The translations under genes and the position numbers were made by a program. The notes under the pieces were generated by a model, which was given only the letters and a program-made list of their open reading frames with translations, was not told where the DNA came from and did no database searches. From positions 62,001 through 126,000 of the forward strand of contig NZ_JAHKKS010000001.1 in the NCBI RefSeq assembly GCF_019737615.1: DNA of 64,000 bases, in the 5' to 3' direction. Below are positions 1 through 64,000 of the stretch, one piece after another. Source of the DNA: Sphingobium xanthum (GTDB lineage Bacteria > Pseudomonadota > Alphaproteobacteria > Sphingomonadales > Sphingomonadaceae). Position 1 is the stretch's first letter, and each line of letters starts with the position of its first letter.

Positions 1-1
1 C

Positions 2-481
2 CTCATCCTGACGCCGATCGGCCTGATGCTTGGGGCCTGGCTTGCCGAGAGCATGATGAAGCGCAAGCGCTACGACGCCAATATGCGGGTCGTGCTGTGG
101 GCTGCGTTCATCAGCATTCCGCTCAGCATTGCCGGTCCGCTTATGCCCACGTTCGAGCTGGCGCTGGCTTGCAGCCTGTCCAATCTCACGCTGACCATCG
201 CCGCTTCGCCCTGCCAGCTCGCAGCGATGCAGGTCGTGACGCCCAACGAACTGCGCGGGCAGGTGAACGCGCTCTACATGTTCACGTTGAGCGTGCTGGG
301 GCAGGGCCTGGGACCGACCGTCGTCGCGTTGATGACGGACTATCTCTTCCGGTCCGAGGCCGATCTTCGCTATGCCATGGTGACCACCGCCGCCGTGGCC
401 GGGCCGATCGCACTTTTCCTCATCTGGAAGGCGGTGCGCCCCTATGGCGACTTTTATCGCGCGCAGATGGCGAAGGTTTAG
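2..481 (+). CDS. MFS transporter, C-terminal part (cut by window edge)
   Basis: This is the C-terminal end of a major facilitator superfamily transporter. The frame is open from base 2, so the real start lies outside the window. About 160 residues are visible, with at least three hydrophobic segments, a loop with NELRGQVNALY, the loop type seen between late transmembrane helices in spinster-like or sugar-phosphate MFS proteins, and a charged tail ending in RAQMAKV. The substrate cannot be inferred. The next gene starts 85 bases later on the same strand. Confidence 0.8.
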   Translation, partial: LILTPIGLMLGAWLAESMMKRKRYDANMRVVLWAAFISIPLSIAGPLMPTFELALACSLSNLTLTIAASPCQLAAMQVVTPNELRGQVNALYMFTLSVLGQGLGPTVVALMTDYLFRSEADLRYAMVTTAAVAGPIALFLIWKAVRPYGDFYRAQMAKV

Positions 482-566
482 ACGACTGCCATTCGCCCCG
501 CTTCGGCGTGCCGCGCGGATACGAATCACCGCCTCATCCGTTTGATTCCCTTCCGACAGGAGAGGC

Positions 567-1172
567 ATGATGACCAAGATTCTGGTGCTCTATTATTCGA
601 GTTATGGTCACACGGAGGCGATGGCGAAGGCCGTCGCGGAAGGCGCGGCGAGCATCGAGGGGACGCAAGTCGAAACCAAGCGCGTGCCCGAGCTTGTGCC
701 GGACGAGATTGCCGAGAAATCCGGCTTCAAGCGCGATCAGGATGCACCGATTGCCACGGTGGAGGAGCTGCCAGACTATGATGCGATCATCTTCGGCACG
801 CCGACACGCTTCGGCAACATGACCGCGCAGATGCGCAACTTCCTCGACCAGACCGGGCCGCTGTGGGCGCAGAACGCACTGGTGGGGAAGGTCGGCAGCG
901 TATTCACCTCGACCGCGACCCAGCATGGCGGGCAGGAGACGACGATCACCTCGTTTCACCTGACGCTGCTGCATCACGGCATGGTCATTGTGGGCCTGCC
1001 CTATACCTTCGCGGGCAACAGCGAGATGTCGGAAATCAGCGGCGGCACGCCTTATGGCGCCTCGACATTGGCTAATTCGGACGGCAGCCGCCAGCCCAGC
1101 AACAATGAACTGGCCGGCGCGCGCTTTCAGGGTCGCCATGTCGCGGAAATTGCGGCTAAGCTAGCAGGCTAA
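567..1172 (+). CDS. wrbA: NAD(P)H:quinone oxidoreductase, WrbA type
   Basis: This is a flavodoxin-fold FMN enzyme expected to reduce quinones by two electrons in the cytoplasm, limiting semiquinone formation. The 201-residue length is normal for WrbA. The N-terminal phosphate-binding loop reads [12 protein letters not shown] and a second FMN-contact region reads [20 protein letters not shown]. Two ATGs (567 and 570) follow a GGAGAGG Shine-Dalgarno. It is followed by a VOC protein and two MetE-core enzymes on the same strand. That context suggests quinone or electrophile handling in a small catabolic cluster, which is inference. Confidence 0.93.
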
Positions 1173-1212
1173 GGGTTATAAGATGCCCGCCTGATTCGTG
1201 AGGAGAGAGAAG

Positions 1213-1764
1213 ATGGCGAAAATCCTGGCCAACCGCCTGCACCATACTGCCTATGTGACCAAGGATCTCGAAAAGACGCGCGCCTTCTACGAGGACCTGC
1301 TCGGCTTCCAGCTCGCTGCAACCTATTGCGAGAAGGACGAGCTGTTCGGCAAGGAGCGCACTTATTGTCACTGCTTCTTCGAGATGAAAGACGGCAGCGC
1401 GCTCGCCTTCTTCCAGTTCGCCGATGACGAGGATCAGGCCCTGTTCGGACCGTCCATGCCGGATAGCCCCTTTCACCACATCGCCGTGCATGTCGATGCC
1501 GAGGACCAGGCCGAGCTCGAGCGCCGCATCGAGGCCGCCGGCATTCAGCCCCCGGAGACCTACACGCTGGAGCATGGCTATTGCCGCTCGGTCTATGTGA
1601 AGGACCCGAACGGCATGACCGTCGAGTTCACCTGCGACGATCCCAAGGCGCTCGATCCGGCACTGGATGCGCGGCGGCGCGCGGATGCGCATGCCGAGCT
1701 CAAGCGCTGGCTGGGCGGGCAGCATCACAACAACAACCCCTTCCGGGCCGAAGCCAACCACTGA
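1213..1764 (+). CDS. VOC family (glyoxalase/dioxygenase-fold) protein
   Basis: This is a 183-residue vicinal-oxygen-chelate protein. The first beta-alpha-beta module starts with RLHHTAYVTKDLEKTRAFYEDLLGF and the second contains SPFHHIAVHVDAEDQAELERRI, then YVKDPNGMTVEFTCDDP. Likely metal ligands are His near the start (LHHTAY), His in FHHIAVHV and Glu in VEFT, the usual VOC pattern. The family includes glyoxalase I, extradiol dioxygenases and thiol transferases, and the substrate is unknown. I chose ATG 1213 because AGGAGAGAG precedes it; the upstream GTG at 1198 would remove that site. Confidence 0.85.
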   Translation: MAKILANRLHHTAYVTKDLEKTRAFYEDLLGFQLAATYCEKDELFGKERTYCHCFFEMKDGSALAFFQFADDEDQALFGPSMPDSPFHHIAVHVDAEDQAELERRIEAAGIQPPETYTLEHGYCRSVYVKDPNGMTVEFTCDDPKALDPALDARRRADAHAELKRWLGGQHHNNNPFRAEANH

Positions 1765-1765
1765 G

Positions 1766-1787
1766 CGAAACGCGATACGCCGTTTCG
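1766..1787 (+). terminator. Hairpin after VOC gene, possible terminator
   Basis: CGAAACG (1766-1772) pairs with CGTTTCG (1781-1787), starting two bases after the VOC stop codon. The tail TTCTTGT is only moderately U-rich, so this could be a weak terminator or an RNA 3' stabiliser. The remaining 167 bases up to the next gene hold another small hairpin (CGGGCG/CGCCCG near 1869-1888). I could not match any known riboswitch there. Confidence 0.35.
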
Positions 1788-1954
1788 TTCTTGTCGAACG
1801 CTATTTGTCATGGCAGAACGCCAGACGGTAGGCTGCTGGGGAGATCAGGCTGACATTTGCAGGGGAAATCGGGCGCGATCCGACGCCCGACACCCGGCGA
1901 GCTGGCGGCTTTCCTCCACCCGCATCGACATGCTGATAGTGAGAGGAGAGTGAC

Positions 1955-2980
1955 GTGGTGCTGCTTCCGACAACGCTCGTGGGGTCCTATTCCCAGCCCG
2001 ATTGGCTGATCGACAAGGTGAAGCTTGCCGGACGCTTTCCGCCCCGCGTCCGCGCGACGGAACTGTGGCGTGTCGATCCCGAATTCCGCGAACAGGCCTT
2101 CGATGACGCGACGGTGCTGGCGATCCGCGATCAGGAGCGGGCCGGCCTCGACATCATCACCGACGGCGAGATGCGCCGCGAGAGCTACTCCAACCGGTTC
2201 GCGACGGCGCTGGAAGGCGTCGATCTCGACAATCCCGGCGTCGCGCTGGATCGCTCGGGCGAGCCCAATCCGGTGCCGCGCGTGGCGGGCAAGATCCGCC
2301 GCAAGCATGCGGTCGAGACCCGCGACGTCGAGTTTCTGCGCGCCAATACGGATCGGATGATCAAGATCACCGTGCCCGGCCCGTTCACGATGAGCCAGCA
2401 GGCACAGAACGACTTCTACGCCGACGAGGCAGAGATGGCGCACGACTATGCCGTCGCCGTCAATGCCGAGATCAAGGATCTGTTCGCGGCGGGCGCCGAC
2501 ATCGTCCAGATCGACGAGCCTTATATGCAGGCGCGCCCGGCCAAGGCGCGCGAATATGGCCTCGCCGCGCTGAAGACCGCGCTGGACGGCGTCGGCGGAC
2601 GCACCGCGCTGCATATCTGCTTCGGCTATGCCGCGCTGATCCACGAACGCCCGGAAGGATATAACTTCCTCCCCGAGCTGGCCGACACGGCGCTGGATGA
2701 GATTTCGGTCGAGACGGCCCAGTCGGAGTTGGATTGTTCGGTCCTCGCCAAGCTGCCCGGCAAGACGGTGATCCTCGGCGTGCTGGACTTGTCCGTCCGC
2801 GAGATCGAGACGCCCGAGACGGTCGCCGCGCGCATCCGCCGCGCTTTGCCTTATGTGCCGGCAGACAAGCTGGTCATCGCGCCCGATTGCGGCTTCAAAT
2901 ATCTGCCGCGCGACATCGCCTATGCCAAGATGGAGGCGATGGTCGCGGGTGCGAAAATCGTCAGGCAAGAGCTTTCATGA
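1955..2980 (+). CDS. Stand-alone MetE-core (cobalamin-independent methionine synthase II family) protein
   Basis: This 341-residue protein has only the C-terminal catalytic barrel of MetE, starting with LVGSYSQPDWL. The expected zinc/thiolate site is complete: His220 and Cys222 (LHICFGY), Glu253 (SVETA) and Cys312 (PDCGFKYLP). Family members transfer methyl or alkyl groups to thiols. They include core-MetE enzymes that act with corrinoid proteins and epoxyalkane:coenzyme M transferase. Methyl-THF-glutamate dependence cannot be assumed without the N-terminal domain. GTG 1955 follows AGAGGAGAG. Its stop overlaps the next start as ATGA, so the two are translationally coupled. Confidence 0.85.
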   Translation: MVLLPTTLVGSYSQPDWLIDKVKLAGRFPPRVRATELWRVDPEFREQAFDDATVLAIRDQERAGLDIITDGEMRRESYSNRFATALEGVDLDNPGVALDRSGEPNPVPRVAGKIRRKHAVETRDVEFLRANTDRMIKITVPGPFTMSQQAQNDFYADEAEMAHDYAVAVNAEIKDLFAAGADIVQIDEPYMQARPAKAREYGLAALKTALDGVGGRTALHICFGYAALIHERPEGYNFLPELADTALDEISVETAQSELDCSVLAKLPGKTVILGVLDLSVREIETPETVAARIRRALPYVPADKLVIAPDCGFKYLPRDIAYAKMEAMVAGAKIVRQELS

Positions 2981-4116
2981 CAGCGGGTCGCTTCCTCACC
3001 ACCCATGTCGGAAGTCTGCCCCGCACCGACGCCCTCAAGGCGCTCATGTTCGCGCAGGAGGACGGGGAAGCGGTCGATCAGGCCGCGATCGACGAACGGA
3101 TCGATCAGGCTGTGGCCGATGTCGTCGCGCGACAGGCCGCGGCCGGGATCGATATCGTCAATGATGGCGAGCAGTCGAAACCGAGCTATGCGACCTATAT
3201 CAAGGACCGGCTCAACGGTTTCGGCGGCGAAAGCACGAGCTATGTCTTCCAGGATCTGGAGGACTATCCCGGCGCCAAGACCCGCATGGCGGCGGATGAG
3301 GGCCGCAAGCATCGCCGCGCCCCGGCCTGCACCGGGCCGATTTCGGTCAAGGACATGGACGCTGTCACGCGCGACGCGGTGACGCTCAACGCGGCGCTGG
3401 CGGCGCATCCGGGGCGGCAGGCGTTCATGAGCGCGGCCTCGCCGGGCGTGACGGCGCTCTTTTTCCGCAATGACTATTATGCGCGCGAGGAGGATTATGT
3501 CTTCGCGCTCGCCGAGGGTCTGCGTCACGAATATGAGGCGATCGCGGCGGCGGGCATCGTCCTGCAGATCGATTGCCCGGACCTTGCCATGGGGCGGCAC
3601 ACCCAGTTTCGCGAACTGACGCTGAGCCAGTTCCGCGACCGGCTGATGCTCAACATCGAGGCGCTCAACCGCGCGACGGCGAACATACCGGAACAGCAAC
3701 TGCGCATGCATTTATGCTGGGGCAATTATCCCGGCCCGCACAATCATGACGTGCCGATCAAGGACATCATCGATCTGGTCTGGCGCGCGCGGCCGCATGC
3801 CATCCAGTTCGAGGCGGCCAATCCCCGCCACGCGCATGAATATGTGCTGTTCGAGACGCTCCCGCTGCCGGAGGGGAAGGTGCTGATCCCCGGCGTGATC
3901 GAGTGCCAGTCGCCTTATATCGAGCATCCCGAACTGGTTGCGCAGCGCATCGGCCATTATGCCAACCGCGTCGGGCGTGACAATGTCATGGCCGGCGTCG
4001 ATTGCGGCTTCTCGGTCCATGTCGGATCGGACGTGGTCGATCGCGAGGTGGTCTGGGCCAAGCTCGCCGCACTGGCCGAGGGCGCGGCAATCGCGAGCAA
4101 GACCTACTGGCCCTGA
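2977..4116 (+). CDS. Second stand-alone MetE-core protein, coupled to the first
   Basis: This 379-residue MetE-core paralogue starts at ATG 2977, overlapping the previous stop. It opens with FLTTHVGSLPRTDALK, and the zinc site is intact: His245 and Cys247 (MHLCWGNYPG), Glu279 (QFEAANPRH) and Cys343 (GVDCGFSVH). It differs clearly from its neighbour, with a longer insert around residues 90-130 and an HNHDVPIKDI loop, so the pair may form a heteromer or act on successive substrates. An upstream in-frame extension exists but overlaps the first gene and is not needed. Confidence 0.85.
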   Translation: MTAGRFLTTHVGSLPRTDALKALMFAQEDGEAVDQAAIDERIDQAVADVVARQAAAGIDIVNDGEQSKPSYATYIKDRLNGFGGESTSYVFQDLEDYPGAKTRMAADEGRKHRRAPACTGPISVKDMDAVTRDAVTLNAALAAHPGRQAFMSAASPGVTALFFRNDYYAREEDYVFALAEGLRHEYEAIAAAGIVLQIDCPDLAMGRHTQFRELTLSQFRDRLMLNIEALNRATANIPEQQLRMHLCWGNYPGPHNHDVPIKDIIDLVWRARPHAIQFEAANPRHAHEYVLFETLPLPEGKVLIPGVIECQSPYIEHPELVAQRIGHYANRVGRDNVMAGVDCGFSVHVGSDVVDREVVWAKLAALAEGAAIASKTYWP

Positions 4117-4123
4117 TCTTTCT

Positions 4124-4145
4124 CCCCTCCTCTAAAGAGGAGGGG
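4124..4145. terminator. Perfect GC-rich hairpin between convergent genes
   Basis: CCCCTCCTCT (4124-4133) pairs perfectly with AGAGGAGGGG (4136-4145) across a two-base loop, between convergent genes. It lacks a good U tract. It resembles the GC-rich palindromes found elsewhere in the window and may serve as a shared transcription end. Confidence 0.5.
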
Positions 4146-4154
4146 CGAGAGGCC

Positions 4155-4835
4155 CTAAACCTCGCCGGTATCCAGCTTCCGGATAAAACCAATCAGCCCG
4201 GTCTGCCGGCTGCGCTTCAGCCGCTCGGCGCGCAAGATGGTCTGGACTTTTGCGAAGCAGGCGTCAGCATCGTCGTTAACAAGCACGTAATCATAGCCGT
4301 CCCAGTGCGCGATTTCGCTGTGGGCGCGGGACATGCGGCGGTCGATGACGTCGTCGCTGTCGGTGCGGCGGCCGCGCAGGCGCGCTTCCAGCTCGATCAT
4401 CGAGGGCGGCAGGATGAACACGCGCACGACATCGCCGCCGGCAATCTGATGCAGCTGCTGCGCGCCCTGCCAGTCGATGTCGAAGAGCACGTCATGCCCG
4501 GCATTCAGCATGTCCTCGACCGGCGCGCGCGGCGTGCCGTAGCGATTGTCGAACACATGCGCCCATTCGAGGAACTGGTTGTCGGCAACCATCTGACGGA
4601 AGGTCGGCAGATCGACGAAATGATAGTCGATCCCGTCAACCTCGCCCGGACGGCGCGGGCGCGTCGTCGCGGAGACCGACATGGTCAGCCCGTCCTCGGC
4701 GGCGAGCAGCTTGCGCGAAATGGTCGACTTGCCGGCGCCCGAAGGCGAGGAGAGCACGAAGAGCAGGCCCCGGCGCTTGAACGCGGCGGGCTGTTCGAGC
4801 GCATCTTCGAGGGGGATCGTGGTCGTTTCGGCCAT
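4155..4835 (-). CDS. gmk: Guanylate kinase
   Basis: This enzyme phosphorylates GMP to GDP with ATP in the cytoplasm. The 226-residue length is in the usual range, with a short N-terminal extension. The P-loop SSPSGAGKST lies near residues 29-38. GMP-binding and lid segments follow (SVSATTRPRRPGEVDGIDYHF, EWAHVFDNRYGT, DIDWQGAQQL). The gene stands alone on the minus strand, with divergent DUF2585 upstream and a convergent MetE-core gene downstream. Confidence 0.96.
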   Translation of the reverse strand: MAETTTIPLEDALEQPAAFKRRGLLFVLSSPSGAGKSTISRKLLAAEDGLTMSVSATTRPRRPGEVDGIDYHFVDLPTFRQMVADNQFLEWAHVFDNRYGTPRAPVEDMLNAGHDVLFDIDWQGAQQLHQIAGGDVVRVFILPPSMIELEARLRGRRTDSDDVIDRRMSRAHSEIAHWDGYDYVLVNDDADACFAKVQTILRAERLKRSRQTGLIGFIRKLDTGEV

Positions 4836-4915
4836 GACTGCTCCTGCCGTGACTTGCGGCGCGCGTCAATCGGGCTAGCAAGGGCATGGGGAACGGCAGG
4901 CGAGGGAGCGGGGGC

Positions 4916-5497
4916 ATGAGAGGCGCACGGACGAGCAACAGGCAGCGCATCACGGTGATCGCCGTCATCGCGCTGATCCTCGCCGCGACGGCCGCGATCC
5001 TGCACGGCCTCGGCCGCGTCTTCTTCTGCACCTGCGGGCGGGTCCGGCTCTGGGCGGGCGGCGTCAACACGGCGGACAACAGCCAGCAACTCTCCGACTG
5101 GTACAGCTTCAGCCACATCATTCACGGCATGATCTTCTTCGGCCTGCTCTGGCTCGCCGCGCGCAACGTGCCTTTGCTCTGGCGGCTGGCGATCGCGGTC
5201 GTGATCGAATGCGGCTGGGAGATCCTCGAAAACTCGCCGATCATCATCGACCGCTACCGGGCCGCAACGATCGCCATCGGCTATACTGGCGATTCCATCC
5301 TCAACAGCCTGTCCGATGTCGCGATGATGGCGCTCGGCTTCCTCATCGCGGCGCGGCTTCCCTGGCGTTGGACGCTCGGCCTCGCGCTCGCGATGGAGCT
5401 AATGACCCTGGCGCTGATCCGCGACAATCTGACGCTCAATGTGTTAATGCTGGCCTGGCCGATCGACACCGTGCGGGACTGGCAGGCCGGTCTCTGA
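4916..5497 (+). CDS. DUF2585 (UPF0314-type) membrane protein
   Basis: This 193-residue integral membrane protein of unknown function has four or five hydrophobic segments. Family-like features are SHIIHGMIFFGLLW, an amphipathic ECGWEILENSPIIIDRYR segment and GYTGDSILNSLSDV. Acidic, Tyr and Arg residues near the membrane suggest a catalytic or transport site, which is inference. ATG 4916 is preferred over an upstream in-frame ATG at 4886 because GAGGGAGCGGGGGC precedes it. Confidence 0.8.
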   Translation: MRGARTSNRQRITVIAVIALILAATAAILHGLGRVFFCTCGRVRLWAGGVNTADNSQQLSDWYSFSHIIHGMIFFGLLWLAARNVPLLWRLAIAVVIECGWEILENSPIIIDRYRAATIAIGYTGDSILNSLSDVAMMALGFLIAARLPWRWTLGLALAMELMTLALIRDNLTLNVLMLAWPIDTVRDWQAGL

Positions 5498-5509
5498 GCG
5501 CACCGGCGC

Positions 5510-5535
5510 GGCAACCGAAGCGCGGCGCGAGCGTT
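5510..5535 (+). promoter_or_regulatory. Possible EcfG-type promoter before entericidin gene
   Basis: GGCAAC (5510-5515) and CGTT (5532-5535) are separated by 16 bases, about 50 bases before the entericidin-like start. The EcfG consensus is GGAAC-N16/17-CGTT, so the -35 element has one mismatch. This is weaker than the site at 27664-27689. Confidence 0.25.
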
Positions 5536-5584
5536 CTGATCGTGAGCCACAAACGGAAGCCACAACGGACAAGGAAACCGGACG

Positions 5585-5716
5585 ATGACTAGCAAAGCCC
5601 TGATCGCGCTGTTTCTCGGCGCTTCGCTCATGCTGTCCGCCTGCGCCACGGTGAAGGGTGCCGGCCGCGATATCCAGTCGGTCGGACAGGCCGGCGAAGA
5701 CGCGATCAATGATTGA
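5585..5716 (+). CDS. Entericidin A/B-like small lipoprotein (copy 1)
   Basis: This 43-residue lipoprotein has a signal peptide ending in the lipobox LSAC at about residues 17-20. The mature peptide is CATVKGAGRDIQSVGQAGED. It matches the entericidin/EcnAB family, small stress-induced envelope lipoproteins, although in alphaproteobacteria a toxin-antitoxin role is not established. A near-identical paralogue lies 2 kb downstream (7598-7726). The next gene starts eight bases after the stop, with GAGGAGG between them, so they are probably cotranscribed. Confidence 0.85.
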   Translation: MTSKALIALFLGASLMLSACATVKGAGRDIQSVGQAGEDAIND

Positions 5717-5723
5717 GGAGGCA

Positions 5724-6062
5724 ATGATGACGGACAACCCACGCCAGCGGCCCGATGTGGACGATCCCGACCCGGATCCGAACACGCGGGAGGACAATGC
5801 CGAGCAGAATGACGAGGGCAGTCAGGCCCAGGACGTCGCCGCCGATGCGCTGCGCAATCCCTATCGCGCGGACGTCGAGACGGAGCGCGGCGGGCGACCT
5901 GATCCGACGCAGCTCATTCCAGACGATACGCAGGACCTGGTCGATCATATCAAAGACATGGACCGTAGCGGCCGGATCGACATGGGCGCTTTCGACGGCG
6001 AGGACAATATGGACGACGAGGATGGCTCCGTATCCGACACGGGCGAGCCTTCGCGTCACTAG
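5724..6062 (+). CDS. Small acidic hydrophilic protein, function unknown
   Basis: This 112-residue protein is very rich in Asp, Glu, Asn, Arg and Pro, with no hydrophobic core, Cys or signal peptide. It starts MMTDNPRQRPDVDDPDPDPN and later has ELIPDDTQDLVDHIKDMDRSGRIDMGAFDGEDNMDD. That composition suggests an intrinsically disordered stress-type protein with one amphipathic helix. ATG 5724 follows GAGGAGG closely. Linkage to the entericidin gene supports coexpression in stress. I do not recognise a named family. Confidence 0.7.
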   Translation: MMTDNPRQRPDVDDPDPDPNTREDNAEQNDEGSQAQDVAADALRNPYRADVETERGGRPDPTQLIPDDTQDLVDHIKDMDRSGRIDMGAFDGEDNMDDEDGSVSDTGEPSRH

Positions 6063-6093
6063 GCGGTTAGCCCCGCGAACTCGGGTTCAGAGA

Positions 6094-6122
6094 AAATCCT
6101 CCCCTTGCAGGGGAGGGTTTTT
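6094..6122. terminator. Bidirectional rho-independent terminator
   Basis: CCTCCCC (6098-6104) pairs with GGGGAGG (6110-6116), followed by GTTTTT on the plus strand and by ATTTTCT on the minus strand. It therefore fits the ends of both convergent genes, at 6062 (plus) and 6129 (minus). Confidence 0.7.
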
Positions 6123-6128
6123 GCAGGC

Positions 6129-6812
6129 TCAGCGCGTTCCCGTATTTGCCGGTCCGTAAGCGGTAGGCTGGATCGCCGCGGTGCCGGTCGCCGTGACGGG
6201 CATAGTGGACGCTGCCATCGCGGCCCGCGCCAGCTTGCCGTCGGGATCGGGAAGGCCGGCCGCCTTGTTGAGCTCCCAGAGCATCACCGTCGCCCGGTCG
6301 TTGAACGCGATTGTCGGCGCCGTCTCCGCCTCGGTCAGGATCGCCTTCGAGCGGCTGCAATAAGCCTCACGGGTCAGCGTGCCCGAATAGGCATTGTAGA
6401 CCTTGGTCATATGGTCGTCATAGGCGTCCTGCCACTTCTTGCCGCCCTTCGCCTTGTAGAGATTGACCTCGATCTGCGCGGCTTCGGCCAGTAGCGGCTT
6501 GTGCGTGGTGAGCACGCGATTGTAGCTCGCGACCATCGCGGCATTGTCCGCGCCCTGGCAGAGCAGCACGGCGACGTTCAGCCCCGAGCGCAAATGCCAG
6601 AGATCCTCGCCCTTGTGCTGGCCGATCATCACCGGCGGCGGCGGTGGCGGCGGCTCGATATGCGGGATGTTCTCCGGCAGCGGCGCCGGAATATTGGCGA
6701 TCGGCGGCGGCGTCTTCGTCCCGCAGCCCGCCAGCAGAAGCGCCGGCACCAGCAGCGGCAGGGCGCGCGCCGCCCGGCCTGAAGCCGTGGTCTTGCGCAA
6801 GGCCATCATCAT
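6129..6812 (-). CDS. Putative proline-rich lipoprotein, function unknown
   Basis: This 227-residue protein has a signal peptide and lipobox LLAGC near residue 30. A proline-rich spacer follows (KTPPPIANIPAPLPENIP, then a run of prolines), then a helical domain with four Cys-containing stretches (LLCQGADN, EAYCSRSKA). The spacer suggests anchoring in a membrane while reaching across the periplasm. Three consecutive Met codons make the exact start uncertain by two residues. No family was recognised. Confidence 0.7.
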   Translation of the reverse strand: MMMALRKTTASGRAARALPLLVPALLLAGCGTKTPPPIANIPAPLPENIPHIEPPPPPPPVMIGQHKGEDLWHLRSGLNVAVLLCQGADNAAMVASYNRVLTTHKPLLAEAAQIEVNLYKAKGGKKWQDAYDDHMTKVYNAYSGTLTREAYCSRSKAILTEAETAPTIAFNDRATVMLWELNKAAGLPDPDGKLARAAMAASTMPVTATGTAAIQPTAYGPANTGTR

Positions 6813-6843
6813 TCTCCCAACGTCTTTCCCTGGCGCGGCGCGC

Positions 6844-6864
6844 CGTCATCAGCCCCTGATGACG
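6844..6864. repeat. Short inverted repeat upstream of lipoprotein gene
   Basis: CGTCATCAG (6844-6852) and CTGATGACG (6856-6864) form a perfect 9-bp stem with a CCC loop, 32 bases upstream of the minus-strand lipoprotein start. It has no U tract. It could be an operator or part of the 5' leader. Confidence 0.35.
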
Positions 6865-7063
6865 CGCTTATCCTCCCGCGAGTCGCGGAGCGCAACCCTT
6901 CGCAGGCTCCGCTCACCGCACGAAACCCGAATTGTCTGGGGTGTCCCGGTCGGATCGTGCTATCGAAGCCACAGGGCGAGTCATTGCCGCGATCCTGCTA
7001 TAAAACATTGTCGCAACCCGTGACCTTGCTGCTGGCCCGCCCTGCGCCGAAAGGCGGTCAATC

Positions 7064-7234
7064 ATGCCTCACCGATCTCAGTTATACGAAGAATGCGCGG
7101 CGATGGCCGCGAACATGCTCGATGTCGAGCTCATCGCCATCATCAACCGGCTGCAAGGCGACAACCTCACGCCGCTTCAGCGCGCCGTGATCGCGGAAGC
7201 CGAAAAGCGTCAGCTCAATCGCTCGGCCGCCTGA
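7064..7234 (+). CDS. Small conserved-looking helical protein (56 aa)
   Basis: The ORF starts at ATG 7064 and encodes MPHRSQLYEECAAMAANMLD followed by a helical stretch (VELIAIINRLQGDNLTPLQR) and an Ala/Glu/Lys/Arg tail. Codon use matches real genes here, with strong G/C at third positions. The stop codon sits in the loop of a perfect hairpin. No Shine-Dalgarno is obvious. The function is unknown. Confidence 0.5.
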   Translation: MPHRSQLYEECAAMAANMLDVELIAIINRLQGDNLTPLQRAVIAEAEKRQLNRSAA

Positions 7235-7242
7235 GCGGCCGA
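7223..7242. terminator. Hairpin overlapping stop codon
   Basis: TCGGCCGC (7223-7230) and GCGGCCGA (7235-7242) form a perfect 8-bp stem whose loop CTGA contains the stop of the 56-aa gene. A copy of CGCCTGAGCGGCC recurs near 7260-7272. It lies between convergent small genes and probably ends transcription, although no U tract follows. Confidence 0.45.
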
Positions 7243-7280
7243 TCCCACGCCGGGGCGCCCGCCTGAGCGGCCTTCCTCAT

Positions 7281-7439
7281 TCAGGCGTGCGTCTTGTGCG
7301 CTTCGTCCGCGGCGATCATCCGCTGCAGGACGACGACGCGCGCGCGCTCATCGGTCCAGTCCCGCGAGGGGCTGGTCTGGATGAGGTCGAGCAGCGTGCG
7401 CAGCTCCTTCTTCCGGTCGTCGATGGTGACGCTGTCCAT
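7281..7439 (-). CDS. Small hydrophilic protein (52 aa) with strong RBS
   Basis: On the minus strand AAGGAGG lies six bases before ATG 7439. The 52-residue product begins MDSVTIDDRKKELRTLLDLI and continues through SPSRDWTDERARVVVLQRM to an HKTHA end. It is charged, helical and has no signal peptide. The strong ribosome-binding site and an EcfG-like promoter upstream (7479-7503) support a real stress-regulated gene. No family was recognised. Confidence 0.6.
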   Translation of the reverse strand: MDSVTIDDRKKELRTLLDLIQTSPSRDWTDERARVVVLQRMIAADEAHKTHA

Positions 7440-7478
7440 GATGTCCTCCTTGGGCGAGATCGGGACGATTGCAGGCTA

Positions 7479-7503
7479 TACGCGCGCGAAGCATTGCGGT
7501 TCC
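7479..7503 (-). promoter_or_regulatory. Probable EcfG-type promoter for the 52-aa gene
   Basis: Reading the minus strand, GGAAC (7503-7499) is followed after 16 bases by CGTA (7482-7479), close to the EcfG consensus GGAAC-N16/17-CGTT. It sits 40 bases upstream of ATG 7439. Confidence 0.4.
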
Positions 7504-7597
7504 ACGCCCGGCCGCTTTCGCCCCGATTGCATGCGCGCCGATATTGTGGAAAATCCGTGCGACAATGCACAAAAGGCCAATGCACAAGGGATCGCCA

Positions 7598-7726
7598 ATG
7601 ACCGGTAAGTTTTTCGTCGCCGCGCTGCTGGGCGCCGCGCTCATTCTCTCGGGCTGCGCCACGGTCAAGGGGCTGGGCCGCGACATCGAATCGGTCGGTC
7701 AGGCCGGCGAAGACGCGATCAAATAG
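7598..7726 (+). CDS. Entericidin A/B-like small lipoprotein (copy 2)
   Basis: This 42-residue lipoprotein is closely similar to the one at 5585-5716. The lipobox LSGC is followed by CATVKGLGRDIESVGQAGED. Only a few positions differ (GL for GA, E for Q), so this looks like a recent duplication. A very strong terminator follows at 7843-7886. The expected role is as a stress-linked envelope lipoprotein. Confidence 0.85.
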   Translation: MTGKFFVAALLGAALILSGCATVKGLGRDIESVGQAGEDAIK

Positions 7727-7842
7727 AAACACTTCGTCGCATTTTGCGGGAACGGATCGGCGCGGCGGGCATTCAGTCCGGGTGTCGCGGCCCGATCGTC
7801 TTCTTGGTTGGCGTGGGCCGCTGCACACCCGCTTTGAATTGA

Positions 7843-7886
7843 AGCGGCGCGGTGCCCTCCGAAAGGGCGCCGCGCCGCTATTTTTG
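7843..7886 (+). terminator. Strong rho-independent terminator
   Basis: AGCGGCGCGGTGCCCT (7843-7858) pairs with AGGGCGCCGCGCCGCT (7864-7879) across a 5-base loop with a single G-U pair, followed by ATTTTTG. It ends the entericidin copy 2 transcript. Confidence 0.9.
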
Positions 7887-7935
7887 TTTGTAGCTTGGAG
7901 TCCCGCCAGCGTGCGACGCATCGTGCAAGGCGGAT

Positions 7936-8083
7936 CGACATTCAGATGATGACGTGCCGGAGTCGGAGACGGCCGGAGGCCAACGTGGTGGCTTTGGGTG
8001 ACCCGGAGCGCAGCGTACTTATGTACGTGAGCACCGGAAGCTCCCAAAGCCGCCATTTGCAGGCACGTCAGCGCTGAATGTCG
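7936..8083. repeat. 148-bp nested palindromic element, possible structured RNA or MITE-like repeat
   Basis: Four concentric inverted repeats share one axis. They are CGACATTCAG (7936-7945) with CTGAATGTCG (8074-8083); TGACGTGCC (7950-7958) with GGCACGTCA (8062-8070); GTGGTGGCTTTGGG (7985-7998) with CCCAAAGCCGCCAT (8043-8056, two G-U pairs); and CGTAC/GTACG (8014-8018 and 8023-8027) around loop TTAT, with CCGG/CCGG (8003-8006, 8034-8037) between. The whole folds into one long interrupted arm. It lies in a 360-base gap between a terminator and the end of a minus-strand gene. A 60-codon plus-strand ORF crosses it but has no RBS. Confidence 0.75.
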
Positions 8084-8089
8084 GCCGGC

Positions 8090-8638
8090 TTAGCGGCAGA
8101 CCACCTCGCCGCGATCCAGCTCGCGACCGATCAGGCCGCCACCGGCCGCACCCAGCACCGCGCCCAGGATGGACGAGCGGCCACGGTCCAGCTCGTTGCC
8201 GATCAGCCCGCCCAGCGCCGCACCGATGATGAGGCCGGTCGTGCCGTCCGAACGGCGGCAATAATAGCGGTCGTCATAGCCGCGATAGATGCGGGTCTGG
8301 CGGTTCACGCGGATCGGATCATAGCCGCCACGATAATAGCGATCGGCATAATAGCCCCGATAGCGCGGGTCCGGCCGGTTATAGTCATAGGCATAGACCA
8401 CGCGCGGACGCTCGCGCACCACGACCACACGGTCCGGGCGGTGATCGCGGCCACGGCGATAATCGCTGCGGCGGTCGTCATGGCGATCATGCTTCCAGTG
8501 CTTGTCATGCCCACGGCCGCGGCCATTGTTATGACCCGGGTCGGCAAGAGCCGGCGTCGCGGCGAGGCCGCCGATCACCGTCGCGCCCAGCGCCAGAGCG
8601 GTGATGCTGTTCTTGAGAGCCTTGTACATCTGTCTCAC
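8090..8638 (-). CDS. RcnB-like, glycine-zipper periplasmic or envelope protein
   Basis: This 182-residue exported protein has a signal peptide ending ATPALA near residue 32. A long His/Arg/Asp/Tyr-rich region follows (HDKHWKHDRHDDRRSDYRRG and repeated RYRGYYADRYYRGG). The C-terminal glycine-zipper segments are TTGLIIGAALGGLIGNEL and SILGAVLGAAGGGLIGREL. The type is common in sphingomonads and is usually annotated as RcnB family or glycine zipper 2TM. Metal binding by the His-rich part and membrane association by the zipper are inferred. Confidence 0.8.
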   Translation of the reverse strand: MRQMYKALKNSITALALGATVIGGLAATPALADPGHNNGRGRGHDKHWKHDRHDDRRSDYRRGRDHRPDRVVVVRERPRVVYAYDYNRPDPRYRGYYADRYYRGGYDPIRVNRQTRIYRGYDDRYYCRRSDGTTGLIIGAALGGLIGNELDRGRSSILGAVLGAAGGGLIGRELDRGEVVCR

Positions 8639-8666
8639 TCCATATTGTTCTCTCTGCTGCGAGAGG

Positions 8667-8692
8667 GGAACGAGCGGAGTCTACACCCGGTT
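8667..8692 (+). promoter_or_regulatory. Possible EcfG-type promoter
   Basis: GGAAC (8667-8671) is followed after 17 bases by GGTT (8689-8692), one base off the EcfG -10 CGTT. It faces the small acidic gene at 8838, leaving a leader of about 140 bases. Confidence 0.3.
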
Positions 8693-8837
8693 GCATGAAC
8701 CCATGGCTACGTGCGGTTCATGTTTGGGACAGGTGAAAAACCGGCGTATAGTCGGCCTTGTCGAGGCGCCCCAGACGTGCGCGGCAACCACGCGGGCGCC
8801 CCTACGTTGTGAAAGAAACGTATCGAGGAGACGCGCC

Positions 8838-9110
8838 GTGACGGAGCAGGAGAGGGACGAGAAGCAGGCGCTGGCCAAGGGCTATCGCGACGCGGCGGGC
8901 AACGACGCCTGGCACCAGCTCGTCGATCGGGGCAAGACCGCATCGGACGACGACAAGACTCTGGTTCCGACGCACGAAGTGGACGGCGTGCCCCTCAGCG
9001 ACGTCGCCCACCCCGATCCGGTCGATTCCGAAAACCACAACGCCCCGCCAAGCCCGCTTGGGCCGCATCATGATGCGCTGATGAGGGGATTGGAGCCGGG
9101 GGAGAATTAG
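8838..9110 (+). CDS. Small hydrophilic protein, function unknown (90 aa)
   Basis: The GTG start at 8838 follows GAGGAG at an 8-base distance. The product is acidic and has no hydrophobic segment: TEQERDEKQALAKGYRDAAG, then WHQLVDRGKTASDDDKTLVP and a His/Pro-rich C-terminus with SENHNAPPSPLGPHHDALMR. It resembles the small disordered stress-type protein at 5724-6062 in character. No family was recognised. Confidence 0.65.
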   Translation: MTEQERDEKQALAKGYRDAAGNDAWHQLVDRGKTASDDDKTLVPTHEVDGVPLSDVAHPDPVDSENHNAPPSPLGPHHDALMRGLEPGEN

Positions 9111-9191
9111 GGGGGGGCGAGCGTTTTTTTCGTTCAATAGATAAGGAGCGAAACCTAGTGTCCGTTCCCAAGATTGAATCAGATGCAGATT

Positions 9192-9210
9192 AAATCTCTA
9201 AAAGAGAAAT
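9192..9210. terminator. AT-rich hairpin between convergent genes
   Basis: AAATCTCT and AGAGA-AATTT arms around 9192-9210 form a short imperfect hairpin with T-rich flanks on both strands. It could end both the 90-aa gene (plus) and the DUF4145 gene (minus). Confidence 0.4.
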
Positions 9211-9211
9211 T

Positions 9212-9844
9212 TTACTGCTGACGGTCCGCTCTACTATCAGCGACCATGGCAGGTAGCGTGAAAGTGTAGTTTAGGAACGCTTCAGTGAACTTCTGGCTCT
9301 TTTTTGCGTCGCTTTCGGTTTCGGGTTCTTCATCGTGAACTGCATCGTTACCATCTAATCGAATTTCGTGAGACCAATCACCCATCGCTGGCGTCAGCAG
9401 TCCCTGTTCTACCAATTTATTAATTCTTGCAAAAAGCGAGATTGATTTGAGGTCGGGTGCAATAGTTTTTGTCGCGGTGTCGAGTGTTTTTCGAAACATT
9501 GCACCCGCAGCATCCCATCTCTGGTGGTGTAAATTCTCCAGACCTTGCAAATAAAAGCCTGTTACATTCTCAGGAACGCCTGCTGGTGCTTCGGGGCTAT
9601 AATCCGGCCACATCTTCACTATCGTGCAAATTGTTCCAGGATAGTTGTTCATTCCTTGAAGAAGAGATGGGTGATTTGGTGCAATAGAATTTGATAATAC
9701 AACTACACCGTTATTGCAAACGCCGCAAATGGCCAAAAAATTTGCAAAAGACGAGTGATTTCTAAAAGGCCACTGGTAAACAACAACAAATCCTGCCCCT
9801 CTGGTTCGACAATGCGGGCAGTCATTCTTGAAATGAGTTGTCAT
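9212..9844 (-). CDS. DUF4145 domain protein (HEPN-like), probably acquired
   Basis: This 210-residue protein starts with a zinc-ribbon-like segment (CPHCRTRGAG near residues 10-19 and CGVCNN near 41-46). A helical domain follows with the DUF4145 pattern of helices ending in SHEIRLDGNDAVHDEEPE. DUF4145 is related to HEPN domains, often found in defence and mobile contexts. Base composition is visibly AT-richer than its neighbours, suggesting transfer. Its ATG directly abuts the nrdB stop (TAA then ATG), so it is positioned to be translated from the nrdB message. Confidence 0.75.
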   Translation of the reverse strand: MTTHFKNDCPHCRTRGAGFVVVYQWPFRNHSSFANFLAICGVCNNGVVVLSNSIAPNHPSLLQGMNNYPGTICTIVKMWPDYSPEAPAGVPENVTGFYLQGLENLHHQRWDAAGAMFRKTLDTATKTIAPDLKSISLFARINKLVEQGLLTPAMGDWSHEIRLDGNDAVHDEEPETESDAKKSQKFTEAFLNYTFTLPAMVADSRADRQQ

Positions 9845-10909
9845 TTACTCCGCCGCGATCCCCGCCTTCGAGAACATATCCCCGTCGTCGCCGCCGTCCT
9901 TGGGCTCCTCGCCCATGCCGTCGTTCGCGCGCAGTTTCTTGCGGCGGTCGAAGCTGTCCCAGACCTCGTTCCACTGGCCGCGGGTCGCGCCCTTGGAATA
10001 TTCGGTCGCGCGGGTCTCGAAGAAGTTGGCATGCTCTACGCCGTTGAGCAGCGGGGTGAGCCAGGGGAGCGGGTGATCCTCGATCATGTAGATGGGCTTG
10101 AGGCCGAGCTGGCCGAGGCGCCAGTCCGCGATGTAGCGCACATAGCGCTTGATGTCCTTGGGCGTCATGCCGGGCACCGGCCCCATCTCGAAGACGAGAT
10201 CGATGAACGCATCCTCGATGCGCACCGTCTTCTGGCACATGTCCATGATGTCGTCCTTGACGGCGGGCGTCAGGCAATTGCGCTCGGCGCAGAAGGCATG
10301 GAACAGCTTGACGATGCCTTCGCAATGCAGGCTTTCGTCGCGAACGGACCAGGTGACGATCTGGCCCATGCCCTTCATCTTGTTGAAGCGCGGGAAGTTC
10401 ATCAGCATCGCGAACGATGCGAAGAGCTGGAGCCCTTCCGTGAAGCCGCCGAACATGGCGAGCGTGCGCGCGATGTCCTCGTCGCTGTCCACGCCGAACT
10501 GCTGGAGATAGTCGTGTTTGTCCTTCATCTCCTTGTACTGCATGAAGGCGCTATATTCGCTCTCGGGCATGCCGATCGTGTCGAGCAGGTGCGAGTAGGC
10601 CGCGATATGCACCGTCTCCATGTTGGAGAAGGCGGTGAGCATCATCTTGATCTCGGTCGGCTTGAACACGCGGCCATATTTCTCGTGATAGCAATCCTGC
10701 ACTTCCACGTCCGCCTGCGTGAAGAAGCGGAAGATCTGCGTCAGCAGGTTGCGCTCATGATCCGAGAGCTTCTGCGCCCAGTCGCGGCAATCCTCGCCCA
10801 GAGGCACTTCCTCGGGCAGCCAGTGGAGCTGCTGCTGGCGCTTCCAGAAGTCATAGGCCCAGGGATATTCGAAGGGCTTGTAGACCTTGGAGGCTTGGAG
10901 AAGAGGCAT
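9845..10909 (-). CDS. nrdB: Ribonucleotide reductase class Ia, beta subunit
   Basis: This subunit carries the diiron-tyrosyl radical cofactor for reducing ribonucleotides to deoxyribonucleotides, partnered with NrdA outside the window. At 354 residues it has typical length. Visible motifs are SNMETVHIAAYSHLLD (iron ligands and radical-region Tyr), DESLHCEGIVKLFHAF and the C-terminal tail contacting the alpha subunit. I chose ATG 10909 (MPLLQASKVYKPF). The same frame runs 59 codons further upstream, but that part looks non-coding. Confidence 0.95.
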   Translation of the reverse strand: MPLLQASKVYKPFEYPWAYDFWKRQQQLHWLPEEVPLGEDCRDWAQKLSDHERNLLTQIFRFFTQADVEVQDCYHEKYGRVFKPTEIKMMLTAFSNMETVHIAAYSHLLDTIGMPESEYSAFMQYKEMKDKHDYLQQFGVDSDEDIARTLAMFGGFTEGLQLFASFAMLMNFPRFNKMKGMGQIVTWSVRDESLHCEGIVKLFHAFCAERNCLTPAVKDDIMDMCQKTVRIEDAFIDLVFEMGPVPGMTPKDIKRYVRYIADWRLGQLGLKPIYMIEDHPLPWLTPLLNGVEHANFFETRATEYSKGATRGQWNEVWDSFDRRKKLRANDGMGEEPKDGGDDGDMFSKAGIAAE

Positions 10910-11001
10910 GGGGTCGACACTCCGGGAACAATGCGCGAACGTTGCAAGATGAAGGGGCATGCTACGCCGATTTACCACAAAGTCTAGCGGGCATGCGGCA
11001 T

Positions 11002-11025
11002 CATCCACAGCTAAATTTCTGTGGG
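11002..11025. promoter_or_regulatory. DnaA-box-like / inverted repeat upstream of nrdB
   Basis: TCATCCACA (11002-11010) is one base from a DnaA box (TTATCCACA). It overlaps an inverted repeat CCACAG (11007-11012) / CTGTGG (11020-11025) about 95 bases upstream of the nrdB start. Control of nrd genes by DnaA or NrdR is known in other bacteria; here it is inference. Confidence 0.25.
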
Positions 11026-11092
11026 GAAGATGCGATATGGGCTTGATTTCGGCGCGATCAACGGTGGGATGCGGGTTTGGGGACAACTCGAC

Positions 11093-11223
11093 AAGCCCCT
11101 CCCATGAAGGGGAGGGGGAAGGGGTGGGGCGATGCGCAGCGACATCTGCGAAAACTTAAATTTCAGGAACACGCTTCGCGTGTCACCCACCCCCAAACCC
11201 CTCCTTTGAAAGGGAGGGGCTAA
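11093..11223. repeat. GC-rich inverted-repeat element (family 1)
   Basis: The left end AAGCCCCTCCC, with an internal AAGGGGAGGGG hairpin, is mirrored at the right end by CCCCTCCTTTGAAAGGGAGG and GGGGCTAAG. The arms are roughly 35 bases with a variable centre. The same terminal pattern recurs at 19450-19609, 49129-49251 and 57052-57207. It fills most of the 320-base gap between nrdB and the NTF2 gene. Confidence 0.65.
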
Positions 11224-11229
11224 GTGAGG

Positions 11230-11616
11230 TCAAAACATCGTGTTGCTGTTGTTCGGCACCGTGCTCACCGGCTGATTGACATCCCAATGCTCGGCGATGC
11301 GGCCATTCTCGATGCGGAAGATGTCCACCGCCGCGACGCCGGCCGTGCCCGGCTCGAAGATGATATGGACATGCGCCGCGACGAGGTCGCCGTCCGCCAG
11401 GATGCGCTTCACGATGTGGACGGCGTCCGGATATTTCGCCTTCGCGCGGTCGAGCATGGCCTTGAGCGAGGCGGCGCCCGTTTCGATGCTCGGATTGTGC
11501 TGGATATAGCCGGGGTCGAACAGGCCATCGACAGCCCCGCTGTCGATCGGCCCCAGCACTTCCTCATAGACCCGCTCGACGAGGCGTATGTTCGCGAGTT
11601 CCTGTTCGGTGCGCAT
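11230..11616 (-). CDS. SnoaL/NTF2-like protein
   Basis: This 128-residue protein has the cone-shaped NTF2 fold pattern: an N-terminal helix (NIRLVERVYEEVLGPIDSGA), YIQHNPSIETG, AHVHIIFEPGTAG and a closing strand with FRIENGRIAEHWDVNQPV. This variant (QHNP, EHWDV) is common among putative ester- or polyketide-type catabolic enzymes. ATG 11616 follows AAAGGAA. It lies downstream of a second NTF2-like gene and an SDR on the same strand. Confidence 0.8.
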   Translation of the reverse strand: MRTEQELANIRLVERVYEEVLGPIDSGAVDGLFDPGYIQHNPSIETGAASLKAMLDRAKAKYPDAVHIVKRILADGDLVAAHVHIIFEPGTAGVAAVDIFRIENGRIAEHWDVNQPVSTVPNNSNTMF

Positions 11617-11634
11617 GATGATTCCTTTCAAGTT

Positions 11635-11656
11635 CCCTCTCCCCTTGGGGAGAGGG
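11635..11656. repeat. Perfect 22-bp GC-rich palindrome
   Basis: CCCTCTCCCC (11635-11644), TT, GGGGAGAGGG (11647-11656) is a perfect palindrome between two NTF2-like genes. It matches the core of the repeat family at 57052-57207. Confidence 0.55.
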
Positions 11657-11662
11657 AGCAGT

Positions 11663-12355
11663 TCATTCCCCCTCCGGCACGATCTCCTCACCCGTCACCG
11701 GATGCGCATAATGGAACGGCAGCAGCCAGGTCTCGGGCCAGGGCGGGTAGCGCGTCTGCGCGATCGTATCCGGGCCATTCGGATCCTCGGGATAGAGCTT
11801 CTCCACCCGATAGCCGCCCATGTCCGGCGCATGGGCCCAGCCCTTGTCGAACTCCGCCATCCAGGTCAGCTCATAGCCGAGCCGCTTGTACTTCCAGACG
11901 CCGTCCTCGCGCACATAGTCGTTCTCGTAGACGCCGGCTTCCCACCATTGTTGATAGGGCAGCTTGGGTGCATCCTCGACCTGCGCATGCGTGCCGCCCA
12001 TCAGCAGCGCGCGGAAGCGGCCCTTCGCGGTCTTGCGGTCCGGCGCCACGGTGACGACGTCCTGCATCTGCATGACGTCGCAGAGCAGGCCCCGCACCGG
12101 CCCGTTGCGCCCTTTGGTGAAGCGGGTGCGGATGCGGTTCAGATAGACGCGCTTGATGCTTTCCTTGCCGCGATAGACGCCGCCGAAGAAGGTCATCTCC
12201 CCGTCCTCGGCATAGAGATCGACGATCTCCTGATAGAGGCCCTTCTCCATGAGATAGCCATAGGTGTGCTGCAGCGTGCGGATGGCGGCCACGTCCTGCA
12301 GCATGCCGAGCTCGTGGCGCAGCGCCGCGACTTCCTGCGCGAGATCGTCGCTCAT
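11663..12355 (-). CDS. NTF2-like (SnoaL_4) protein, 230 aa
   Basis: The N-terminal helices (ELGMLQDVAAIRTLQHTYGY) lead into an NTF2-like domain with LYAEDGEMTFFGGVYRGKESI, then TAKGRFRALLMGG and a C-terminal extension rich in Trp and Pro (YPPWPETWLLPFHYAHPV). The family includes SnoaL-like cyclases and dehydratases and the small subunits of ring-hydroxylating oxygenases. Its start overlaps the SDR stop by four bases (ATGA), so the two are coupled. A shared pathway on an unknown, probably aromatic or terpenoid, substrate is inference. Confidence 0.8.
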   Translation of the reverse strand: MSDDLAQEVAALRHELGMLQDVAAIRTLQHTYGYLMEKGLYQEIVDLYAEDGEMTFFGGVYRGKESIKRVYLNRIRTRFTKGRNGPVRGLLCDVMQMQDVVTVAPDRKTAKGRFRALLMGGTHAQVEDAPKLPYQQWWEAGVYENDYVREDGVWKYKRLGYELTWMAEFDKGWAHAPDMGGYRVEKLYPEDPNGPDTIAQTRYPPWPETWLLPFHYAHPVTGEEIVPEGE

Positions 12356-13152
12356 GCCACCGGCTCCTTCAGCGCGGTGAGGGCCGCGTCGAGATCATCC
12401 TGCATCTCGAAATAGCAGCCATTGAGCGCATCGTAGCGCCCGCTCATCAGATCGACGACGCGCTGCCCGCAGGCCGCGAGCTGCGGCGAAAAGTCATTCT
12501 CCGCCACCTCGCCCAGACGCCGCACCATGTCGGGCAGATGCGCCTGCGCCTCCGGCGAGGTCAGCGTCTCGCGGGCGAGGCTGGTGACGACGAAGCCGGG
12601 ATCGATCGCGAAGATGGCGAGGCCGGCGGGCGCGATCTCCAGCGCCGCGACATTGACGATGCGCACCTGCGCGGTCTTGCCGGTGATATAGGCGGACATG
12701 CTCTGCACGGAGAGATGACTGGCCTTGGCCGAGACGATCACCGCGCGCCCCTTGCCCGCCGCGCTCATCGCCGGCAGCAGCCGCGAGAGATAGAGCATCG
12801 GCGCGAGCTGGTGCAGATGCTGTGCTTCCCACCAGCGCGCCACGTCCATCCCGCCGACCGGGCCATAGGGCCAGCCGACGCCGGCATTGTTGACGAACTG
12901 GGTGATGGGGCCAAGCGCGCCCTGCGTCTCGCGGATCGAACGCTCGACATCGGCCTCCTGCGTCACGTCCGCCGCGATCGGCAGCGCGGTGCCACCCGCC
13001 GCGCGGATCTCGTCAGCAACCGCCTCGACATCGGCCAGCGTGCGGGCGACCAGCGCGACGGCCGATCCCTCCGTCGCCAGCGCCAGCGCGATCGCGCGGC
13101 CAAAGCCTTTGCCGGCGCCCGTGACGAGCGCAACCTCTCCCGCAAATGCCAT
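12352..13152 (-). CDS. Short-chain dehydrogenase/reductase
   Basis: This 266-residue NAD(P)-dependent SDR has the Rossmann motif VTGAGKGFGRAIAL near residue 10 and NNAGVG near residue 87. The active-site segment is VIVSAKASHLS with YITGK (Tyr-x3-Lys). Within the operon it precedes the two NTF2-like genes. Start MAFAGEVALVTG at 13152 was chosen; a 36-codon upstream extension looks non-coding. The substrate is unknown. A C-terminal FEMQDDLDAALTAL segment is unusual and may belong to a subfamily. Confidence 0.88.
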   Translation of the reverse strand: MAFAGEVALVTGAGKGFGRAIALALATEGSAVALVARTLADVEAVADEIRAAGGTALPIAADVTQEADVERSIRETQGALGPITQFVNNAGVGWPYGPVGGMDVARWWEAQHLHQLAPMLYLSRLLPAMSAAGKGRAVIVSAKASHLSVQSMSAYITGKTAQVRIVNVAALEIAPAGLAIFAIDPGFVVTSLARETLTSPEAQAHLPDMVRRLGEVAENDFSPQLAACGQRVVDLMSGRYDALNGCYFEMQDDLDAALTALKEPVA

Positions 13153-13254
13153 GCTGCTTCCTCTCTCCGGCGCTGAAGGCCGAATGCTTTGTGAAGCATT
13201 TCGCGCAGCGATGGCAAGTTGACTTGTGCTACCGACGTCCCGCGTCGCGAACAA

Positions 13255-13287
13255 AAGCAAGGGGCGCCTCCGCGATGGAAGCGCCCC
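13255..13287 (-). terminator. Terminator for hemerythrin gene
   Basis: On the minus strand GGGGCGC (13287-13281) pairs with GCGCCCC (13267-13261), followed by TTGCTTTT. It lies about 35 bases beyond the hemerythrin stop. Confidence 0.65.
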
Positions 13288-13321
13288 GTGTTGCCGGTCC
13301 TAGACGGGCCGGCGAAAAGGG

Positions 13322-13834
13322 TCAGGCCGCGACGAGATGCACCGCCGTCGGCTTGGCGACCGGCAGGCCTTCGCTCTTGGCCAGTGCCATCAGCTCTTCC
13401 TTGCGCGCGAGCATGAGGTCGCGCAGCGCGACGAGGTCGACATCGGTCTTGCGGCATTGGGCGAACATGCCTTCGGAGGGGGCTTCCTCCTCCTTCACAT
13501 GATGCTTGATCTCCTCGGAGAGGACATGGACCTTGGCGTCGTAATAGTCGTCCGCAGGCGATCCGGCCTCGATGTCGTTGATCAGCACCTTGGCGCCGTC
13601 GTGCTCGACATAGGCCTCGTCCAGCGTGTCCTGCTCGATCTTGCCCTTGAAGGCGGGGTAGAAGATCTCTTCCTCGATCATCGTGTGGATCTTGAGCTCG
13701 GTGCAGATTTCATGCGCGAGGCTTTGCTTCCTGCTCGCGGAAGTCGCCTTCTCGAACTGCTCGAACAGGCCCTCGACCCTGCGGTGGTCGGCCTTCAGCA
13801 GCGCAATCGCATCGGTGTAGGTTTCGGTGGCCAT
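13322..13834 (-). CDS. Hemerythrin-like HHE domain protein
   Basis: This 170-residue protein has a four-helix diiron domain. The ligand segments are LKADHRRVEGLFEQFE, LKIHTMIEEEIFYPAF, YVEHDGAKVLINDIE and IKHHVKEEE. Such proteins sense or store oxygen, NO or iron and are frequent in the general stress response. A GGAAC sequence (13893-13889 on the minus strand) lies upstream, but the matching -10 is weak. The gene is monocistronic. Confidence 0.9.
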   Translation of the reverse strand: MATETYTDAIALLKADHRRVEGLFEQFEKATSASRKQSLAHEICTELKIHTMIEEEIFYPAFKGKIEQDTLDEAYVEHDGAKVLINDIEAGSPADDYYDAKVHVLSEEIKHHVKEEEAPSEGMFAQCRKTDVDLVALRDLMLARKEELMALAKSEGLPVAKPTAVHLVAA

Positions 13835-13932
13835 GGGCTGGTGCTCCGGTGTTGGGGTTGATCATAGAAGCGGTCGGACGGTCCAACGGTTCCCTGCGAA
13901 CGATTCTCATGAGATGAGTGGTTCAGCCGGTG

Positions 13933-14442
13933 TCAGTCGAGCGCTTCGCCCATCATGGCGAGGGCCACGCGGACGGCTGCCACGCGGACGGCGCCACGCC
14001 CGATCTTCCCGAAATGCGCCTCACGATGCGCAGCCGCCCTGCCTCGCCGCGCGCAGGCGAAATGGACGAGGCCGGGTTCGTCGTCAGGCCCGGCCGGTCC
14101 CGCGAATCCGGTGATGGCCATCGCGACATCGGCCCGGCTATGGGTGAGCGCGCCATTCGCCATGGCCAGCGCAACGGTTTTGCTGACGGCACCCTCCGCG
14201 TCGATCAGGTGACGGTCGATCCCCAGCATTCCGCTCTTCGCTTCCTCGCTATAGGCCACGAATCCGCGCTCGAAGGCGTGGCTGCACCCTTCCACGTCGG
14301 TCAGCAGCGACGCGAGCAGGCCGCCAGTGCAGCTTTCCGCCGTCGCGAGCGCAAGGCTGCGCGTGCAAGCGTGCTGCAGCAGAGCCGTCACCGCTTGCTC
14401 CACATCCTGCGGCAGGCGGTCGATGAGCGGGTCGTCAGCCAT
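13933..14442 (-). CDS. pncC: CinA C-terminal domain / nicotinamide-nucleotide amidohydrolase
   Basis: This stand-alone 169-residue CinA amidase domain is expected to deamidate NMN to nicotinate mononucleotide in pyridine-nucleotide salvage. The signature TAESCTGGLLASLLTDVEGCS (Ser/Lys active-site region) and GFVAYSEEAKSGMLGI are present, and the tail includes ITGFAGPAGPDDEPGLVHFA. The N-terminal CinA domain is absent, which is normal in proteobacteria. It starts two bases after the next minus-strand gene ends, so the two are probably cotranscribed. Confidence 0.92.
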   Translation of the reverse strand: MADDPLIDRLPQDVEQAVTALLQHACTRSLALATAESCTGGLLASLLTDVEGCSHAFERGFVAYSEEAKSGMLGIDRHLIDAEGAVSKTVALAMANGALTHSRADVAMAITGFAGPAGPDDEPGLVHFACARRGRAAAHREAHFGKIGRGAVRVAAVRVALAMMGEALD

Positions 14443-14444
14443 CC

Positions 14445-14852
14445 CTAGCGCCGCGAGAGCAGCCGGCCGACCGCCTCGTGCGAGGGCGCCTTGCCGCTGC
14501 CGCGCCCGCCCTCCTTCTCCAGCCTGGCGCGGATCTTCTCGATCTCCACATCGGTCAGATGCTCGATGCCGATAAACTCTTCCCGCGCCCGCGCCACGGC
14601 GCGCAACAGCTCGTCCATCTTGGCCTGCATGGCGGAGGCATCGCGGTTCTGCGTGTTCTGGACGAGGAAGACCATCAGGAAGGTGATGATCGTCGTGCCC
14701 GTATTGATGACGAGCTGCCAGACTTCCGAGAAGCCGAACATCGGTCCGGTCACTGCCCAGACGGCCACGCAGGCCAGCGCCAAGATGAAAGTAATCGGCT
14801 TGCCGGCGAGCGCGGCGATCTTGCCGGCGATCTTCGTGAAGAGCTTGTTCAT
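14445..14852 (-). CDS. Low-affinity iron permease family membrane protein
   Basis: This 135-residue protein matches the family named low-affinity iron permease. It has two transmembrane helices (ITFILALACVAVWAVTG and WQLVINTGTTIITFLMVFLV), the conserved QNTQNRD after helix two, and a cytoplasmic helical tail (LDELLRAV-like, EEFIGIEHLTDVEIEKI). A true iron-transport role in bacteria is unproven. It is cotranscribed with pncC. Confidence 0.88.
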   Translation of the reverse strand: MNKLFTKIAGKIAALAGKPITFILALACVAVWAVTGPMFGFSEVWQLVINTGTTIITFLMVFLVQNTQNRDASAMQAKMDELLRAVARAREEFIGIEHLTDVEIEKIRARLEKEGGRGSGKAPSHEAVGRLLSRR

Positions 14853-14980
14853 GGCCGAGGCCTCCCGTGAACTGGTTCGCGGGAACGAAACGCAGCTTGC
14901 GACAAGAAGTTCAGCCCCTTGCGGAGCGGCGTATCGAGGGGCAGACTCCGCCCCGCGACGGCGCGCCCGGAGACAATCTC

Positions 14981-15652
14981 ATGACGGTTGGCGAACGAGA
15001 TGATCAGGGCGCAGCGGCAACACCCATCACCGCGCGCATCACGCGCGTCGCCGATCTCTCCGCAACCTTGCTGTTCGCGCTCGAGGGCGGGCTGGTCGGC
15101 ATCGCCGTGGGGCTCGATCCGGTCGGCGTTCTCGTCGTCTGCTTCGTTTCGGCGCTCGGCGGCGGCCTCATCCGCGATGTTCTGACCAATGCGCTGCCGC
15201 CTGCGGCCGTGCGGGACTGGCACTATGCCGTCATCGTGATCGCGGCCGCCCTGCTGGTGTGGACCGGTCATGCGCTGTTCCTGCATGTGCCGGCGTCGCT
15301 CGTCGTCGCGCTTGACGCTGCCGGCCTCGCGCTTTCGGCGATCGCGGGCACGGAGAAGGCGCTGGATCGCGGTATTCATGCCCTGCCCGCCGTCTTCCTC
15401 GGCACGGTGAGCGGCGTCGGCGGCGGTATGATCCGCGACATCATCATCAATCGTGTGCCGCGCGTTCTGCATACGGATGTCTATGCGAGCGCCGCCTGCC
15501 TCGCGGCGCTGATCGTCGTGATGGGCCGATTGGCGGGCTGGCCTGCGCGCATGACGGCCGTTGCCGCCGGGGTCGCCTGCTTCACGCTGCGTCTGCTCGC
15601 TTACCATTTCGGGTGGGCGTTGCCGCATCTGGCTGTCGCACCGCCTGTCTGA
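14981..15652 (+). CDS. TRIC / UPF0126 (YicG-like) membrane channel protein
   Basis: This 223-residue protein has two tandem UPF0126 repeats with about seven hydrophobic helices. The signature glycine-rich segments are VSALGGGLIRDVLTN and VSGVGGGMIRDIIINRVP. The family contains trimeric intracellular cation channel homologues and putative amino-acid or uracil-related permeases; the substrate is uncertain. ATG 14981 is the first Met before the hydrophobic region. An upstream frame extension to 14867 has no RBS. Confidence 0.88.
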   Translation: MTVGERDDQGAAATPITARITRVADLSATLLFALEGGLVGIAVGLDPVGVLVVCFVSALGGGLIRDVLTNALPPAAVRDWHYAVIVIAAALLVWTGHALFLHVPASLVVALDAAGLALSAIAGTEKALDRGIHALPAVFLGTVSGVGGGMIRDIIINRVPRVLHTDVYASAACLAALIVVMGRLAGWPARMTAVAAGVACFTLRLLAYHFGWALPHLAVAPPV

Positions 15653-15737
15653 TCGCTTCGGCGGCCTGCGCATTGCGCCCGCGCCTCGCCATCGCTACAT
15701 CGCGGCCTTCTCGCACGACTCCCCGGATTGCCGCCTT

Positions 15738-17081
15738 ATGCTCAGCCTCAACGAAGCTCTCGATCGCGCTCAGTCCCTCGCCGCCGCCGCGCGCAAGGCA
15801 GGTGCCGATGCGGCCGATGCGGTCTATGGCTGCGATGCCTCGTCGGGCGTGACGGTCCGCCTCGGCGAGCTGGAGGATGTGGAGCGCTCGGAGTCCGAGC
15901 ATGTCGGCCTGCGCGTCTTCGTCGGCCAGCGCTCCGCGACGGTGTCCTCGTCCGATCTCGCACCGCGCACGCTGGAGACCCTGGTCGAGCGCGTCATCGC
16001 CATGGCGAAGGAAGCGCCGGAAGATGCCTATGCCGGTCTCGCGCCGGAAGACCGCCTCATGCGCAAGAAGGCGCCGAACCTCGACATCGAGGATGCGGCC
16101 GAGCCCGATCCGGCGTCTCTGCGCGCCCGTGCGCTGGAAGCCGAGGACTCCGCGCGCGCTGTCACCGGCGTGACGAACAGCGAAGGCGGCGGCGCCAGCT
16201 TCGGCCGCGCGCAGGTCGCGCTGGCGACGAGCCACGGCTTCACCGGCGGCTATGCCGGCACCAGCCATTCGCTCTGGGCCAGCGTCGTCGCGGGCGAGGG
16301 CGCGGGAATGCAGCGCGACTATGCCACGCACAGCACGCGCCATCTGCATGATCTCGAAGCGCCGGACTCGGTCGGTGCCCGCGCCGGATCGCGCGCCGTC
16401 GCGCGGTTGAACCCGAGCCGCATTCCCAGCGGGCCGATGCCGATCATCTTCGATCCGCGCGTCGGCAACAGCTTCATCGGCCATCTGCTCGGTGCCATGG
16501 CCGGCCCCTCGGTCACGCGCAAGGCGAGCTTCCTGCTCGACAGGAAGGGCGAGCGCGTGCTGCCCGCCGGCCTGCATGTCGTCGACGATCCGCTCCGTCC
16601 GCGCGGCCTTCGCTCGCGCCCGTTCGATGGCGAGGGCCTGCCGACCGCGATGATGCGCCTCATCGATGATGGCGTGCTGGTCGACTGGCTGATGGACAGC
16701 GCTTCGGCCCGCCAGCTCGGCCTCGCGCCGACCGGCCATGCCACGCGCGGCGGCGGCGCGCCGAGCGTCGGCGCCACCAATGTCCATCTCGAAGGCGGCA
16801 CGGCAACGCCGCGCGAGCTGATGAGCGACGTCAAGCGCGGCCTCTATGTGACCGAGCTGATCGGCCACGGCGTCAATCCGGTGACGGGTGACTATAGCCG
16901 CGGCGCGTCCGGCTTTCTCATCGAGAACGGCTCGGTCTCGCACGCGGTTGCCGAAGTGACGATCGCCGGCAATCTGAAGGACATGTTCGCCAATCTGATC
17001 GCAGCGGACGATCTCCAGTTCCGCTATACGATCAACGTGCCGACTCTGCGCATCGACGGGATGACTCTTGCCGGCGAGTGA
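15738..17081 (+). CDS. pmbA: TldD/PmbA family metallopeptidase, PmbA type
   Basis: This 447-residue protein is the PmbA (TldE) subunit, which in E. coli joins TldD to form a protease that matures microcin B17 and degrades the CcdA antitoxin. The N-terminal domain contains YGCDASSGVTVRLGELEDVERSES and the C-terminal domain GATNVHLEGGTATPRELM and GYSRGASGFLIENG-like segments (DYSRGASGFLIENGS). It lacks an HExxxH motif, as expected for PmbA rather than TldD. The stop overlaps the next gene by 14 bases. Confidence 0.93.
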   Translation: MLSLNEALDRAQSLAAAARKAGADAADAVYGCDASSGVTVRLGELEDVERSESEHVGLRVFVGQRSATVSSSDLAPRTLETLVERVIAMAKEAPEDAYAGLAPEDRLMRKKAPNLDIEDAAEPDPASLRARALEAEDSARAVTGVTNSEGGGASFGRAQVALATSHGFTGGYAGTSHSLWASVVAGEGAGMQRDYATHSTRHLHDLEAPDSVGARAGSRAVARLNPSRIPSGPMPIIFDPRVGNSFIGHLLGAMAGPSVTRKASFLLDRKGERVLPAGLHVVDDPLRPRGLRSRPFDGEGLPTAMMRLIDDGVLVDWLMDSASARQLGLAPTGHATRGGGAPSVGATNVHLEGGTATPRELMSDVKRGLYVTELIGHGVNPVTGDYSRGASGFLIENGSVSHAVAEVTIAGNLKDMFANLIAADDLQFRYTINVPTLRIDGMTLAGE

Positions 17082-17865
17082 TCGCCTGCTCGATGAGATA
17101 CTGGTCGCCGCCGATGCGGCCGGCGCCCGCGCGATGGAGCAATGGGCGGAAGGCCGCCTGAGCGACAGCCACTGGGACAAGACACCCGGCCAGCCGGTGA
17201 GCGAGGCGGACCTTGCGTGCGACGCGATGCTGCGCGAGCGCCTGGGCGCGCTGCTGCCCGAGGCCGCCTGGCTCTCCGAGGAAAGCGCCGAGACGCCGGG
17301 GCGCAGTGACGCGCGCTTCGCCTGGGTGGTCGATCCGATCGACGGCACGCGCGATTTCGTGCGCGGGCGGACGGGCTGGGCGGTGTCCGTGGCACTGGTC
17401 GAGGATGGCGCCGTGCAGGCGGGCGTGCTGATCGCCCCGGCGCGCGACGAGCGCTGGTGGGCAGTGCGGGGCGGCGGCGCCTATCGCAACGGCGTGCGGC
17501 TGGCGGTCGGGGCGCAGGCCACGCTGTCCGGCGCGCGCGTCCCGCTCGACAATTTGCGCGGCATCGACATGGACTACACCGTCGTGCCCAAACCCAACGG
17601 CATTGCGCTGCGCATGGCGATGATCGCGGCGAACGAGGCTGATCTGGTCGCGGGCCTCCGCCTCAGCGGCGAATGGGATCTCGCCGCAGCCGATATCATC
17701 ACGCAGGAAGCCGGTGCCACGATCACCGACGCGCTCGGCGATCCGATCGTCTACAATAAGCCCGATCCGTCGGTGATCGGCCTGCTCTGCGGGGTTCCGG
17801 CGGTTCACGAAGCCGCCTTGCCGCGCGTTCGCGCCCGCGCGCTGAAGCTGCTCGGCCCGCAATAG
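17068..17865 (+). CDS. Inositol-monophosphatase-family phosphatase (CysQ-like)
   Basis: This 265-residue Mg-dependent, Li-sensitive-family phosphatase carries the metal-binding motif DPIDGTRDFVRGRTGWAVSV near residues 90-108 and the closing WDLAAADIITQEAGA. The PAP phosphatase CysQ is the likeliest role from the DPIDGTRDF variant, with inositol- or histidinol-phosphatase as alternatives. The start is probably TTG 17068, overlapping the pmbA end; no ATG precedes the conserved N-terminus. It may be cotranscribed with pmbA. Confidence 0.85.
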   Translation: MPASDRLLDEILVAADAAGARAMEQWAEGRLSDSHWDKTPGQPVSEADLACDAMLRERLGALLPEAAWLSEESAETPGRSDARFAWVVDPIDGTRDFVRGRTGWAVSVALVEDGAVQAGVLIAPARDERWWAVRGGGAYRNGVRLAVGAQATLSGARVPLDNLRGIDMDYTVVPKPNGIALRMAMIAANEADLVAGLRLSGEWDLAAADIITQEAGATITDALGDPIVYNKPDPSVIGLLCGVPAVHEAALPRVRARALKLLGPQ

Positions 17866-17938
17866 CCGCTCTTCCCGCTACCCCCCTTAGCAGGCTAAGC
17901 AACGGGACAAGATCAAGGATCAGAGTCGGGAGAGAGAT

Positions 17939-19441
17939 ATGCACAAGGCGCGGATCGCGGCATTGCTGGCGTCGGTATTTGTTGCGGGCATTGCAGCGGC
18001 CCCGGTCGCCGCCCAGCCCGCGGATGTGGCGCGCTGCGCCTCGGCTGGTGACGCTGCGGCCTTCGGCGCGGCAAATGCCAGCGCCCGCTGGGTCGAGGCG
18101 GATGCGGCCGCCGGTCTCCCGGCCTATTGCGAAGTCAGCGGCACGCTCTCGCCTGTCTCCGGCTCGTCGATCGGCGTCGTCTATCGCCTGCCCGCCAACT
18201 GGAACGGCAAGCTGCTCGGCATCGGTGGCGGCGGCTGGGCGGGCAATGTGACGCTGCTCGCCGCCACGGACGGCCTCAAGCGCGGTTATGCGACGGCGCA
18301 GACCGATGGCGGCCATCCCTCCACCGAGCCGTGGGACAATAGCTGGGTGGGCGGCGACGAGGCCGTCACCGATTTCGCCTATCGTGCGATCAACAGCATG
18401 ACTGTCGCCGGCAAGGCGCTGATCCGCAACCATTATGGCCGCGCGCAGGACCGCGCCTATTTCCAGGGCTGCTCGACCGGCGGCCGCATGGCGCTGATGG
18501 AGGCGCAGCGTTTCCCCCAGGATTATGACGGCATCATCGCGGGCGCGCCGGTCTATTCGCTGCAAGTCCAGTCGAGCGCGATCCTGCGCAACAACGGCTT
18601 CGCGAAAGGCGCCTTCACGCCGGCGCTGCTGAAGCTGGTCAACGACAATGTGCTCAAGGCCTGCGATGCGAAGGATGGCGCGACGGACGGCGTGATCGCG
18701 CAGCCGCGCGCCTGCGCGTGGAACCCGTCGGTGCTCCAGTGCAAGCCCGGCCAGTCGGGCGATACTTGCCTCTCCGCCGCGCAGGTCGCGGCGGTGAAGA
18801 CCATGTATGCCGGCATCCGCACGCGCGACGGCAGCTGGGCGCAATTCCCGCTCATGAAGGGCGGCGAACTCGGCTGGAGCCGCTTCATCAACACGGCCGG
18901 CACCGGCAACACGCAGGCCAATGGCGGCGGCATGATCGGCCTCTCCAAGCGGCTCTTCGGTGACCGCGCCGTCGATTTCGGCAAGCTCGATGCGCAGAAG
19001 GACGTGCCGGAAGCGCGGTCCAGCGCCTTCGCCAAGGCCTATGAAGCGACGAACCCCGATCTCGCCGCTTTCTTCGCGCGCGGCGGCAAGCTCATCCTCT
19101 GGCATGGCGAGTCCGATCCTGGCCCAAGCCCGGTCGGCACGCTCGATTATGCCAAGGGAGTCGCCAAGTCCGATGCGAAGGCCGCCGCCGCGAGCCTGCG
19201 CACCTACATGCTGTCCGGTGTCGAGCATTGTCGTGGCGGTCCGGGCGCCGACGCGGTCGACTGGCTCGCCGCGCTCGATACATGGGTCGACAAGGGACAG
19301 GCGCCGGCCACGCTGGTCGCGACGCGCACCGAAGGCGGCATGACACGCCCAGTCTGCGTCTGGCCGCAGGTCGCGCGTAAGGAAGGCGCGGGCGACGCCA
19401 ATGCCGTCACCGCCTGGCGCTGCGTCGCATCGGGCGAATAA
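17939..19441 (+). CDS. Tannase/feruloyl esterase family hydrolase, exported
   Basis: This 500-residue secreted esterase has a signal peptide ending VAAQPA near residue 27. The alpha/beta-hydrolase triad is visible: Ser in QGCSTGGR, Asp in HGESDPGPSP and His in VEHCRGGPGAD. Paired cysteines beside Ser and His give the CS-D-HC signature of this family. Expected substrates are phenolic esters such as feruloyl, gallate or terephthalate-type esters. GGGAGAGA precedes ATG 17939. It is monocistronic and followed by a repeat element. Confidence 0.92.
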   Translation: MHKARIAALLASVFVAGIAAAPVAAQPADVARCASAGDAAAFGAANASARWVEADAAAGLPAYCEVSGTLSPVSGSSIGVVYRLPANWNGKLLGIGGGGWAGNVTLLAATDGLKRGYATAQTDGGHPSTEPWDNSWVGGDEAVTDFAYRAINSMTVAGKALIRNHYGRAQDRAYFQGCSTGGRMALMEAQRFPQDYDGIIAGAPVYSLQVQSSAILRNNGFAKGAFTPALLKLVNDNVLKACDAKDGATDGVIAQPRACAWNPSVLQCKPGQSGDTCLSAAQVAAVKTMYAGIRTRDGSWAQFPLMKGGELGWSRFINTAGTGNTQANGGGMIGLSKRLFGDRAVDFGKLDAQKDVPEARSSAFAKAYEATNPDLAAFFARGGKLILWHGESDPGPSPVGTLDYAKGVAKSDAKAAAASLRTYMLSGVEHCRGGPGADAVDWLAALDTWVDKGQAPATLVATRTEGGMTRPVCVWPQVARKEGAGDANAVTAWRCVASGE

Positions 19442-19449
19442 CCACAAAA

Positions 19450-19609
19450 TAGCCCCGCCCCTTCAGGCGAGGGGTTGGGGTGGGGCTGGACGTTGCAGAT
19501 CGCTTCGCGACACCCACCCATCATCAGGTAAACAGCACCCCGTGCTGTTTAGGTCATGCCGGGGGCATGACCGACCTGATGATCCCTCTCTTTCAGGGGA
19601 GGGGCTAAG
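19450..19609. repeat. GC-rich inverted-repeat element (family 1) with inner palindrome
   Basis: The left end TAGCCCCGCCCCTTCAGGCG and right end CTTTCAGGGGAGGGGCTAAG are mirrored, as in the elements at 11093, 49129 and 57052. The centre holds further short inverted repeats (AGCACCCCGTGCT and GGTCATGCCGGGGGCATGACC). It separates the esterase from the porin gene. Confidence 0.65.
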
Positions 19610-19633
19610 CAGATCACGGCTTTTCGGAAAGGG

Positions 19634-19683
19634 CTCCGTCACAGGATCGGTGGGTTAGGGCACGCACCAAAAATGTGACGGAG
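19634..19683 (+). promoter_or_regulatory. Inverted repeat that would sequester the porin ribosome-binding site
   Basis: CTCCGTCACA (19634-19643) is the exact complement of TGTGACGGAG (19674-19683), a 10-bp stem with a 30-base loop. The right arm contains the GGAG Shine-Dalgarno of the GTG start at 19690, so folding would block ribosome access. It may also be an operator. Confidence 0.5.
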
Positions 19684-19689
19684 TAAAGC

Positions 19690-20328
19690 GTGACGAAGAC
19701 CACCCAGGCAGCCCTGCTCGCTGCCACCATCCTGACGTTCTCGAGCGCAGCCCAGGCCCAGAACGGCTTTCGCGCAGATATTCATGCCGGTTGGGATCAT
19801 ATCTCGACCCATCAGCGCACGGATGTCGGCGTCAGCGGCGCCACCACGCGCGAGAAGGACGACGGCATCGTCTATGGCGGCGAGATCGGCTACGATCATG
19901 ATCTCGGCGGCTTCACGCTTGGCGCCTATGCGGGCATCGAAGGCGCCTCGACCAAGGAATGCGCCGAGGTCTTCACCGAGGTCGAGACCTGCGCGAAGGC
20001 CGGCCGCAACATCAGTCTCGGCGCCCGCATCGGCGCGAAGGTCACGCCGCGCGTCCTGCTCTATGCCAAGGGCGGCTATTCCAACGGCCAGGTGAAGCTC
20101 GACTATATCGACCATGTGACCCCGGCCAACAGCTTCGGCCTCTCGGACGAGACGGATGGCTATCATCTCGGCGCCGGCGTTCAGCTGGACGTCATGTCGA
20201 ACCTCTATGCGAAGCTTGAATATGTCCACACGGATTATTCAGACTACGCCATCAAGAACGGCAATGCGACGATCACCGGCGGCGTCAATCGCGACAATGT
20301 CGTGGTCGGCGTCGGTTTCCGCTTCTGA
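19690..20328 (+). CDS. Outer-membrane beta-barrel protein (Omp25/31-like)
   Basis: This 212-residue small barrel has a signal peptide cut after SSAAQAQ near residue 20. Alternating strands follow, including ADIHAGWDHIST, GGEIGYDHDLGGFTLGAYAG and RVLLYAKGGYSNGQ, and it ends in GVGFRF with the C-terminal aromatic expected for BAM recognition. Two cysteines (EECAEV-like, ETCAKAG) probably form a loop disulfide. GTG 19690 follows GGAG. The function may be porin or structural; the ligand is unknown. Confidence 0.85.
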   Translation: MTKTTQAALLAATILTFSSAAQAQNGFRADIHAGWDHISTHQRTDVGVSGATTREKDDGIVYGGEIGYDHDLGGFTLGAYAGIEGASTKECAEVFTEVETCAKAGRNISLGARIGAKVTPRVLLYAKGGYSNGQVKLDYIDHVTPANSFGLSDETDGYHLGAGVQLDVMSNLYAKLEYVHTDYSDYAIKNGNATITGGVNRDNVVVGVGFRF

Positions 20329-20367
20329 CGATGTCGGCGGGTAAGGCCTTCATGGCCCCCCGCCACC

Positions 20368-20436
20368 GCTCCTGCGACGCGCGGAGCCCAGGGCATTTCA
20401 TGCTGCACCGTCCTGGGCTCCTGCGTTCGCAGGGGC
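20368..20436. repeat. Palindromic repeat (family 2, variant)
   Basis: GGAGCCCAGG (20383-20392) pairs with CCTGGGCTCC (20412-20421), and GCTCCTGCG near the left end is mirrored by CGCAGGGGC. It shares GGGCTCCTGC and the GCAGG end with the elements at 42954 and 55255. It lies between the convergent porin and crtB genes. Confidence 0.5.
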
Positions 20437-20442
20437 GGACTC

Positions 20443-21375
20443 TTACGCCGGTCTTTGCCAGAGCGCCGGATCGCGCGGCACGGGCGGATAGAGCGCGTCC
20501 CGCCGCGCCGATTGCCCGGCCGCGCGCAGCATCCAGCCCAGCTTCTCCCCCTTGGAGGTGAACACGCGCTGCTCCAGCGACGCCGCCGGGTCGGCCGCGA
20601 CATGCCGCGCAATCTCGCCGTAGATGCCGGCCGCCGAAAGCACGGCCCAGGCTGAACGAAAGGCGAGGGCGGGCGTCCCGCGCCGTGCGCTCTGCTCATA
20701 GCGCCCGGCCAGTTCCGCCACGCGCCGGGCGAGGCCCGCCAGTGCCGCGCGGCTCGACGGCGCCAGCGGGTCGGCCGCATCCACCTGTGCCTGTGCAAGC
20801 CAGTCGGCCGGCAGATAGCAGCGCCCTGCCGAGGCATCTTCCGCTATGTCCCGCGCGATATTGGCGAGCTGGAAGGCAAGGCCGAGGTCGCAAGCCCGCG
20901 TCAGCGTTTCCTCGTCGTCCGGCGCGACACCCATCACGATCGCCATCATGCAGCCGACCGCGCCCGCGACATGATAGCAATAGCGTAGCAGATCATTTTC
21001 GTTCTGCGGCCGCCAGCCCGCCGCATCGAGCGCGAAACCCTCGATCAGATCGTCCATGTAGCGCTGCGGGATCGCGCATTCCGCCGCGACCACGCCCAGC
21101 CCCGCAAAGGCCGGATCGTCGAGCCCCGCCGCGCCGCTCAGCCCCCGCGCCGTGCGGGTCCGGATGTCCGCCAGCCGCGCCTGCGGATCGTCCGTCGCTT
21201 GCATGACGCCGCCATGATCCTGCCCATCGGCAATGTCGTCTGCGGCGCGGCACCAGCCATAGAGCAGCCACGCCCGCTCGCGCGTCTCCCGGTCGAACAG
21301 GCGCGAAGCCGTGCGGAAGCTCTTGGAGCCGCGCGATATGCTGTCGCGGGCGTGGAGGACGAGGGCCTCTCTCAC
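20443..21375 (-). CDS. crtB: Phytoene synthase
   Basis: This enzyme condenses two geranylgeranyl diphosphates into phytoene, the first committed carotenoid step. The aspartate-rich sites are visible: WCRAADDIADGQDH near residue 45 and LANIARDIAEDASAGRCYLP near residue 170. The start is taken as GTG 21375. The frame continues upstream, but those codons come from an inverted-repeat element (MLKRVQHDG). It is the last gene of crtY-crtI-LOG-crtB. Confidence 0.93.
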   Translation of the reverse strand: MREALVLHARDSISRGSKSFRTASRLFDRETRERAWLLYGWCRAADDIADGQDHGGVMQATDDPQARLADIRTRTARGLSGAAGLDDPAFAGLGVVAAECAIPQRYMDDLIEGFALDAAGWRPQNENDLLRYCYHVAGAVGCMMAIVMGVAPDDEETLTRACDLGLAFQLANIARDIAEDASAGRCYLPADWLAQAQVDAADPLAPSSRAALAGLARRVAELAGRYEQSARRGTPALAFRSAWAVLSAAGIYGEIARHVAADPAASLEQRVFTSKGEKLGWMLRAAGQSARRDALYPPVPRDPALWQRPA

Positions 21376-21397
21376 GGCGCCATCCTGGCCAACACCG

Positions 21398-21484
21398 TCA
21401 TGCTGAACTCGTTTCAGCATCCATTCCCCTCTGACCAATCAGGTCGCGGCGGCAAAATGGACCCTGAAACAAGTTCAGGGTGAC
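21398..21484. repeat. 87-bp inverted-repeat element inside the carotenoid operon
   Basis: The left arm starts GTCATGCTGAACTCGTTTC and the right arm, read in reverse complement, starts GTCACCCTGAACTTGTTTC. The two 29-base arms match at about 24 positions. Each arm also folds on itself through CTGAAC/GTTTCAG. The element sits between the LOG gene and crtB and supplies an artefactual N-terminal extension to the crtB frame. Confidence 0.65.
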
Positions 21485-21498
21485 GAGGTGGAGTGGCG

Positions 21499-22089
21499 TC
21501 AAAGCCGGCCCACCTTCATCGCGAAGATCGTCTCGTGCGGCTCATAGGCGGCCATCGCATCGAGCAGCCCGTCCAGCGTATCGCGCGCCACGAGGATGCC
21601 CGCATGCGCCGGCCGGATGAAACCGACCTCGATCATATGCCGATTGAAGCCGATCAGCTGATCGTAGAAGCCACCCGCATTCAGCAGCCCCACCGGCTTC
21701 TGGTGATAGCCGAGCTGCGCCCAGCTCACCGCTTCCCATAATTCGTCCATCGTGCCGACGCCGCCGGGCAGGGTCACGAACCCGTCGGACAAGGTCGTGA
21801 ACAGCGCCTTGCGGCTGTGCATATCCGGTACGACGTGCAGCTCCGTGAGCCCGCGATGCGCCACCTCGGCATCGACCAGCGCCTCGGGAATGATGCCGAT
21901 GACTTCACCGCCCGCCGCCAGCGCGCTGTCCGCGATCATGCCCATAAGGCCGACCTTGCCGCCGCCATAGACGACCGTGATGCCGCGCGTCGCCAGCTCC
22001 GTGCCGACCAGCCGGGCGGTTTCCATGTAGATCGGATCGGCGGGGGTGGCCGAGCCGCAATAGACGGCGAGGCGCTTGAATGTCGTCAT
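21499..22089 (-). CDS. LOG family nucleotide 5'-monophosphate phosphoribohydrolase
   Basis: This 196-residue protein of the former lysine-decarboxylase-like family has the diagnostic PGGVGTMDELWEAVSWAQLG near residue 107, plus AVYCGSATPADP at the N-terminus and VVYGGGKVGLMG. LOG enzymes release a free base, cytokinin or other purine, and ribose 5-phosphate from nucleoside monophosphates. The start overlaps the crtI stop (ATGA), so it is coupled into the carotenoid operon. Confidence 0.9.
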   Translation of the reverse strand: MTTFKRLAVYCGSATPADPIYMETARLVGTELATRGITVVYGGGKVGLMGMIADSALAAGGEVIGIIPEALVDAEVAHRGLTELHVVPDMHSRKALFTTLSDGFVTLPGGVGTMDELWEAVSWAQLGYHQKPVGLLNAGGFYDQLIGFNRHMIEVGFIRPAHAGILVARDTLDGLLDAMAAYEPHETIFAMKVGRL

Positions 22090-23564
22090 GCCAGATCCTC
22101 CAGCATCAAACTGGCGGTCGCGCGCGCCGATCCGACGACGCCGGGAATGCCCGCGCCCGGATGCGTGCCCGCGCCGGTAAAATAGAGATTGGAGAGGACG
22201 TCGTCGCGATTATGCGCGCGGAACCAGGCGCTTTGCGTCAGCAGCGGCTCCAGGCTGAAGGCGCTGCCCATATGCGCGTTGAGATCGGCCTCGAAATCCG
22301 GCGGCGCATAGGAGAACTTCACCTTGATGCGCGATCGTATGTCGGGGATCAGCCGCCGCTCGATCTCGTCGAGGATACGGTTCTCCATGATCTTGCCGAC
22401 CTGATCCCAGTCGACCGGCAACTTGCCCATGTGCGGGACCGGGGCGAGCGCATAGAAGGTCGAGTGGCCGGGCGGCGCCATGTCCGGGTCGGTCACGGTC
22501 GGGTGATGCAGATAGAGCGAGAAGTCCTCGGCCAGCACGCCATGCTCGTAGATGTCGGTGAGCAGTTCCTTGTAGCGCGGGCCGAACAGGATCATGTGAT
22601 GGGGAATGCCCGGCCATGTCCCCTCGATCCCGAAATGGACAAGGAAAAGGCTGGGGCTCCAGCGCTTCTTCGCCAGCTTGTGCGCCATGCGCGGTCCGCG
22701 TGCATGCCCTTCGAGCAGATCGCGATAGCTGTGCATCAGGTCAGCATTGCTGGCGACCGCATCGGCCTCGAACCGGATGCCGGCCCGCGTCGCCACGCCC
22801 GTCACCCGGTTGCCGACCGTCTCGATCGCCTTCACCGGATCGCCCAGATGCAGGGTGCCGCCCAGCCGCTCGAAATGCGTGACCATGCCGGAGACCAATG
22901 CATTGGTCCCGCCCTTGGCGAACCACACGCCGCCCTGCTTCTCCAGCTTGTGGATCAGCGCATAGAGCGCGCTGGTCGAGAAGGGATTGCCGCCGACCAG
23001 CAGCGTATGGAAGCTCAGCGCTTGCCGCAGCTTCTCGTTGCGCACGAAGCTCGAGACGATCGAATAGACCGAGCGCCAGGCCTGATATTGGGCGAGGTCC
23101 GGCGCGGCCTTGAGCATCGACTTGAAGTCGAGGAAAGCGACATGGCCAAGTTCTTCATAGCCGGTGCGATAGACGTCGCCGCTATAGGCCAGGAATTTCT
23201 GGTAGCCCGCGACATCGGCCGGATCGAGCTTGGCGATCTCGGCATGCAGCAGCCGGTCGTCGTTGGTGTAGTCGAAGTTCGTCCCGTCCGGCCAGTTGAG
23301 CCGGTAGAAGGGATTGACCGGCAGCAGGGTGACGTCCTGCGCCATGTCATGGCCCGAGAGGCGCCAGAGCTGGGCGAGGCAATCGGGATCGGTGATGACG
23401 GTCGGCCCGGCGTCGAAGGTATAGCCGTCCTTCTTCCAGACATAGGCCCGCCCGCCCGGCCGGTCGCGCGCTTCCACGATTGTCGTTGCGATACCTGCCG
23501 ATTGCAGGCGTAATCCGAGCGCGAGTCCGCCAAATCCCGCGCCAATGACGACGGCTTTCTTCAT
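22086..23564 (-). CDS. crtI: Phytoene desaturase
   Basis: This FAD-dependent enzyme converts phytoene to lycopene at the inner membrane. The 492-residue length is typical. The N-terminal FAD motif is VVIGAGFGGLALGLRLQSAG, followed by ARDRPGGRAYVW and GYTFDAGPTVITDP, and it ends with the CrtI signature FTGAGTHPGAGIPGVVGSA. ATG 23564 gives the conserved MKKAVVIG start, one base past the crtY stop region, so the genes are tightly coupled. Confidence 0.95.
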   Translation of the reverse strand: MKKAVVIGAGFGGLALGLRLQSAGIATTIVEARDRPGGRAYVWKKDGYTFDAGPTVITDPDCLAQLWRLSGHDMAQDVTLLPVNPFYRLNWPDGTNFDYTNDDRLLHAEIAKLDPADVAGYQKFLAYSGDVYRTGYEELGHVAFLDFKSMLKAAPDLAQYQAWRSVYSIVSSFVRNEKLRQALSFHTLLVGGNPFSTSALYALIHKLEKQGGVWFAKGGTNALVSGMVTHFERLGGTLHLGDPVKAIETVGNRVTGVATRAGIRFEADAVASNADLMHSYRDLLEGHARGPRMAHKLAKKRWSPSLFLVHFGIEGTWPGIPHHMILFGPRYKELLTDIYEHGVLAEDFSLYLHHPTVTDPDMAPPGHSTFYALAPVPHMGKLPVDWDQVGKIMENRILDEIERRLIPDIRSRIKVKFSYAPPDFEADLNAHMGSAFSLEPLLTQSAWFRAHNRDDVLSNLYFTGAGTHPGAGIPGVVGSARATASLMLEDLA

Positions 23565-23565
23565 G

Positions 23566-24726
23566 TCAGCGGGTAGCTCCAAGGGCTAGAATGGCACGGC
23601 CGATCGGCACGGGTGGCTTGCCGGTCAGGATACGCACTTTGTCGGTGAAGGTCGATTGGCCAGCATAAAAGCGGCCGATGAGAGCAGGGTCAAGGCGATA
23701 GAAGCGCGCCAGCACCCGCCAGCGCTCGGCCGGCTCGGCCGCGCGGAAGAGCAGGGTGGAAAGCATCCGATAATAGGCCTGCCCCCGCCAGTGCGCGCGC
23801 GCCAGCCGCTGGATCGCCTCGCGCAGGGCGGTGCCGGAGAGATCGTCCATCTTCGCCACCGCGATCGCGATGCGCACGGCATCGGGCAGCGAATAGCCGG
23901 TGAGCGCATGGAAGAAGCCGCCACGCAGCCCGACCTTAGCGACGCCCGGCGCCTCGGCGCGCCACAGCGCATCCACGTCGCCGTCCATGCACACCGGCAG
24001 CACGCCGGTCTCGGCATGGCCTTCCGCTGCGCCCTCCCAGCCCTGCGTCCGCGCATAGGCCGCGATCCGCGCGCGAAGCTCCGGCACATCCAGCTCGGGA
24101 CCGGACGCGTAATAAGTGTCCTCGATGAACAAGGCCGTGGCCGAAAGCGGCAGCACATAGACGAAGCGATAGCCCTCGCTCTGGTCGACGGTCGCATCCA
24201 TGATGATCGGGCGGGAGAGGCCATGCGGAGCATTGCAGCGCCACTCCTGCCCGACGAACTTCTGATAGCCGAGATCGAGCGCCCGCATGTCGCCCGGCCC
24301 GCGCGCATCGATCACGCCGCCCGCGCTCAGCACAGTCCCGTCGGCGAGCGTCGCGCTGGTCGGCGAGAGCAGGCCGACGCCCTGGCCGAAGATCAGGTCG
24401 TCCTCGGGCACAGCCTGCCGCAGCACGGCATCGAGCCGCTCGCCGGTCAGGCTCGCATAGCCCGCCTCGAAGGTTCGTGCATGATCGGGAAAGCGCACCT
24501 CATGCCCGCCCCAGCTATGCACGATCAGCGGCTCGATCAGCCAGCGATCCTCCGCCGCGACATCGCCAGGAAAGCAGGACCAGAAATGATTGCCGCCCGC
24601 CGCCTCCGCTTCCTCGACCAGCACGACACGCAGCTCCGGCCGCCGCGCCCGCAGCGCAAGCACGATCAGCCCGCCGGCCAAGCCGGCGCCGACGATGACG
24701 AGGTCGATGGGACGCTGCGACGGCAC
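23566..24726 (-). CDS. crtY: Lycopene beta-cyclase
   Basis: This enzyme cyclises the ends of lycopene to beta-carotene. At 386 residues it has the NAD/FAD fold (VIVGAGLAGGLIVLAL), the GGNHFWSCFP motif, FVGQEW, and the C-terminal GYSLPDAVRIA and FYRLDPALIGRFYAG. It is the first gene of the crtY-crtI-LOG-crtB operon, implying synthesis of beta-carotene and, with hydroxylases elsewhere, zeaxanthin-type pigments typical of sphingomonads. Confidence 0.95.
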   Translation of the reverse strand: MPSQRPIDLVIVGAGLAGGLIVLALRARRPELRVVLVEEAEAAGGNHFWSCFPGDVAAEDRWLIEPLIVHSWGGHEVRFPDHARTFEAGYASLTGERLDAVLRQAVPEDDLIFGQGVGLLSPTSATLADGTVLSAGGVIDARGPGDMRALDLGYQKFVGQEWRCNAPHGLSRPIIMDATVDQSEGYRFVYVLPLSATALFIEDTYYASGPELDVPELRARIAAYARTQGWEGAAEGHAETGVLPVCMDGDVDALWRAEAPGVAKVGLRGGFFHALTGYSLPDAVRIAIAVAKMDDLSGTALREAIQRLARAHWRGQAYYRMLSTLLFRAAEPAERWRVLARFYRLDPALIGRFYAGQSTFTDKVRILTGKPPVPIGRAILALGATR

Positions 24727-24797
24727 GCGGGCACACCTAGCGAAGGTGGGGCACCTTGGATAGCCGCGCCATCAGCGCGGTCGCCGGATTTCCTCAG

Positions 24798-26720
24798 TCA
24801 ATAGGGCAGCCGCCAGACGACCCGCTGAATTTGCCCCCGGCAATTCTTCGCGGCGCTCGGATCGTAACGAATGGTGGCACCTTTTTCGATGGTGATCGCG
24901 TCGAAGGCAAAGGGTGGGTCGGCGAGGACCACGCGACCCCCCACCGCCTTGCCTTCTGCATCGATTCCGAATTCGAGAATGGCAGTGCCGACGATGCTCG
25001 AAAACAGCAGGTCGGTCGGATAGTCATCGGATGTGAGCGCGGACGAGATAAAGCGCGGTGCAGGGTCAGCGATAGCACAGAGATCAGCCGGCAACTTGAG
25101 CGTTGTATAAAGCGCTGTCGCTGTGCTCTTGTCGCCTTCCTCGGAGCGCAGGCGAGCCAGACGGAGCGTGAGTGCCCGCGCGCGGGGATCGCTGGCGGGA
25201 TTGCGCCGCCGGATGAGTTTCAGAGCCGCATCCAGCAAAGCCGCTTTCATGTTGGTCGGCACCGCAGGACCCTCGGCCGCCGACAGCGCGGCCGAATAGA
25301 TCAGATCGATAGGGGCAGCGGCGTCGCTCGCCGCCTTCGAGAGAATGTCCAGCGCTTCAGCTTGTGCCTGTTCGACAGTCTTCGTCCTCGCCTGAACGGC
25401 GAGGGAAATCGTCCCCAGGCGCCACACCAGCATCAGCGACGCCGGAGCATCATTGGCGACGAGGATTTCCTGCACCCGCGCCGCCATTTCTTCGGCCCGC
25501 TTCCCCGCCGCCGTATCGCCGGAGAATGGGTCATTCGCGGATTGAATGACCATCAGCACGGGAAGGAGCATGATCGAGCTGCGCCCATAGGCGACCTCGC
25601 GGCGCGCGAGCTCGCCAACCAAGGTCAGGACATTTCCTTCTTCGCTCGCTTGCCGGGAGAGAGGGTAAGCGCCCTTGCCCGTCATCCAATGGCTGATCTC
25701 GTCTTCGATGCTGTTGAGCACGGCATAGTCAGCCGCGGGCATGGTCCGACAGCGCATGGCGAAATGGCTGATTTGGCTGTCGACATAGCTCGGCAAGCTT
25801 GCCTTTCTTGCGGCGGCTAGGAATGTCGCGCCGACGCCGGGGCGGTTCGCCCACACCAGACCGATGCTCGGTCTCCCGACGCCTGTCACTTGCACGGTCT
25901 CGATGATCGCAAGATCGTCGGGCCGCAGACCCTGCTCGCTGCAGAGCGGCAGATTGGGGGCTGGTGACGTGCTGTTGTCGCCTCTCCTGCTGAATCGGGT
26001 GAGCGCGAGCAGGTTGAGATACTGGCGCCGGTCGCCGTTGCGCGCGGCGGCAAAGGCTAGGTCGCTCGCAATCCGCGCCGGCCCTGCCTTGATGGGATCG
26101 GCATCGATGGCATGTGCCCATGCCAGCTGCATCTTGGTTGTCGCCGCGGCATCGCCCGACGCCATGGCCGTCGCGCGGCCATCGAGCAGTTCCAGCTCCC
26201 AGCGCAGGTCTTTCGGCATCGATGAACGATCGATGCCCGCGATGGTGTTGAGCGCCTTCGCCGGATCGATTGCCGCCTGTTGCCGCACAAGTCCCAATTG
26301 GGCGGTCTGGCGCTCTACGCTCGTCAGCGTCGGGTCGTTGACGAGATTTTGATAGAGCGTTTCTGCAACCGTCAGGTCGCTTTCGCTTTCGGCTGCTCTG
26401 GCCGCAAACAGGCGGTAGCGCGCGCCATCGCCCGCGATAGGGTTGCTGACGACGCGTTTCGTGACACTCGATAGCGCGGAGAAATTTTCGCACAGGGCAG
26501 CGATCTCGATCAGCATGCGGTCGAGAATTGGGTCGGGTTGATTGGTTTGCGATGCCGGCAGCCGCTCCAGCAAGGTTTCTTCGAAGATTTCGCTCGCCTT
26601 GACCATGTCGTTCTGGGCGACGCTAACGCGAAGCCTTGCCAGGGCGTCACTGCCATCGGCAGCCGTGGCGGGCATGGTTGTGCTGGCGGCGAACAGCGCC
26701 AGTGCGAGCCTGAATGACAT
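24798..26720 (-). CDS. Large exported protein with TonB-C-like C-terminal domain
   Basis: This 640-residue protein has a signal peptide cut near PATAA (residue 20). A long helical, TPR-like region follows with repeated Ala/Leu pairs (AETLYQNLVNDPTLTS, EALDILSKAASD, ALYTTLK). The C-terminal 80 residues resemble a TonB C-terminal fold (GTAILEFGIDAEGKAVGG, ATIRYDPS). It may mediate protein-protein contacts in the periplasm. It ends 71 bases before crtY, so readthrough into the carotenoid operon in the reverse order is possible. No named family was recognised. Confidence 0.6.
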   Translation of the reverse strand: MSFRLALALFAASTTMPATAADGSDALARLRVSVAQNDMVKASEIFEETLLERLPASQTNQPDPILDRMLIEIAALCENFSALSSVTKRVVSNPIAGDGARYRLFAARAAESESDLTVAETLYQNLVNDPTLTSVERQTAQLGLVRQQAAIDPAKALNTIAGIDRSSMPKDLRWELELLDGRATAMASGDAAATTKMQLAWAHAIDADPIKAGPARIASDLAFAAARNGDRRQYLNLLALTRFSRRGDNSTSPAPNLPLCSEQGLRPDDLAIIETVQVTGVGRPSIGLVWANRPGVGATFLAAARKASLPSYVDSQISHFAMRCRTMPAADYAVLNSIEDEISHWMTGKGAYPLSRQASEEGNVLTLVGELARREVAYGRSSIMLLPVLMVIQSANDPFSGDTAAGKRAEEMAARVQEILVANDAPASLMLVWRLGTISLAVQARTKTVEQAQAEALDILSKAASDAAAPIDLIYSAALSAAEGPAVPTNMKAALLDAALKLIRRRNPASDPRARALTLRLARLRSEEGDKSTATALYTTLKLPADLCAIADPAPRFISSALTSDDYPTDLLFSSIVGTAILEFGIDAEGKAVGGRVVLADPPFAFDAITIEKGATIRYDPSAAKNCRGQIQRVVWRLPY

Positions 26721-26907
26721 GAATGATTTTCCCCCGACCGTTCTGCGCCAGTGCGGCGCCTCCCGCCGCGTCTGTGCCACAGGACAATGGCCTCGCCCAG
26801 CCCCGAGCGGCGAAAGCCAGCGATCGATCGAGCCGATTTGATGGCGTGGCTATCTGGCGCGCCAGGTCGCTGTTGGCTATCCTCCCGGCAAAAGGGGAGG
26901 ACAACAC

Positions 26908-27369
26908 ATGCCAGCATCATTGCGTCGATCGTCCGTCGCGCTTTTCTGCGCGAGCTTACTCTTCGCCGGCTGCCAGCAGGAATCCGCGCCGGACAACGCC
27001 TCCGCCGAGGCGGCCTCAAACCTCCCCGTCAAGCCCGGCGTCTACGGCAACGTCCAGTCAAGCGGCGGCATGGAGCTGCAAATCTATGGCCCGCCGCGTG
27101 ACATGCTGGAAATCACGCTCTGCAAGGGTCCATGCACGGCCATCAATCGCGCACGCTATCAGGTCGTACCCGGCGCGCTCACTTTCCGGTCGCAGGAAAA
27201 CGGCGCCAAGCCGGATGCCGCGCCGATCGACTTCAAAGTGTCCCAACAGGGCGAGGATCTGAAAGTGGAGAGCGAATGGACCGGGCCGCAGCCCGTCATC
27301 CTCAAGCGCCTGCCCAAGCGCACGGCGCTCGCCGCCGCGCAGGAGGCGATCCTGCGCGGCGGGAAATAG
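26908..27369 (+). CDS. Small lipoprotein, function unknown
   Basis: This 153-residue protein has signal peptide LFCASLLFAGC, with lipobox FAGC near residue 21, and a Ser/Ala-rich linker. A beta-rich domain follows (GVYGNVQSSGGMELQIYG, DMLEITLCKGPCTAINRARY) with two cysteines that could form a disulfide. AGGGGAGGAC precedes the ATG. It is divergent from the large TonB-C-like gene. Confidence 0.7.
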   Translation: MPASLRRSSVALFCASLLFAGCQQESAPDNASAEAASNLPVKPGVYGNVQSSGGMELQIYGPPRDMLEITLCKGPCTAINRARYQVVPGALTFRSQENGAKPDAAPIDFKVSQQGEDLKVESEWTGPQPVILKRLPKRTALAAAQEAILRGGK

Positions 27370-27380
27370 GGCAGATCAGG

Positions 27381-27569
27381 CTAGCCGACCCTGATGCCGC
27401 CGAGCGACCCGAGCAAGCCGAATGCCTGCAGCAGCCACAGCACGACAACGATCACGACGATCGCGTTGAGGATGCTTTTGATCTTGCCGTCCATCGGGAT
27501 GTAGTTGTTCACGAGCCAGAGCAGCACGCCGACCACGATCAGGACGATGACGATGTTTAGAAGTGACAT
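27381..27569 (-). CDS. Thivi_2564-type small membrane protein
   Basis: This 62-residue hydrophobic protein has two membrane helices (IVIVLIVVGVLLWLVNNYIP and ILNAIVVIVVVLWLLQAFGL) separated by MDGKIKS. It matches the small Thivi_2564 family of unknown function. GGGAGCG precedes ATG 27569. A near-perfect EcfG promoter upstream (27664-27689) indicates general stress regulation. Confidence 0.8.
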   Translation of the reverse strand: MSLLNIVIVLIVVGVLLWLVNNYIPMDGKIKSILNAIVVIVVVLWLLQAFGLLGSLGGIRVG

Positions 27570-27663
27570 TTGTCCGCTCCCTTTGCGTGCCGCGCGAGCA
27601 CTATTTTTGCCGCGGAACCACGCATTTCTGCGCCTCTCGCGAGCTATGTTGTCATGTGGGCAC

Positions 27664-27689
27664 AACGATTGATGCGTCGGTAAGGTTCC
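27664..27689 (-). promoter_or_regulatory. EcfG (general stress sigma) promoter
   Basis: On the minus strand GGAAC (27689-27685) is followed by exactly 17 bases and CGTT (27667-27664), a full match to the alphaproteobacterial EcfG consensus. It lies about 95 bases upstream of the Thivi_2564-type gene. The rest of the gap up to 27896 shows nothing else clear. Confidence 0.7.
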
Positions 27690-27895
27690 GGCGCGTGACG
27701 TCCGCAAGAAGCCGCTGTCCTACATGCGTGGAGATAAGCTAGGCATGAGTTTAGCAAGGCTCTGAAAAGCGGAACTTTTATGTATTTCACCATTGCGCAT
27801 ATGCACGAAGATGGAGAAGTTATCCGACCCGCCTCGCGCACGGGGGCGGAAATGGGCCATTTTCCTCCTCTTCCCTCTGGCCTATAGCGTCGCCC

Positions 27896-28639
27896 ATGCA
27901 GGCCTTTCCGCTCATTCTGGCCTCGATGCTCGCGATGACGGGCATCATCGCGGTGCGTTATCTGCTCTCCAGCGGCGGTTTCGCGCTCGCCACGCGGCTG
28001 ACGCGGCCCGGTTTGTACGCGGGACTCGACCGGCAGATGCGCGCCGAGATTCGCTGGTCGTTCGCCAGCGCACTTATCTTCGGCATTCCGGCGGGCCTCG
28101 TCGCCTGGGGCTGGCAGAACCGCGGCTGGACCCTGATCTATACGGACGTCTACGCGCTGCCGCTCTGGTATCTGCCGGTCTCCGTGCTGCTCTATCTCTT
28201 CGCGCACGACACATGGTTCTACTGGACGCACCGGCTGATGCACCGCCCGGCGCTGTTCCGCGTCGCGCACGCCGTGCATCATGCCAGTCGCCCGCCGACG
28301 GCCTGGGCCGCGATGAGCTTTCATCCATGGGAAGCGCTGACCGGCGCGGTCGTCATCCCGGCGCTGGTGTTTCTCATTCCCATCCATGTGGCGGCACTCG
28401 GCGCTGTGCTGAGCGTTATGACCGTGATGGGCGTCACCAATCATATGGGCTGGGAAATGTTCCCGCGCGCGCTGGTGCGCGGGCCCGCTGGCCGCTGGCT
28501 GATCACCGCCTCGCATCACCAGCGGCATCATGAGCAGTATCGCTGCAATTACGGGCTCTATTTCCGCTTCTGGGATAAGGTCTGCGGCACCGACAGGGGA
28601 TTGGCCGAGGGGTTCGCGCCGGTAAGGGGACAGGGATGA
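27896..28639 (+). CDS. Sterol desaturase / fatty acid hydroxylase superfamily protein
   Basis: This 247-residue membrane di-iron enzyme has the three histidine boxes HDTWFYWTHRLMH, HAVHH and HHQRHH, plus FHPWEA between helices. The superfamily includes sterol desaturases, fatty-acid hydroxylases and carotenoid hydroxylase CrtZ. The length and box spacing fit the sterol-desaturase branch better than CrtZ, though a link to the nearby carotenoid operon is possible. The stop overlaps the DUF2141 start (ATGA). No clear RBS precedes the ATG. Confidence 0.88.
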   Translation: MQAFPLILASMLAMTGIIAVRYLLSSGGFALATRLTRPGLYAGLDRQMRAEIRWSFASALIFGIPAGLVAWGWQNRGWTLIYTDVYALPLWYLPVSVLLYLFAHDTWFYWTHRLMHRPALFRVAHAVHHASRPPTAWAAMSFHPWEALTGAVVIPALVFLIPIHVAALGAVLSVMTVMGVTNHMGWEMFPRALVRGPAGRWLITASHHQRHHEQYRCNYGLYFRFWDKVCGTDRGLAEGFAPVRGQG

Positions 28640-29118
28640 CGCTTCGCGATGGCCGGGTTAAACGCGGCGCGGCCGTGACGGGGCTGTCTTGCCTCCTGCT
28701 CCTGCAAGCGGGTTCGCTGGCGCGCGCCAGCGTCCCCTCGGCGGAGCTCGGCATACTCGATGTCCGGTTCGAAGGGTTGCGGTCGGCCAAGGGCTATTTG
28801 CGCGGCTGCCTGACCCGCAATCCGGCCTATTATCCCAAATGCGAGAAGGACCCCGCCGCGCTCAGGCTCAGCGTGGCGGCGGGCAAGGATGCGCATCTGG
28901 CGTTCGGTGGCGTGCCGCCGGGCGATTATGCCGTGCTCGTGCTGCATGACGAGAATGGCAACAACAAGGTCGATACGATGCTCGGCATCCCGCGCGAGGG
29001 CGTCGGCTTCTCGCGTAATCCGCGCATCATGTTCGGCCCGCCGCGGTTCGACGCGGTGCGCATCCACGTCCCCGCCGGCCCGAGCGCGACCGGCGTGAAG
29101 CTGCAATATTTCCTATAG
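28636..29118 (+). CDS. DUF2141 domain exported protein
   Basis: This 160-residue protein has an N-terminal signal peptide ([15 protein letters not shown]) and the DUF2141 beta-sandwich: [47 protein letters not shown] and the terminal GVKLQYFL. The conserved [10 protein letters not shown] loop resembles a calcium-binding segment. It is coupled to the sterol-desaturase-family gene, a pairing I associate with carotenoid or lipid loci in sphingomonads. The function is unknown. Confidence 0.85.
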
Positions 29119-29577
29119 GCCGAGGTCGCTGAGGCCCGGATGATAGTCCGGGCGGCGGCCGAGCGGCCAGCGGAACTTGCGGTCGGCCTCGGCGATCGGA
29201 TGCTCGTTGATCGAGGCGATCCGCACGGCCATCAGTCCCTCGGCGTCGAATTGCCAGTTCTCGTTGCCATAAGCCCGGAACCAGCTCCCGCTGTCGTCGC
29301 GATACTCATAGGCAAAGCGCACCGCGATCCGGTTGCCCTGGTGCGCCCAGACTTCCTTGATGAGCCGATAGTCCAGCTCCCGCGCCCATTTGCGCGTCAG
29401 AAACGCCTCGATCTCGGCCCGTCCGCTGATGAACTCCGCCCGGTTCCGCCACCGGCTGTCCGGTGTATAGGCCAGTGCGACCTTCGCGGGATCGCGCCCG
29501 TTCCAGCCATCCTCCGCCATGCGCGCCTTCTGCGCTGCGGTCTCGTCGGTGAAAGGCGGAAATGGCGGGCGGCTCAT
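29113..29577 (-). CDS. DUF1348 / NTF2-like protein
   Basis: This 154-residue protein is highly characteristic of the DUF1348 nuclear-transport-factor-2-like family: [61 protein letters not shown] and [17 protein letters not shown]. The family function is not established. It overlaps the convergent DUF2141 gene by six bases, so the two messages would be antisense at their ends. Confidence 0.9.
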
Positions 29578-29587
29578 GAGAGGCAAC

Positions 29588-30145
29588 TCACTGCGGATCC
29601 GCCGGTCCCTGTTTGGCCGCGTCAGCCGCCGCCTTCTGGCGAGCCGCTTCGGCTTCCTCTTCCTTGACCCGCTGCTCGATCGCCTCGGACTCCGCATCCA
29701 GATTGCCGAGCCGCTCGTCGCGCGCCTTCTCGATCGCATCGGCCCAGCTCGCGCTGCCGAGCATGGTCCGGCGTTCCTCGCGCGCGGCATTGGCAAGCTG
29801 CTGGAAGCAGCCCGTGAACCCGCCGCCGCCCGTCGGCGAGCAGCTGTTGATGCCCGATGCACCCGCGACTTCCAGCGTACGGGCGCGGTTCGCCCAGCTC
29901 TGGACCCGCGGGTCATTGGGGTCGGTACGCAGGTCCTTGGGAATGCGGTAGCGCTCATTGTCCGGCATGCGCGCGCACACGACGATCTCGTCGCCCGTGC
30001 CCTGCGGACAGGGATCGTCGCCATAGACGAACACCTGCTTCACCTTCTCGGTATCGGCCGGGCCGATCGCCGGCGCGGTCTGCGCGAAGAGGGGCGTCGC
30101 GGCGAGGACGGAGCCGAGGGCGAGGGTAGAAAGCAGGGCGCGCAT
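29588..30145 (-). CDS. Exported hypothetical protein with charged C-terminal helix
   Basis: This 185-residue protein has a signal peptide cut at TPLFAQTA near residue 22. A domain follows with cysteines in [19 protein letters not shown] and [14 protein letters not shown]. The Glu/Ala/Lys-rich C-terminal helix is probably a coiled coil ([20 protein letters not shown]). It lies 16 bases downstream of coq7 on the same strand and may be part of that transcript. Confidence 0.7.
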
Positions 30146-30161
30146 GGGAGACTATTCCTCT

Positions 30162-30704
30162 TCAAAGACGCTGGGACAAGGTGATGGCAGCGCGACAACC
30201 GAGCCGGATCAGACCGGACAGGAGCGGGTAGGCGGGCGCCGATTCGGCGCCATGTGCGATAGCAGTCTCGCGATGTTCGACTTCCTCGGCACGGAAATCC
30301 GCGATCGCCCCGGACAGTTCCGGGTCCTGGCCGCCGAGATCGTCGAGCTGGCGCCCATAATGGTCGTCGATCTCGGTCTCGATGGCCGCCGTGCAGGCCA
30401 TCGCGGCCTGCGGCCCCAGCAATGCCGTCGCGGCGCCGAGCGCGAAACCGGCGACATGCCAGAAGGGCTGGAGCATCGTCGGGCGGACCCCGCGCTGCGC
30501 CATCATCGCGTCGAAATGCTTGCGATGACGCTCTTCCTGCGCGGCCATGCGCGCAATCTCGCGGCTCATCGGATGGCGGTCGCCCAGCACGGCAAGCTGC
30601 CCTGCATAGATGCGGATCGCGCCATATTCGCCAGCCTGATCGACGCGCAGCATGGCGTCCGCGCCGGTCCGGCGCTGCCCGGGGCGGGGTGCGGGACCGG
30701 TCAT
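30162..30704 (-). CDS. coq7: Demethoxyubiquinone hydroxylase (COQ7 type)
   Basis: This 180-residue di-iron monooxygenase carries out the last hydroxylation in ubiquinone synthesis. Iron ligands are visible as Glu in QAGEYGAIRIY, ExxH in AQEERHRKHF, Glu in AAIETEIDDHYG and ExxH in AEEVEHRETA. In sphingomonads it replaces UbiF. The start overlaps the dsbB stop by four bases. Confidence 0.95.
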   Translation of the reverse strand: MTGPAPRPGQRRTGADAMLRVDQAGEYGAIRIYAGQLAVLGDRHPMSREIARMAAQEERHRKHFDAMMAQRGVRPTMLQPFWHVAGFALGAATALLGPQAAMACTAAIETEIDDHYGRQLDDLGGQDPELSGAIADFRAEEVEHRETAIAHGAESAPAYPLLSGLIRLGCRAAITLSQRL

Positions 30705-31195
30705 GCCGCCTTGCTCCATGTGCGCACGAGAGCGAAGATCAGCAGCGCGCCGCCGACCGAGAGGATCGCGTTGAACCCGGCCAGCGAAATGCCGAACAGG
30801 TCCCAGGGTGCGACATCGCAGCGCACCAGCTTGGCGTTCATGATCGTGTCGAGCATCGACTGGCCGGGTGCCGGCGTGGCGGTCGTCGCGCAGGTCGTGA
30901 TCCCTTCCCACCAGCCATATTCGACGCCGGCATGGAAAGCGCCGATCACGCCGCTCGTGGCGATGCCCAAAGCGGCCAGCAGCGTGAAGACCGCGCTCAT
31001 TGGCGGATTGCCGCGCAGGGCGATGGCCGCGAGCGCCGCGAAGATCGCACCGAGATGCGGCCAGCGCTGCCACATGCACATCTCGCAGGGGATAAGGCCG
31101 CCCAGATATTGCGATCCGATCGCGCCGCCCAGCAGGGCGACAGGCAGAAGGATGGCAACCAGCCGGGCGCGGGAGAGGATCGTCTCGCGCATCAT
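30701..31195 (-). CDS. dsbB: Disulfide bond formation protein B
   Basis: This 164-residue inner-membrane protein passes electrons from DsbA-like thiol oxidases to quinone. It has four hydrophobic helices, the CxxC of the first periplasmic loop (IPCEMCMWQRWPH) and a second cysteine pair (ITTCATTA with KLVRCDVAP). Linkage to coq7 and ctpA is typical of this order. The start is ATG 31195, two bases from the ctpA stop. Confidence 0.92.
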   Translation of the reverse strand: MMRETILSRARLVAILLPVALLGGAIGSQYLGGLIPCEMCMWQRWPHLGAIFAALAAIALRGNPPMSAVFTLLAALGIATSGVIGAFHAGVEYGWWEGITTCATTATPAPGQSMLDTIMNAKLVRCDVAPWDLFGISLAGFNAILSVGGALLIFALVRTWSKAA

Positions 31196-31197
31196 GA

Positions 31198-32553
31198 TTA
31201 TTTCTGCTTGGGCGCCTTCTTGTCCTTGACCGCGGCGACCTGCACCGGCGGCGCCAGGCGGCCGATTGTCTTCAGCGCATAATCGAGCTGGAAGTCCTCG
31301 ATGCCCTGCTTCTTGAGGTCCTCGGCCGTCGCGGTGAAGCGCGGATCGGTATTGGCGTCCGCTTCCAGCTCGGCGCGGTCCAGCTTCGCCTCGTTGATGA
31401 GGTGCTTGCGCAGGTCGCTTTCGCGATAGCGCGGGCGCTTTGCATAATCGGGATCGGACAGCTGCGGCACCAGGACATCCGGCTCGATGCCGCCTTCCTG
31501 CACCGACTTGCCCGACGGCGTGTAATAGCGCGCCGTGGTGAGCCGGAGGGCCGTTTCCGGCGAGAGCGGGAGCAGGGTCTGCACGCTGCCCTTGCCGAAG
31601 CTGCGCTCGCCCATGACGAGGGCGCGATGATGATCCTGCAGCGCGCCGGCCACGATCTCGGAAGCCGAAGCCGAGCCGGCATCGATCAACACAACGATGG
31701 GCAGACCCTGCGCATCGTCGCCCGGCCGGGCATAATAAGGCCGGTTGTCGCCGCGCAGACGGCCACGCTGCGAAACGATTTCGCCCCTGTCGAGGAAGGC
31801 GTCGGAGACGGTCACCGCCTCGTCGAGCAGGCCGCCGGGGTTGGAGCGCATGTCGAGCACATAACCGATGGGCTTGCGGCCCAGCGACTTGTCGATGCTG
31901 CGGATCGCGCTCTGCACGTCGGCACCGGTATCGGCCGAGAAGCTGACGATCTTGATGACGCCGATATTCTCCTTCACCGACCATTTGACCGGCTTGATGT
32001 CGATGATCGCGCGGGTCAGCGTCAACTCGATCGGCTCGTCGCGACCGGCGCGGGCAATGGTGAGCTTGACCGGCGAGCCGGGCGCGCCGCGCATCTTGTC
32101 GACGGCCTCGTCGAGCGAGCTGCCGTAGATCAGCTTGCCGTCAATGTGCGTGATATAGTCGCCGGCCTTGATGCCGGCCTTGGCGGCAGGCGTGTCGTCG
32201 GTCGGCGCGATGACCTTGACCACGCCTTCGTCCAGCGTGACCGACAGCCCGAGTCCGCCATAGCTGCCTTCGGTCTGCGTGCGCAGATTGGTGAAGTCGC
32301 GTGCGTCCAGATAGGAGCTATGCGGATCGAGACTCGACAGCATGCCTTCGATCGCGCCCTTGATCAGCGTCGCATCGTCCACTTTCTCGACATAGCTGGC
32401 GCGCACGCGCTGGAAGACGTCCATGAAGAGATCGAGCTGCTTGTAGGTCTCGCTCTCGCTTTCCGTAACGGCCGACGTCGAGGCCGGGATCAGCGCAATG
32501 GCGCCGAGGATAGCGGCGGAGCGGACCAGAAACGTGCTGCGGGCACTTGGCAT
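31198..32553 (-). CDS. ctpA: Carboxyl-terminal processing peptidase (S41)
   Basis: This 451-residue periplasmic serine protease has an N-terminal signal or membrane segment and a PDZ domain around residues 90-170 (GGLGLSVTLDEGVVKVIAPT). The catalytic domain has Ser in GSASASEIVAGALQD and Lys in FGKGSVQT, the Ser-Lys dyad of this family. The C-terminus is Lys-rich (KKAPKQK). CtpA trims cell-envelope proteins and peptidoglycan hydrolases. It follows the EnvC-like gene, consistent with septal wall remodelling. Confidence 0.94.
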   Translation of the reverse strand: MPSARSTFLVRSAAILGAIALIPASTSAVTESESETYKQLDLFMDVFQRVRASYVEKVDDATLIKGAIEGMLSSLDPHSSYLDARDFTNLRTQTEGSYGGLGLSVTLDEGVVKVIAPTDDTPAAKAGIKAGDYITHIDGKLIYGSSLDEAVDKMRGAPGSPVKLTIARAGRDEPIELTLTRAIIDIKPVKWSVKENIGVIKIVSFSADTGADVQSAIRSIDKSLGRKPIGYVLDMRSNPGGLLDEAVTVSDAFLDRGEIVSQRGRLRGDNRPYYARPGDDAQGLPIVVLIDAGSASASEIVAGALQDHHRALVMGERSFGKGSVQTLLPLSPETALRLTTARYYTPSGKSVQEGGIEPDVLVPQLSDPDYAKRPRYRESDLRKHLINEAKLDRAELEADANTDPRFTATAEDLKKQGIEDFQLDYALKTIGRLAPPVQVAAVKDKKAPKQK

Positions 32554-32690
32554 GGCGTGGCTTTCGAAGCGAGTGGTTGAACCGAACTATAAGCGCGATT
32601 GCAGGGTCTGCCTAGCGCGGCCGCAGATTGCGCGCACAAGGGTTACGCTTGGCTGAACGGCTCGTCCTTGATCTGGATCGTCTCGTCCGT

Positions 32691-33917
32691 TCAGCGCAGC
32701 AGCGAGGCGATGTCGATGGGCCGCTCCTGACGGCGCAGCTCGACAACGATGCGGGGTTTGTTCGGCCCGGCGCCACCCAGCGGATCGCCCTGACGCACCT
32801 GATCGCCGATCTGCGCGGTGAGCCTGTCCAGATTGGCGATGAGCGTCGTCCAGCCGCCGCCATGCTCGATGATCACGATGCGACCATAGCCTCTGAACGG
32901 CCCGGCAAAGGCGACGCGGCCATTGGCGGGCGCGACGACCGTTGCCGAGGGTGCAGCGGCAATGGTGAGGCCGCGCGCCCGCACCCCGCTTTCGCTGACC
33001 TCGCCGAAGCCCGTGACGACCTCGCCAACCACAGGCAACCGATAGGCTGGTGCCTGGGCGGTTGCAGCCATGGTTGCACGATCTGTCGGCAAGGGTGCGT
33101 CGCCGGGCTGGGCCGGGCGCGGATCGGGGCCGGGCAATTGCATCAGCGCATCCCGGATGACCGAAGCATCCTCTATCTTCTCCATGAGGTCGCCGATGTC
33201 GCGCGCTTCCTCGCCCATGGCGAGAGCGCGCTCGGTTTCCAGGCTGGCGCTGGCCCGATATTCCCGCGAGGCGACGCGCTGGCGTTGCTCGAGATTGGCA
33301 AGGGTCTGGCGCTGGAGCGTGAGTCCGTCCCGCGTCCGCGCCATGGCAGCCAGCGCTTCATCGGCGCTTTGACGCAGTTCCCGGCTGCGGGCGATCTCGG
33401 CGCGGAGACCCCGCGTGCGCTCCATGACGACCGGCATGATCCGCGCCAGCACGATCCGGCGATGCACCGCGTCGCTCACGCTGCCCGGCGCGACCAGAGT
33501 CAGCACGGGCGAACGGCGGGCAATCTGCTGGAGCGCGGCCGTGAGCCGGACCATCGGCTTCTGGCGCAAGGCGAGACGCCGTGCCTGCTCGCGCTGGAGC
33601 CCGGCGATGATCGCGATGCGCGCTTCCCCGGCGCGTAGATCGGCTTCGCTCTGCTGGATGCGCGCAGCGAGCGCGGCGATCCGGTCGCGCGTCTGGTCGG
33701 CCGCGTTGGCGGCGTCGCGCGAACGGGCCTCGAGTGCTTCGCTGCGTTTGCGCGCTTCCTCGGCCTGCGCCTTGGCGCGCACGAGCGCAGTGCGCTGCTC
33801 GGCAAGGCTGGTGCCAGGGACGGGCGAGCCGGCGCTCTGCGCCAGCAGGGCGACGGGAAGAGCGCAGGCGAAAAGGGCGAGAAGGCGGGAGATCATCGCG
33901 AAGACCGCAGTATCCAT
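32691..33917 (-). CDS. envC: EnvC-type murein hydrolase activator (M23 domain)
   Basis: This 408-residue exported protein has a signal peptide (LLALFACALPVALLAQ), a long coiled coil (LVRAKAQAEEARKRSEALEA and following heptads) and a C-terminal LytM/M23 domain with GEVVTGFGE and VIIEHGGGWTTLIANLDRL. Several zinc ligands of active M23 peptidases appear substituted, as in EnvC activators of amidases, so it is probably regulatory. Start 33917 has AAGGAA; an internal ATG at 33896 is the alternative. Confidence 0.9.
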   Translation of the reverse strand: MDTAVFAMISRLLALFACALPVALLAQSAGSPVPGTSLAEQRTALVRAKAQAEEARKRSEALEARSRDAANAADQTRDRIAALAARIQQSEADLRAGEARIAIIAGLQREQARRLALRQKPMVRLTAALQQIARRSPVLTLVAPGSVSDAVHRRIVLARIMPVVMERTRGLRAEIARSRELRQSADEALAAMARTRDGLTLQRQTLANLEQRQRVASREYRASASLETERALAMGEEARDIGDLMEKIEDASVIRDALMQLPGPDPRPAQPGDAPLPTDRATMAATAQAPAYRLPVVGEVVTGFGEVSESGVRARGLTIAAAPSATVVAPANGRVAFAGPFRGYGRIVIIEHGGGWTTLIANLDRLTAQIGDQVRQGDPLGGAGPNKPRIVVELRRQERPIDIASLLR

Positions 33918-33941
33918 TTTCCTTCGCGCGATGTCATCCCG

Positions 33942-34367
33942 CTATCCCTCGCGATGATAGGGATGATTGGCAAGGATGCTCGTCGCGCGCCAGAGCTGCT
34001 CTGCGAGCATGGCGCGCGCCATCATGTGCGGCCAGGTCATGGCGCCGAAAGCGATGCGCAGGCTGGCGGCATCGCGCTCGGCCTGGGAGAAGCCGTCGGC
34101 CGCGCCGATGAGGAAGCGACATTCGCGCATGCCCTCGTCCCGCCAGCGGCCGAGCCGCTCGGCAAAGGCGACCGAGCCGACCTGCGTGCCGGTCTCGTCC
34201 AGCATGACGGTGACGGATGGAGAGGAGGCGGGCGGCGGCTCCTTGCCGCCCCTGTCGGGCAACTCGGTGATGCGGGTCGGCCAGGTGACGCGCTTCATGT
34301 AGCGCTCGACCAGATCGGCCTCCGGCGTGCGGCCGATGCGCCCGCGCGCGACGATGTGCAGCAGCAT
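33942..34367 (-). CDS. rlmH: 23S rRNA pseudouridine-1915 N3-methyltransferase
   Basis: This 141-residue SPOUT methyltransferase acts on helix 69 of 23S rRNA in assembled ribosomes. The knotted SAM-binding segment FLIGAADGFSQAERD and the C-terminal MTWPHMMARAMLAEQLWRAT and HPYHREG are diagnostic. It follows rsfS, the common nadD-rsfS-rlmH order. Confidence 0.96.
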   Translation of the reverse strand: MLLHIVARGRIGRTPEADLVERYMKRVTWPTRITELPDRGGKEPPPASSPSVTVMLDETGTQVGSVAFAERLGRWRDEGMRECRFLIGAADGFSQAERDAASLRIAFGAMTWPHMMARAMLAEQLWRATSILANHPYHREG

Positions 34368-34396
34368 TCAGCCCCCAAATGCGCTGTGTCTGGCTC

Positions 34397-34819
34397 TCAA
34401 GCCTCGCCGGCAGCGAGCGGCGCGTCGGTGAAGCCCCACATGCGCTCAAGATTGTAGAAGCTGCGCACTTCCGGGCGGAAGATATGCACGACAACATCGC
34501 CAGCGTCGATCAGCACCCAGTCGGCGACTGGCAGGCCTTCGATGCGGACGTTGCGGCCCATGGCTCCCTTGACGCGCTCGGCAAGCTTCTGCGCAATAGC
34601 GGCGACCTGACGCGACGAGCGCCCGGAGGCGATCACGATATGGTCGGCAATGCTGCTTTTGCCTGCGAGGGGGATGCTGATCACATCCTGCGCCTGATCG
34701 TCATCCAGCGACTGAAGCACGATCTCAAGCAAGCGATCGGCGGAAGCGTCGAGGCCGGAGGCGGGAAACCCAGCGTCATTGGCGGGGCTGGCGATCCTGG
34801 TCGGTAACGGGTCTGGCAA
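34397..34819 (-). CDS. rsfS: Ribosome silencing factor
   Basis: This is a 140-residue RsfS/Iojap protein that binds uL14 and blocks subunit joining when nutrients are low. Signature segments are VLQSLDDDQAQDVISIPL, DHIVIASGRSSRQVAAIA, WVLIDAGDVVVHIF and YNLERMWG. I chose TTG 34819, preceded by AGGAG at five bases. A GTG at 34825 would overlap that site. Confidence 0.93.
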   Translation of the reverse strand: MPDPLPTRIASPANDAGFPASGLDASADRLLEIVLQSLDDDQAQDVISIPLAGKSSIADHIVIASGRSSRQVAAIAQKLAERVKGAMGRNVRIEGLPVADWVLIDAGDVVVHIFRPEVRSFYNLERMWGFTDAPLAAGEA

Positions 34820-34821
34820 TG

Positions 34822-35454
34822 TCACTCCTGTGGGATGCGGCGACCGGTCACGCCGTCGCGCGGCATGGCGAAAGCATAGCTTCGGTGCCAAAGGGGGGCC
34901 TTCTGCCGAAGCAGGGTGGCCGATCGGGGATCAGGGCGGAAGCGCAAATGCACGAGCGCCGGCAATCTCCACTTCGTCCAACTTTTCCTCTGGCTTGCGG
35001 GTCGGACGAAACGCCGCAACCAGGCCATGGCAGGTGAGCCGAAAGCATCGCGATTATAGCCCGGACGGGCGATGACGGCAATGGCGTTCGTGCGCGCTAT
35101 GGCGCGCCAGGCTTTCCATTGATGGAATTGGGCCAGATTGTCCCCACCCATGAGCCAGATGAAGCGGATGCGCGGATAGCGCAGACGGAGCTTGCGCAGC
35201 GTGTCCACCGTGAAGCGCGTGCGCAGATCCCGCTCGATGGCCGTGACCCGGATCGGCGCCTTCCTCGCTGCCTTCTGTGCGCTGGCGGCGCGGGCAGCGA
35301 GCGGCGCCATGCCCGCCCTCGGCTTCAGCGGATTGCCCGGCGAGACGAGCCACCAGATTTCGTCCAGATCCAGCGCTTCCCTTGCGAACAGCGAGATCGA
35401 CCGATGTCCGCCATGAGCGGGATTGAACGAGCCGCCGAGCAGGCCGACCGTCAT
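34822..35454 (-). CDS. nadD: Nicotinate-nucleotide adenylyltransferase
   Basis: This 210-residue enzyme adenylates nicotinate mononucleotide in NAD synthesis. The nucleotidyltransferase motif GLLGGSFNPAHGGHRSIS is at the N-terminus, with WWLVSPGNPLK, FIWLMGGDNLAQFHQW and the C-terminal RRIP. ATG 35454 was taken. A GTG at 35472, overlapping the nhaA stop as GTGA, is an alternative giving a six-residue longer protein. Confidence 0.93.
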   Translation of the reverse strand: MTVGLLGGSFNPAHGGHRSISLFAREALDLDEIWWLVSPGNPLKPRAGMAPLAARAASAQKAARKAPIRVTAIERDLRTRFTVDTLRKLRLRYPRIRFIWLMGGDNLAQFHQWKAWRAIARTNAIAVIARPGYNRDAFGSPAMAWLRRFVRPASQRKSWTKWRLPALVHLRFRPDPRSATLLRQKAPLWHRSYAFAMPRDGVTGRRIPQE

Positions 35455-35468
35455 GCGCCGTCCGCGCG

Positions 35469-36734
35469 TCACGCAGCCACGTCGCCGTCTTTGGTGATCT
35501 CGCGATCCTGCGCTGCCTCGATGGCGTCATGGTCAGCATGCGGTGGGGCGAAACGAAGAACGAGAAAACCGGCAATGGCCGAGAGGACGGAGCCCGCCAA
35601 TATGCCGGCCTTTGCTTCCTCGGCCAGCGCCGGTGATCCGGGGAAGGCGAGCGCACCGATGAAAAGGCTCATCGTGAAACCGATGCCGCAGAGCAGGGCA
35701 AGGCCATAGACCTGCAGCCATGTCGCGCCGCGCGGGAGACTGGCGAGGCCAAGCTTCACACTCATCCAGACGGCGCCGAAGATGCCGACCTGCTTGCCGG
35801 CGAAGAGCCCCAGCATCACCGCCAGGGGAAGCGGCGCGGCAAGCTGGGCGAGGAGATCGCCCTGGATGGTCACGCCGGCATTGGCGAAACCGAATATCGG
35901 CACGATCAGATAGGCGCTCCATGGATGCAGCAGATTTTCGAGGCGGTGCAAGGGACTGTCCGGCGCATCCGGGGCGCCGGGCGTCAGCCGGATCGGGATG
36001 GCAGTGGCCGCGAGCACGCCCGCGATCGTCGCGTGGATGCCGGAAAGCAGCACGCAGTACCACAGCAACAGCGCGAGCAGGAGAAACGGCCACAGCGCCT
36101 TCACGCCGAGCCGTCCGAGCGCGAGCATCGCGCCGTAGGCCAGCGCGGCCGCGAGCAGCGCTGTGCCGCTGATCGCGGCGGTATAGGCGACGGCGATGAT
36201 CGCGACGGCGCCCATGTCGTCGACGATAGCGATGGTGGTCAGCAGCAATTTGAGCGAGAGCGGCGCGCGGGAGCCGAGCAGCGCCAGCACGCCGATCGCG
36301 AACGCGATGTCGGTCGCGGCGGGGATGGCCCAGCCGGCCCTCAGTTCCGCGTGGTCGCCAATTACCAGCAGATAGGCGATCGCCGGCACGATCATGCCGG
36401 CAGCGGCGGCGAGAACGGGGAGGCGCCGGCGCTCCCAGCTCGACAGTCGGCCGTCCAGCCACTCGCGCTTGATCTCCAGCCCGACGACGAGGAAGAAGAT
36501 CGCCATCAGGCCGTCATTGACCCACAGATGCGGCGTCATCTCGCCGAGCTTGGCCGAGAGCGTGTGGCCGAGCGGCGCGTGGAGGAGATGGTGATAGCTG
36601 TCCGCCAAGACCGGGGAGACATTGGCCAGCAGGATCGCCAGGGCCGAAGCGGCGATCAGGAGCGCGCCGCTGCCTGCCTCGCTGGCGAGGAAGGCGCGCA
36701 AGGTCGAGGGCGGTAGTTGTGCGGAATGTGCCAT
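35469..36734 (-). CDS. nhaA: Na+/H+ antiporter NhaA
   Basis: This 421-residue inner-membrane antiporter exports sodium in exchange for protons. The key acidic pair is in TIAIVDDMGAVAIIA, with the family motifs VNDGLMAIFFLVVGLEIKRE, PAATDIAFAIGVLALLG and GIGFTMSLFIG. The start MAHSAQLPPSTLRAFL at 36734 removes a 77-codon upstream extension. It leads the minus-strand housekeeping run. Confidence 0.95.
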   Translation of the reverse strand: MAHSAQLPPSTLRAFLASEAGSGALLIAASALAILLANVSPVLADSYHHLLHAPLGHTLSAKLGEMTPHLWVNDGLMAIFFLVVGLEIKREWLDGRLSSWERRRLPVLAAAAGMIVPAIAYLLVIGDHAELRAGWAIPAATDIAFAIGVLALLGSRAPLSLKLLLTTIAIVDDMGAVAIIAVAYTAAISGTALLAAALAYGAMLALGRLGVKALWPFLLLALLLWYCVLLSGIHATIAGVLAATAIPIRLTPGAPDAPDSPLHRLENLLHPWSAYLIVPIFGFANAGVTIQGDLLAQLAAPLPLAVMLGLFAGKQVGIFGAVWMSVKLGLASLPRGATWLQVYGLALLCGIGFTMSLFIGALAFPGSPALAEEAKAGILAGSVLSAIAGFLVLRFAPPHADHDAIEAAQDREITKDGDVAA

Positions 36735-36927
36735 GGCAGATGTCTCGCTAAAGAAGGGGGGCAGGGGCGTCAAATCCAACCGGTCGGTGAGATTTATGAT
36801 CCGCAGCAATGGGTGGCTCCGCCAGCGATCCGTCACATCGACCACATTCATGCCTTGCAAATCGGCGGGGGATCGGTGGATATGGGCATGCTCGGGCGAA
36901 GGACAGGGGCGCCGGGCCAGGGGGGAA

Positions 36928-38322
36928 ATGGATCCGGGACTGGCGGCACTTGAGCTGCTGCGCAACGAACTGCTCTTGTTCGCCGCGATCGGCCTGCTGA
37001 TCGGCGGGATTGACGATCTGTTCGTCGATCTTGTCTACGGCCTGCGCCGCCTCTGGCGCTCGCTCACCATCTATTCCCGCATTCCACGCATGACCTCGCG
37101 GGACCTTCCGCCGCCGGGCGCGGCCGGGCCGATCGCCGTGTTCGTGCCGGCCTGGGACGAAGCGTCCGTGCTTGGCCCGATGCTGCACGGTTGTCTCGAC
37201 AAATGGGCGCAGGATGATGTCCAGATCTTCGTCGGCGTCTATCCGAACGATCCGGCCACCGTGGATGCGCTGGTCGAGCTCGTTGCCGAGCGGGGCTTCG
37301 GTCGGGTGAACATGGTGGTCAATCATCGTTCGGGGCCGACGACCAAGGCCGATTGCCTCAATCTGCTCTGGCGTGCGCTGCGTCGCTGGGAAGCGGCTTA
37401 TGAACGCGAGTTTCTGGTGGTCGTCCTGCATGATGCCGAGGACGTCGTGCATAAGGATTCGCTGCGTCTCATAGGCATGCTGGCGCCCCGCTTCGCGCTG
37501 GTGCAGTTGCCGGTTCTGCCGCTGGTTGGCTCGGGATTGGTGGCGGGCCATTATTGCGATGAGTTTGCCGAGGCGCATGGCAAGTCGATGACGGTGCGCG
37601 AGGCATTGGGCGCTGCCCTGCCATCGGCCGGCGTCGGCTGCGGGTTCAACCGGCAGGCGCTGGGCCGGCTTGCTGCGGAGCGCGACGATCTGCCGTTCGA
37701 CGTCGCGAGCCTGACGGAAGATTATGAACTCGGCTTGCGGCTGGGCGAAGCCGGCGGTCGCGGCGTGCTCGTGCGCATGCGCGACGAGAAGGGCGGCATC
37801 ATCGGCACGCGGGAGTATTTTCCGGACACCTTCTCCACAGCGATCCGGCAGAAGGCGCGCTGGACGATCGGGATCGCGCTGGCCGGGTGGGATCGGATGG
37901 GCTGGACGGGACGCTGGCGGGAGAGCTGGATGCGGCTGCGCGATCGCCGTGCCCTGATCGCCGCGCTGATCCTCCTTGCCGCTTATGGCGGGCTGTTGCT
38001 GACCGCGTTCCTCGTCATCGCGGATCTGCTGCTCGGGCGCACAGCCTCGCCATCTCCCGCGGCACTGACCTTGCTCCTGTACGCCACAGCCTGGTTGCTG
38101 GCATGGCGGCTCCTGGTGCGCATGTTGTTCGTCTGGCGGGCCTATGGGGTCCGACAGGCGCTCCTGTCCGTACCCCGTACGTTTGTCGCGAACATCATAG
38201 CGATGTTGGCGGCGCGCCGCGCCCTCACCCTCTACCTCGCCCATTTGCGCGGACAGAAGCTGGCATGGGACAAGACGGCGCATCGCTTCCCCGACAAGGC
38301 GGCGGCCGAACATTGTGAGTAG
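36928..38322 (+). CDS. NfrB-like family 2 glycosyltransferase, membrane-bound
   Basis: This 464-residue protein has an N-terminal membrane helix (LLLFAAIGLLIGGIDDLFVD), a GT-2 catalytic domain and two or three C-terminal helices. The motifs are FVPAWDEASVL, a DAED acidic pair (VLHDAEDVVHKDSL), TEDYELGLRLG and QKARW, equivalent to the Q-x-x-R-W of cellulose-synthase-like enzymes. E. coli NfrB makes a surface polysaccharide with NfrA; this copy lacks the MshEN C-terminal domain. ATG 36928 follows GGGGGAAA. It overlaps the next gene. Confidence 0.85.
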   Translation: MDPGLAALELLRNELLLFAAIGLLIGGIDDLFVDLVYGLRRLWRSLTIYSRIPRMTSRDLPPPGAAGPIAVFVPAWDEASVLGPMLHGCLDKWAQDDVQIFVGVYPNDPATVDALVELVAERGFGRVNMVVNHRSGPTTKADCLNLLWRALRRWEAAYEREFLVVVLHDAEDVVHKDSLRLIGMLAPRFALVQLPVLPLVGSGLVAGHYCDEFAEAHGKSMTVREALGAALPSAGVGCGFNRQALGRLAAERDDLPFDVASLTEDYELGLRLGEAGGRGVLVRMRDEKGGIIGTREYFPDTFSTAIRQKARWTIGIALAGWDRMGWTGRWRESWMRLRDRRALIAALILLAAYGGLLLTAFLVIADLLLGRTASPSPAALTLLLYATAWLLAWRLLVRMLFVWRAYGVRQALLSVPRTFVANIIAMLAARRALTLYLAHLRGQKLAWDKTAHRFPDKAAAEHCE

Positions 38323-39409
38323 CGCCGGGCGTCCTCTTCGTTTTCTCGGCTATCTGCTGGGTGGCTGGGTTGGCATTCGGGCCATGTCCACCGTCGGCCC
38401 GGTGATGTGGGGCATCGCGATTGCGCCTGCATCCGACAACTTCGTTGGTTATCGGTCGGTCAGCGATCATGGCGGAGCGCCGGCGCGCGCCGTGACGGAG
38501 CGGCCTGCGATATTGCCGGCTGTTCCGCGCATCGGCGTTTCGACTGTGCCGATGGCCGCCATGGGGAAGCGCGTGGCCGTTCCGGCGCCCTTGCCGACCA
38601 ACTCGGGTGGCTGGAGTACCAGCACCGCCGAGCTCATGCTCAGTTCCATATTGAGCTTCGTGCAGCCGCGGATGGGCGGCAGTCTGATCGATCGGGTGAA
38701 TGAGATCGTCGCCGGCAGTGAAGGACGCGCGGAGGGAATGACTGCCGCGCCGATCGCGCCGCGGACCGATGTGACGGGCCGCTGGTCGGGCACGGCGTGG
38801 CTGCTCTGGCGGCCGGAAACCGGCGGCAACGTCGTCCAGGCACCTTTGCTCGGCGGATCGCAAGGTGGCGCGCGAATCGATTATCGGCTGCTCAGCGGTA
38901 AGGCAGGCCAGCTCAGCCTCTATGGACGGGCCAGTCGCGCCCTCACCGGGCCCTCGTCCGAGGAAGGCGCGCTCGGCCTCGCGGTGCGCCCGGCCGGGCT
39001 TCCGGTCTCGCTGCTCGCCGAGCGACGCCAGCGCATCGGCCCGGGCGGGCGCAACGGGTTCGCCCTGCTTGCCGCCGGCGGCACAGGCCCGCGCGATGTC
39101 GCGCACCGCGTGGAGGCGGAAGGCTATGCGCAGGCGGGCATCGTCGGACTGCCGGGGTCGGACGGGTTCGCGGACGGCAAGGCAAGCCTTGGCTATCGGC
39201 TGGCGCCGCAGGGCAGGGTGACGCTGGGCGGCAGCATCTCGGGCAGTATCCAGCCGGGCGCAAGCCGCGTCGATGTCGGGCCGGAGCTCAGGCTGCGCCT
39301 GCCGATGGGGCAATCCGCGCTGCGCCTTTCGACCGAGTGGCGCACGCGCATCGCCGGCGATGCGCGACCGGCCAGCGGACCGGCGGTCACGCTCGTCACG
39401 GATTTTTAG
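38315..39409 (+). CDS. Putative NfrA-C-like outer-membrane partner of the glycosyltransferase
   Basis: The GTG start overlaps the glycosyltransferase end by eight bases. The 364-residue product has an N-terminal hydrophobic segment (LRFLGYLLGGWVGIRAMS), a low-complexity middle and a C-terminal beta-rich region resembling the NfrA C-terminal barrel. The latter contains WSGTAWLLWRPETGGN, QLSLYGRASRAL, LSLYG-like strands and a final VTLVTDF. It may export or anchor the polysaccharide. The family assignment is inferred from context and strand pattern. Confidence 0.6.
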   Translation: MSSAGRPLRFLGYLLGGWVGIRAMSTVGPVMWGIAIAPASDNFVGYRSVSDHGGAPARAVTERPAILPAVPRIGVSTVPMAAMGKRVAVPAPLPTNSGGWSTSTAELMLSSILSFVQPRMGGSLIDRVNEIVAGSEGRAEGMTAAPIAPRTDVTGRWSGTAWLLWRPETGGNVVQAPLLGGSQGGARIDYRLLSGKAGQLSLYGRASRALTGPSSEEGALGLAVRPAGLPVSLLAERRQRIGPGGRNGFALLAAGGTGPRDVAHRVEAEGYAQAGIVGLPGSDGFADGKASLGYRLAPQGRVTLGGSISGSIQPGASRVDVGPELRLRLPMGQSALRLSTEWRTRIAGDARPASGPAVTLVTDF

Positions 39410-39466
39410 CCCGCAAGGCCGACCCGCCTCTTTTGGCGCGGCCGCTTTGCGACTACCGAGGGCGGC

Positions 39467-40381
39467 ATGGACATCTATCTGCCGATCGCCAACCTGTCGG
39501 TGAACGCGCTCGTGATCATCGGGCTCGGCGGACTGGTGGGCCTGCTTTCCGGCATGTTCGGCGTGGGTGGCGGCTTCCTGACGACGCCTTTGCTGATCTT
39601 CTATGGCATCCCTCCCACGGTTGCGGCGGCGTCGGCGGCGACGCAGGTCATGGGCGCGAGCGTTTCCAGCGTGGTCGGCCATCTCGGGCGCAAGACCATC
39701 GACCTGCCGATGGGCGGCGTCATGGTGCTGGGCGGGACGATCGGCGCGATCATCGGCGCTTTCATCTTCCGCCTGCTGGAGCGGCTCGGGCAGATCGATA
39801 CGGTCATCGGTATCCTCTACGTCGTCATGCTCGGCTCCATCGGCATCCTGATGGCGCGCGAGGCGATCCACACGCTCGTCATGGCCCGGCGCGGCGAGCG
39901 ACCCGAAGCGCGCAAGCGGCGGCATCATCCGCTGGTGGCCGCGCTGCCCCTGCGCTGGCGCTTCTATGCCTCCGGCCTCTACATCTCGCCTTTCGCGCCG
40001 CTGCTGCTCGGCATCTTCTCCGGCATCATCACCATGCTCATGGGGATCGGCGGCGGGTTCATCCTGGTGCCGGCCATGCTCTACATCCTCGGCATGTCGA
40101 CGCAGCTGGTCATCGGTACCTCGCTGTTCCAGATCCTGTTCGTGACGATGGTGACGACGATGGTCCATGCGACCACCACCCACGCCGTCGATCTCGTCCT
40201 CGCCTTCCTGCTGCTCATCGGCAGCGTCACCGGCGCGCAAATTGGCGGGCGCATCTCGATGAAGGTGCGGCCCGAATATCTGCGCGTGGCGCTCGCCTTC
40301 ATCGTGCTCATCGTCGCGATCCGCATGGCGCTCGGGCTCGGCTGGCGGCCGGACGAGATCTATACGGTGACGCTCCAGTGA
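39467..40381 (+). CDS. TauE/SafE family anion exporter
   Basis: This 304-residue membrane protein has the two-repeat TSUP architecture: VGLLSGMFGVGGGFLTTPLL in the first half and FSGIITMLMGIGGGFILVPAM in the second. The family exports organosulfur and small anions such as sulfite or sulfonates; the substrate is unknown. The stop overlaps the next start (GTGA), and the partner is a TIGR02186 protein, a conserved alphaproteobacterial pair. Confidence 0.92.
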   Translation: MDIYLPIANLSVNALVIIGLGGLVGLLSGMFGVGGGFLTTPLLIFYGIPPTVAAASAATQVMGASVSSVVGHLGRKTIDLPMGGVMVLGGTIGAIIGAFIFRLLERLGQIDTVIGILYVVMLGSIGILMAREAIHTLVMARRGERPEARKRRHHPLVAALPLRWRFYASGLYISPFAPLLLGIFSGIITMLMGIGGGFILVPAMLYILGMSTQLVIGTSLFQILFVTMVTTMVHATTTHAVDLVLAFLLLIGSVTGAQIGGRISMKVRPEYLRVALAFIVLIVAIRMALGLGWRPDEIYTVTLQ

Positions 40382-41163
40382 CGCGGCTCCTCGCCCTCCT
40401 CCTGCTCCTCTTCCTGACCGGCCCGGCGGCACTGGCGCAGAGCCAGCGCGCGGCGCCCGTGCTGGTGCCCGACGTGTCGCAGCGGACGGTCGAGATCCGC
40501 TTCAGCTTCACCGGCGCCGAGCTGCTTCTCTTCGGCGCGATCCTCTATCCCGGCGGCCGCCTGCCCGACGAGCCGGCCGACATCATCGTCGTGCTCAAGG
40601 GGCCGAGCCAGGCGATCACCATGCGCGAGAAGCAGAAGATCGCGGGCATCTGGGTCAATGCCGACAGCCTCGACTTCCGCTCCGCGCCCTCCTTCTACGC
40701 GGTCGCCTCGTCCAGGCCGATCGACAAGCTCGTCGACGAGCGGACCGCGGCGATCTACGAGCTCGGCCTCTCCAAGCTCCAGCTCTCGCCTTCCTCGGTC
40801 AGCGACACGACCGAGATCGACCGGTTCGCCCGCGGCCTCGGCGACCTCAAGGGGCGCAACGGCCTCTATCTGGAGGAGCCGGGCGCGGTCGAGATCACCG
40901 ACGGCGTGCTCTACCGCGCCCGCCTCCCGCTCTCCGCCCGCGTCGTCACCGGCACCTATACCGCCGAAACCTTCCTCGTGCAGAACGGCCGGGTGCTCGC
41001 CGCCGCCACGCGCGAGATCGAGGTGCGCAAGACCGGCTTCGAGCGGCTGATCGGCCAGTTCGCACAGGACCATGACGTTGCCTATGGCCTCGTCGCGATC
41101 GCGCTCGCCCTCTCGATGGGGTTGTTCGCGGGCTTCGTGGCGGGGCGGATCGCCGTCGCCTAA
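40378..41163 (+). CDS. TIGR02186 family membrane-anchored protein
   Basis: This 261-residue protein has a signal peptide (LLALLLLLFLTGPAALAQ), a beta-rich domain of about 200 residues starting DVSQRTVEIRFSFTGAELLLFG and a C-terminal membrane helix (VAIALALSMGLFAGFVAG). This is the TIGR02186 layout. It is always linked to a TauE/SafE transporter, so it is probably a periplasmic accessory subunit. The GTG start overlaps the transporter stop. Confidence 0.9.
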   Translation: MTRLLALLLLLFLTGPAALAQSQRAAPVLVPDVSQRTVEIRFSFTGAELLLFGAILYPGGRLPDEPADIIVVLKGPSQAITMREKQKIAGIWVNADSLDFRSAPSFYAVASSRPIDKLVDERTAAIYELGLSKLQLSPSSVSDTTEIDRFARGLGDLKGRNGLYLEEPGAVEITDGVLYRARLPLSARVVTGTYTAETFLVQNGRVLAAATREIEVRKTGFERLIGQFAQDHDVAYGLVAIALALSMGLFAGFVAGRIAVA

Positions 41164-41187
41164 CGCATCGTTTACCGCAGTTTTCCG

Positions 41188-41212
41188 GGAGATTTTACAT
41201 CTCCGAAGGGTT
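41188..41212 (+). terminator. Weak hairpin terminator after the TauE/TIGR02186 pair
   Basis: GGAGAT (41188-41193) pairs with ATCTCC (41199-41204), followed by GAAGGGTTTTGTTT. The stem is only six base pairs, but the U-rich tail is good. Confidence 0.4.
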
Positions 41213-41270
41213 TTGTTTACGCCTTGCTGATAGCGCCTTGAGCTGTCCGGGACCGTGGGAGCAGACGCGC

Positions 41271-42941
41271 GTGAACTTCATGACAGGCAAGCTTCCGCAT
41301 GGCGACCCGGCCGCAGCCGACCCCGCCACGCCTCGCCGCCGCCTGTCCGACCTCGTCATCGGCGTCGTCTCGGGCATTTCGGGCGGATCGGCGACGATCA
41401 TGCTCGACATCGCCGCGATGGAATCGCTCGCCGGCCATGCCGACCCCAGCGTGGCGATGGCCGGGCAGGTCGGCAGCCAGGTGAAGATGCGCATGGGCCA
41501 GGCCTGGCTCGTCGCGACCGTCCGCACCCTCGCGCTGGCGCCCAAGGGCACCCATGTCGTCGCCGAGATCGACTTCATCGGTGAAGGCGACCAGGAGCAG
41601 CTCACCGGCCGCATCTTCCGCTTCCGCCGCGGCGTCACGCGCTTCCCGCTGCCGGGTACGCACATCTTCCCGGTCTCCAACGCCGACATGATCGAGATCT
41701 ACTCCGCGCACGATCAGGCGCGCATCGAGATCGGCACCGTGTACCCGACCGCCACGACCCGCGCCTCGCTGCTGGTCGATGCGTTGCTCGGCAAGCATTT
41801 CGCGCTGCTCGGCTCCACCGGCACCGGCAAGTCGACCAGCGCCGCGCTCATCCTCCACCGCATCTGCGACATGGCGCCGCAGGGGCATGTGGTCATGATC
41901 GACCCGCACGGCGAATATGGCGCGGCCTTCGCGACCAATGGCGCGGTGTACAATGCCGCCAATCTCGAGCTGCCATATTGGCTCATGAACTTCGAGGAGC
42001 ATTGCGAAGTCATCGTCACGTCCAAGGGGCCGGAGCGCGCCATGGACTGCGACATCCTCGCCAAATGCCTGCTCGCCGCCCGCGCCCGCAACCGCGCCGC
42101 GGAAGGCATTGGCCGCCTGACGGTGGACTCGCCGATCCCATATCTGCTCAGCGACCTCACGACGATCCTGCAGAACGAGATGGGCAAGCTCGACAAGAGC
42201 ACCAATACGCTGCCCTATCTGCGCCTGCGCACCCGGCTCGACGAGATCAAGGCCGATCCGCGCTTCAGCTTCATGTTCTCGGGCATGCTCGTGGCGGATT
42301 CGATGCAGGCTTTCCTCAGCAAGATCTTCCGCCTGCCCGCGCAGGGCAAGCCGATCTCGATCATCGACACGTCCGCCATGCCGAGCGAGATCACGCATGT
42401 CGTCGTCTCGGTGCTCTCGCGCCTCATCTTCGACTTCGCCATCTGGGCGCGCGACGAGGAGCAGAAGCCGATCCTGCTCGTCTGCGAGGAAGCCCATCGA
42501 TACATCCCCGCGAGCAACGCGGGCGAGGGCCAGAGCGTCCGCAAGATCCTGGAGCGCATCGCCAAGGAAGGCCGTAAATACGGCGTCTCGCTGGGCCTCA
42601 TCACCCAGCGCCCGAGCGACCTTGCCGAAGGCGTGCTCTCCCAGTGCGGCACGATCATCGCCATGCGCCTCAACAACGAGCGCGACCAGCATTTCGTGAA
42701 GGCGGCCATGCCCGAAGGCTCGCGCGGCTTCCTCGATGCGATCCCGGCCCTGCGCAACCGCGAATGCGTGGTCTGCGGCGAAGGCGTCTCCGTGCCGATC
42801 CGTGTGGCGTTCGACGATCTCGAGGCGGAGCGGCGCCCGGCTTCGGCGGACCCCGTGTTCTCGGCCTTGTGGCGGCAGTCCGGCGGCGAGGAGGAGATCC
42901 TCGAACGCACGGTCAACCGCTGGCGCAACCAAGGGCGCTGA
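41271..42941 (+). CDS. HerA-like DUF87 ATPase
   Basis: This protein of about 556 residues has a HAS-barrel-like N-terminus (GVVSGISGGSATIMLDI and following strands). A RecA/FtsK-type ATPase domain follows with Walker A GSTGTGKSTSAALIL, MIDPHGEYGAAF, Walker B ILLVCEEAHRYIP and a sensor segment GLITQRPSDLAEGVLSQCGT. HerA is a DNA-translocating hexamer that normally partners NurA nuclease in end resection or serves in defence. No NurA or other nuclease is adjacent here. GTG 41271 with GGAG upstream was chosen; ATG 41280 is also possible. Confidence 0.85.
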   Translation: MNFMTGKLPHGDPAAADPATPRRRLSDLVIGVVSGISGGSATIMLDIAAMESLAGHADPSVAMAGQVGSQVKMRMGQAWLVATVRTLALAPKGTHVVAEIDFIGEGDQEQLTGRIFRFRRGVTRFPLPGTHIFPVSNADMIEIYSAHDQARIEIGTVYPTATTRASLLVDALLGKHFALLGSTGTGKSTSAALILHRICDMAPQGHVVMIDPHGEYGAAFATNGAVYNAANLELPYWLMNFEEHCEVIVTSKGPERAMDCDILAKCLLAARARNRAAEGIGRLTVDSPIPYLLSDLTTILQNEMGKLDKSTNTLPYLRLRTRLDEIKADPRFSFMFSGMLVADSMQAFLSKIFRLPAQGKPISIIDTSAMPSEITHVVVSVLSRLIFDFAIWARDEEQKPILLVCEEAHRYIPASNAGEGQSVRKILERIAKEGRKYGVSLGLITQRPSDLAEGVLSQCGTIIAMRLNNERDQHFVKAAMPEGSRGFLDAIPALRNRECVVCGEGVSVPIRVAFDDLEAERRPASADPVFSALWRQSGGEEEILERTVNRWRNQGR

Positions 42942-42953
42942 GCCCTTTCCCTT

Positions 42954-43039
42954 GTGCTCCTGCCCAGGGCGGCAAGGCACGTTTGTTGGGCCATGGGCTC
43001 CTGGTTGGGCTCCGCCCGCCTTCGGCTCCGCAGGAGCAC
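42954..43039. repeat. Palindromic repeat (family 2) with 10-bp terminal inverted repeats
   Basis: GTGCTCCTGC (42954-42963) is exactly mirrored by GCAGGAGCAC (43030-43039). The 86-base element contains GGGCCATGGGCTCCTG, matching GGGCCGTGGGCTCCTG in the copy at 55255-55351. It fills much of the gap after the HerA-like gene. Confidence 0.65.
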
Positions 43040-43179
43040 TGGTGCTGCTGGATCATGATAAGCTCTCAGTCGCATCATCGCCGCGCAACAATCTTGCGAA
43101 GGTTATGAAGGTTATGGGGTCCGCCTGAATCTCCCTGCGGATCGCCCGGCGCATGTCCCGCGCATCGCCCGAGCTCCCA

Positions 43180-44007
43180 TCACTGCCGGCACAGGTCGCT
43201 CGCCAGTGCGCCGAGGCGGCCGAGGCCGCCGGGCGGGGTGGGCGCGCGGGCGGCGGCGAAGAAGCGGCGGCGGGCTTCCTCCTGATCGTCATCCTGCCGG
43301 GTACACCAGCGCGCGAACGTCTCGGCTTCCTCTTCCGAGGCATAGCGCCAGCCGGCCATTTCCGGGAAGGCCTCATCCGGATCGAGCGCGAACTCCTCTT
43401 CATCGGCGCCCTCGGGCAGGGGCGCGTCCGTCACCCATTCGTCCTCGTAAAGATCCCACTCGAACTCGGGGCGCTCCAGATAGCCGGCAGGGCGCGGGCT
43501 GGGCTCGGCGGGCGCGGTCTCGCCGCTCTCCAGCGCGTCCATATTCCTGTCCCACGCCTCGCGCAGCGCCTGCCGTGCGCGGGACGCGCCCAGCATGCGC
43601 TCGCCGCGCTCCAGCAGATATTTGAGCAGATGATCGTGATAGACCCGCTCGGTCGCGACGACCTCCCCGCCATACCAGCGCTCGCGGATGGTGCCGTTCA
43701 GCGCGCGATCGATCGCGGTGGGCAGAAGCTGCTGCATGGCGCGCTCCAGCGCGGCCTCCCACGCGGCATCGAAGGCGCGCGCATCCGCGCGGCGGCGCAG
43801 GCGCCAGGCGGACTGGGCCGTCATCCCGACGGCGACGGCCGCATGGGTCACATTGCCGGTATCGGCGAGGATCTCCAGAAACTCGCGCTGGCGGGCCGGC
43901 GTCCAGCCGTCATGCCGCTCGGCGACGGGGACGAGGGCTTCGTCGGGGAGGGTGGCGTACGGATCGGGAGCGGGGTGCGCGGGGGTGATGGGGGTGTGTT
44001 TGGTCAT
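43180..44007 (-). CDS. Terminase-small-subunit-like HTH protein, possibly frameshifted at its end
   Basis: This 275-residue protein has an N-terminal helix-turn-helix segment (WTPARQREFLEILADTGNVTHAAVAVGMTAQSAWRLRRR) like phage terminase small subunits and related chromosomal proteins, then a charged Glu/Asp-rich C-terminal half. GGAGGACG precedes ATG 44007. A different frame continues past its stop with MRRAIRREIQADPITFITFA, which looks like a natural C-terminus, so a late frameshift may have cut the gene at 43180. No phage genes adjoin it. Confidence 0.65.
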   Translation of the reverse strand: MTKHTPITPAHPAPDPYATLPDEALVPVAERHDGWTPARQREFLEILADTGNVTHAAVAVGMTAQSAWRLRRRADARAFDAAWEAALERAMQQLLPTAIDRALNGTIRERWYGGEVVATERVYHDHLLKYLLERGERMLGASRARQALREAWDRNMDALESGETAPAEPSPRPAGYLERPEFEWDLYEDEWVTDAPLPEGADEEEFALDPDEAFPEMAGWRYASEEEAETFARWCTRQDDDQEEARRRFFAAARAPTPPGGLGRLGALASDLCRQ

Positions 44008-44100
44008 GGGACGTCCTCCGTGAAAAAGGGGGACTCGCCAGATATGATGGATTGGGGGATGTAGGACAGCGAACAATTACTTGCGTGTCGCAAAAGGGTT

Positions 44101-44277
44101 GTGTCAGAATCAAGTGTGAAATTGGGAAAGCGCCATATCTTCAAAGAGCAAATCTTTGGCGTGCAACGCGGTGCGCTAGCGCGACTGGAAGACGTGCGCC
44201 TTGTTGAGAACCAAGCAACCGGCATAGCAATATCTACCCTCGATCGCGCGTTTGGCGTCAACGCTTCACCAGCATGA
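44101..44277 (+). CDS. Possible 58-codon leader ORF of the ImmA module
   Basis: GTG 44101 opens a frame of 58 codons (SESSVKLGKRHIFKEQIFGV and following) whose TGA overlaps the ATG of the next gene. Charged and hydrophobic residues alternate as in a helical protein, and codon use matches the low-GC insert. There is no clear RBS. It could be a small third component, a fragment of a degraded gene or chance. Read with caution. Confidence 0.35.
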   Translation: MSESSVKLGKRHIFKEQIFGVQRGALARLEDVRLVENQATGIAISTLDRAFGVNASPA

Positions 44278-45476
44278 CAACCAAGCGGCTCAAAGCAACG
44301 GTCAACCCAGCGCTCCTCGTTTGGGCGAGGAAGTCAGCCGGCTACGACATCGAGGAAGCAGCTGCCAAGCTTAACCTCGATCCGGATCGACTCATGGCAT
44401 GGGAAACCGACGGCGATGAGGAAGCACCTTCGATCCCGCAACTTCGAAAGATTGCTGAACTTTACAAAAGGCCGCTTGCAGTCCTCTATTTGCCCGAGCC
44501 CCCTCTAGCATTTCAGCCTATGCACGATTTCCGTCGCCTGCCTGAGCATGGCGCCCGTCGTTTTTCGCCCGGTCTAACGCTTGAAATACGAGCTGCCCAT
44601 CAGCGGCGCACGCTTGCACTTGAGCTGTTCGATGAGGATGGCGAAGAGCCGCAAGCGTTTGCCCTAAAGACGACACCCAACACTAAAGCGGAGGTGGCCG
44701 GTGCTGCGATGCGCGAGGCGCTCGGCATCGACTATAAGCTCCAGAGCGGGTTTAGGGATCACCTCACTGCATTTCGCGCGTGGCGTTCAAGGATCGAAGA
44801 TCTAGGCGTGCTGGTGTTTCAAGCTTCGCGTCTTGAAGAAAGCGAGGCGTCCGGTTTCGCCTACTGGGCGGAGGTGCTGCCGTTCATCGTGGTGAACAGT
44901 AAGGACGCCTATCCCCGCCGCACGTTTAGTTTACTGCACGAGTTGGCCCACCTGATGCTCCACCAAAGTGGTGTGTCGGATGGCGATCCTGATGCTCCTC
45001 GCCCGCCCAGTGATCAGAGGGTCGAGATATTCTGCAACCAAGTCGCAGCGGCCGCCCTCATGCCGCGTGACCTGTTTCTGGCGGAGCCAATCGTCGCCGC
45101 GCGTGGTGCTGGACAGCATGAGTGGAGTGATGAGGATATTCGCGCTCTGTCCGTGACGTTCGGGGCGTCGCGTGATGCGGTTGCTCGTCGTCTCTTCACG
45201 TTCAATCGTGCAACGGAAGCGTTCTACAAGCGCAAGCATGCTCAATATTTGAATGAATATCGAGCGCAGAAGCTGCGCGACAAGGAGAAGAATGCCGATA
45301 AGACGATAGCGCGTAACATGCCTCGCGAAACAATCGCCAATTTCGGACAACCTTTCGTAAGAAAGGTACTTGAGCAATATCATTCTGCTCGTATCAGTCT
45401 CTCGGAGGTTTCCGGTTATCTGGGGGTTAAAGCTAAGCATATTGCCGGTATTGAACAAAACTTAGGCTTAGCCTGA
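44274..45476 (+). CDS. HTH-type regulator fused to ImmA/IrrE metallopeptidase
   Basis: This 400-residue protein has an N-terminal XRE-like helix-turn-helix (residues 10-70: ALLVWARKSAGYDIEEAAAKLN, IPQLRKIAELYKRPLAVLYLPEPP). An ImmA/IrrE zinc peptidase domain follows with HELAHLMLH (His222, Glu223, His226) and a downstream Glu in VEIFCNQVAAAALMPRD. Fusions of this kind act as antitoxin or antirepressor proteins controlling a partner toxin. The next gene, a PIN-like protein, shares its stop codon, so they are coupled. The base composition suggests horizontal acquisition. Confidence 0.9.
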   Translation: MTTKRLKATVNPALLVWARKSAGYDIEEAAAKLNLDPDRLMAWETDGDEEAPSIPQLRKIAELYKRPLAVLYLPEPPLAFQPMHDFRRLPEHGARRFSPGLTLEIRAAHQRRTLALELFDEDGEEPQAFALKTTPNTKAEVAGAAMREALGIDYKLQSGFRDHLTAFRAWRSRIEDLGVLVFQASRLEESEASGFAYWAEVLPFIVVNSKDAYPRRTFSLLHELAHLMLHQSGVSDGDPDAPRPPSDQRVEIFCNQVAAAALMPRDLFLAEPIVAARGAGQHEWSDEDIRALSVTFGASRDAVARRLFTFNRATEAFYKRKHAQYLNEYRAQKLRDKEKNADKTIARNMPRETIANFGQPFVRKVLEQYHSARISLSEVSGYLGVKAKHIAGIEQNLGLA

Positions 45477-45958
45477 TGCCTCAAGCTGGTCCGTTCTACA
45501 GCTTCGACACCAGCTCGCTCATTCATGCATGGCGCCGCGCCTATCCACCTCATCGCTTCGCATCAGTCTGGACTGCGTTCGATGCACTTATCGATGAGGG
45601 GCGCATGCTCGCCTCGATCGAGGTGTTTCACGAGCTGAAGAAAAAGGACGATGACGTTCACGCTTGGGCGAAGGATCGTAAGGAAGCTTTGTTTCGCGAG
45701 ATAGACGATGAAGTGCAGGCGGAGGTCGTGCGCCTCATGGCGACCTATCCCCGGCTCGTCGATACCAAGACAGGAAAATCGGGTGGTGATCCGTTCGTAA
45801 TAGCCCAGGCGCTCGCCGCCTCTCCTCGGCTCACCATTGTGTCTGAGGAAGCGGGAGGATCCCTCAAGCCGCCAAAAATCCCATATGTCTGTCAGCAAGA
45901 AGGCTTACGTATCATCAATCTGCTCACGCTTATCGAAGACGAGGATTGGACGTTCTAG
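45476..45958 (+). CDS. DUF4411 PIN-like protein (putative toxin)
   Basis: This 160-residue DUF4411 protein has PIN-domain features: an N-terminal acidic strand FYSFDTSSLIHAWRRA, central acidic helices (VFHELKKKDDDVHAW) and a C-terminal GGDPFVIAQALAASPRLTIVSEEAG segment carrying conserved Asp. PIN domains are usually ribonucleases. The TGATG overlap with the ImmA-fusion gene fits a toxin-antitoxin-like pair. Such a pairing of COG2856-type HTH metalloproteases with PIN-like partners has been predicted computationally. Confidence 0.85.
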   Translation: MPQAGPFYSFDTSSLIHAWRRAYPPHRFASVWTAFDALIDEGRMLASIEVFHELKKKDDDVHAWAKDRKEALFREIDDEVQAEVVRLMATYPRLVDTKTGKSGGDPFVIAQALAASPRLTIVSEEAGGSLKPPKIPYVCQQEGLRIINLLTLIEDEDWTF

Positions 45959-46042
45959 CCATCTTTTGCGCAGGGTTGATCTCCACCCCCGCAACAAACC
46001 GTAACATTCCGCAATTCCCGCGCATCATCGCCCGCTTATCCC

Positions 46043-46064
46043 GAAGCTCCCCACAAGGAGCTTC
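46043..46064 (+). promoter_or_regulatory. Hairpin containing the ribosome-binding site of the intradiol dioxygenase
   Basis: GAAGCTCC (46043-46050) pairs perfectly with GGAGCTTC (46057-46064) around a 6-base CCACAA loop. AAGGAG, the Shine-Dalgarno nine bases before ATG 46070, lies in the loop and right arm. This may be an RNA thermometer, a protein-binding leader or chance. Confidence 0.5.
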
Positions 46065-46069
46065 CCCTC

Positions 46070-47011
46070 ATGACACAGCCCATTCTCACTCCGGACGCTC
46101 ATGACGATCATGAGCATGACCGCGGCCTCGAACATGATCTGATCGCCATCGAGAAGCTGGCCGTCGGCCGGCGGCGGGCGCTTTCCTGGCTTGGCGGCGC
46201 GGGCAGTGCGGCGCTGCTCGTCGGCTGCGGCGGCGAGAGCGGATCGACCGGCACGGCCACGATCGCCACGCCGACCCCGACGCCGACAAGCACCGCGACG
46301 CCGACGCCCACGCCAAGCTCGACCGCGACGCCGACGCCGACGCCCTCATCCGGCACCTGCACCGTGCCGGCGACCGAGACCAACGGCCCCTATCCGGCGG
46401 ACGGGACCAACACCGCGCCGGGCGTCACCTCCAATGCGCTGACCTATACCGGCGTCGTGCGATCGGACATCCGCTCCAGCTTCGCCGGCTCCTCGACCGC
46501 GACGGCGGCGGGCATCGTGGTCGACATCACCATCACCCTGGTCGACGCGAACAACAGCTGCGCGGCGCTGGCGGGCTATGCGGTCTACATCTGGCATTGC
46601 GACCGGGACGGCAAATATTCGCTCTACGACCTGCCGAACGAGAGCTATCTGCGCGGTGTGCAGATCTCCGACGCCAATGGCCAGGTGACGTTCCGCACGA
46701 TCTTCCCCGGCTGCTATTCGGGGCGCTATCCGCACATCCACTTCGAGGTGTTCTCCTCGCTCACCAATGCGACGGGCGGGCGGTTCGCGGTGCTGATCTC
46801 GCAATTCGCGATGCCGGCGACGCAATGCGCGCAGGTCTATGCGACCTCGGGCTATGCGACGAGCCTGACCAACTACAGCCGCACCACGATCGCCAACGAC
46901 AATGTCTTCGGCGACAACAGCACGGCGCAGATGACCGTGATGACGCTCACCATGAGCGGCGACACGACCAACGGCTATACGGCGACCAGCACGATAGGCA
47001 TTGCAACCTGA
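46070..47011 (+). CDS. Intradiol-type dioxygenase, Tat/lipoprotein-like, with Thr-Pro linker
   Basis: This 313-residue protein of the protocatechuate/catechol dioxygenase superfamily has Tyr108 (NGPYPADG), Tyr in DGKYSLYD, and His222/His224 (YPHIHFEVF) as the expected ferric ligands. The N-terminus has a twin-arginine-like RRRALSWLGG followed by LLVGC, a lipobox. A Thr-Pro repeat linker of about 25 residues (TPTPTPTSTATPTP) joins it to the catalytic domain, so it is probably anchored outside the cytoplasm. It is followed by a two-component system on the same strand. Confidence 0.88.
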   Translation: MTQPILTPDAHDDHEHDRGLEHDLIAIEKLAVGRRRALSWLGGAGSAALLVGCGGESGSTGTATIATPTPTPTSTATPTPTPSSTATPTPTPSSGTCTVPATETNGPYPADGTNTAPGVTSNALTYTGVVRSDIRSSFAGSSTATAAGIVVDITITLVDANNSCAALAGYAVYIWHCDRDGKYSLYDLPNESYLRGVQISDANGQVTFRTIFPGCYSGRYPHIHFEVFSSLTNATGGRFAVLISQFAMPATQCAQVYATSGYATSLTNYSRTTIANDNVFGDNSTAQMTVMTLTMSGDTTNGYTATSTIGIAT

Positions 47012-47014
47012 GCG

Positions 47015-47809
47015 ATGAGCGGCCCACTATGCTCCGATGAAAGCGATGGCGAGGACGCGGTGACGGGCGTGGTTGGCGACGGTTCCGGCGTCGTCGGGGA
47101 TGGGGGCGTGCGCCGGCATGTCGTCGTGCTCGACGACGATGCCAAGCTGCGCGCGCTCATCCGCGAATATCTGGAAGCGCACGACCTGCGCGTCACTGCC
47201 GTCGCCAGCGGAGCGGAGCTGACCCGGCTGCTGGAGCGCGAGCGGGTCGATGCGCTGATCCTCGACGTCATGATGCCGGTCGAGGACGGGATCAGCGTCT
47301 TGAAGCGGCTCGCGCAGAAGGGTGATGCGCCGGCGATCCTGATGCTATCCGCCATGGCAAGCGATGTCGACCGGATCGTCGGGCTGGAGCTGGGCGCGGA
47401 CGATTATCTCGCCAAGCCGGTCAATCCGCGCGAGCTTCTGGCCCGCGTGCGCGCGGTGCTGCGGCGGAGCGGGCCGGCCGGTGCGGCGCCGGCGGGCGGC
47501 GATGCCGTGTTGCGCTTCGATGGCTGGGAAGTGGATACGGGCGGGCTGACGGTGCGCGCGCCGGGCGGGGAGGCGCTGAGCCTCACCACCAACGAATTCC
47601 GCCTGCTGCTCGCGCTGGTGCGGCGGGCGGGCCGGGTGACGAGCCGCGAAACCCTGATGAGCGAAGTGCACGGGCAGGACGCGGAATTTTATGACCGCGC
47701 GGTCGACGTCGGCATCTCGCGGCTGCGCACCAAGCTCGACCAGCATGGCGGCGGCGACCTCATCCGCACCGTGCGCGGCGAGGGCTATCTGTTCACGAAG
47801 CGACCATGA
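47015..47809 (+). CDS. OmpR-type response regulator
   Basis: This 264-residue protein has a receiver domain with phospho-acceptor Asp in ALILDVMMPVEDGISV and Lys in DDYLAKPVNP, and a winged-helix DNA-binding domain with TTNEFRLLLALVRRAGRVTS and RAVDVGISRLRTKL. About 30 N-terminal residues precede the receiver (VVLDDDAKLRALI), so an internal start is possible. It begins three bases after the dioxygenase stop and overlaps the kinase by four bases, an operon likely to control envelope or aromatic response. Confidence 0.93.
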   Translation: MSGPLCSDESDGEDAVTGVVGDGSGVVGDGGVRRHVVVLDDDAKLRALIREYLEAHDLRVTAVASGAELTRLLERERVDALILDVMMPVEDGISVLKRLAQKGDAPAILMLSAMASDVDRIVGLELGADDYLAKPVNPRELLARVRAVLRRSGPAGAAPAGGDAVLRFDGWEVDTGGLTVRAPGGEALSLTTNEFRLLLALVRRAGRVTSRETLMSEVHGQDAEFYDRAVDVGISRLRTKLDQHGGGDLIRTVRGEGYLFTKRP

Positions 47810-49119
47810 CCGGCGCGCGGGGGGCAAGAGGCTGGAGCATCGCGCGGCAGATCGGGGTCTTGATCTTCGCGGCGCTGATCCTGCTGACGGCGGCCAACTT
47901 CGCGGTGACCTTTGCCGGGCCGCCGCCGCGCGAGCCGCCGGTGCAGTTCACGCAACTCGTGCCCGTTCTCCAGGGGCACGCGCCGGAGCGGCGCCCGCCG
48001 GGCGAGCGGCTGACGGTCGAGGCGGCCGCGACCTTCGCCGCGCGATCGGGCGAGCGGCGACGGCCGGACGGCGAGGCCCGGCTCGCGCAATTGCTGGCGG
48101 TCGCGCCCGGGCAGGTGCGGCTGACGACCGCGCAGCCGCTCTTCGGCCGCATCCCCGATGCGCTGGCCGGGGGCTTCTCGCTCGGCCTGGCGGACGGGGC
48201 CGGCGGCTGGCGGATCGTGCGCAGCGCACCGCAGCCGCTGCTGACGCAGTGGCATTGGACGACCATCGCCGTGACGCTCGGCCTCACCTTGCTGCTGGGC
48301 TTCATCGCGGCGCGCATCACCATGGGAATCACCCGGCCGATCCGCCGCCTCGCGCAGGAAGCCGACCAGGCCTATCTGGAAGGGCCGGCGGGGGCGATCA
48401 CCGTCAGCGGCCCGCCGGAGATCGCGCATCTGGCCGGCACGATCGCCGCGATGCGCGACCGCTTCGCCGCGATGGTCGAGAACCGCACGATGATGCTCGC
48501 CGCCATCTCGCACGACATGGCGACGCCGCTCGCGCGGCTGCAATTCCACGTCGCCAAGCTGCCCGCCAGCGTGCGCGCGCAGGCCGAGGCGGACCTGGAG
48601 GAGCTCTCCGCGCTGATCGCCAGCATTCTCGGTTACGCCAAGGGCCAGCAGGGGCTGGACCGTAAGCCGGTCGCGCTGGTCACCCTTGCGCGCGACGTCG
48701 TGCAGCGGGCGGACCGGGCGGAGGCGCCGGTGACGATCGCGGGCGATCCGGCGGAAATCTGGGTAGCGGGCGACCGGCTCGCGCTGCAGCGGCTGATCGG
48801 CAATCTGGTGAGTAATGCTCAGCGTTATGGCGGCGGCGGGCGCGTCCTGATCGCGCCGGCGGCGGGCGCGGTGTCGCTCATCGTCGAGGACGACGGGCCG
48901 GGCTTCGATCCGGCGATGGCCGAACGCCTGTTCGAGCCCTTCTTCCGCATCGAGGCCTCGCGCAGCCGCGAGACAGCAGGCGCGGGGCTGGGGCTTGCGA
49001 CGGCACGCGCGATCGCGGAGGCGCATGGCGGGACGCTGACGGCGGCGAGCGCGACGGGTGCGGGCGCGCGGTTTATGCTGACATTGCCGGTGGTGGAGCG
49101 GGTCGTGGGCGAGGTTTAG
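47806..49119 (+). CDS. Sensor histidine kinase
   Basis: This 437-residue membrane kinase has an N-terminal helix (IGVLIFAALILLTAANFAVTF), a periplasmic domain of about 120 residues, a second helix (IAVTLGLTLLLGFIAARI), HAMP, the HisKA box SHDMATPLARLQFH and the ATPase motifs N-box (LIGNLVSNAQRYGGGG), DDGPGFDPAMAERLFEPF and GAGLGLATARAIAEAHGG. It is the partner of the response regulator by coupling. Confidence 0.95.
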   Translation: MTGARGARGWSIARQIGVLIFAALILLTAANFAVTFAGPPPREPPVQFTQLVPVLQGHAPERRPPGERLTVEAAATFAARSGERRRPDGEARLAQLLAVAPGQVRLTTAQPLFGRIPDALAGGFSLGLADGAGGWRIVRSAPQPLLTQWHWTTIAVTLGLTLLLGFIAARITMGITRPIRRLAQEADQAYLEGPAGAITVSGPPEIAHLAGTIAAMRDRFAAMVENRTMMLAAISHDMATPLARLQFHVAKLPASVRAQAEADLEELSALIASILGYAKGQQGLDRKPVALVTLARDVVQRADRAEAPVTIAGDPAEIWVAGDRLALQRLIGNLVSNAQRYGGGGRVLIAPAAGAVSLIVEDDGPGFDPAMAERLFEPFFRIEASRSRETAGAGLGLATARAIAEAHGGTLTAASATGAGARFMLTLPVVERVVGEV

Positions 49120-49128
49120 CGGTGCCAC

Positions 49129-49251
49129 TTAGCCCCTCCCCTTCAGGGGAGGGGTTAGGGTGGGGCTGGACATCGCGGATCAAGCGCTGTGCAAGCGATG
49201 CTGGCGCATCGCCCCCACCCCCTACCCCTCCCCTGAAGGGGAGGGGCTTAA
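49129..49251. repeat. GC-rich inverted-repeat element (family 1)
   Basis: Left TTAGCCCCTCCCCTTCAGGG and the mirrored right end CCCTGAAGGGGAGGGGCTTA form arms of roughly 40 bases around a 40-base centre (GGACATCGCGGATCAAGC and following). It lies between convergent genes after the kinase. Confidence 0.7.
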
Positions 49252-49263
49252 GGGGCGCAGCCG

Positions 49264-49599
49264 TCACGCCACGCCATTACACCAGATGCTCTCGATCCTG
49301 CCCGCGCGCCGGTCGAAGATGACATGCACGACGCCGCATCCTCCATCCTCCACGCCCAGCAACCGGTTCTCGTCGGCTAGCCATTGCCGTTCGCCATCGG
49401 AGGAAGCGCCCAGATAGAGGCCGATCACCTTCCCGTCGCCCGCATCGGCATAATAGCGGTCATAGTTGGTGATGCGGCGAGCGCCTTCCGGCATCCGGAC
49501 CTGTTGTTCGATGCGGTCCATGAGTGCGGCTTCCTCGCTTTGCGGTGCCGCGCAGCATGTGAGGGCGAGGAGGTTCGCCAGGAGAAGGACGCGATTCAT
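49264..49599 (-). CDS. Small lipoprotein, function unknown
   Basis: This 111-residue protein has signal peptide LLLANLLALTCC, with the acylated Cys near residue 16, then a short domain with GARRITNYDRYYADAGDG, GLYLGASSDGERQW and VHVIFDRRAGRIESIWCNG. It resembles small sphingomonad lipoproteins with a Tyr-rich RYYA motif. It is monocistronic. Confidence 0.7.
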   Translation of the reverse strand: MNRVLLLANLLALTCCAAPQSEEAALMDRIEQQVRMPEGARRITNYDRYYADAGDGKVIGLYLGASSDGERQWLADENRLLGVEDGGCGVVHVIFDRRAGRIESIWCNGVA

Positions 49600-49632
49600 A
49601 CGGCCTATGCTGTCATGCCGATCTCGGTGCGT

Positions 49633-50622
49633 CTACTTCCCCCGCAACAGCGCCTCCGCCTCCGCCTGCACGCTCGGGTCGATCAGCGTCGCCAGTGTCT
49701 CGCGGGTGCGGGGTGTGCGGCGGTCGTTGGCGGCCATCCAGGCTTCCTCGGTGGTGAGCGTGTCGAGCAGGGCCGGGGAGAGGCGCGCGGGGAAGCGGTG
49801 CTGCGGCCAGGAAGCGCGGATCAGCTGGGGCGCGTAGCCGGTGATTTGAGCCGTCAAGGCGATGGTCTTGGCGGAGGGGCGGCGGATTTCGCGGGAGGCC
49901 TGCATCAAGGTCGCGACGAAGCGGACGATCTTCGCGCGCGTGGCCGGATCGGCGAGCTTCGCGGCGGTCGTGTGGAGATTGTAGAGCTCCTGATAGCCGG
50001 TGTCTGGATCGAGGATCACCGCATCCTTGCTGAGATGATGGATGGCGATTTCCGGCTCCGGGTCCCAGAGCACGAGCGCGTCGGCGGCGCCGTCGATCAG
50101 CAGCTTGCCGGCGTCCTTCGGCGGGAGGGGGATGGGGACGATCTGGACATCGGCCTCGCGCAGCCCGGCCGTGTCGAGCGCGCGCTTGAGGTAGAAGGCG
50201 GCGGAGCTGTCCTTGACGGTGGCGACCTTGCGGCCGCGCAGATCGGCCACGGAGCGGATGCCGGTCGCGCGCCTGGTCACGATCCGATAGTGGCCCTCGG
50301 TCACGGTGAGGATGATGCGCAGATCGGGATGGGCCAGCGAGTGGCGCAGCGCCTGCGTGTCGGCATGGCCGGCGAGATCGGCGTCGCCCCTCGGCATGTT
50401 GCGATAGAGCGCGGCGATGCCGCCGTTCGGGATGTTTGGGTCGCCGGCGCGCAGATGATGCAACGCATGATGGACGGGCGCGGCCTCGATCACGGCATGG
50501 GCGGAGAAGCGCAGGTCGCCCTGCGGCGGCGGGGTCTGCGCGGTGCGGCTGGCGCAGCCGGTGGTCGCGAGGAGCAGGGCGCCGAGGATGAGCGCCGCGA
50601 TGGATGGCGTCCGGTTTGGCAT
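49633..50622 (-). CDS. Orphan ABC substrate-binding lipoprotein (SsuA/NMT1-like)
   Basis: This 329-residue protein has lipobox TTGC near residue 22 and a periplasmic binding-protein fold of the nitrate/sulfonate/taurine or pyrimidine-precursor type, with VIEAAPVHHALHHLRAGD, IRSVADLRGRKVATVKDSSAAFYLKR and DALVLWDPEPEIAI. No permease or ATPase lies nearby, so it is orphaned or works with distant subunits. It sits beside a broken MFS gene. Confidence 0.8.
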   Translation of the reverse strand: MPNRTPSIAALILGALLLATTGCASRTAQTPPPQGDLRFSAHAVIEAAPVHHALHHLRAGDPNIPNGGIAALYRNMPRGDADLAGHADTQALRHSLAHPDLRIILTVTEGHYRIVTRRATGIRSVADLRGRKVATVKDSSAAFYLKRALDTAGLREADVQIVPIPLPPKDAGKLLIDGAADALVLWDPEPEIAIHHLSKDAVILDPDTGYQELYNLHTTAAKLADPATRAKIVRFVATLMQASREIRRPSAKTIALTAQITGYAPQLIRASWPQHRFPARLSPALLDTLTTEEAWMAANDRRTPRTRETLATLIDPSVQAEAEALLRGK

Positions 50623-50780
50623 GGCGTCCAGTGTTCCTCCCCTGTTTAACCGCGACCGCCTTCAACGGGTATGTGTTGTGGCTCGCCAGCCCTAGATGCG
50701 TGAAGGATACCCTGGACGCCGCGCCGTACCTTCAATTTCCCGGCATAATTCAAGATTGTTGTAATAATATCATCCCCGCT

Positions 50781-51164
50781 TCCGGCGCGATTGCCGGGCC
50801 GATCCTGCTCTCGCTGATGACGACGCCGCTTCTTGCGTTCGCCGCGATGCGCTGCCTCGCGCTGGTCGGCGAGCCGCTCTGGCTCGGCGGGGTGCTGCGC
50901 TTTGACTGCGGCCTGCTGCTCATCGGATCGCAGGCGGGGCTGAGCGCGCTGGTCGCCTCCCGCCACCCGACCTCGATCCGCTCGACCGGCATCGGCTGGG
51001 CCGGCGGCATCGGCCGGCTGACCTCGATGGTCGGCCCGGCAATCGGCGCGCTGATCCTCGCGGCAGGCTGGGGGCCATGGGAGATTTATCCGGCGATCGC
51101 GGCGCCGCTGTTGCTGGGGGAGACGGCGGGTGAGCGGGAGGCAGGGAAGGTCGTGGCGGCTTGA
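50781..51164 (+). pseudogene. MFS transporter remnant (C-terminal third)
   Basis: The frame encodes SGAIAGPILLSLMTTPLLAF and SQAGLSALVASRHPTSIRST, GIGWAGGIGRLTSMVGPAIG, typical of the last four helices of aromatic-acid:H+ symporters. Upstream codons (50604-50780) are unlike a transporter and contain an AT-rich patch, so the N-terminal two thirds are missing. It is probably not functional. Confidence 0.75.
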
Positions 51165-51351
51165 GGTGAGGGGCGTCGTTGACCGCTAGGGCCCCATTTT
51201 CGACCGTTCAAGGTGTCCCACTGCTATATCCCGCGCGCACACCGGAAACGCCAAAGTTGAAAGTTAGTTCAAGTCTTTGCTGCCAGCTTAAGGTAGCTTT
51301 TGCTGGCCCTTCACAATCGTGCGTTGAGCCCTCGGCTAAATTGGTGCGAAA

Positions 51352-51385
51352 GAAGCGGCTCGCAGATGCCTGTGCGAGCCGCTTC
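51352..51385 (-). terminator. Strong hairpin, terminator of the HTH gene
   Basis: GAAGCGGCTCGCA (51352-51364) is the exact complement of TGCGAGCCGCTTC (51373-51385), a 13-bp stem with an 8-base loop. On the minus strand it is followed by TTTCG. The rest of the 316-base gap (51165-51480) is AT-richer and shows no gene. Confidence 0.6.
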
Positions 51386-51480
51386 CTCTAGTGGTCCTTA
51401 GCCTCGGATACCTCTCCCAGCCGAAGCAGGGCTGTCTCTAAGTGCAAGGCTTCGACTGACGAAGAACGCCGCGTCGGGAC

Positions 51481-51990
51481 CTAAGCTGGTCGCTTGTGCT
51501 TAGGCAGGGAAAGGGCTTTGCTCTTAGCCTTCGCCTCCTGCTTTGCCTTCGTAAATTCGGGCTCTAGCTCCTTCATCTTTTTGACGAGCCCTGAAAGGTC
51601 GTACTCGTTGCTCGTTTTGCCCTTGCCTGGGCTGGTCCGACCAATTCGCTGAATGAGGCCCGCTCCCTCCATCTCTGCGATGTGCCGTTGAATCTGTCGG
51701 TCACTCATTCCCATGCGCTCGGCCAGTGTCGCCTTCGACGGCCACGGCCTCCGATCTGCAGACCACCACTGGTCAAAGAGGTGCATGACGATATTGAACT
51801 GCACGGGGTTGAGCCCAATTCGAGCCTGCGCTTTCATTAGCAACGAGGGAGTGATGCAGAAGCCCACATCCATCACGGGCTTCCCGAACTTCTTCTCGGA
51901 AGCCTTCCGAGTGTCCTGCTTGCCGGACGCGGCCAGCAGGTCAGCGAGGTTCAAGACCTTACTCTCTGTATCTGTCTGCTCTGTGCTCAT
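51481..51990 (-). CDS. Helix-turn-helix protein (replication/phage-regulator type)
   Basis: This 169-residue protein has a winged-helix core: QFNIVMHLFDQWWSADRRPW, SKATLAERMGMSDRQIQRHIAEMEGAGLIQRIGR. The C-terminal tail is Lys-rich (KQEAKAKSKALSLPKHKRPA). Proteins of this sort occur in plasmids and integrative elements. GGAGGATACACC precedes ATG 51990. Composition is AT-richer than the chromosome backbone. An operator-like palindrome lies upstream. Confidence 0.75.
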   Translation of the reverse strand: MSTEQTDTESKVLNLADLLAASGKQDTRKASEKKFGKPVMDVGFCITPSLLMKAQARIGLNPVQFNIVMHLFDQWWSADRRPWPSKATLAERMGMSDRQIQRHIAEMEGAGLIQRIGRTSPGKGKTSNEYDLSGLVKKMKELEPEFTKAKQEAKAKSKALSLPKHKRPA

Positions 51991-52047
51991 GGTGTATCCT
52001 CCGATGGCCCCCATTTGCCTGTTTTTCTGACAGATGCAACTGAATCG

Positions 52048-52126
52048 ATAGGACGTGCATGTCCTATGCTACGAGACAATGACGTCTTATAGCTATGGTC
52101 GCTGTCGTCTTATAAAATAGGATAGT
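52048..52126. promoter_or_regulatory. Operator-like palindrome and direct repeats upstream of the HTH gene
   Basis: ATAGGAC (52048-52054) and GTCCTAT (52061-52067) flank GTGCAT as a near-perfect 20-base palindrome. CGTCTTATA occurs twice in direct orientation (52083-52091, 52106-52114), and ATAGGAT follows at 52117-52123. These could bind the HTH protein or be iterons. Confidence 0.45.
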
Positions 52127-52130
52127 TGGG

Positions 52131-52325
52131 TTAAGCGGCATTACGGTTAACCGCATCACGAACTAGAACAGTGTCAGGACCGGACGCCGATGTCTGCAGG
52201 GGTCGAGCGAAATTTTTGACAATCCTCGTCCAGTTGACCTTGGGGTCCTTATGGAGGTGGACGGCCCCCGCGTAACCAATGCTTATCGGATACGTAATCG
52301 GCCCCTCTTGCCTCGTAAACATCAT
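52131..52325 (-). CDS. Hypothetical small protein in low-GC segment
   Basis: A 64-codon frame reads MMFTRQEGPITYPISIGYAG and HLHKDPKVNWTRIVKNFARP, with natural-looking composition but no RBS or family. It may be a fragment of a larger gene lost on this side. The flanking stretch 52326-52456 has no gene. Confidence 0.3.
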   Translation of the reverse strand: MMFTRQEGPITYPISIGYAGAVHLHKDPKVNWTRIVKNFARPLQTSASGPDTVLVRDAVNRNAA

Positions 52326-52456
52326 AGCGATGCGCGATTACGGGCAAAAGTTGTCAATATCGCCGGTAGTCAGATCGCAAACGGATCAAGCCAAGTGCTA
52401 TTCGCAGGCAACAGAGGAACGGCCACCATCACGAACTCATTTAAGGCCAACGCCCC

Positions 52457-53197
52457 CTACCAAGGCACCTGCCCCTGATCCCCGTACAACCCACCCGTCG
52501 GCCCATCCTCGCCCAGCAGCGCCAGCCCCATAGCCACCGCCGCGCCTTCGCTGGGTGGGCGGCCTTTGCCGCTGGAGAGATCGGTGGCGCAGAGGCCCGG
52601 ATTGGCGGCGTTGACCTTGATCGGGGTGTCGAGCAGTTCGTTGGCGAACTGGACGGTGATGCCGTTCACGGCGGTCTTGGACGTGTTGTAGGCGAGCAGG
52701 CGGCTGAACGAGAAGGGCGCGTCGCGGCCGCTGCTGAGCGTCAGGGACGCGAGGCCGGTCGACATGTTGACGATGCGGCCGGCGGGCGCCTTGCGCAGCA
52801 GCGGGAGCATGGCCTGGGTGACGGCGACGAGGCCGAAGACGTTCGCTTCGTAGGTCTGGCGCATCAGGGCGAGATCGGTGCCGCTGGGGGGCACGTTCTT
52901 CTCCAGCGAGACGGCGGCGTTGTTGACGAGGATGTCGAGCCGGCCCCAGTCGGTCGCGATGTGGCTCGCGGCGACGGCGACGCTGGCCTCGTCGGTCACG
53001 TCGATGGCGAGGAAATGCGCGTCCAGCCCCTCGTCGCGAAGGCGCGCGGTGGCGTCCTCGCCGGCCGGCGCATTGCGCGCGCCGAGCAGAACCGTGGCGC
53101 CTTTTTGCCCGAGGCCGCGGGCGATCTCGAAGCCGATGCCCTTGTTCGCGCCGGTGACGAGGGCGATCTTGCCCGCCGCTGCCGATGCTTCAGACAT
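52457..53197 (-). CDS. Short-chain dehydrogenase/reductase
   Basis: This 246-residue SDR has VTGANKGIGFEIARGLGQKG, ILVNNAAVSLE, IVNMSTGLAS and YNTSK, the Tyr-x3-Lys dyad. The C-terminus ends LYGDQGQVPW. The start overlaps the Rieske gene end by eight bases, so it is cotranscribed and probably dehydrogenates a product of that oxygenase. Alternatively it is a carbonyl reductase of general use. Confidence 0.9.
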   Translation of the reverse strand: MSEASAAAGKIALVTGANKGIGFEIARGLGQKGATVLLGARNAPAGEDATARLRDEGLDAHFLAIDVTDEASVAVAASHIATDWGRLDILVNNAAVSLEKNVPPSGTDLALMRQTYEANVFGLVAVTQAMLPLLRKAPAGRIVNMSTGLASLTLSSGRDAPFSFSRLLAYNTSKTAVNGITVQFANELLDTPIKVNAANPGLCATDLSSGKGRPPSEGAAVAMGLALLGEDGPTGGLYGDQGQVPW

Positions 53198-54191
53198 CGA
53201 ACGGCGCCGAGCGCGGATATTTCTCCACATATTGGAGGAACTGGCCGAAATATTTGTCGCCGCGGATCAGCGTGCTCTTCTGGAAGCCGCGGAAGCGCAA
53301 AGACATCAGGATCGGCTCGTCCTCGGCATAGAGCTTGAGGATATAGTCCACGCGCTTCTCGAGCTCGGCGTCGGCGGCTTCCTTGCCCATCTCGTCGGCC
53401 TGCGACTTGCGCATGGCGACGACGAAATAGGCATCCGACCAGCCGGGCGCGACTTGCGAGCTGCCGGCCATGAACAGGCGCTCGATGCCGCCCGCAAGCT
53501 GGAGATGCGCGGCGAGCCAGGTGCAGCCGAAAAGCTGCGTGTCGGCGATGCGCACGTTCGATTCCTGGCGGACGACCACCACATCGTCGCCGAAATCGAC
53601 GCTGACCGGATTGGGGTCCGGGATATTGTGGACGGTCTTCAAGTGCTGGAAATCGACCAGATTGGACGAGCTGATCCAGCCTTCGAGCGGGCGCAGGCCG
53701 CGATGGTGCGCCTTGTAATAGACCTCGTCTTCCGAGAGGTTCGGGAATTCGGGCAGGCCGAAAGTCGCTTCCTTGCCGTTGAACGCCCAGATGAGGCCCC
53801 AGCGCTCGGCGGCGGGATAGGGGTGGATGCGCACGGCCGAGGGGATGAGCTCCTCGCCAGGAATCTCGACGCAGTCGCCGCTCGGCCCGAAGCGCCAGTG
53901 ATGATAGGCGCAGCGCACCGCGCCATCGACCAGGCAGCCCTCGGAGAGGTCCGCGCCGACATGCGGGCAGTATGCGCTCTGCACGACGGGTTTCCCGTCC
54001 GCCCCGCGATAGACGATGACGCGCGTGCCGAGAAAATTGACGCCGACGATCTTTCCCTCCGGAAGATCCTCCGCGAGCATCAGCGGGTTCCAGTTCCGCA
54101 GATAGGTGCCGTCATGGTCCTTGCCATGGACCTGGCCGTTATGCGGCGGGGGCGGGGCGAGCGGCGCCGCCAGGACATTCGCGTCGGACAT
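53190..54191 (-). CDS. Rieske-type aromatic/steroid ring oxygenase, alpha subunit
   Basis: This 333-residue non-heme iron oxygenase has Rieske cluster ligands CPHVG (Cys-x-His) and CAYHHW (Cys-x2-His) near residues 74-96, and the catalytic iron triad around NLVDFQHLKTVH (Asp-x2-His-x4-His). It is shorter than classical alpha subunits and needs separate reductase and ferredoxin, none of which adjoin. The closest types are KshA, PobA or vanillate/carbazole-like monooxygenases. The substrate is unknown. Confidence 0.9.
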   Translation of the reverse strand: MSDANVLAAPLAPPPPHNGQVHGKDHDGTYLRNWNPLMLAEDLPEGKIVGVNFLGTRVIVYRGADGKPVVQSAYCPHVGADLSEGCLVDGAVRCAYHHWRFGPSGDCVEIPGEELIPSAVRIHPYPAAERWGLIWAFNGKEATFGLPEFPNLSEDEVYYKAHHRGLRPLEGWISSSNLVDFQHLKTVHNIPDPNPVSVDFGDDVVVVRQESNVRIADTQLFGCTWLAAHLQLAGGIERLFMAGSSQVAPGWSDAYFVVAMRKSQADEMGKEAADAELEKRVDYILKLYAEDEPILMSLRFRGFQKSTLIRGDKYFGQFLQYVEKYPRSAPFDV

Positions 54192-54285
54192 CGGACTCTC
54201 CTTGACGGGGTCTGATTATCAGCTTCGGGAGCGAGGGGGAAGATATTTTATAGTGTGGTATAATTTTGAGAGTGGGTATTCAGCT

Positions 54286-54307
54286 CCCCTCCCTTTCAAG
54301 GGAGGGG
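54286..54307. repeat. Perfect GC-rich palindrome between Rieske and TetR genes
   Basis: CCCCTCCCTT (54286-54295) pairs with AAGGGAGGGG (54298-54307). It is the short form of family 1. Just beside it on the Rieske side is an AT-rich promoter-like stretch with TATAGTGTGGTATAATTTTG. Confidence 0.55.
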
Positions 54308-54364
54308 GACGATGGTGGTTCAGGAAACGATATGTTGGGCTGCGGCGCGTGCGGAAGGCGCGGC

Positions 54365-55126
54365 TCAGCTTGCAGCGCTCTTCCGTGTGACCCCGGCGCT
54401 CGCCACGCCATCCGCACCCACACCCTTGAGGATCAGGTCGATCACATGCGCCTTGTAGCGCTCGGCCGCGCTCGCCTGGCTTTCGCCGGTGCGGGCTGCC
54501 AGCTTGGCGGCGTGGAGGATCTTCTCGCACAGGCCCATGATCGCGAGGAAGGTGAAAGCCGGGTCGATCGGGCGCAGCGTGCCCTCGGCCACGCCCGCGT
54601 CGATCAGGCCTTCATAGATCTCCAGCGTCTTGCCCATCCAGAGGTTGATGAGCTCGGTCGCCAGCGGATCGGTCTCGTTGTCGATGATCTCGACCATCAG
54701 CCGGTGATAGAAGGGATTGACCAGGAAGAAGTCGACCATCGCATCGACGCGGATAGCAAGGCGCTCGGGCGCGGACTTGGCGTCGTTGGCGCCCTCGATC
54801 TCGATGACGCGGTCGCCGATCTCCTTGGAGAGCATGCGGGCGACATCGACGAGCAGCCGCGTGCGGTCCTGGAAATAATATTTGAAGAGGGTCAGATGGA
54901 CCTTGGCGTGGCGCGCGGCGACGGAGAGCGAGAGCTTTTCCGGCGGGACGGTGCGCAGCAGCTCGGCCGTCTTCTCGATCAGCAACTCCTTGCCGATGCG
55001 GCCCTTGCCGGTGGGGCGGCCGATCGCGCGGGAGGCGCCGCGGCGCGTGCCTGCGCCCTTCCGATCGTCGAGGGTGCTATTGTCCTTGGCCAATGCTCTG
55101 CTCTGTCCTTCCTGTGCGCTGGGCAC
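54365..55126 (-). CDS. TetR family regulator
   Basis: This 253-residue repressor has an N-terminal HTH (IEKTAELLRTVPPEKLSLSVAARHAKVHLTLFKYYF), a ligand-binding helical domain and an Arg/Lys-rich N-terminal extension of about 45 residues. It is divergent from the CocE-type hydrolase and follows the same strand as the Rieske genes. It probably controls the surrounding catabolic genes; see the TAGTCGA motif at 55233 and 58432. Confidence 0.9.
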   Translation of the reverse strand: MPSAQEGQSRALAKDNSTLDDRKGAGTRRGASRAIGRPTGKGRIGKELLIEKTAELLRTVPPEKLSLSVAARHAKVHLTLFKYYFQDRTRLLVDVARMLSKEIGDRVIEIEGANDAKSAPERLAIRVDAMVDFFLVNPFYHRLMVEIIDNETDPLATELINLWMGKTLEIYEGLIDAGVAEGTLRPIDPAFTFLAIMGLCEKILHAAKLAARTGESQASAAERYKAHVIDLILKGVGADGVASAGVTRKSAAS

Positions 55127-55232
55127 GGCAACGCAAAGCCCTAGCTCTTCTCCCGCTTTTCGGCAACCATGGGGCGGAGCGGGTGGATATATTATAAGAC
55201 AGTTGAAATATTGGTTTGGCTACAATAGGTGG

Positions 55233-55242
55233 CTAGTCGATA
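55233..55242. promoter_or_regulatory. Possible TetR operator half in the divergent promoter
   Basis: CTAGTCGATAA (55232-55242) resembles the perfect palindrome TAGTCGACTA at 58432-58441 before the LLM gene. It sits about 110 bases upstream of TetR and 130 upstream of the hydrolase. Confidence 0.3.
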
Positions 55243-55254
55243 ATGGATAAACTT

Positions 55255-55351
55255 GTGCTCCTGCGAGCCATAGGCGGGCGAAGCCCAACGCGGGAGTCCG
55301 GAGGGTAAGGGCACCCGGTTGGGCCGTGGGCTCCTGCCTGCGCAGGAGCAC
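55255..55351. repeat. Palindromic repeat (family 2) with 10-bp terminal inverted repeats
   Basis: GTGCTCCTGC (55255-55264) is exactly mirrored by GCAGGAGCAC (55342-55351). The 97-base element shares CTTGTGCTCCTGC, a GGGCC-TGGGCTCCTG core and a GCAGGAGCACTG end with the element at 42954-43039. It stops 22 bases before the hydrolase start. Confidence 0.65.
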
Positions 55352-55373
55352 TGTTCAGCTGCAGAGGCGGAGG

Positions 55374-57041
55374 ATGGCGATGGGCTACAAGGAACGACTG
55401 CGTGCGCCGCTCAATTCGCCGGAATTCCGCAGGGCACGGGCGAGGCACTATGAGCGCGCCGAAGTCGACGGCATGGTGATCGAGCGCGACGTGCGCGTGC
55501 CGACCCGCTTCGGCTTCGATATCTGGATCGACCTGTTCCGCCCGGCCGATGCATCGCTGAAGACGCCGGTCATCGTCGCCTGGACGCCTTATGGCAAGCA
55601 TGACCCGGCGCCGCTCGCGACCATCTTCCCGGCCTCGGGCGTGGAGCCGGGCTGGATGTCCGACCACACGATTTTCGAGGCGCCCGATCCGTTGTTCTGG
55701 ACCCGGCGCGGCTATACGGTGATCACGGCGGACGTGCCGGGCACCTGGTATGCCGAGACGGAAGCGGGCTATTTCTCGCCGCGCGAGGCGGAATGCCATT
55801 ACGACCTGATCGAATGGGCCGGCACGCGGGACTGGTCCAATGGCAAGGTCGGGACGGCGGGCGTCTCCTATCTCTCGTCCTGCCAGTGGAAGGTCGCGGC
55901 GCTCAAGCCCCCGCATCTGGCCGCGATGAACGTCTGGGAAGGCTGGTCCGACACGTATAACGAGATCGTGCGCCATGGCGGCATTCCGGAGACGCATTTC
56001 TGGCCCTATATCCAGGTGCGCTGGGGCGTCTCGGACCGGGAGGTGGAGGACCTCTGGGCGATGACGCAGGAGCATCCGCATTTCGACGATTACTGGCGCA
56101 CCAAGGTCGCGGATTTCTCGGCGATCGACGTGCCGGCCTATATCGTCGCGAGCTGGTCCGATCATGGGGTGCATACGCGGGGGACGCTGGAAGGCTATAA
56201 GGGCCTGTCGTCCGCGCAGAAATGGCTGGAAATCCACGGCAGCAAGAAATGGGGCTATTTTTACGAGCCGCCCTCGGTTGCGCGGCAGGCGGCGTTTTTC
56301 GATCATTTCCTGAAGGGCGAGGAGACCGAGCTAAGCGACTGGCCGCCGGTGCGGCTGCATGTGCGCGATCGGTTCGGGGTGGCGACGCAGAAGCCGGCGC
56401 AGCACTGGCCGGTCGAGGGGACGCGCTATGAGCTTCTGTATCTGGATGCGGGCGCGGGGGCGCTGAGCCGGGAGGCGCCGGCGCAGGCTGGCGAGGCGGT
56501 CTATGATCCGCTCGACCAGAAGGGTGCGGCGACGTTCGATTTCGCGTTCGATACCGAGACCGAGCTGGTCGGGCATATGAAGCTCAAGCTCGTCGTCTCG
56601 ACCGACGAGGGGGACGATCTCGATCTGCATGTCGCGGTGGAGAAGATCCGCGCCGACGGGGCGAAGGAAGGCTTCGCGCATTGGGCGGTGTTCGAGGACG
56701 GGCCGGTGGCGCTTGGCTGGCTGCGCGTCTCGCGGCGGGCGCTCGATCCGGTGAAGTCGAGCGAGTGGCAGCCGGTGCTGGCCAATGACCGCGACGACAA
56801 GCTCGCGCCGGGCGAAGTGGCGGAGGTGGATATAGAGATTCTGCCTTCGGGCACGCGGTTCCTGCCCGGCGAGACGTTGCGGCTGATTGTGAAGGGGCGG
56901 GATATCTACAATCATCCCAAGCCGATGCTCTACATGCGGCATGAGGACAGCGTGAACCGTGGGGCGCATCGTATCCATACGGGCGGGGCGCGGGGGGCTT
57001 ATCTGTTGGTGCCGGTGGTGGAGATTGCGGAGCGGCTATAG
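55374..57041 (+). CDS. CocE/NonD-type alpha/beta hydrolase (X-Pro peptidase family)
   Basis: This 555-residue enzyme has an N-terminal S15-type domain with nucleophile Ser in GTAGVSYLSSCQW near residue 163. Asp in SWSDHGVH and His nearby are likely catalytic partners, followed by a C-terminal jelly-roll domain (LLVPVVEIAERL at the end). Family members hydrolyse acyl esters such as cocaine, or X-Pro peptides. GCGGAGG precedes ATG 55374. The divergent TetR and a family 2 repeat lie upstream. Confidence 0.9.
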   Translation: MAMGYKERLRAPLNSPEFRRARARHYERAEVDGMVIERDVRVPTRFGFDIWIDLFRPADASLKTPVIVAWTPYGKHDPAPLATIFPASGVEPGWMSDHTIFEAPDPLFWTRRGYTVITADVPGTWYAETEAGYFSPREAECHYDLIEWAGTRDWSNGKVGTAGVSYLSSCQWKVAALKPPHLAAMNVWEGWSDTYNEIVRHGGIPETHFWPYIQVRWGVSDREVEDLWAMTQEHPHFDDYWRTKVADFSAIDVPAYIVASWSDHGVHTRGTLEGYKGLSSAQKWLEIHGSKKWGYFYEPPSVARQAAFFDHFLKGEETELSDWPPVRLHVRDRFGVATQKPAQHWPVEGTRYELLYLDAGAGALSREAPAQAGEAVYDPLDQKGAATFDFAFDTETELVGHMKLKLVVSTDEGDDLDLHVAVEKIRADGAKEGFAHWAVFEDGPVALGWLRVSRRALDPVKSSEWQPVLANDRDDKLAPGEVAEVDIEILPSGTRFLPGETLRLIVKGRDIYNHPKPMLYMRHEDSVNRGAHRIHTGGARGAYLLVPVVEIAERL

Positions 57042-57051
57042 GGCTGCCCAT

Positions 57052-57207
57052 AGCCCCTCGCCCCTTGGGGAGAGGATAGCGAAGCTCGGCGACGAAGTCG
57101 GCTAGCGCAGCTTGGAGAGGGGGGAAGCGGCAGCGCGGCTGGGCACCCCCTCTCCCTCCCACCGCTTTGCGGCGGGCCCCTCCCTCTCCCCGAGGGGAGA
57201 GGGGTTA
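57052..57207. repeat. GC-rich inverted-repeat element (family 1, longer type)
   Basis: Left AGCCCCTCGCCCCTTGGGGA and the mirrored right end CCCTCTCCCCGAGGGGAGAG flank an inner region with AGCGAAGCTCGGC and AGCGCAGCTTGGAGAGG. It covers almost all of the gap between the convergent hydrolase and LLM genes. Confidence 0.7.
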
Positions 57208-57211
57208 AAAC

Positions 57212-58348
57212 TCACCCCTTCTTCGCGGATTCCAGCACCTTGTTCACCGCCGCGGCATTGGCGCCGCTGAATTCGTGGCGGTTCTCGTAGACCCAGTCGA
57301 ACGACTTTTCGCGCTGGCGGTTGGCGCCGTTGAAGCGGGGCATGACGTAGCGCATCATCAGCTCGTAATTGCGCTTGCTGGCCTCGAAATTCATCCAGTT
57401 GGTGCCGGACATGAGCACCGTGCCGAACGGGCCGATGCGGTCCCAGAGCTTCTCGAGGAACTCGACCGCTTCGTCCGGCGTGCCGACGAGACCGCCGCGC
57501 GAGGCGATCATGCTGGCAGCGGTGTCGCCGCCCTTTTCCCGGATGTCGGCATAGGCCTTGGGATTGAGCGCATCGAGATAGTGCAGCCAGGGCTCATAGC
57601 CGAAATTCACGGCCTTCTCGGCCTCGGCCCGGGTCTCGGCCAGGTGGAAGGAGACGACGACGCGCAGATCGTCGCGGCTCATGCTGTTGCCATATTCCCT
57701 GGCGGCTTCCTCGGCATGCCCCCACGCAGCCTGGACGTCCCCGCCGCCTTGGGTCAGGATGCCCATGCCATAGCGGCCGGCGAGGCGCGAGCCGATCGGC
57801 GTGCGCGAGGTCGCGACCGCGAGCGTCGGGCGCGGGTGGCTGTAGGGCGAGAGCTGCAGGCGCGCGTCGCGCAGCGTGAACCACTCGCTGTCATGATTGA
57901 CGATCTCGCCGTCGATCAGGCGCATGATGACGTCCACGCCCTCGACCAGCCGCTCGCGCTGCTGCTCCGGCGCGATGCCGAGCATTTGCGCGTCCGAGAT
58001 CAGCATGCCCGGGCCGAAACCGAACATGGCGCGGCCGCGCGTCTGATGATCGAGCTGCACGATCCGGTCGGCGACCATATAGGGGTGATGATAGGGCACC
58101 GAGATGACGCCGGCGCCGATGCGGATGCGCGAGGTGCGCTCGGCCGCGGTGGCGATGAACAGGTCCGGCGATCCGTAGATCTGCAGGCCGCCGCTATGAT
58201 GCTCGCCGATCCAGGCCTCGGTGAAGCCGAGATGCTCGACCCACTGCACCAGCTCGAAATCGCGCTGCATGCAGAGCGCGACATCCTCGTCATTGGTATG
58301 GTGAGGGGGCAGGAACACGCCTGTCCGCACGTGTCGCGATTCAACCAA
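57212..58348 (-). CDS. LLM class flavin-dependent oxidoreductase
   Basis: This 378-residue luciferase-like monooxygenase has FLPPHHTNDEDVALCMQRDF, GFTEAWIGEHHSGGLQ, VSVPYHHPYMVADRIVQLDH and GFGPGMLISDAQMLG. It needs FMNH2 from a separate reductase. The start is uncertain; TTG 58348 with GGGAGA upstream was chosen over an in-frame ATG at 58402. The AT-rich promoter (ACTATAAATTTCTT) resembles that of the Rieske gene. Confidence 0.88.
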   Translation of the reverse strand: MVESRHVRTGVFLPPHHTNDEDVALCMQRDFELVQWVEHLGFTEAWIGEHHSGGLQIYGSPDLFIATAAERTSRIRIGAGVISVPYHHPYMVADRIVQLDHQTRGRAMFGFGPGMLISDAQMLGIAPEQQRERLVEGVDVIMRLIDGEIVNHDSEWFTLRDARLQLSPYSHPRPTLAVATSRTPIGSRLAGRYGMGILTQGGGDVQAAWGHAEEAAREYGNSMSRDDLRVVVSFHLAETRAEAEKAVNFGYEPWLHYLDALNPKAYADIREKGGDTAASMIASRGGLVGTPDEAVEFLEKLWDRIGPFGTVLMSGTNWMNFEASKRNYELMMRYVMPRFNGANRQREKSFDWVYENRHEFSGANAAAVNKVLESAKKG

Positions 58349-58781
58349 GCAACGTCTCCCGAGACTGTTCTCGCCCTGCGGCGGGGTGAGGCGAGTCATA
58401 AGGCGGCGCCGGGAGTGGAGCAAGAAATTTATAGTCGACTAGAAAATATTCGCGCTGCGCCTGCGATTTCCGTCATTTTGTCATGCCGGCCGAAATTGCG
58501 GTCTTGTTGGGCGACAGCCCTCACCTCCGGGAGATCCCGGCTTTCACCGGAATGAGGTCGGCCAGTGGGGCCGGCACGCCCGAATGAAAATCGGCTGTCC
58601 TACAGCCCCTCATCGATGGCAGAGCGTCATGCCGGCCGATCAGCCGCCAGACATCCGCTCCTTCTCATCGTCCAGCATCCGCAAGACTTTCCCGGCGTCT
58701 TGCGACCCCGGAAGGACTTTGCGCGAATTCACCATGCCTCACACGCGGGAAGATGGAGAAGTTAGGAGTGTCAAGTTATTG
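58349..58781. other. Gene-free interval with operator-like palindrome and direct repeats
   Basis: This stretch holds the perfect palindrome TAGTCGACTA (58432-58441) in the LLM promoter. It also has two direct copies of GTCATGCCGGCCGA (58480-58493 and 58626-58639). No convincing gene is visible in any frame. Confidence 0.5.
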
Positions 58782-58817
58782 AAAAAGCGCGCGCCGACAT
58801 GTTTGCCGACGCGCGCG
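58782..58817 (-). terminator. Terminator of the aconitase X genes
   Basis: On the minus strand a GCGCGCG arm pairs with CGCGCGC near 58786-58815 and is followed by TTTTTC. It lies 34 bases beyond the small-subunit stop. Confidence 0.7.
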
Positions 58818-58850
58818 AAATGCACGAAATAGGGGTAGGAAACCGCCCGA

Positions 58851-59303
58851 TCAGTCCGGCTTCTTGTCCCAGACCGTGATTGTGCCGGCATCGCCGTCCA
58901 CGCGCACCCAGTCGCCGGTGCGAATGATGTCCAGCGGGTCCTGATCGCAGTCGGTGACGGTCGGCGTGCGCATCACGACGGCGCCAAGCGCGGCCTTGGT
59001 GGTCATGATGTTGAAAACCATCGCGACCGGCGACATGCCCCGCAGCTTGGCCATGTGGAAAATGCCGGACCAGCCCGAGCTGCCCTTGGCGCCGGGGAAG
59101 ACCAGCACCTTGCCCGCGAAGCTCTGGCCCTTCAGCTCATGGCGGCTCTCGATGACCGTACCGGTCATCGGATTGACGCCGCCCCAGCCGGAGATCGTGT
59201 CGCGCGTAACCAGCGCCTCGCCCTCGGCGACGCCGGGCACGACCGGGCGGCCGGTGATGACGGCGCGCGGCTTGTCGAGAAGCGTTGTCGATTCTGCGCT
59301 CAT
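58851..59303 (-). CDS. Aconitase X swivel-domain (small) subunit
   Basis: This 150-residue protein carries the aconitase swivel fold (VITGRPVVPGVAEGEALVTR, LVFPGAKGSSGWSGIFHMAK, DIIRTGDWVRVDGDAGTITV). It is the small subunit of split aconitase X. The start overlaps the large-subunit stop (ATGA). Bacterial AcnX proteins have been shown to be cis-3-hydroxy-L-proline dehydratases and archaeal ones mevalonate 5-phosphate dehydratases. Confidence 0.92.
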   Translation of the reverse strand: MSAESTTLLDKPRAVITGRPVVPGVAEGEALVTRDTISGWGGVNPMTGTVIESRHELKGQSFAGKVLVFPGAKGSSGWSGIFHMAKLRGMSPVAMVFNIMTTKAALGAVVMRTPTVTDCDQDPLDIIRTGDWVRVDGDAGTITVWDKKPD

Positions 59304-60589
59304 GCCAGCTTTCCTTTCCATTTGCCGGTGCAGGCGGCGTCGATGCACTCGGCCGTCGTGCCGTACCAGCCTTCGATGCCCATCATCGCGGGCAGATAGT
59401 GAACCTGTTTGGCGCTATCGAGCGCGGCGACCTTCGTGCCCTTCGGCACCGCCTGGCTGATCGCCGAGCAGGTGTCGGTCATGAGGTACGCGCCCGCGTC
59501 GCGCAGGATCCTGGTGTAGCCATTGGCGTCGGCCGTCGCCTTCACCGCGCGGCTGGTGAACACCCAGAGCGCGCTGTTCTCATGGACCTTGCGGCCTTCG
59601 ATGAGGGCGGCGGCCTGCGCGATCTGCTCGATCGAATAATGTGGGCAGCCGAGCATGACATAATCGACATCCTCGCTGTTGCCGACGCTGTTCAGCGTCT
59701 CGTAGATGCGCTTGCGGGCCGCCTCGTCGTAGATGAAGATGTCGCCGCGTGCCGGGCCGCCAAAGGCATGCTCGACACTCGGCGCCTCGGGCGTGATGCC
59801 GACCATGTGGTACATTTCGACGCCGCCGGACGAGGCTGCCGCCGCGCCGAAATGCTTGTGGCGGATGAGGCTCGCATCGCTGACATTGCCGGTGATGACG
59901 GGGATGGTGTCCTGCACCGCATCGCCCACGAAATAGCCGAGCATGCCCCATTCGAAGATGCTGTCGACCGGCACGCGGACATCGACGCCGTGGTGGCCCT
60001 TGCGATAGTCGTCGCGATGGAAACCGAAGTCCGGGATGCGCTTGGCGAGCATGGCGGCGCTGGTCGACTCACGGCCCTCGCAATTGGTGCGCGCGCCGAT
60101 CACGCTGTTGGCGAAGACCACCGCGCTCGATTCCATCCAGGCGCAATGCTCGCCCATTACCGGCACGTTGCCGGCAAGATAGGGCGTGCAGGTCTTGAGG
60201 ATCTGGATGCCGTGATCCGCGACGCTCGCCTCGTCCGCGACAAAATTGTCGTGCGCCGCCTCGGTCATGCCCTGCTCCTGCCAGAGCATCGGGTCCATGC
60301 CGCCCTGCAGGTGGCAGGAGAAGGCGTTCATGCGCGGCACATCGACCACTTCGTCCGAATCGAGATCGAAGCGCGAGAAGACGGCGCGATAGTCGCCGCC
60401 ATCCTCCTTGTAGTAATCCTTGATCCATTGCGGGGCGGATCCGGGCACGCCAGCGACATTGTTCGTCTCGACGAATCGTTCGGCGCCGAGCGCGTCCGCA
60501 TAGCGGATGAGCAGTTCCATGGCCTTTTGCGTCGCCGCGCCGGAGTCGCCCTCCAGCATCGCTTGTTCGGCATCGGTCAGCTTCACCAT
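59300..60589 (-). CDS. Aconitase X catalytic (large) subunit
   Basis: This 429-residue catalytic domain has cysteines that may bind an iron-sulfur cluster (TCTPYLAGN, ARTNCEGRES, GCPHYSIEQIA, TDTCSAISQ). It starts with LTDAEQAMLEGDSGAATQKAM, the AcnX N-terminus. No proline-catabolic genes adjoin, so the substrate may be another hydroxy-acid in the local catabolic pathway. It is cotranscribed with the swivel subunit. Confidence 0.92.
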   Translation of the reverse strand: MVKLTDAEQAMLEGDSGAATQKAMELLIRYADALGAERFVETNNVAGVPGSAPQWIKDYYKEDGGDYRAVFSRFDLDSDEVVDVPRMNAFSCHLQGGMDPMLWQEQGMTEAAHDNFVADEASVADHGIQILKTCTPYLAGNVPVMGEHCAWMESSAVVFANSVIGARTNCEGRESTSAAMLAKRIPDFGFHRDDYRKGHHGVDVRVPVDSIFEWGMLGYFVGDAVQDTIPVITGNVSDASLIRHKHFGAAAASSGGVEMYHMVGITPEAPSVEHAFGGPARGDIFIYDEAARKRIYETLNSVGNSEDVDYVMLGCPHYSIEQIAQAAALIEGRKVHENSALWVFTSRAVKATADANGYTRILRDAGAYLMTDTCSAISQAVPKGTKVAALDSAKQVHYLPAMMGIEGWYGTTAECIDAACTGKWKGKLA

Positions 60590-60787
60590 GAGGTCCGTCT
60601 CCTTCTGTGGTAGCTATTTCCGCGCATGCGCCGCACGATGCAAGTGAGAAACCGTTTCGAGGTGAACGATCGTCTGTCCCGTTGTGACAGAGGCCGCTGG
60701 TAAATGGTCTTTTCACACTCGGCTTATATCGGCATAGTCCATGATTGAGTTGAGTCATCGGCCGGCAGGCGGCCGCAGGGAGACGAC

Positions 60788-61600
60788 GTGAGCGCTGCTT
60801 TCCGCTTTCCGCGCTTCTTCATGACGAACGCTGGTCCTTGCCCCTATCTGCCGGGGAGGACGGAGCGCAAGGTCTTTACCGAGCTTGCCGGCGAGCACGC
60901 ATCGGAGCTGAACGACGCGCTCGGACGGATCGGTTTCCGCCGCAGCCAGAACGTTGCCTATCGCCCGAGCTGCTCGGATTGCAGCGCCTGCGTCTCGGTG
61001 CGGATCGTCGCCGACGAGTTCAAGCCCAACGGCACGCAGCGCCGCCTCGTCCGCAAGAACAGCGACCTCGTCGTGCGTGCGTGCAAGCCCTGGTCGACCG
61101 ACGAGCAGTTTACGCTGTTGCAGCGCTATCTCTCCGCGCGCCATCCCAATGGCGGCATGACCGAGATGGACGAGATCGACTTTGCCGACATGGTCGAGCA
61201 GACGCCGGTCGAGACCTATGTCATCGAATATCGCGAGCCCGGCGTCGATGGGCGCCCCGGCGCGCTGGTCGGGGCGTGCCTCACCGACAAGCAGAGCGAC
61301 GGCCTCTCGATGATCTACAGCTTCTTCGATCCGGAGAAGACGGACCGCCCGGGCCTCGGCAGCTTCATCATCGTCGATCATGTCCTGCGTGCGCAGAGGG
61401 CAGGGCTGCCCTATGTCTATCTCGGCTACTGGGTCGAGGGTTCGGACCGGATGAGCTACAAAGTCCGCTATCAGCCGATCGAGAAGCTTGGTCGCGCCGG
61501 CTGGGAGCGCTTCGATCCGCCGGTGCTGCAAAAGCCCGGCAACGCAACCGACCACGAAACCGAGCTACCGCGCGATTCGGGCGGTCGTCTCCTCAAATAA
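60788..61600 (+). CDS. bpt: Aspartate/glutamate leucyltransferase (bacterial ATE-like)
   Basis: This 270-residue N-end-rule enzyme adds Leu to N-terminal Asp or Glu so that ClpS/ClpAP degrade the protein. Motifs are [38 protein letters not shown] (cysteine cluster), [17 protein letters not shown] and [18 protein letters not shown] 60788 follows GGGAGACGAC. It is monocistronic. Confidence 0.95.
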
Positions 61601-61661
61601 ATCTGCTGGGCGCGTTCGTGCGCTCCTCTTTCCCGCGATTCCGCTTCCCGCCGAAAAGCTG

Positions 61662-61694
61662 AGGGCCCGGACAGCTCTTCAGCCGCCGGGCCCT
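61662..61694. terminator. Hairpin between convergent bpt and RcnB-like genes
   Basis: AGGGCCCGG (61662-61670) pairs with CCGGGCCCT (61686-61694). On the minus strand it is followed by CAGCTTTT, supporting a terminator for the RcnB-like gene. Confidence 0.55.
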
Positions 61695-61724
61695 TGCTGG
61701 ACGCCCCCCGGTGTCCAGAAGAAG

Positions 61725-62843
61725 TCAGTTACAGTTGCAGTCTCGTCGCACGATCTTGCGCTTGATGATCTTGCTCGCGGGCCGCTTCGTGACTTTGCGG
61801 CTGGTCGTGACATAAGTCTTGGTGGTCGTGGTAACGCTCGGCTCGATCGTGATCGTCGTGACAGTCTCGCCCGGATAGTACCAGCCATTGGCGATATAGC
61901 CGGGCGCGGTGTAGGATTGGACGTGTGACACCCCGGGCGCGGCATGCACGCCGCTATGGACCGGGCCGCCTTCGGGGCCGCCACGCATCGCCCAGTGTGG
62001 GCCGCCGTGCGGTGCATAAGCTCCATAGCGGCCGTCGCGAGCCCGCATATAGGCGTCGTAATTGGAGTAGCCGGCCTTGCGCGCCATTTTGTCGAGCTTG
62101 CGGCGCTGCTTGGCCTCTTCCCGAGCCAGCTTGCGTTCGTTGCGGGCACGGCTCGGATCGACATAGGTGCCATCGTAGCGATAGCCGGGTGCGTCATAGG
62201 CGTAGCGCGTGTCGCGGCTGCTGGTCGCATCGCCGATCGCCGCGCCGGCAATCGCGCCGACGCCGGCGCCGAGGATCGCGCCGGTCGTGCGATCGCCCGG
62301 ACCTGCGATGGCGCTGCCCAGCAGGCCGCCGGTCACGCCACCGATGACGGCGCCAGCGACGGCGCGGCCGCCATTGTCGTGAGGAGCGTCCTCGCGATAG
62401 CGCGGGCCGTCGTCATGGCCGCCGTAGCGCTCCCAGTCGTAACCGACGCGGCTGTCATGGACCTGACCGTAGCGATCGGTCAGCACCGCATCGTCATAAT
62501 AGCGCGACCAGCCATATCCGGCCTGCGGCGCGGGCAGGCCGTAGACGCGATAGTCGGAGATGTAATAGCTCGGCTGCAGCCAGTAGCCCGGCAGCACATA
62601 GCCCACGACCGGGCGACGATAAGCGCCCCAGCCGCCCGGCGCCTGCCAGCCACCCCACCAGCGGCCATTGACGCGGTGGCCCCAGTTCCAGCGGTTGTTG
62701 TTCATGACCGGGCCGCCATGCAAGACCATGGGGCCTCTTGCGACGTGCGGTGCGGTGGTCTGCGCCACAGCCGGCATAGCCGCGAGGCTGGCGGCACCGA
62801 GGCCGACGAGAAGAAGCATCCGCATCGCGATTCGTCCCTGCAT
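61725..62843 (-). CDS. RcnB family / glycine-zipper envelope protein
   Basis: This 372-residue exported protein has a signal peptide cut near AMPAVAQT (residue 28) and an RcnB-like segment (WNWGHRVNGRWWGG, GYVLPGYWLQPSYYISDY). A glycine-zipper pair (GAVIGGVTGGLLGSAIAG, GAILGAGVGAIAGAAIGD) precedes a Lys/Arg-rich region and a Thr-rich, basic tail ending DCNCN. It is a longer relative of the 8090-8638 protein. Function unknown; metal tolerance or envelope structure are inferred. Confidence 0.8.
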   Translation of the reverse strand: MQGRIAMRMLLLVGLGAASLAAMPAVAQTTAPHVARGPMVLHGGPVMNNNRWNWGHRVNGRWWGGWQAPGGWGAYRRPVVGYVLPGYWLQPSYYISDYRVYGLPAPQAGYGWSRYYDDAVLTDRYGQVHDSRVGYDWERYGGHDDGPRYREDAPHDNGGRAVAGAVIGGVTGGLLGSAIAGPGDRTTGAILGAGVGAIAGAAIGDATSSRDTRYAYDAPGYRYDGTYVDPSRARNERKLAREEAKQRRKLDKMARKAGYSNYDAYMRARDGRYGAYAPHGGPHWAMRGGPEGGPVHSGVHAAPGVSHVQSYTAPGYIANGWYYPGETVTTITIEPSVTTTTKTYVTTSRKVTKRPASKIIKRKIVRRDCNCN

Positions 62844-62982
62844 TCCGTCCCGGCACGCGCGTGAGCGGCCGTTCTTGTTCAGCTTCGGGATGTATCAGCG
62901 CCGTGCGATGGTTACCACGCGATTCACCATATTCTCTGTCCCAAACTGGAGCAGAACTGGCTGAAATGCGCGGCTTTTCTCG

Positions 62983-63471
62983 TCAGCCCGCGAGGGCGGG
63001 GGCAATCGCCGCGCAGAGCGCTTCGAGACCGCGTGCGTCCGCCTCGTCGAAGCGGGCAGGCGCGGGGCTGTCGAGATCGAGTACGCCGATGAGACGGCCT
63101 TCATGGACGATGGGCACGACCACTTCGGAGGCCGAGGCGGCGTCGCAGGCGATATGGCCGGGGAAGGCGTGGACGTCTTCGACAAGCTGCGTCTCGCGCG
63201 TTGCTGCCGCCGTGCCGCACACGCCCTTGCCGAGCGGGATGCGGATGCAGGCGGCCTTGCCCTGGAAAGGGCCGAGCACGAGCTCGTCGCCGACCAACCG
63301 ATAGAATCCGGTCCAGTTCAAATCGGGCAGGAACTGCCAGATGAGCGCGGCGACATTGGCCATGTTGGCGATGGCGTCCGGTTCGCCTGCAACGATGGCT
63401 TTAGCGGCGTCGCGCAGATCGTCGTGGAGCGTCGCCTTGTCGGCGGCATCGGCGGGCGCGAAATCGTACAT
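62983..63471 (-). CDS. msrC: Free methionine-(R)-sulfoxide reductase, GAF type
   Basis: This 162-residue GAF-domain reductase has the three expected cysteines in ACIRIPLGKGVCGTAA and HIACDAASASEVVVPIV, and LIWQFLPDLNWTGFYRLVGDELVLGPFQG. It reduces free Met-R-sulfoxide during oxidative stress. It is monocistronic. Two frames in the same stretch encode nothing likely. Confidence 0.9.
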   Translation of the reverse strand: MYDFAPADAADKATLHDDLRDAAKAIVAGEPDAIANMANVAALIWQFLPDLNWTGFYRLVGDELVLGPFQGKAACIRIPLGKGVCGTAAATRETQLVEDVHAFPGHIACDAASASEVVVPIVHEGRLIGVLDLDSPAPARFDEADARGLEALCAAIAPALAG

Positions 63472-63582
63472 GACTGCCCATGTAGGGCGACGACGAGGCC
63501 GTTACCAGACTTGCAGTGCAAGCCGGTCCGTGGTCTTCAGCGTCCGGATCGCGCGACACGCGCCACAACGCCAGGGGACGGC

Positions 63583-64000
63583 ATGAACGGCGACGATCAG
63601 ACGACACGGGCGCTCGCGCGCGAAGTGGGCCGCAACAGCGTCGAGCGGCTTGGCGACGGGCTGAGGCGGCTGCTGGGCGAGGCAATGGCGCTATTCCGGC
63701 TGCTGCTCTGTGCTGTGTTCCTGCTCAATGTTGCGGGTTTCTGGTTCCGCTTTTCCTTCGCCGACACGATCGCGCCCGAGCGTCACGATGAAGTTGCTGT
63801 GCTGTTCGGCATGGGGGCGACAGTAGCGCTGCTTGCGCTATTGATCAGCCTGCTGTTCACGATTCCGCTTGCCCGTGCGATGCGACGCGCCATCACGAAC
63901 TGGACGCAAGTCTCCGTCACTGGCGATCTGTCCGACGAAGCCATGGCCGATGCGAAGCGCGTCAAGCTCACGGGCACGGTCTGGCTCGGCGTCACGTCGC
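63583..64000 (+). CDS. Hypothetical membrane protein, 3' end outside window
   Basis: ATG 63583 opens a frame that runs off the window. Its 139 visible residues have a charged N-terminus (NGDDQTTRALAREVGRNSVE) and helices ALFRLLLCAVFLLNVAGFWF and MGATVALLALLISLLFTI. An amphipathic region follows with RAMRRAITNWTQVSVTGDLS. The family cannot be assigned from the fragment. Confidence 0.65.
   Translation, partial: MNGDDQTTRALAREVGRNSVERLGDGLRRLLGEAMALFRLLLCAVFLLNVAGFWFRFSFADTIAPERHDEVAVLFGMGATVALLALLISLLFTIPLARAMRRAITNWTQVSVTGDLSDEAMADAKRVKLTGTVWLGVTS

Follow-up and report, generated by a model that had tools for sequence, protein, structure and literature searches.

The palindrome at positions 7928-8091 of the window (the whole 64,000-nucleotide stretch of Sphingobium xanthum DNA analyzed here) is best explained, with a probability of roughly 0.8, as a copy of a non-autonomous palindromic MITE that has the ends of IS427-group insertion sequences, inserts at YTAR with duplication of the TA, is placed at stop codons, has covarying arms and a conserved tip, is moved in trans, and has one strand that is selected to fold. 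The TA duplication, the shared ends, the stop-codon placement, the covariation, and the strand bias were all observed. The transposase group, the insertion into stop codons, and the distribution across the class are points beyond the sequence-only reading from which this analysis started.

That reading had described a nested palindrome spanning 7936-8083, with four arm pairs on one axis. A direct check of the sequence found all four arm pairs, and the palindrome is real, but the element is larger than first reported, since pairing, with some mismatches, reaches 8 bp farther out on both sides. A covariance-model match to the window copy covers 7926-8093 (113.6 bits). The claim that the arrangement is far beyond chance was borne out by RNA folding of 7920-8100, which gave −99.4 kcal/mol compared with −67.7 ± 4.3 kcal/mol for dinucleotide shuffles (z = −7.3), with none of the 200 shuffles equaling it. 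In the outermost of the reported arm pairs, CGACATTCAG (7936-7945) is matched with CTGAATGTCG (8074-8083), and the third pair has 14 base pairs, two of them G.U. The reading had left nearly no unpaired linker except for two short internal stretches; these linkers are not empty, as the left one contains two small hairpins. Likewise, the reported CGTAC/TTAT/GTACG tip is present (CGTAC at 8014-8018 and GTACG at 8023-8027), but it additionally has CCGG/CCGG and GC/GC pairs flanking a GCA/GA internal loop. The features of the element and its surroundings are as follows.

7928-8091, plus strand: whole palindromic element, a degenerate copy of the family and a long-arm variant with two extra hairpins (palindrome extent and covariance-model match).
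7928-7945, plus strand: left terminal inverted repeat AGGCGGATCGACATTCAG, 16/18 identical to the IS427-group insertion sequence end GGCCGGATCGACATTCAG.
8074-8091, minus strand: right terminal inverted repeat AAGCCGGCCGACATTCAG, with 14/18 identity to the left end and pairing in the fold.
7950-7958, plus strand: second arm TGACGTGCC, whose partner lies at 8062-8070 (sequence and fold).
8062-8070, plus strand: partner of the second arm, GGCACGTCA (sequence and fold).
7962-7981, plus strand: two small side hairpins, GTCGGAGAC (7962-7970) and GGCCGGAGGCC (7971-7981), belonging to the longer variant only (fold; variant in the aligned copies).
7985-7998, plus strand: third arm GTGGTGGCTTTGGG, whose partner lies at 8043-8056 (fold).
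8043-8056, plus strand: partner of the third arm, CCCAAAGCCGCCAT (fold).
8000-8041, plus strand: conserved tip GACCCGGAGCGCAGCGTAC-TTAT-GTACGTGAGCACCGGAAGC, with the GCA/GA internal loop and an invariant G.U pair (near-invariant in 37 copies).
8090-8092, minus strand: TAA stop codon of the convergent gene, abutting or overlapping the right end of the element (ORF 8090-8638; the same gene end is found at element-free orthologous loci).
8090-8638, minus strand: convergent neighbor gene, a 182-aa ORF with a glycine-rich C-terminal part, given for context only (orthologue in many genomes of the genus).
7842-7889, plus strand: intrinsic-terminator-like hairpin with a T run, outside the element and after the small ORF 7598-7726 (sequence).

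The small ORF upstream of the element is lipoprotein-like. The hairpin that follows it is G+C-rich, has a weak match to the Rfam sbcD family (26.7 bits, below threshold), and looks like an ordinary intrinsic terminator. The coding capacity of the element consists only of mechanical overlapping ORFs, and most annotated records have either no gene at this position or the 3' end of a neighboring gene. For the window copy, orthologous element-free loci exist in two genomes (G033, locus L088; G132, locus L108) and have diverged too far for the exact junction to be read; we infer that this copy is an old, degenerate member of the family whose flanking TA copies have decayed.

Many dispersed copies, one of the checks that the sequence-only reading had proposed, were found. 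A BLAST search of the genome itself gave 13 places, and a search with a covariance model built from 37 copies resolved 12 full copies and one remnant. Within the genus, 55 of 61 sampled genomes have a match; in the wider family, where one genome was taken per genus and the S. xanthum genome was included, matches occur very unevenly, in 15 of 61 genomes. One genome, from another genus (G100), has 33 matches. The MITE copies are about 144 to 168 bp long. Two weak matches in the class-wide model search (L377 and L380) were false positives on inspection. No Rfam family matched 7928-8091 at E values up to 1 or the elements in five loci of other orders, and the literature and Rfam searches turned up no description of the family; part of it may already bear a name, as Bru-RS and RIME were compared by description.

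How the element inserts is seen from its flanks and from filled and empty sites. In the aligned copies, the ends read Y-TA-GG...CC-TA-R; the TA is kept at both ends in 93 of 175 copies, 84 of which have the form YTA...TAR. Orthologous filled and empty sites were taken from closely related Sphingobium plasmids. At one of them, the empty site CCT-TA-GC (L279) corresponds to the filled site CCT-TA[GGGCC...GGACC]TA-GC (L147), an exact TA duplication; at another, the single TA of C-TA-G in L282 is present on both sides of the element in L150, again exactly. Two more sites (L148 with L275/L276 and L149 with L277/L278) fit CTAA or CTAG targets with one base differing, while a pair involving a more distant plasmid (L284/L151) was too diverged to judge. 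Therefore, insertion occurs at YTAR with a 2-bp duplication of the TA, which answers the earlier suggestion to look for a target-site duplication, and presence or absence among such closely related plasmids suggests fairly recent movement. From the filled and empty sites together with the TA duplication, it follows that the element is a MITE: its copies are dispersed, the duplication is matched by empty sites, the ends are shared with an autonomous insertion sequence, and coding capacity is lacking. The miniature-transposon-like origin that the sequence-only reading had offered as one of its three options, beside a structured RNA and an RNA-coding palindrome inserted between genes, is thus strongly supported by the dispersed copies, the 2-bp target-site duplication, and the orthologous empty sites.

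The autonomous partner was recognized by its ends. One insertion sequence (L363), 852 bp between its TA copies, has overlapping ORFs at 766-1170 and 1023-1553 and a match to DUF4096 (PF13340), and its ends, GGCCGGATCGACATTCAG, are identical at 18/18 positions to both ends of the element copy L036. With a length of about 850 bp, two overlapping ORFs, DUF4096, and a 2-bp duplication, it belongs to the IS427 group of the IS5 family. A second insertion sequence end (GGGATTGTGGGGATTCA, from L360) matches both ends of an S. xanthum copy (L265) at 17/18 positions, and the ends of these IS5-family DUF4096 elements lie at YTA...TAR. When MITE ends were compared with IS427-type ends, 255 of 350 matched at no fewer than 13 of 18 positions, as against 2 of 350 for shuffled ends and 1 of 350 for IS630 ends. 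These matches suggest that IS427-group transposases recognize the borrowed ends and would move the element in trans, with different copies probably carrying ends that match different insertion sequences. In the S. xanthum genome itself, no matching autonomous insertion sequence was found; its single DUF4096 insertion sequence has different ends, so its copies of the element may be relics. Nor could a partner be found for the ends of numerous copies that diverge strongly, such as the 20 that were inspected among the 33 in G100. Compared by eye, the core of the element does not resemble the interior of the insertion sequence, and the element is thus no simple deletion derivative of it. Among 78 insertion sequence loci, one (L335) carries the element, at about 1667-1862 with ends GGGGCTGTGGGGATTCAG, in or beside a DUF4096 transposase gene; here, the passenger has landed in an insertion sequence of the type thought to move it.

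Two other kinds of mobile element were weighed against an IS427-group partner. A TA duplication is a hallmark of the IS630/Tc1-mariner family and of RUP-type elements, and it was this duplication that first pointed to IS630; a MITE of that family is nevertheless very improbable, since the ends (mostly GAGC...) that could be located for 15 IS630-type elements of the genus resemble those of the element no more closely than shuffled sequences do, IS427-type ends match at up to 18/18 positions, and several copy-rich genomes are without any match to a DDE_3 transposase. We consider it slightly less probable still that the element is a REP or REPIN moved as single-stranded DNA by a RAYT (Y1 HUH) transposase. 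The genome does have one Y1_Tnp gene, and both the one-strand folding bias and the symmetrical hairpin would suit such a system. HUH transposases, however, make no target duplication, and the TA duplication seen here contradicts that mechanism; moreover, the ends are those of a DDE-type insertion sequence, and the element is about 150 bp long, whereas REPs are 20 to 40 bp (PMC3733652).

Copies of the element lie mostly at the 3' ends of genes. With genes called by a codon-usage score, so that the context counts are approximate, convergent genes flank 83 of 169 elements compared with 35 of 346 other neighboring gene pairs, while divergent genes flank 9 of 169 elements compared with 95 of 346 other pairs. 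Under a stricter test, 83 of 174 copies have a neighboring gene that ends in a stop codon made up of the duplicated TA and the element's first base; as background, the corresponding overlap was found at 82 of 443 YTAR sites of these loci, and insertion sequence copies showed it in 6 of 33 cases. The element has the stop at its right end in 69 cases and at its left end in 24. The filled and empty sites described above illustrate the outcome: in L147/L279, insertion turned a TAA stop into TAG, and in L150/L282, a TAG stop was restored as TAG. Insertions into stop codons would survive because the protein is left unchanged, the stop being regenerated from the duplicated TA and the first base of the element. 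The L363 insertion sequence has the same placement as the MITE, as it sits in the TAG stop (716-718) of an outer-membrane-efflux-like ORF at 38-718. An identity as an intrinsic terminator was ruled out for the element, since no U run follows the hairpin: the 10 nucleotides past the element contain on average 1.6 and 1.9 T on the two strands.

The arms of the hairpin change in sequence while keeping their pairing. In a MAFFT alignment, 97.4% of the cells pair, and this falls to 36% when the partners are slid by one column. Two-sided changes were found at 33 of 55 pairs, and none of 500 shuffles reached any of the five measures used. The compensatory changes that the sequence-only reading had named as a check are therefore abundant, and they include the inner arms (helix 5, 9 of 17 pairs), far inside any transposase end. 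We also counted mismatched pairs in the outer stem, using 151 distinct copies, with the strand set by the core: G.U occurs 138 times and A.C 45 times, kinship among the copies being ignored in these counts. Position by position, G.U exceeds A.C at 12, ties with it at 4, and falls below it at none, and the 58 non-sphingomonad copies show 46 G.U and 18 A.C, with kinship again ignored. Transcription-coupled mutation was rejected as the source of the excess, which does not differ with gene direction: 16 versus 4 for genes oriented with the element and 45 versus 11 for genes oriented against it. Double-stranded or cruciform DNA predicts equal numbers of G.U and A.C, so an excess of G.U on one strand favors a single strand, RNA or single-stranded DNA, over a duplex or cruciform. 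From these sequence comparisons, the pattern suggests that selection acts on a folded RNA or a single DNA strand. We propose that one strand is under selection for its ability to form the hairpin, most likely at the RNA level within a read-through transcript, and that in transcripts at gene ends the folded strand may have a role in stability, processing, or shielding. The structured-RNA option in the sequence-only reading accordingly gains indirect support from the covariation and the one-strand G.U bias.

Two further explanations were weighed. If the palindrome were a host structured RNA family, such as an sRNA or a 3'-UTR element with vertical inheritance at fixed positions and no mobility, the strong covariation, the one-strand G.U bias, the conservation of the tip over many orders, and the 3'-end location would all be accounted for. 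Presence and absence at orthologous sites with a TA duplication, many dispersed copies with unrelated neighbors, and ends identical to insertion sequence ends make this account quite unlikely; as a sole account it is contradicted by the empty sites, and it survives only for the activity of the folded strand after insertion. The opposite view, purely selfish DNA whose palindrome is kept by the matching of transposase ends and by homogenization of the arms while the folded strand is functionless, fits the MITE anatomy and the behavior of 67 off-consensus copies, in which the left and right ends agree with each other at 14.2/18 positions and with the consensus at only 8.6 to 8.9/18, so that the two ends change together. 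We regard it as rather unlikely, since it does not explain covariation through the inner arms, a tip conserved over many orders, an excess of G.U on one strand only, or an enrichment at stop codons above that of insertion sequences with the same target.

ERIC, Correia, and RUP are known palindromic MITEs of this kind; the present family differs in its IS5/IS427 partner, the insertion into stop codons, and the structured core found across the class, with the comparison to Bru-RS and RIME made by description only. To our knowledge, neither the mover nor the function is known for most bacterial palindromic repeats. In the present case, a likely mover can be named and tested, and exact empty sites exist. 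The IS427 group includes IS711 of Brucella, which is 842 bp long with two overlapping frames and duplicates the TA of YTAR (PMC2266754), and insertion sequences of Paracoccus, which are 832 to 865 bp long, mostly with 2-bp repeats and in some cases with two overlapping frames (PMC3281130). The element resembles this group in its YTAR target, its TA duplication, and terminal repeats that match a sphingomonad insertion sequence at up to 18/18 positions (PMC2266754, PMC3281130), but it differs in having no transposase gene, a palindromic core that was not seen in the insertion sequence, and a length of about 150 rather than about 850 bp. With ERIC, Correia (NEMIS), and RUP it shares an intergenic location, a length of 100 to 200 bp, a single long hairpin, terminal repeats, and TA ends (Table 1 of PMC2229807); its tip sequence, alphaproteobacterial range, and stop-codon sites set it apart, and RUP has been assigned to IS630 (PMC2229807), whereas the partner here is of the IS5/IS427 type. 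Bru-RS1 and Bru-RS2 of Brucella are likewise alphaproteobacterial intergenic palindromes, of 103 to 105 bp and associated with IS711 (PMC2266754, PMC2267715), but they are described as hot spots for IS711 insertion and not as carriers of IS711 ends, a comparison that rests on their description. RIME and the AB/C motifs of rhizobia (also compared by description) and CIR of Caulobacter are alphaproteobacterial intergenic palindromic repeats with mostly unassigned functions (PMC2573895, PMC2229807); CIR RNAs contain GANTC and consist of two arms with a linker between them (PMC2229807), while the present element is a single hairpin. REP and REPIN sequences with RAYT are also palindromic, dispersed, and intergenic, but the present element is longer and has a TA duplication and the ends of a DDE-type insertion sequence. 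Insertion into a stop codon that is then regenerated is a neat route to harmlessness for a mobile element, and the anatomy makes it testable whether palindromes between genes survive purely as selfish DNA or through what their folded strand does at the 3' ends of genes.

That anatomy splits in two: the ends go with the transposase, and the conservation of the core reaches far beyond that of any of them. A tip of about 45 nucleotides is retained across a range from sphingomonads to rhizobia; the arms diverge in sequence but remain complementary. Among the matches listed, the exact tip pattern occurs in Mesorhizobium, Phyllobacterium, Devosia, Brucella/Ochrobactrum, Agrobacterium, Stappia, and Thalassospira, and also in Asticcacaulis, Acidocella, and MAGs labeled Rickettsiales. 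Most inspected copies with the tip pattern fold as the same long hairpin with quite different ends. In G100, the copies (L235-L254) have GAGACYGTTTGAGAAAT-like ends, and in 4 of the 20 copies read by eye TCA is found on both sides, possibly a TNA duplication made by a different IS5 subgroup. This suggests, as a proposal, that one core has used the ends of different IS5-family subgroups. More tentatively, and as a possibility that we would not yet call probable, a structured-RNA core present in much of the Alphaproteobacteria may have swapped its ends repeatedly (IS427-type with TA in most copies studied, GAGAC-type with a possible TNA in G100), hitchhiking on whichever IS5-family transposase is present and being kept at stop codons through an activity of the folded strand at the 3' ends of genes.

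Three smaller observations concern individual copies and the core. The tip pattern also occurs, with typical sphingomonad MITE ends, in a record titled Bacillus sp. 2B10 (L429), an assembly that is probably contaminated or mislabeled. In the family consensus, the asymmetric loop of GCA opposite GA is used twice per hairpin and is strongly conserved, in the tip (8008-8012 / 8029-8032 in the window copy) and, in most copies, in the inner arm as GCC-GA-AAATGG / CCATTT-GCA-GGC; it is possibly a tandem G.A motif or a protein-binding site. Finally, copies at the same insertion site can differ internally (L147 and L281, L149 and L285, L150 and L286, in pTom plasmids): one variant has a tip about 24 bp longer, with an extra hairpin TTGAAGCGAGTCACGCGCCTCGCTTCAA in place of GGAG, which suggests either gene-conversion swaps between copies or loss of the extra hairpin.
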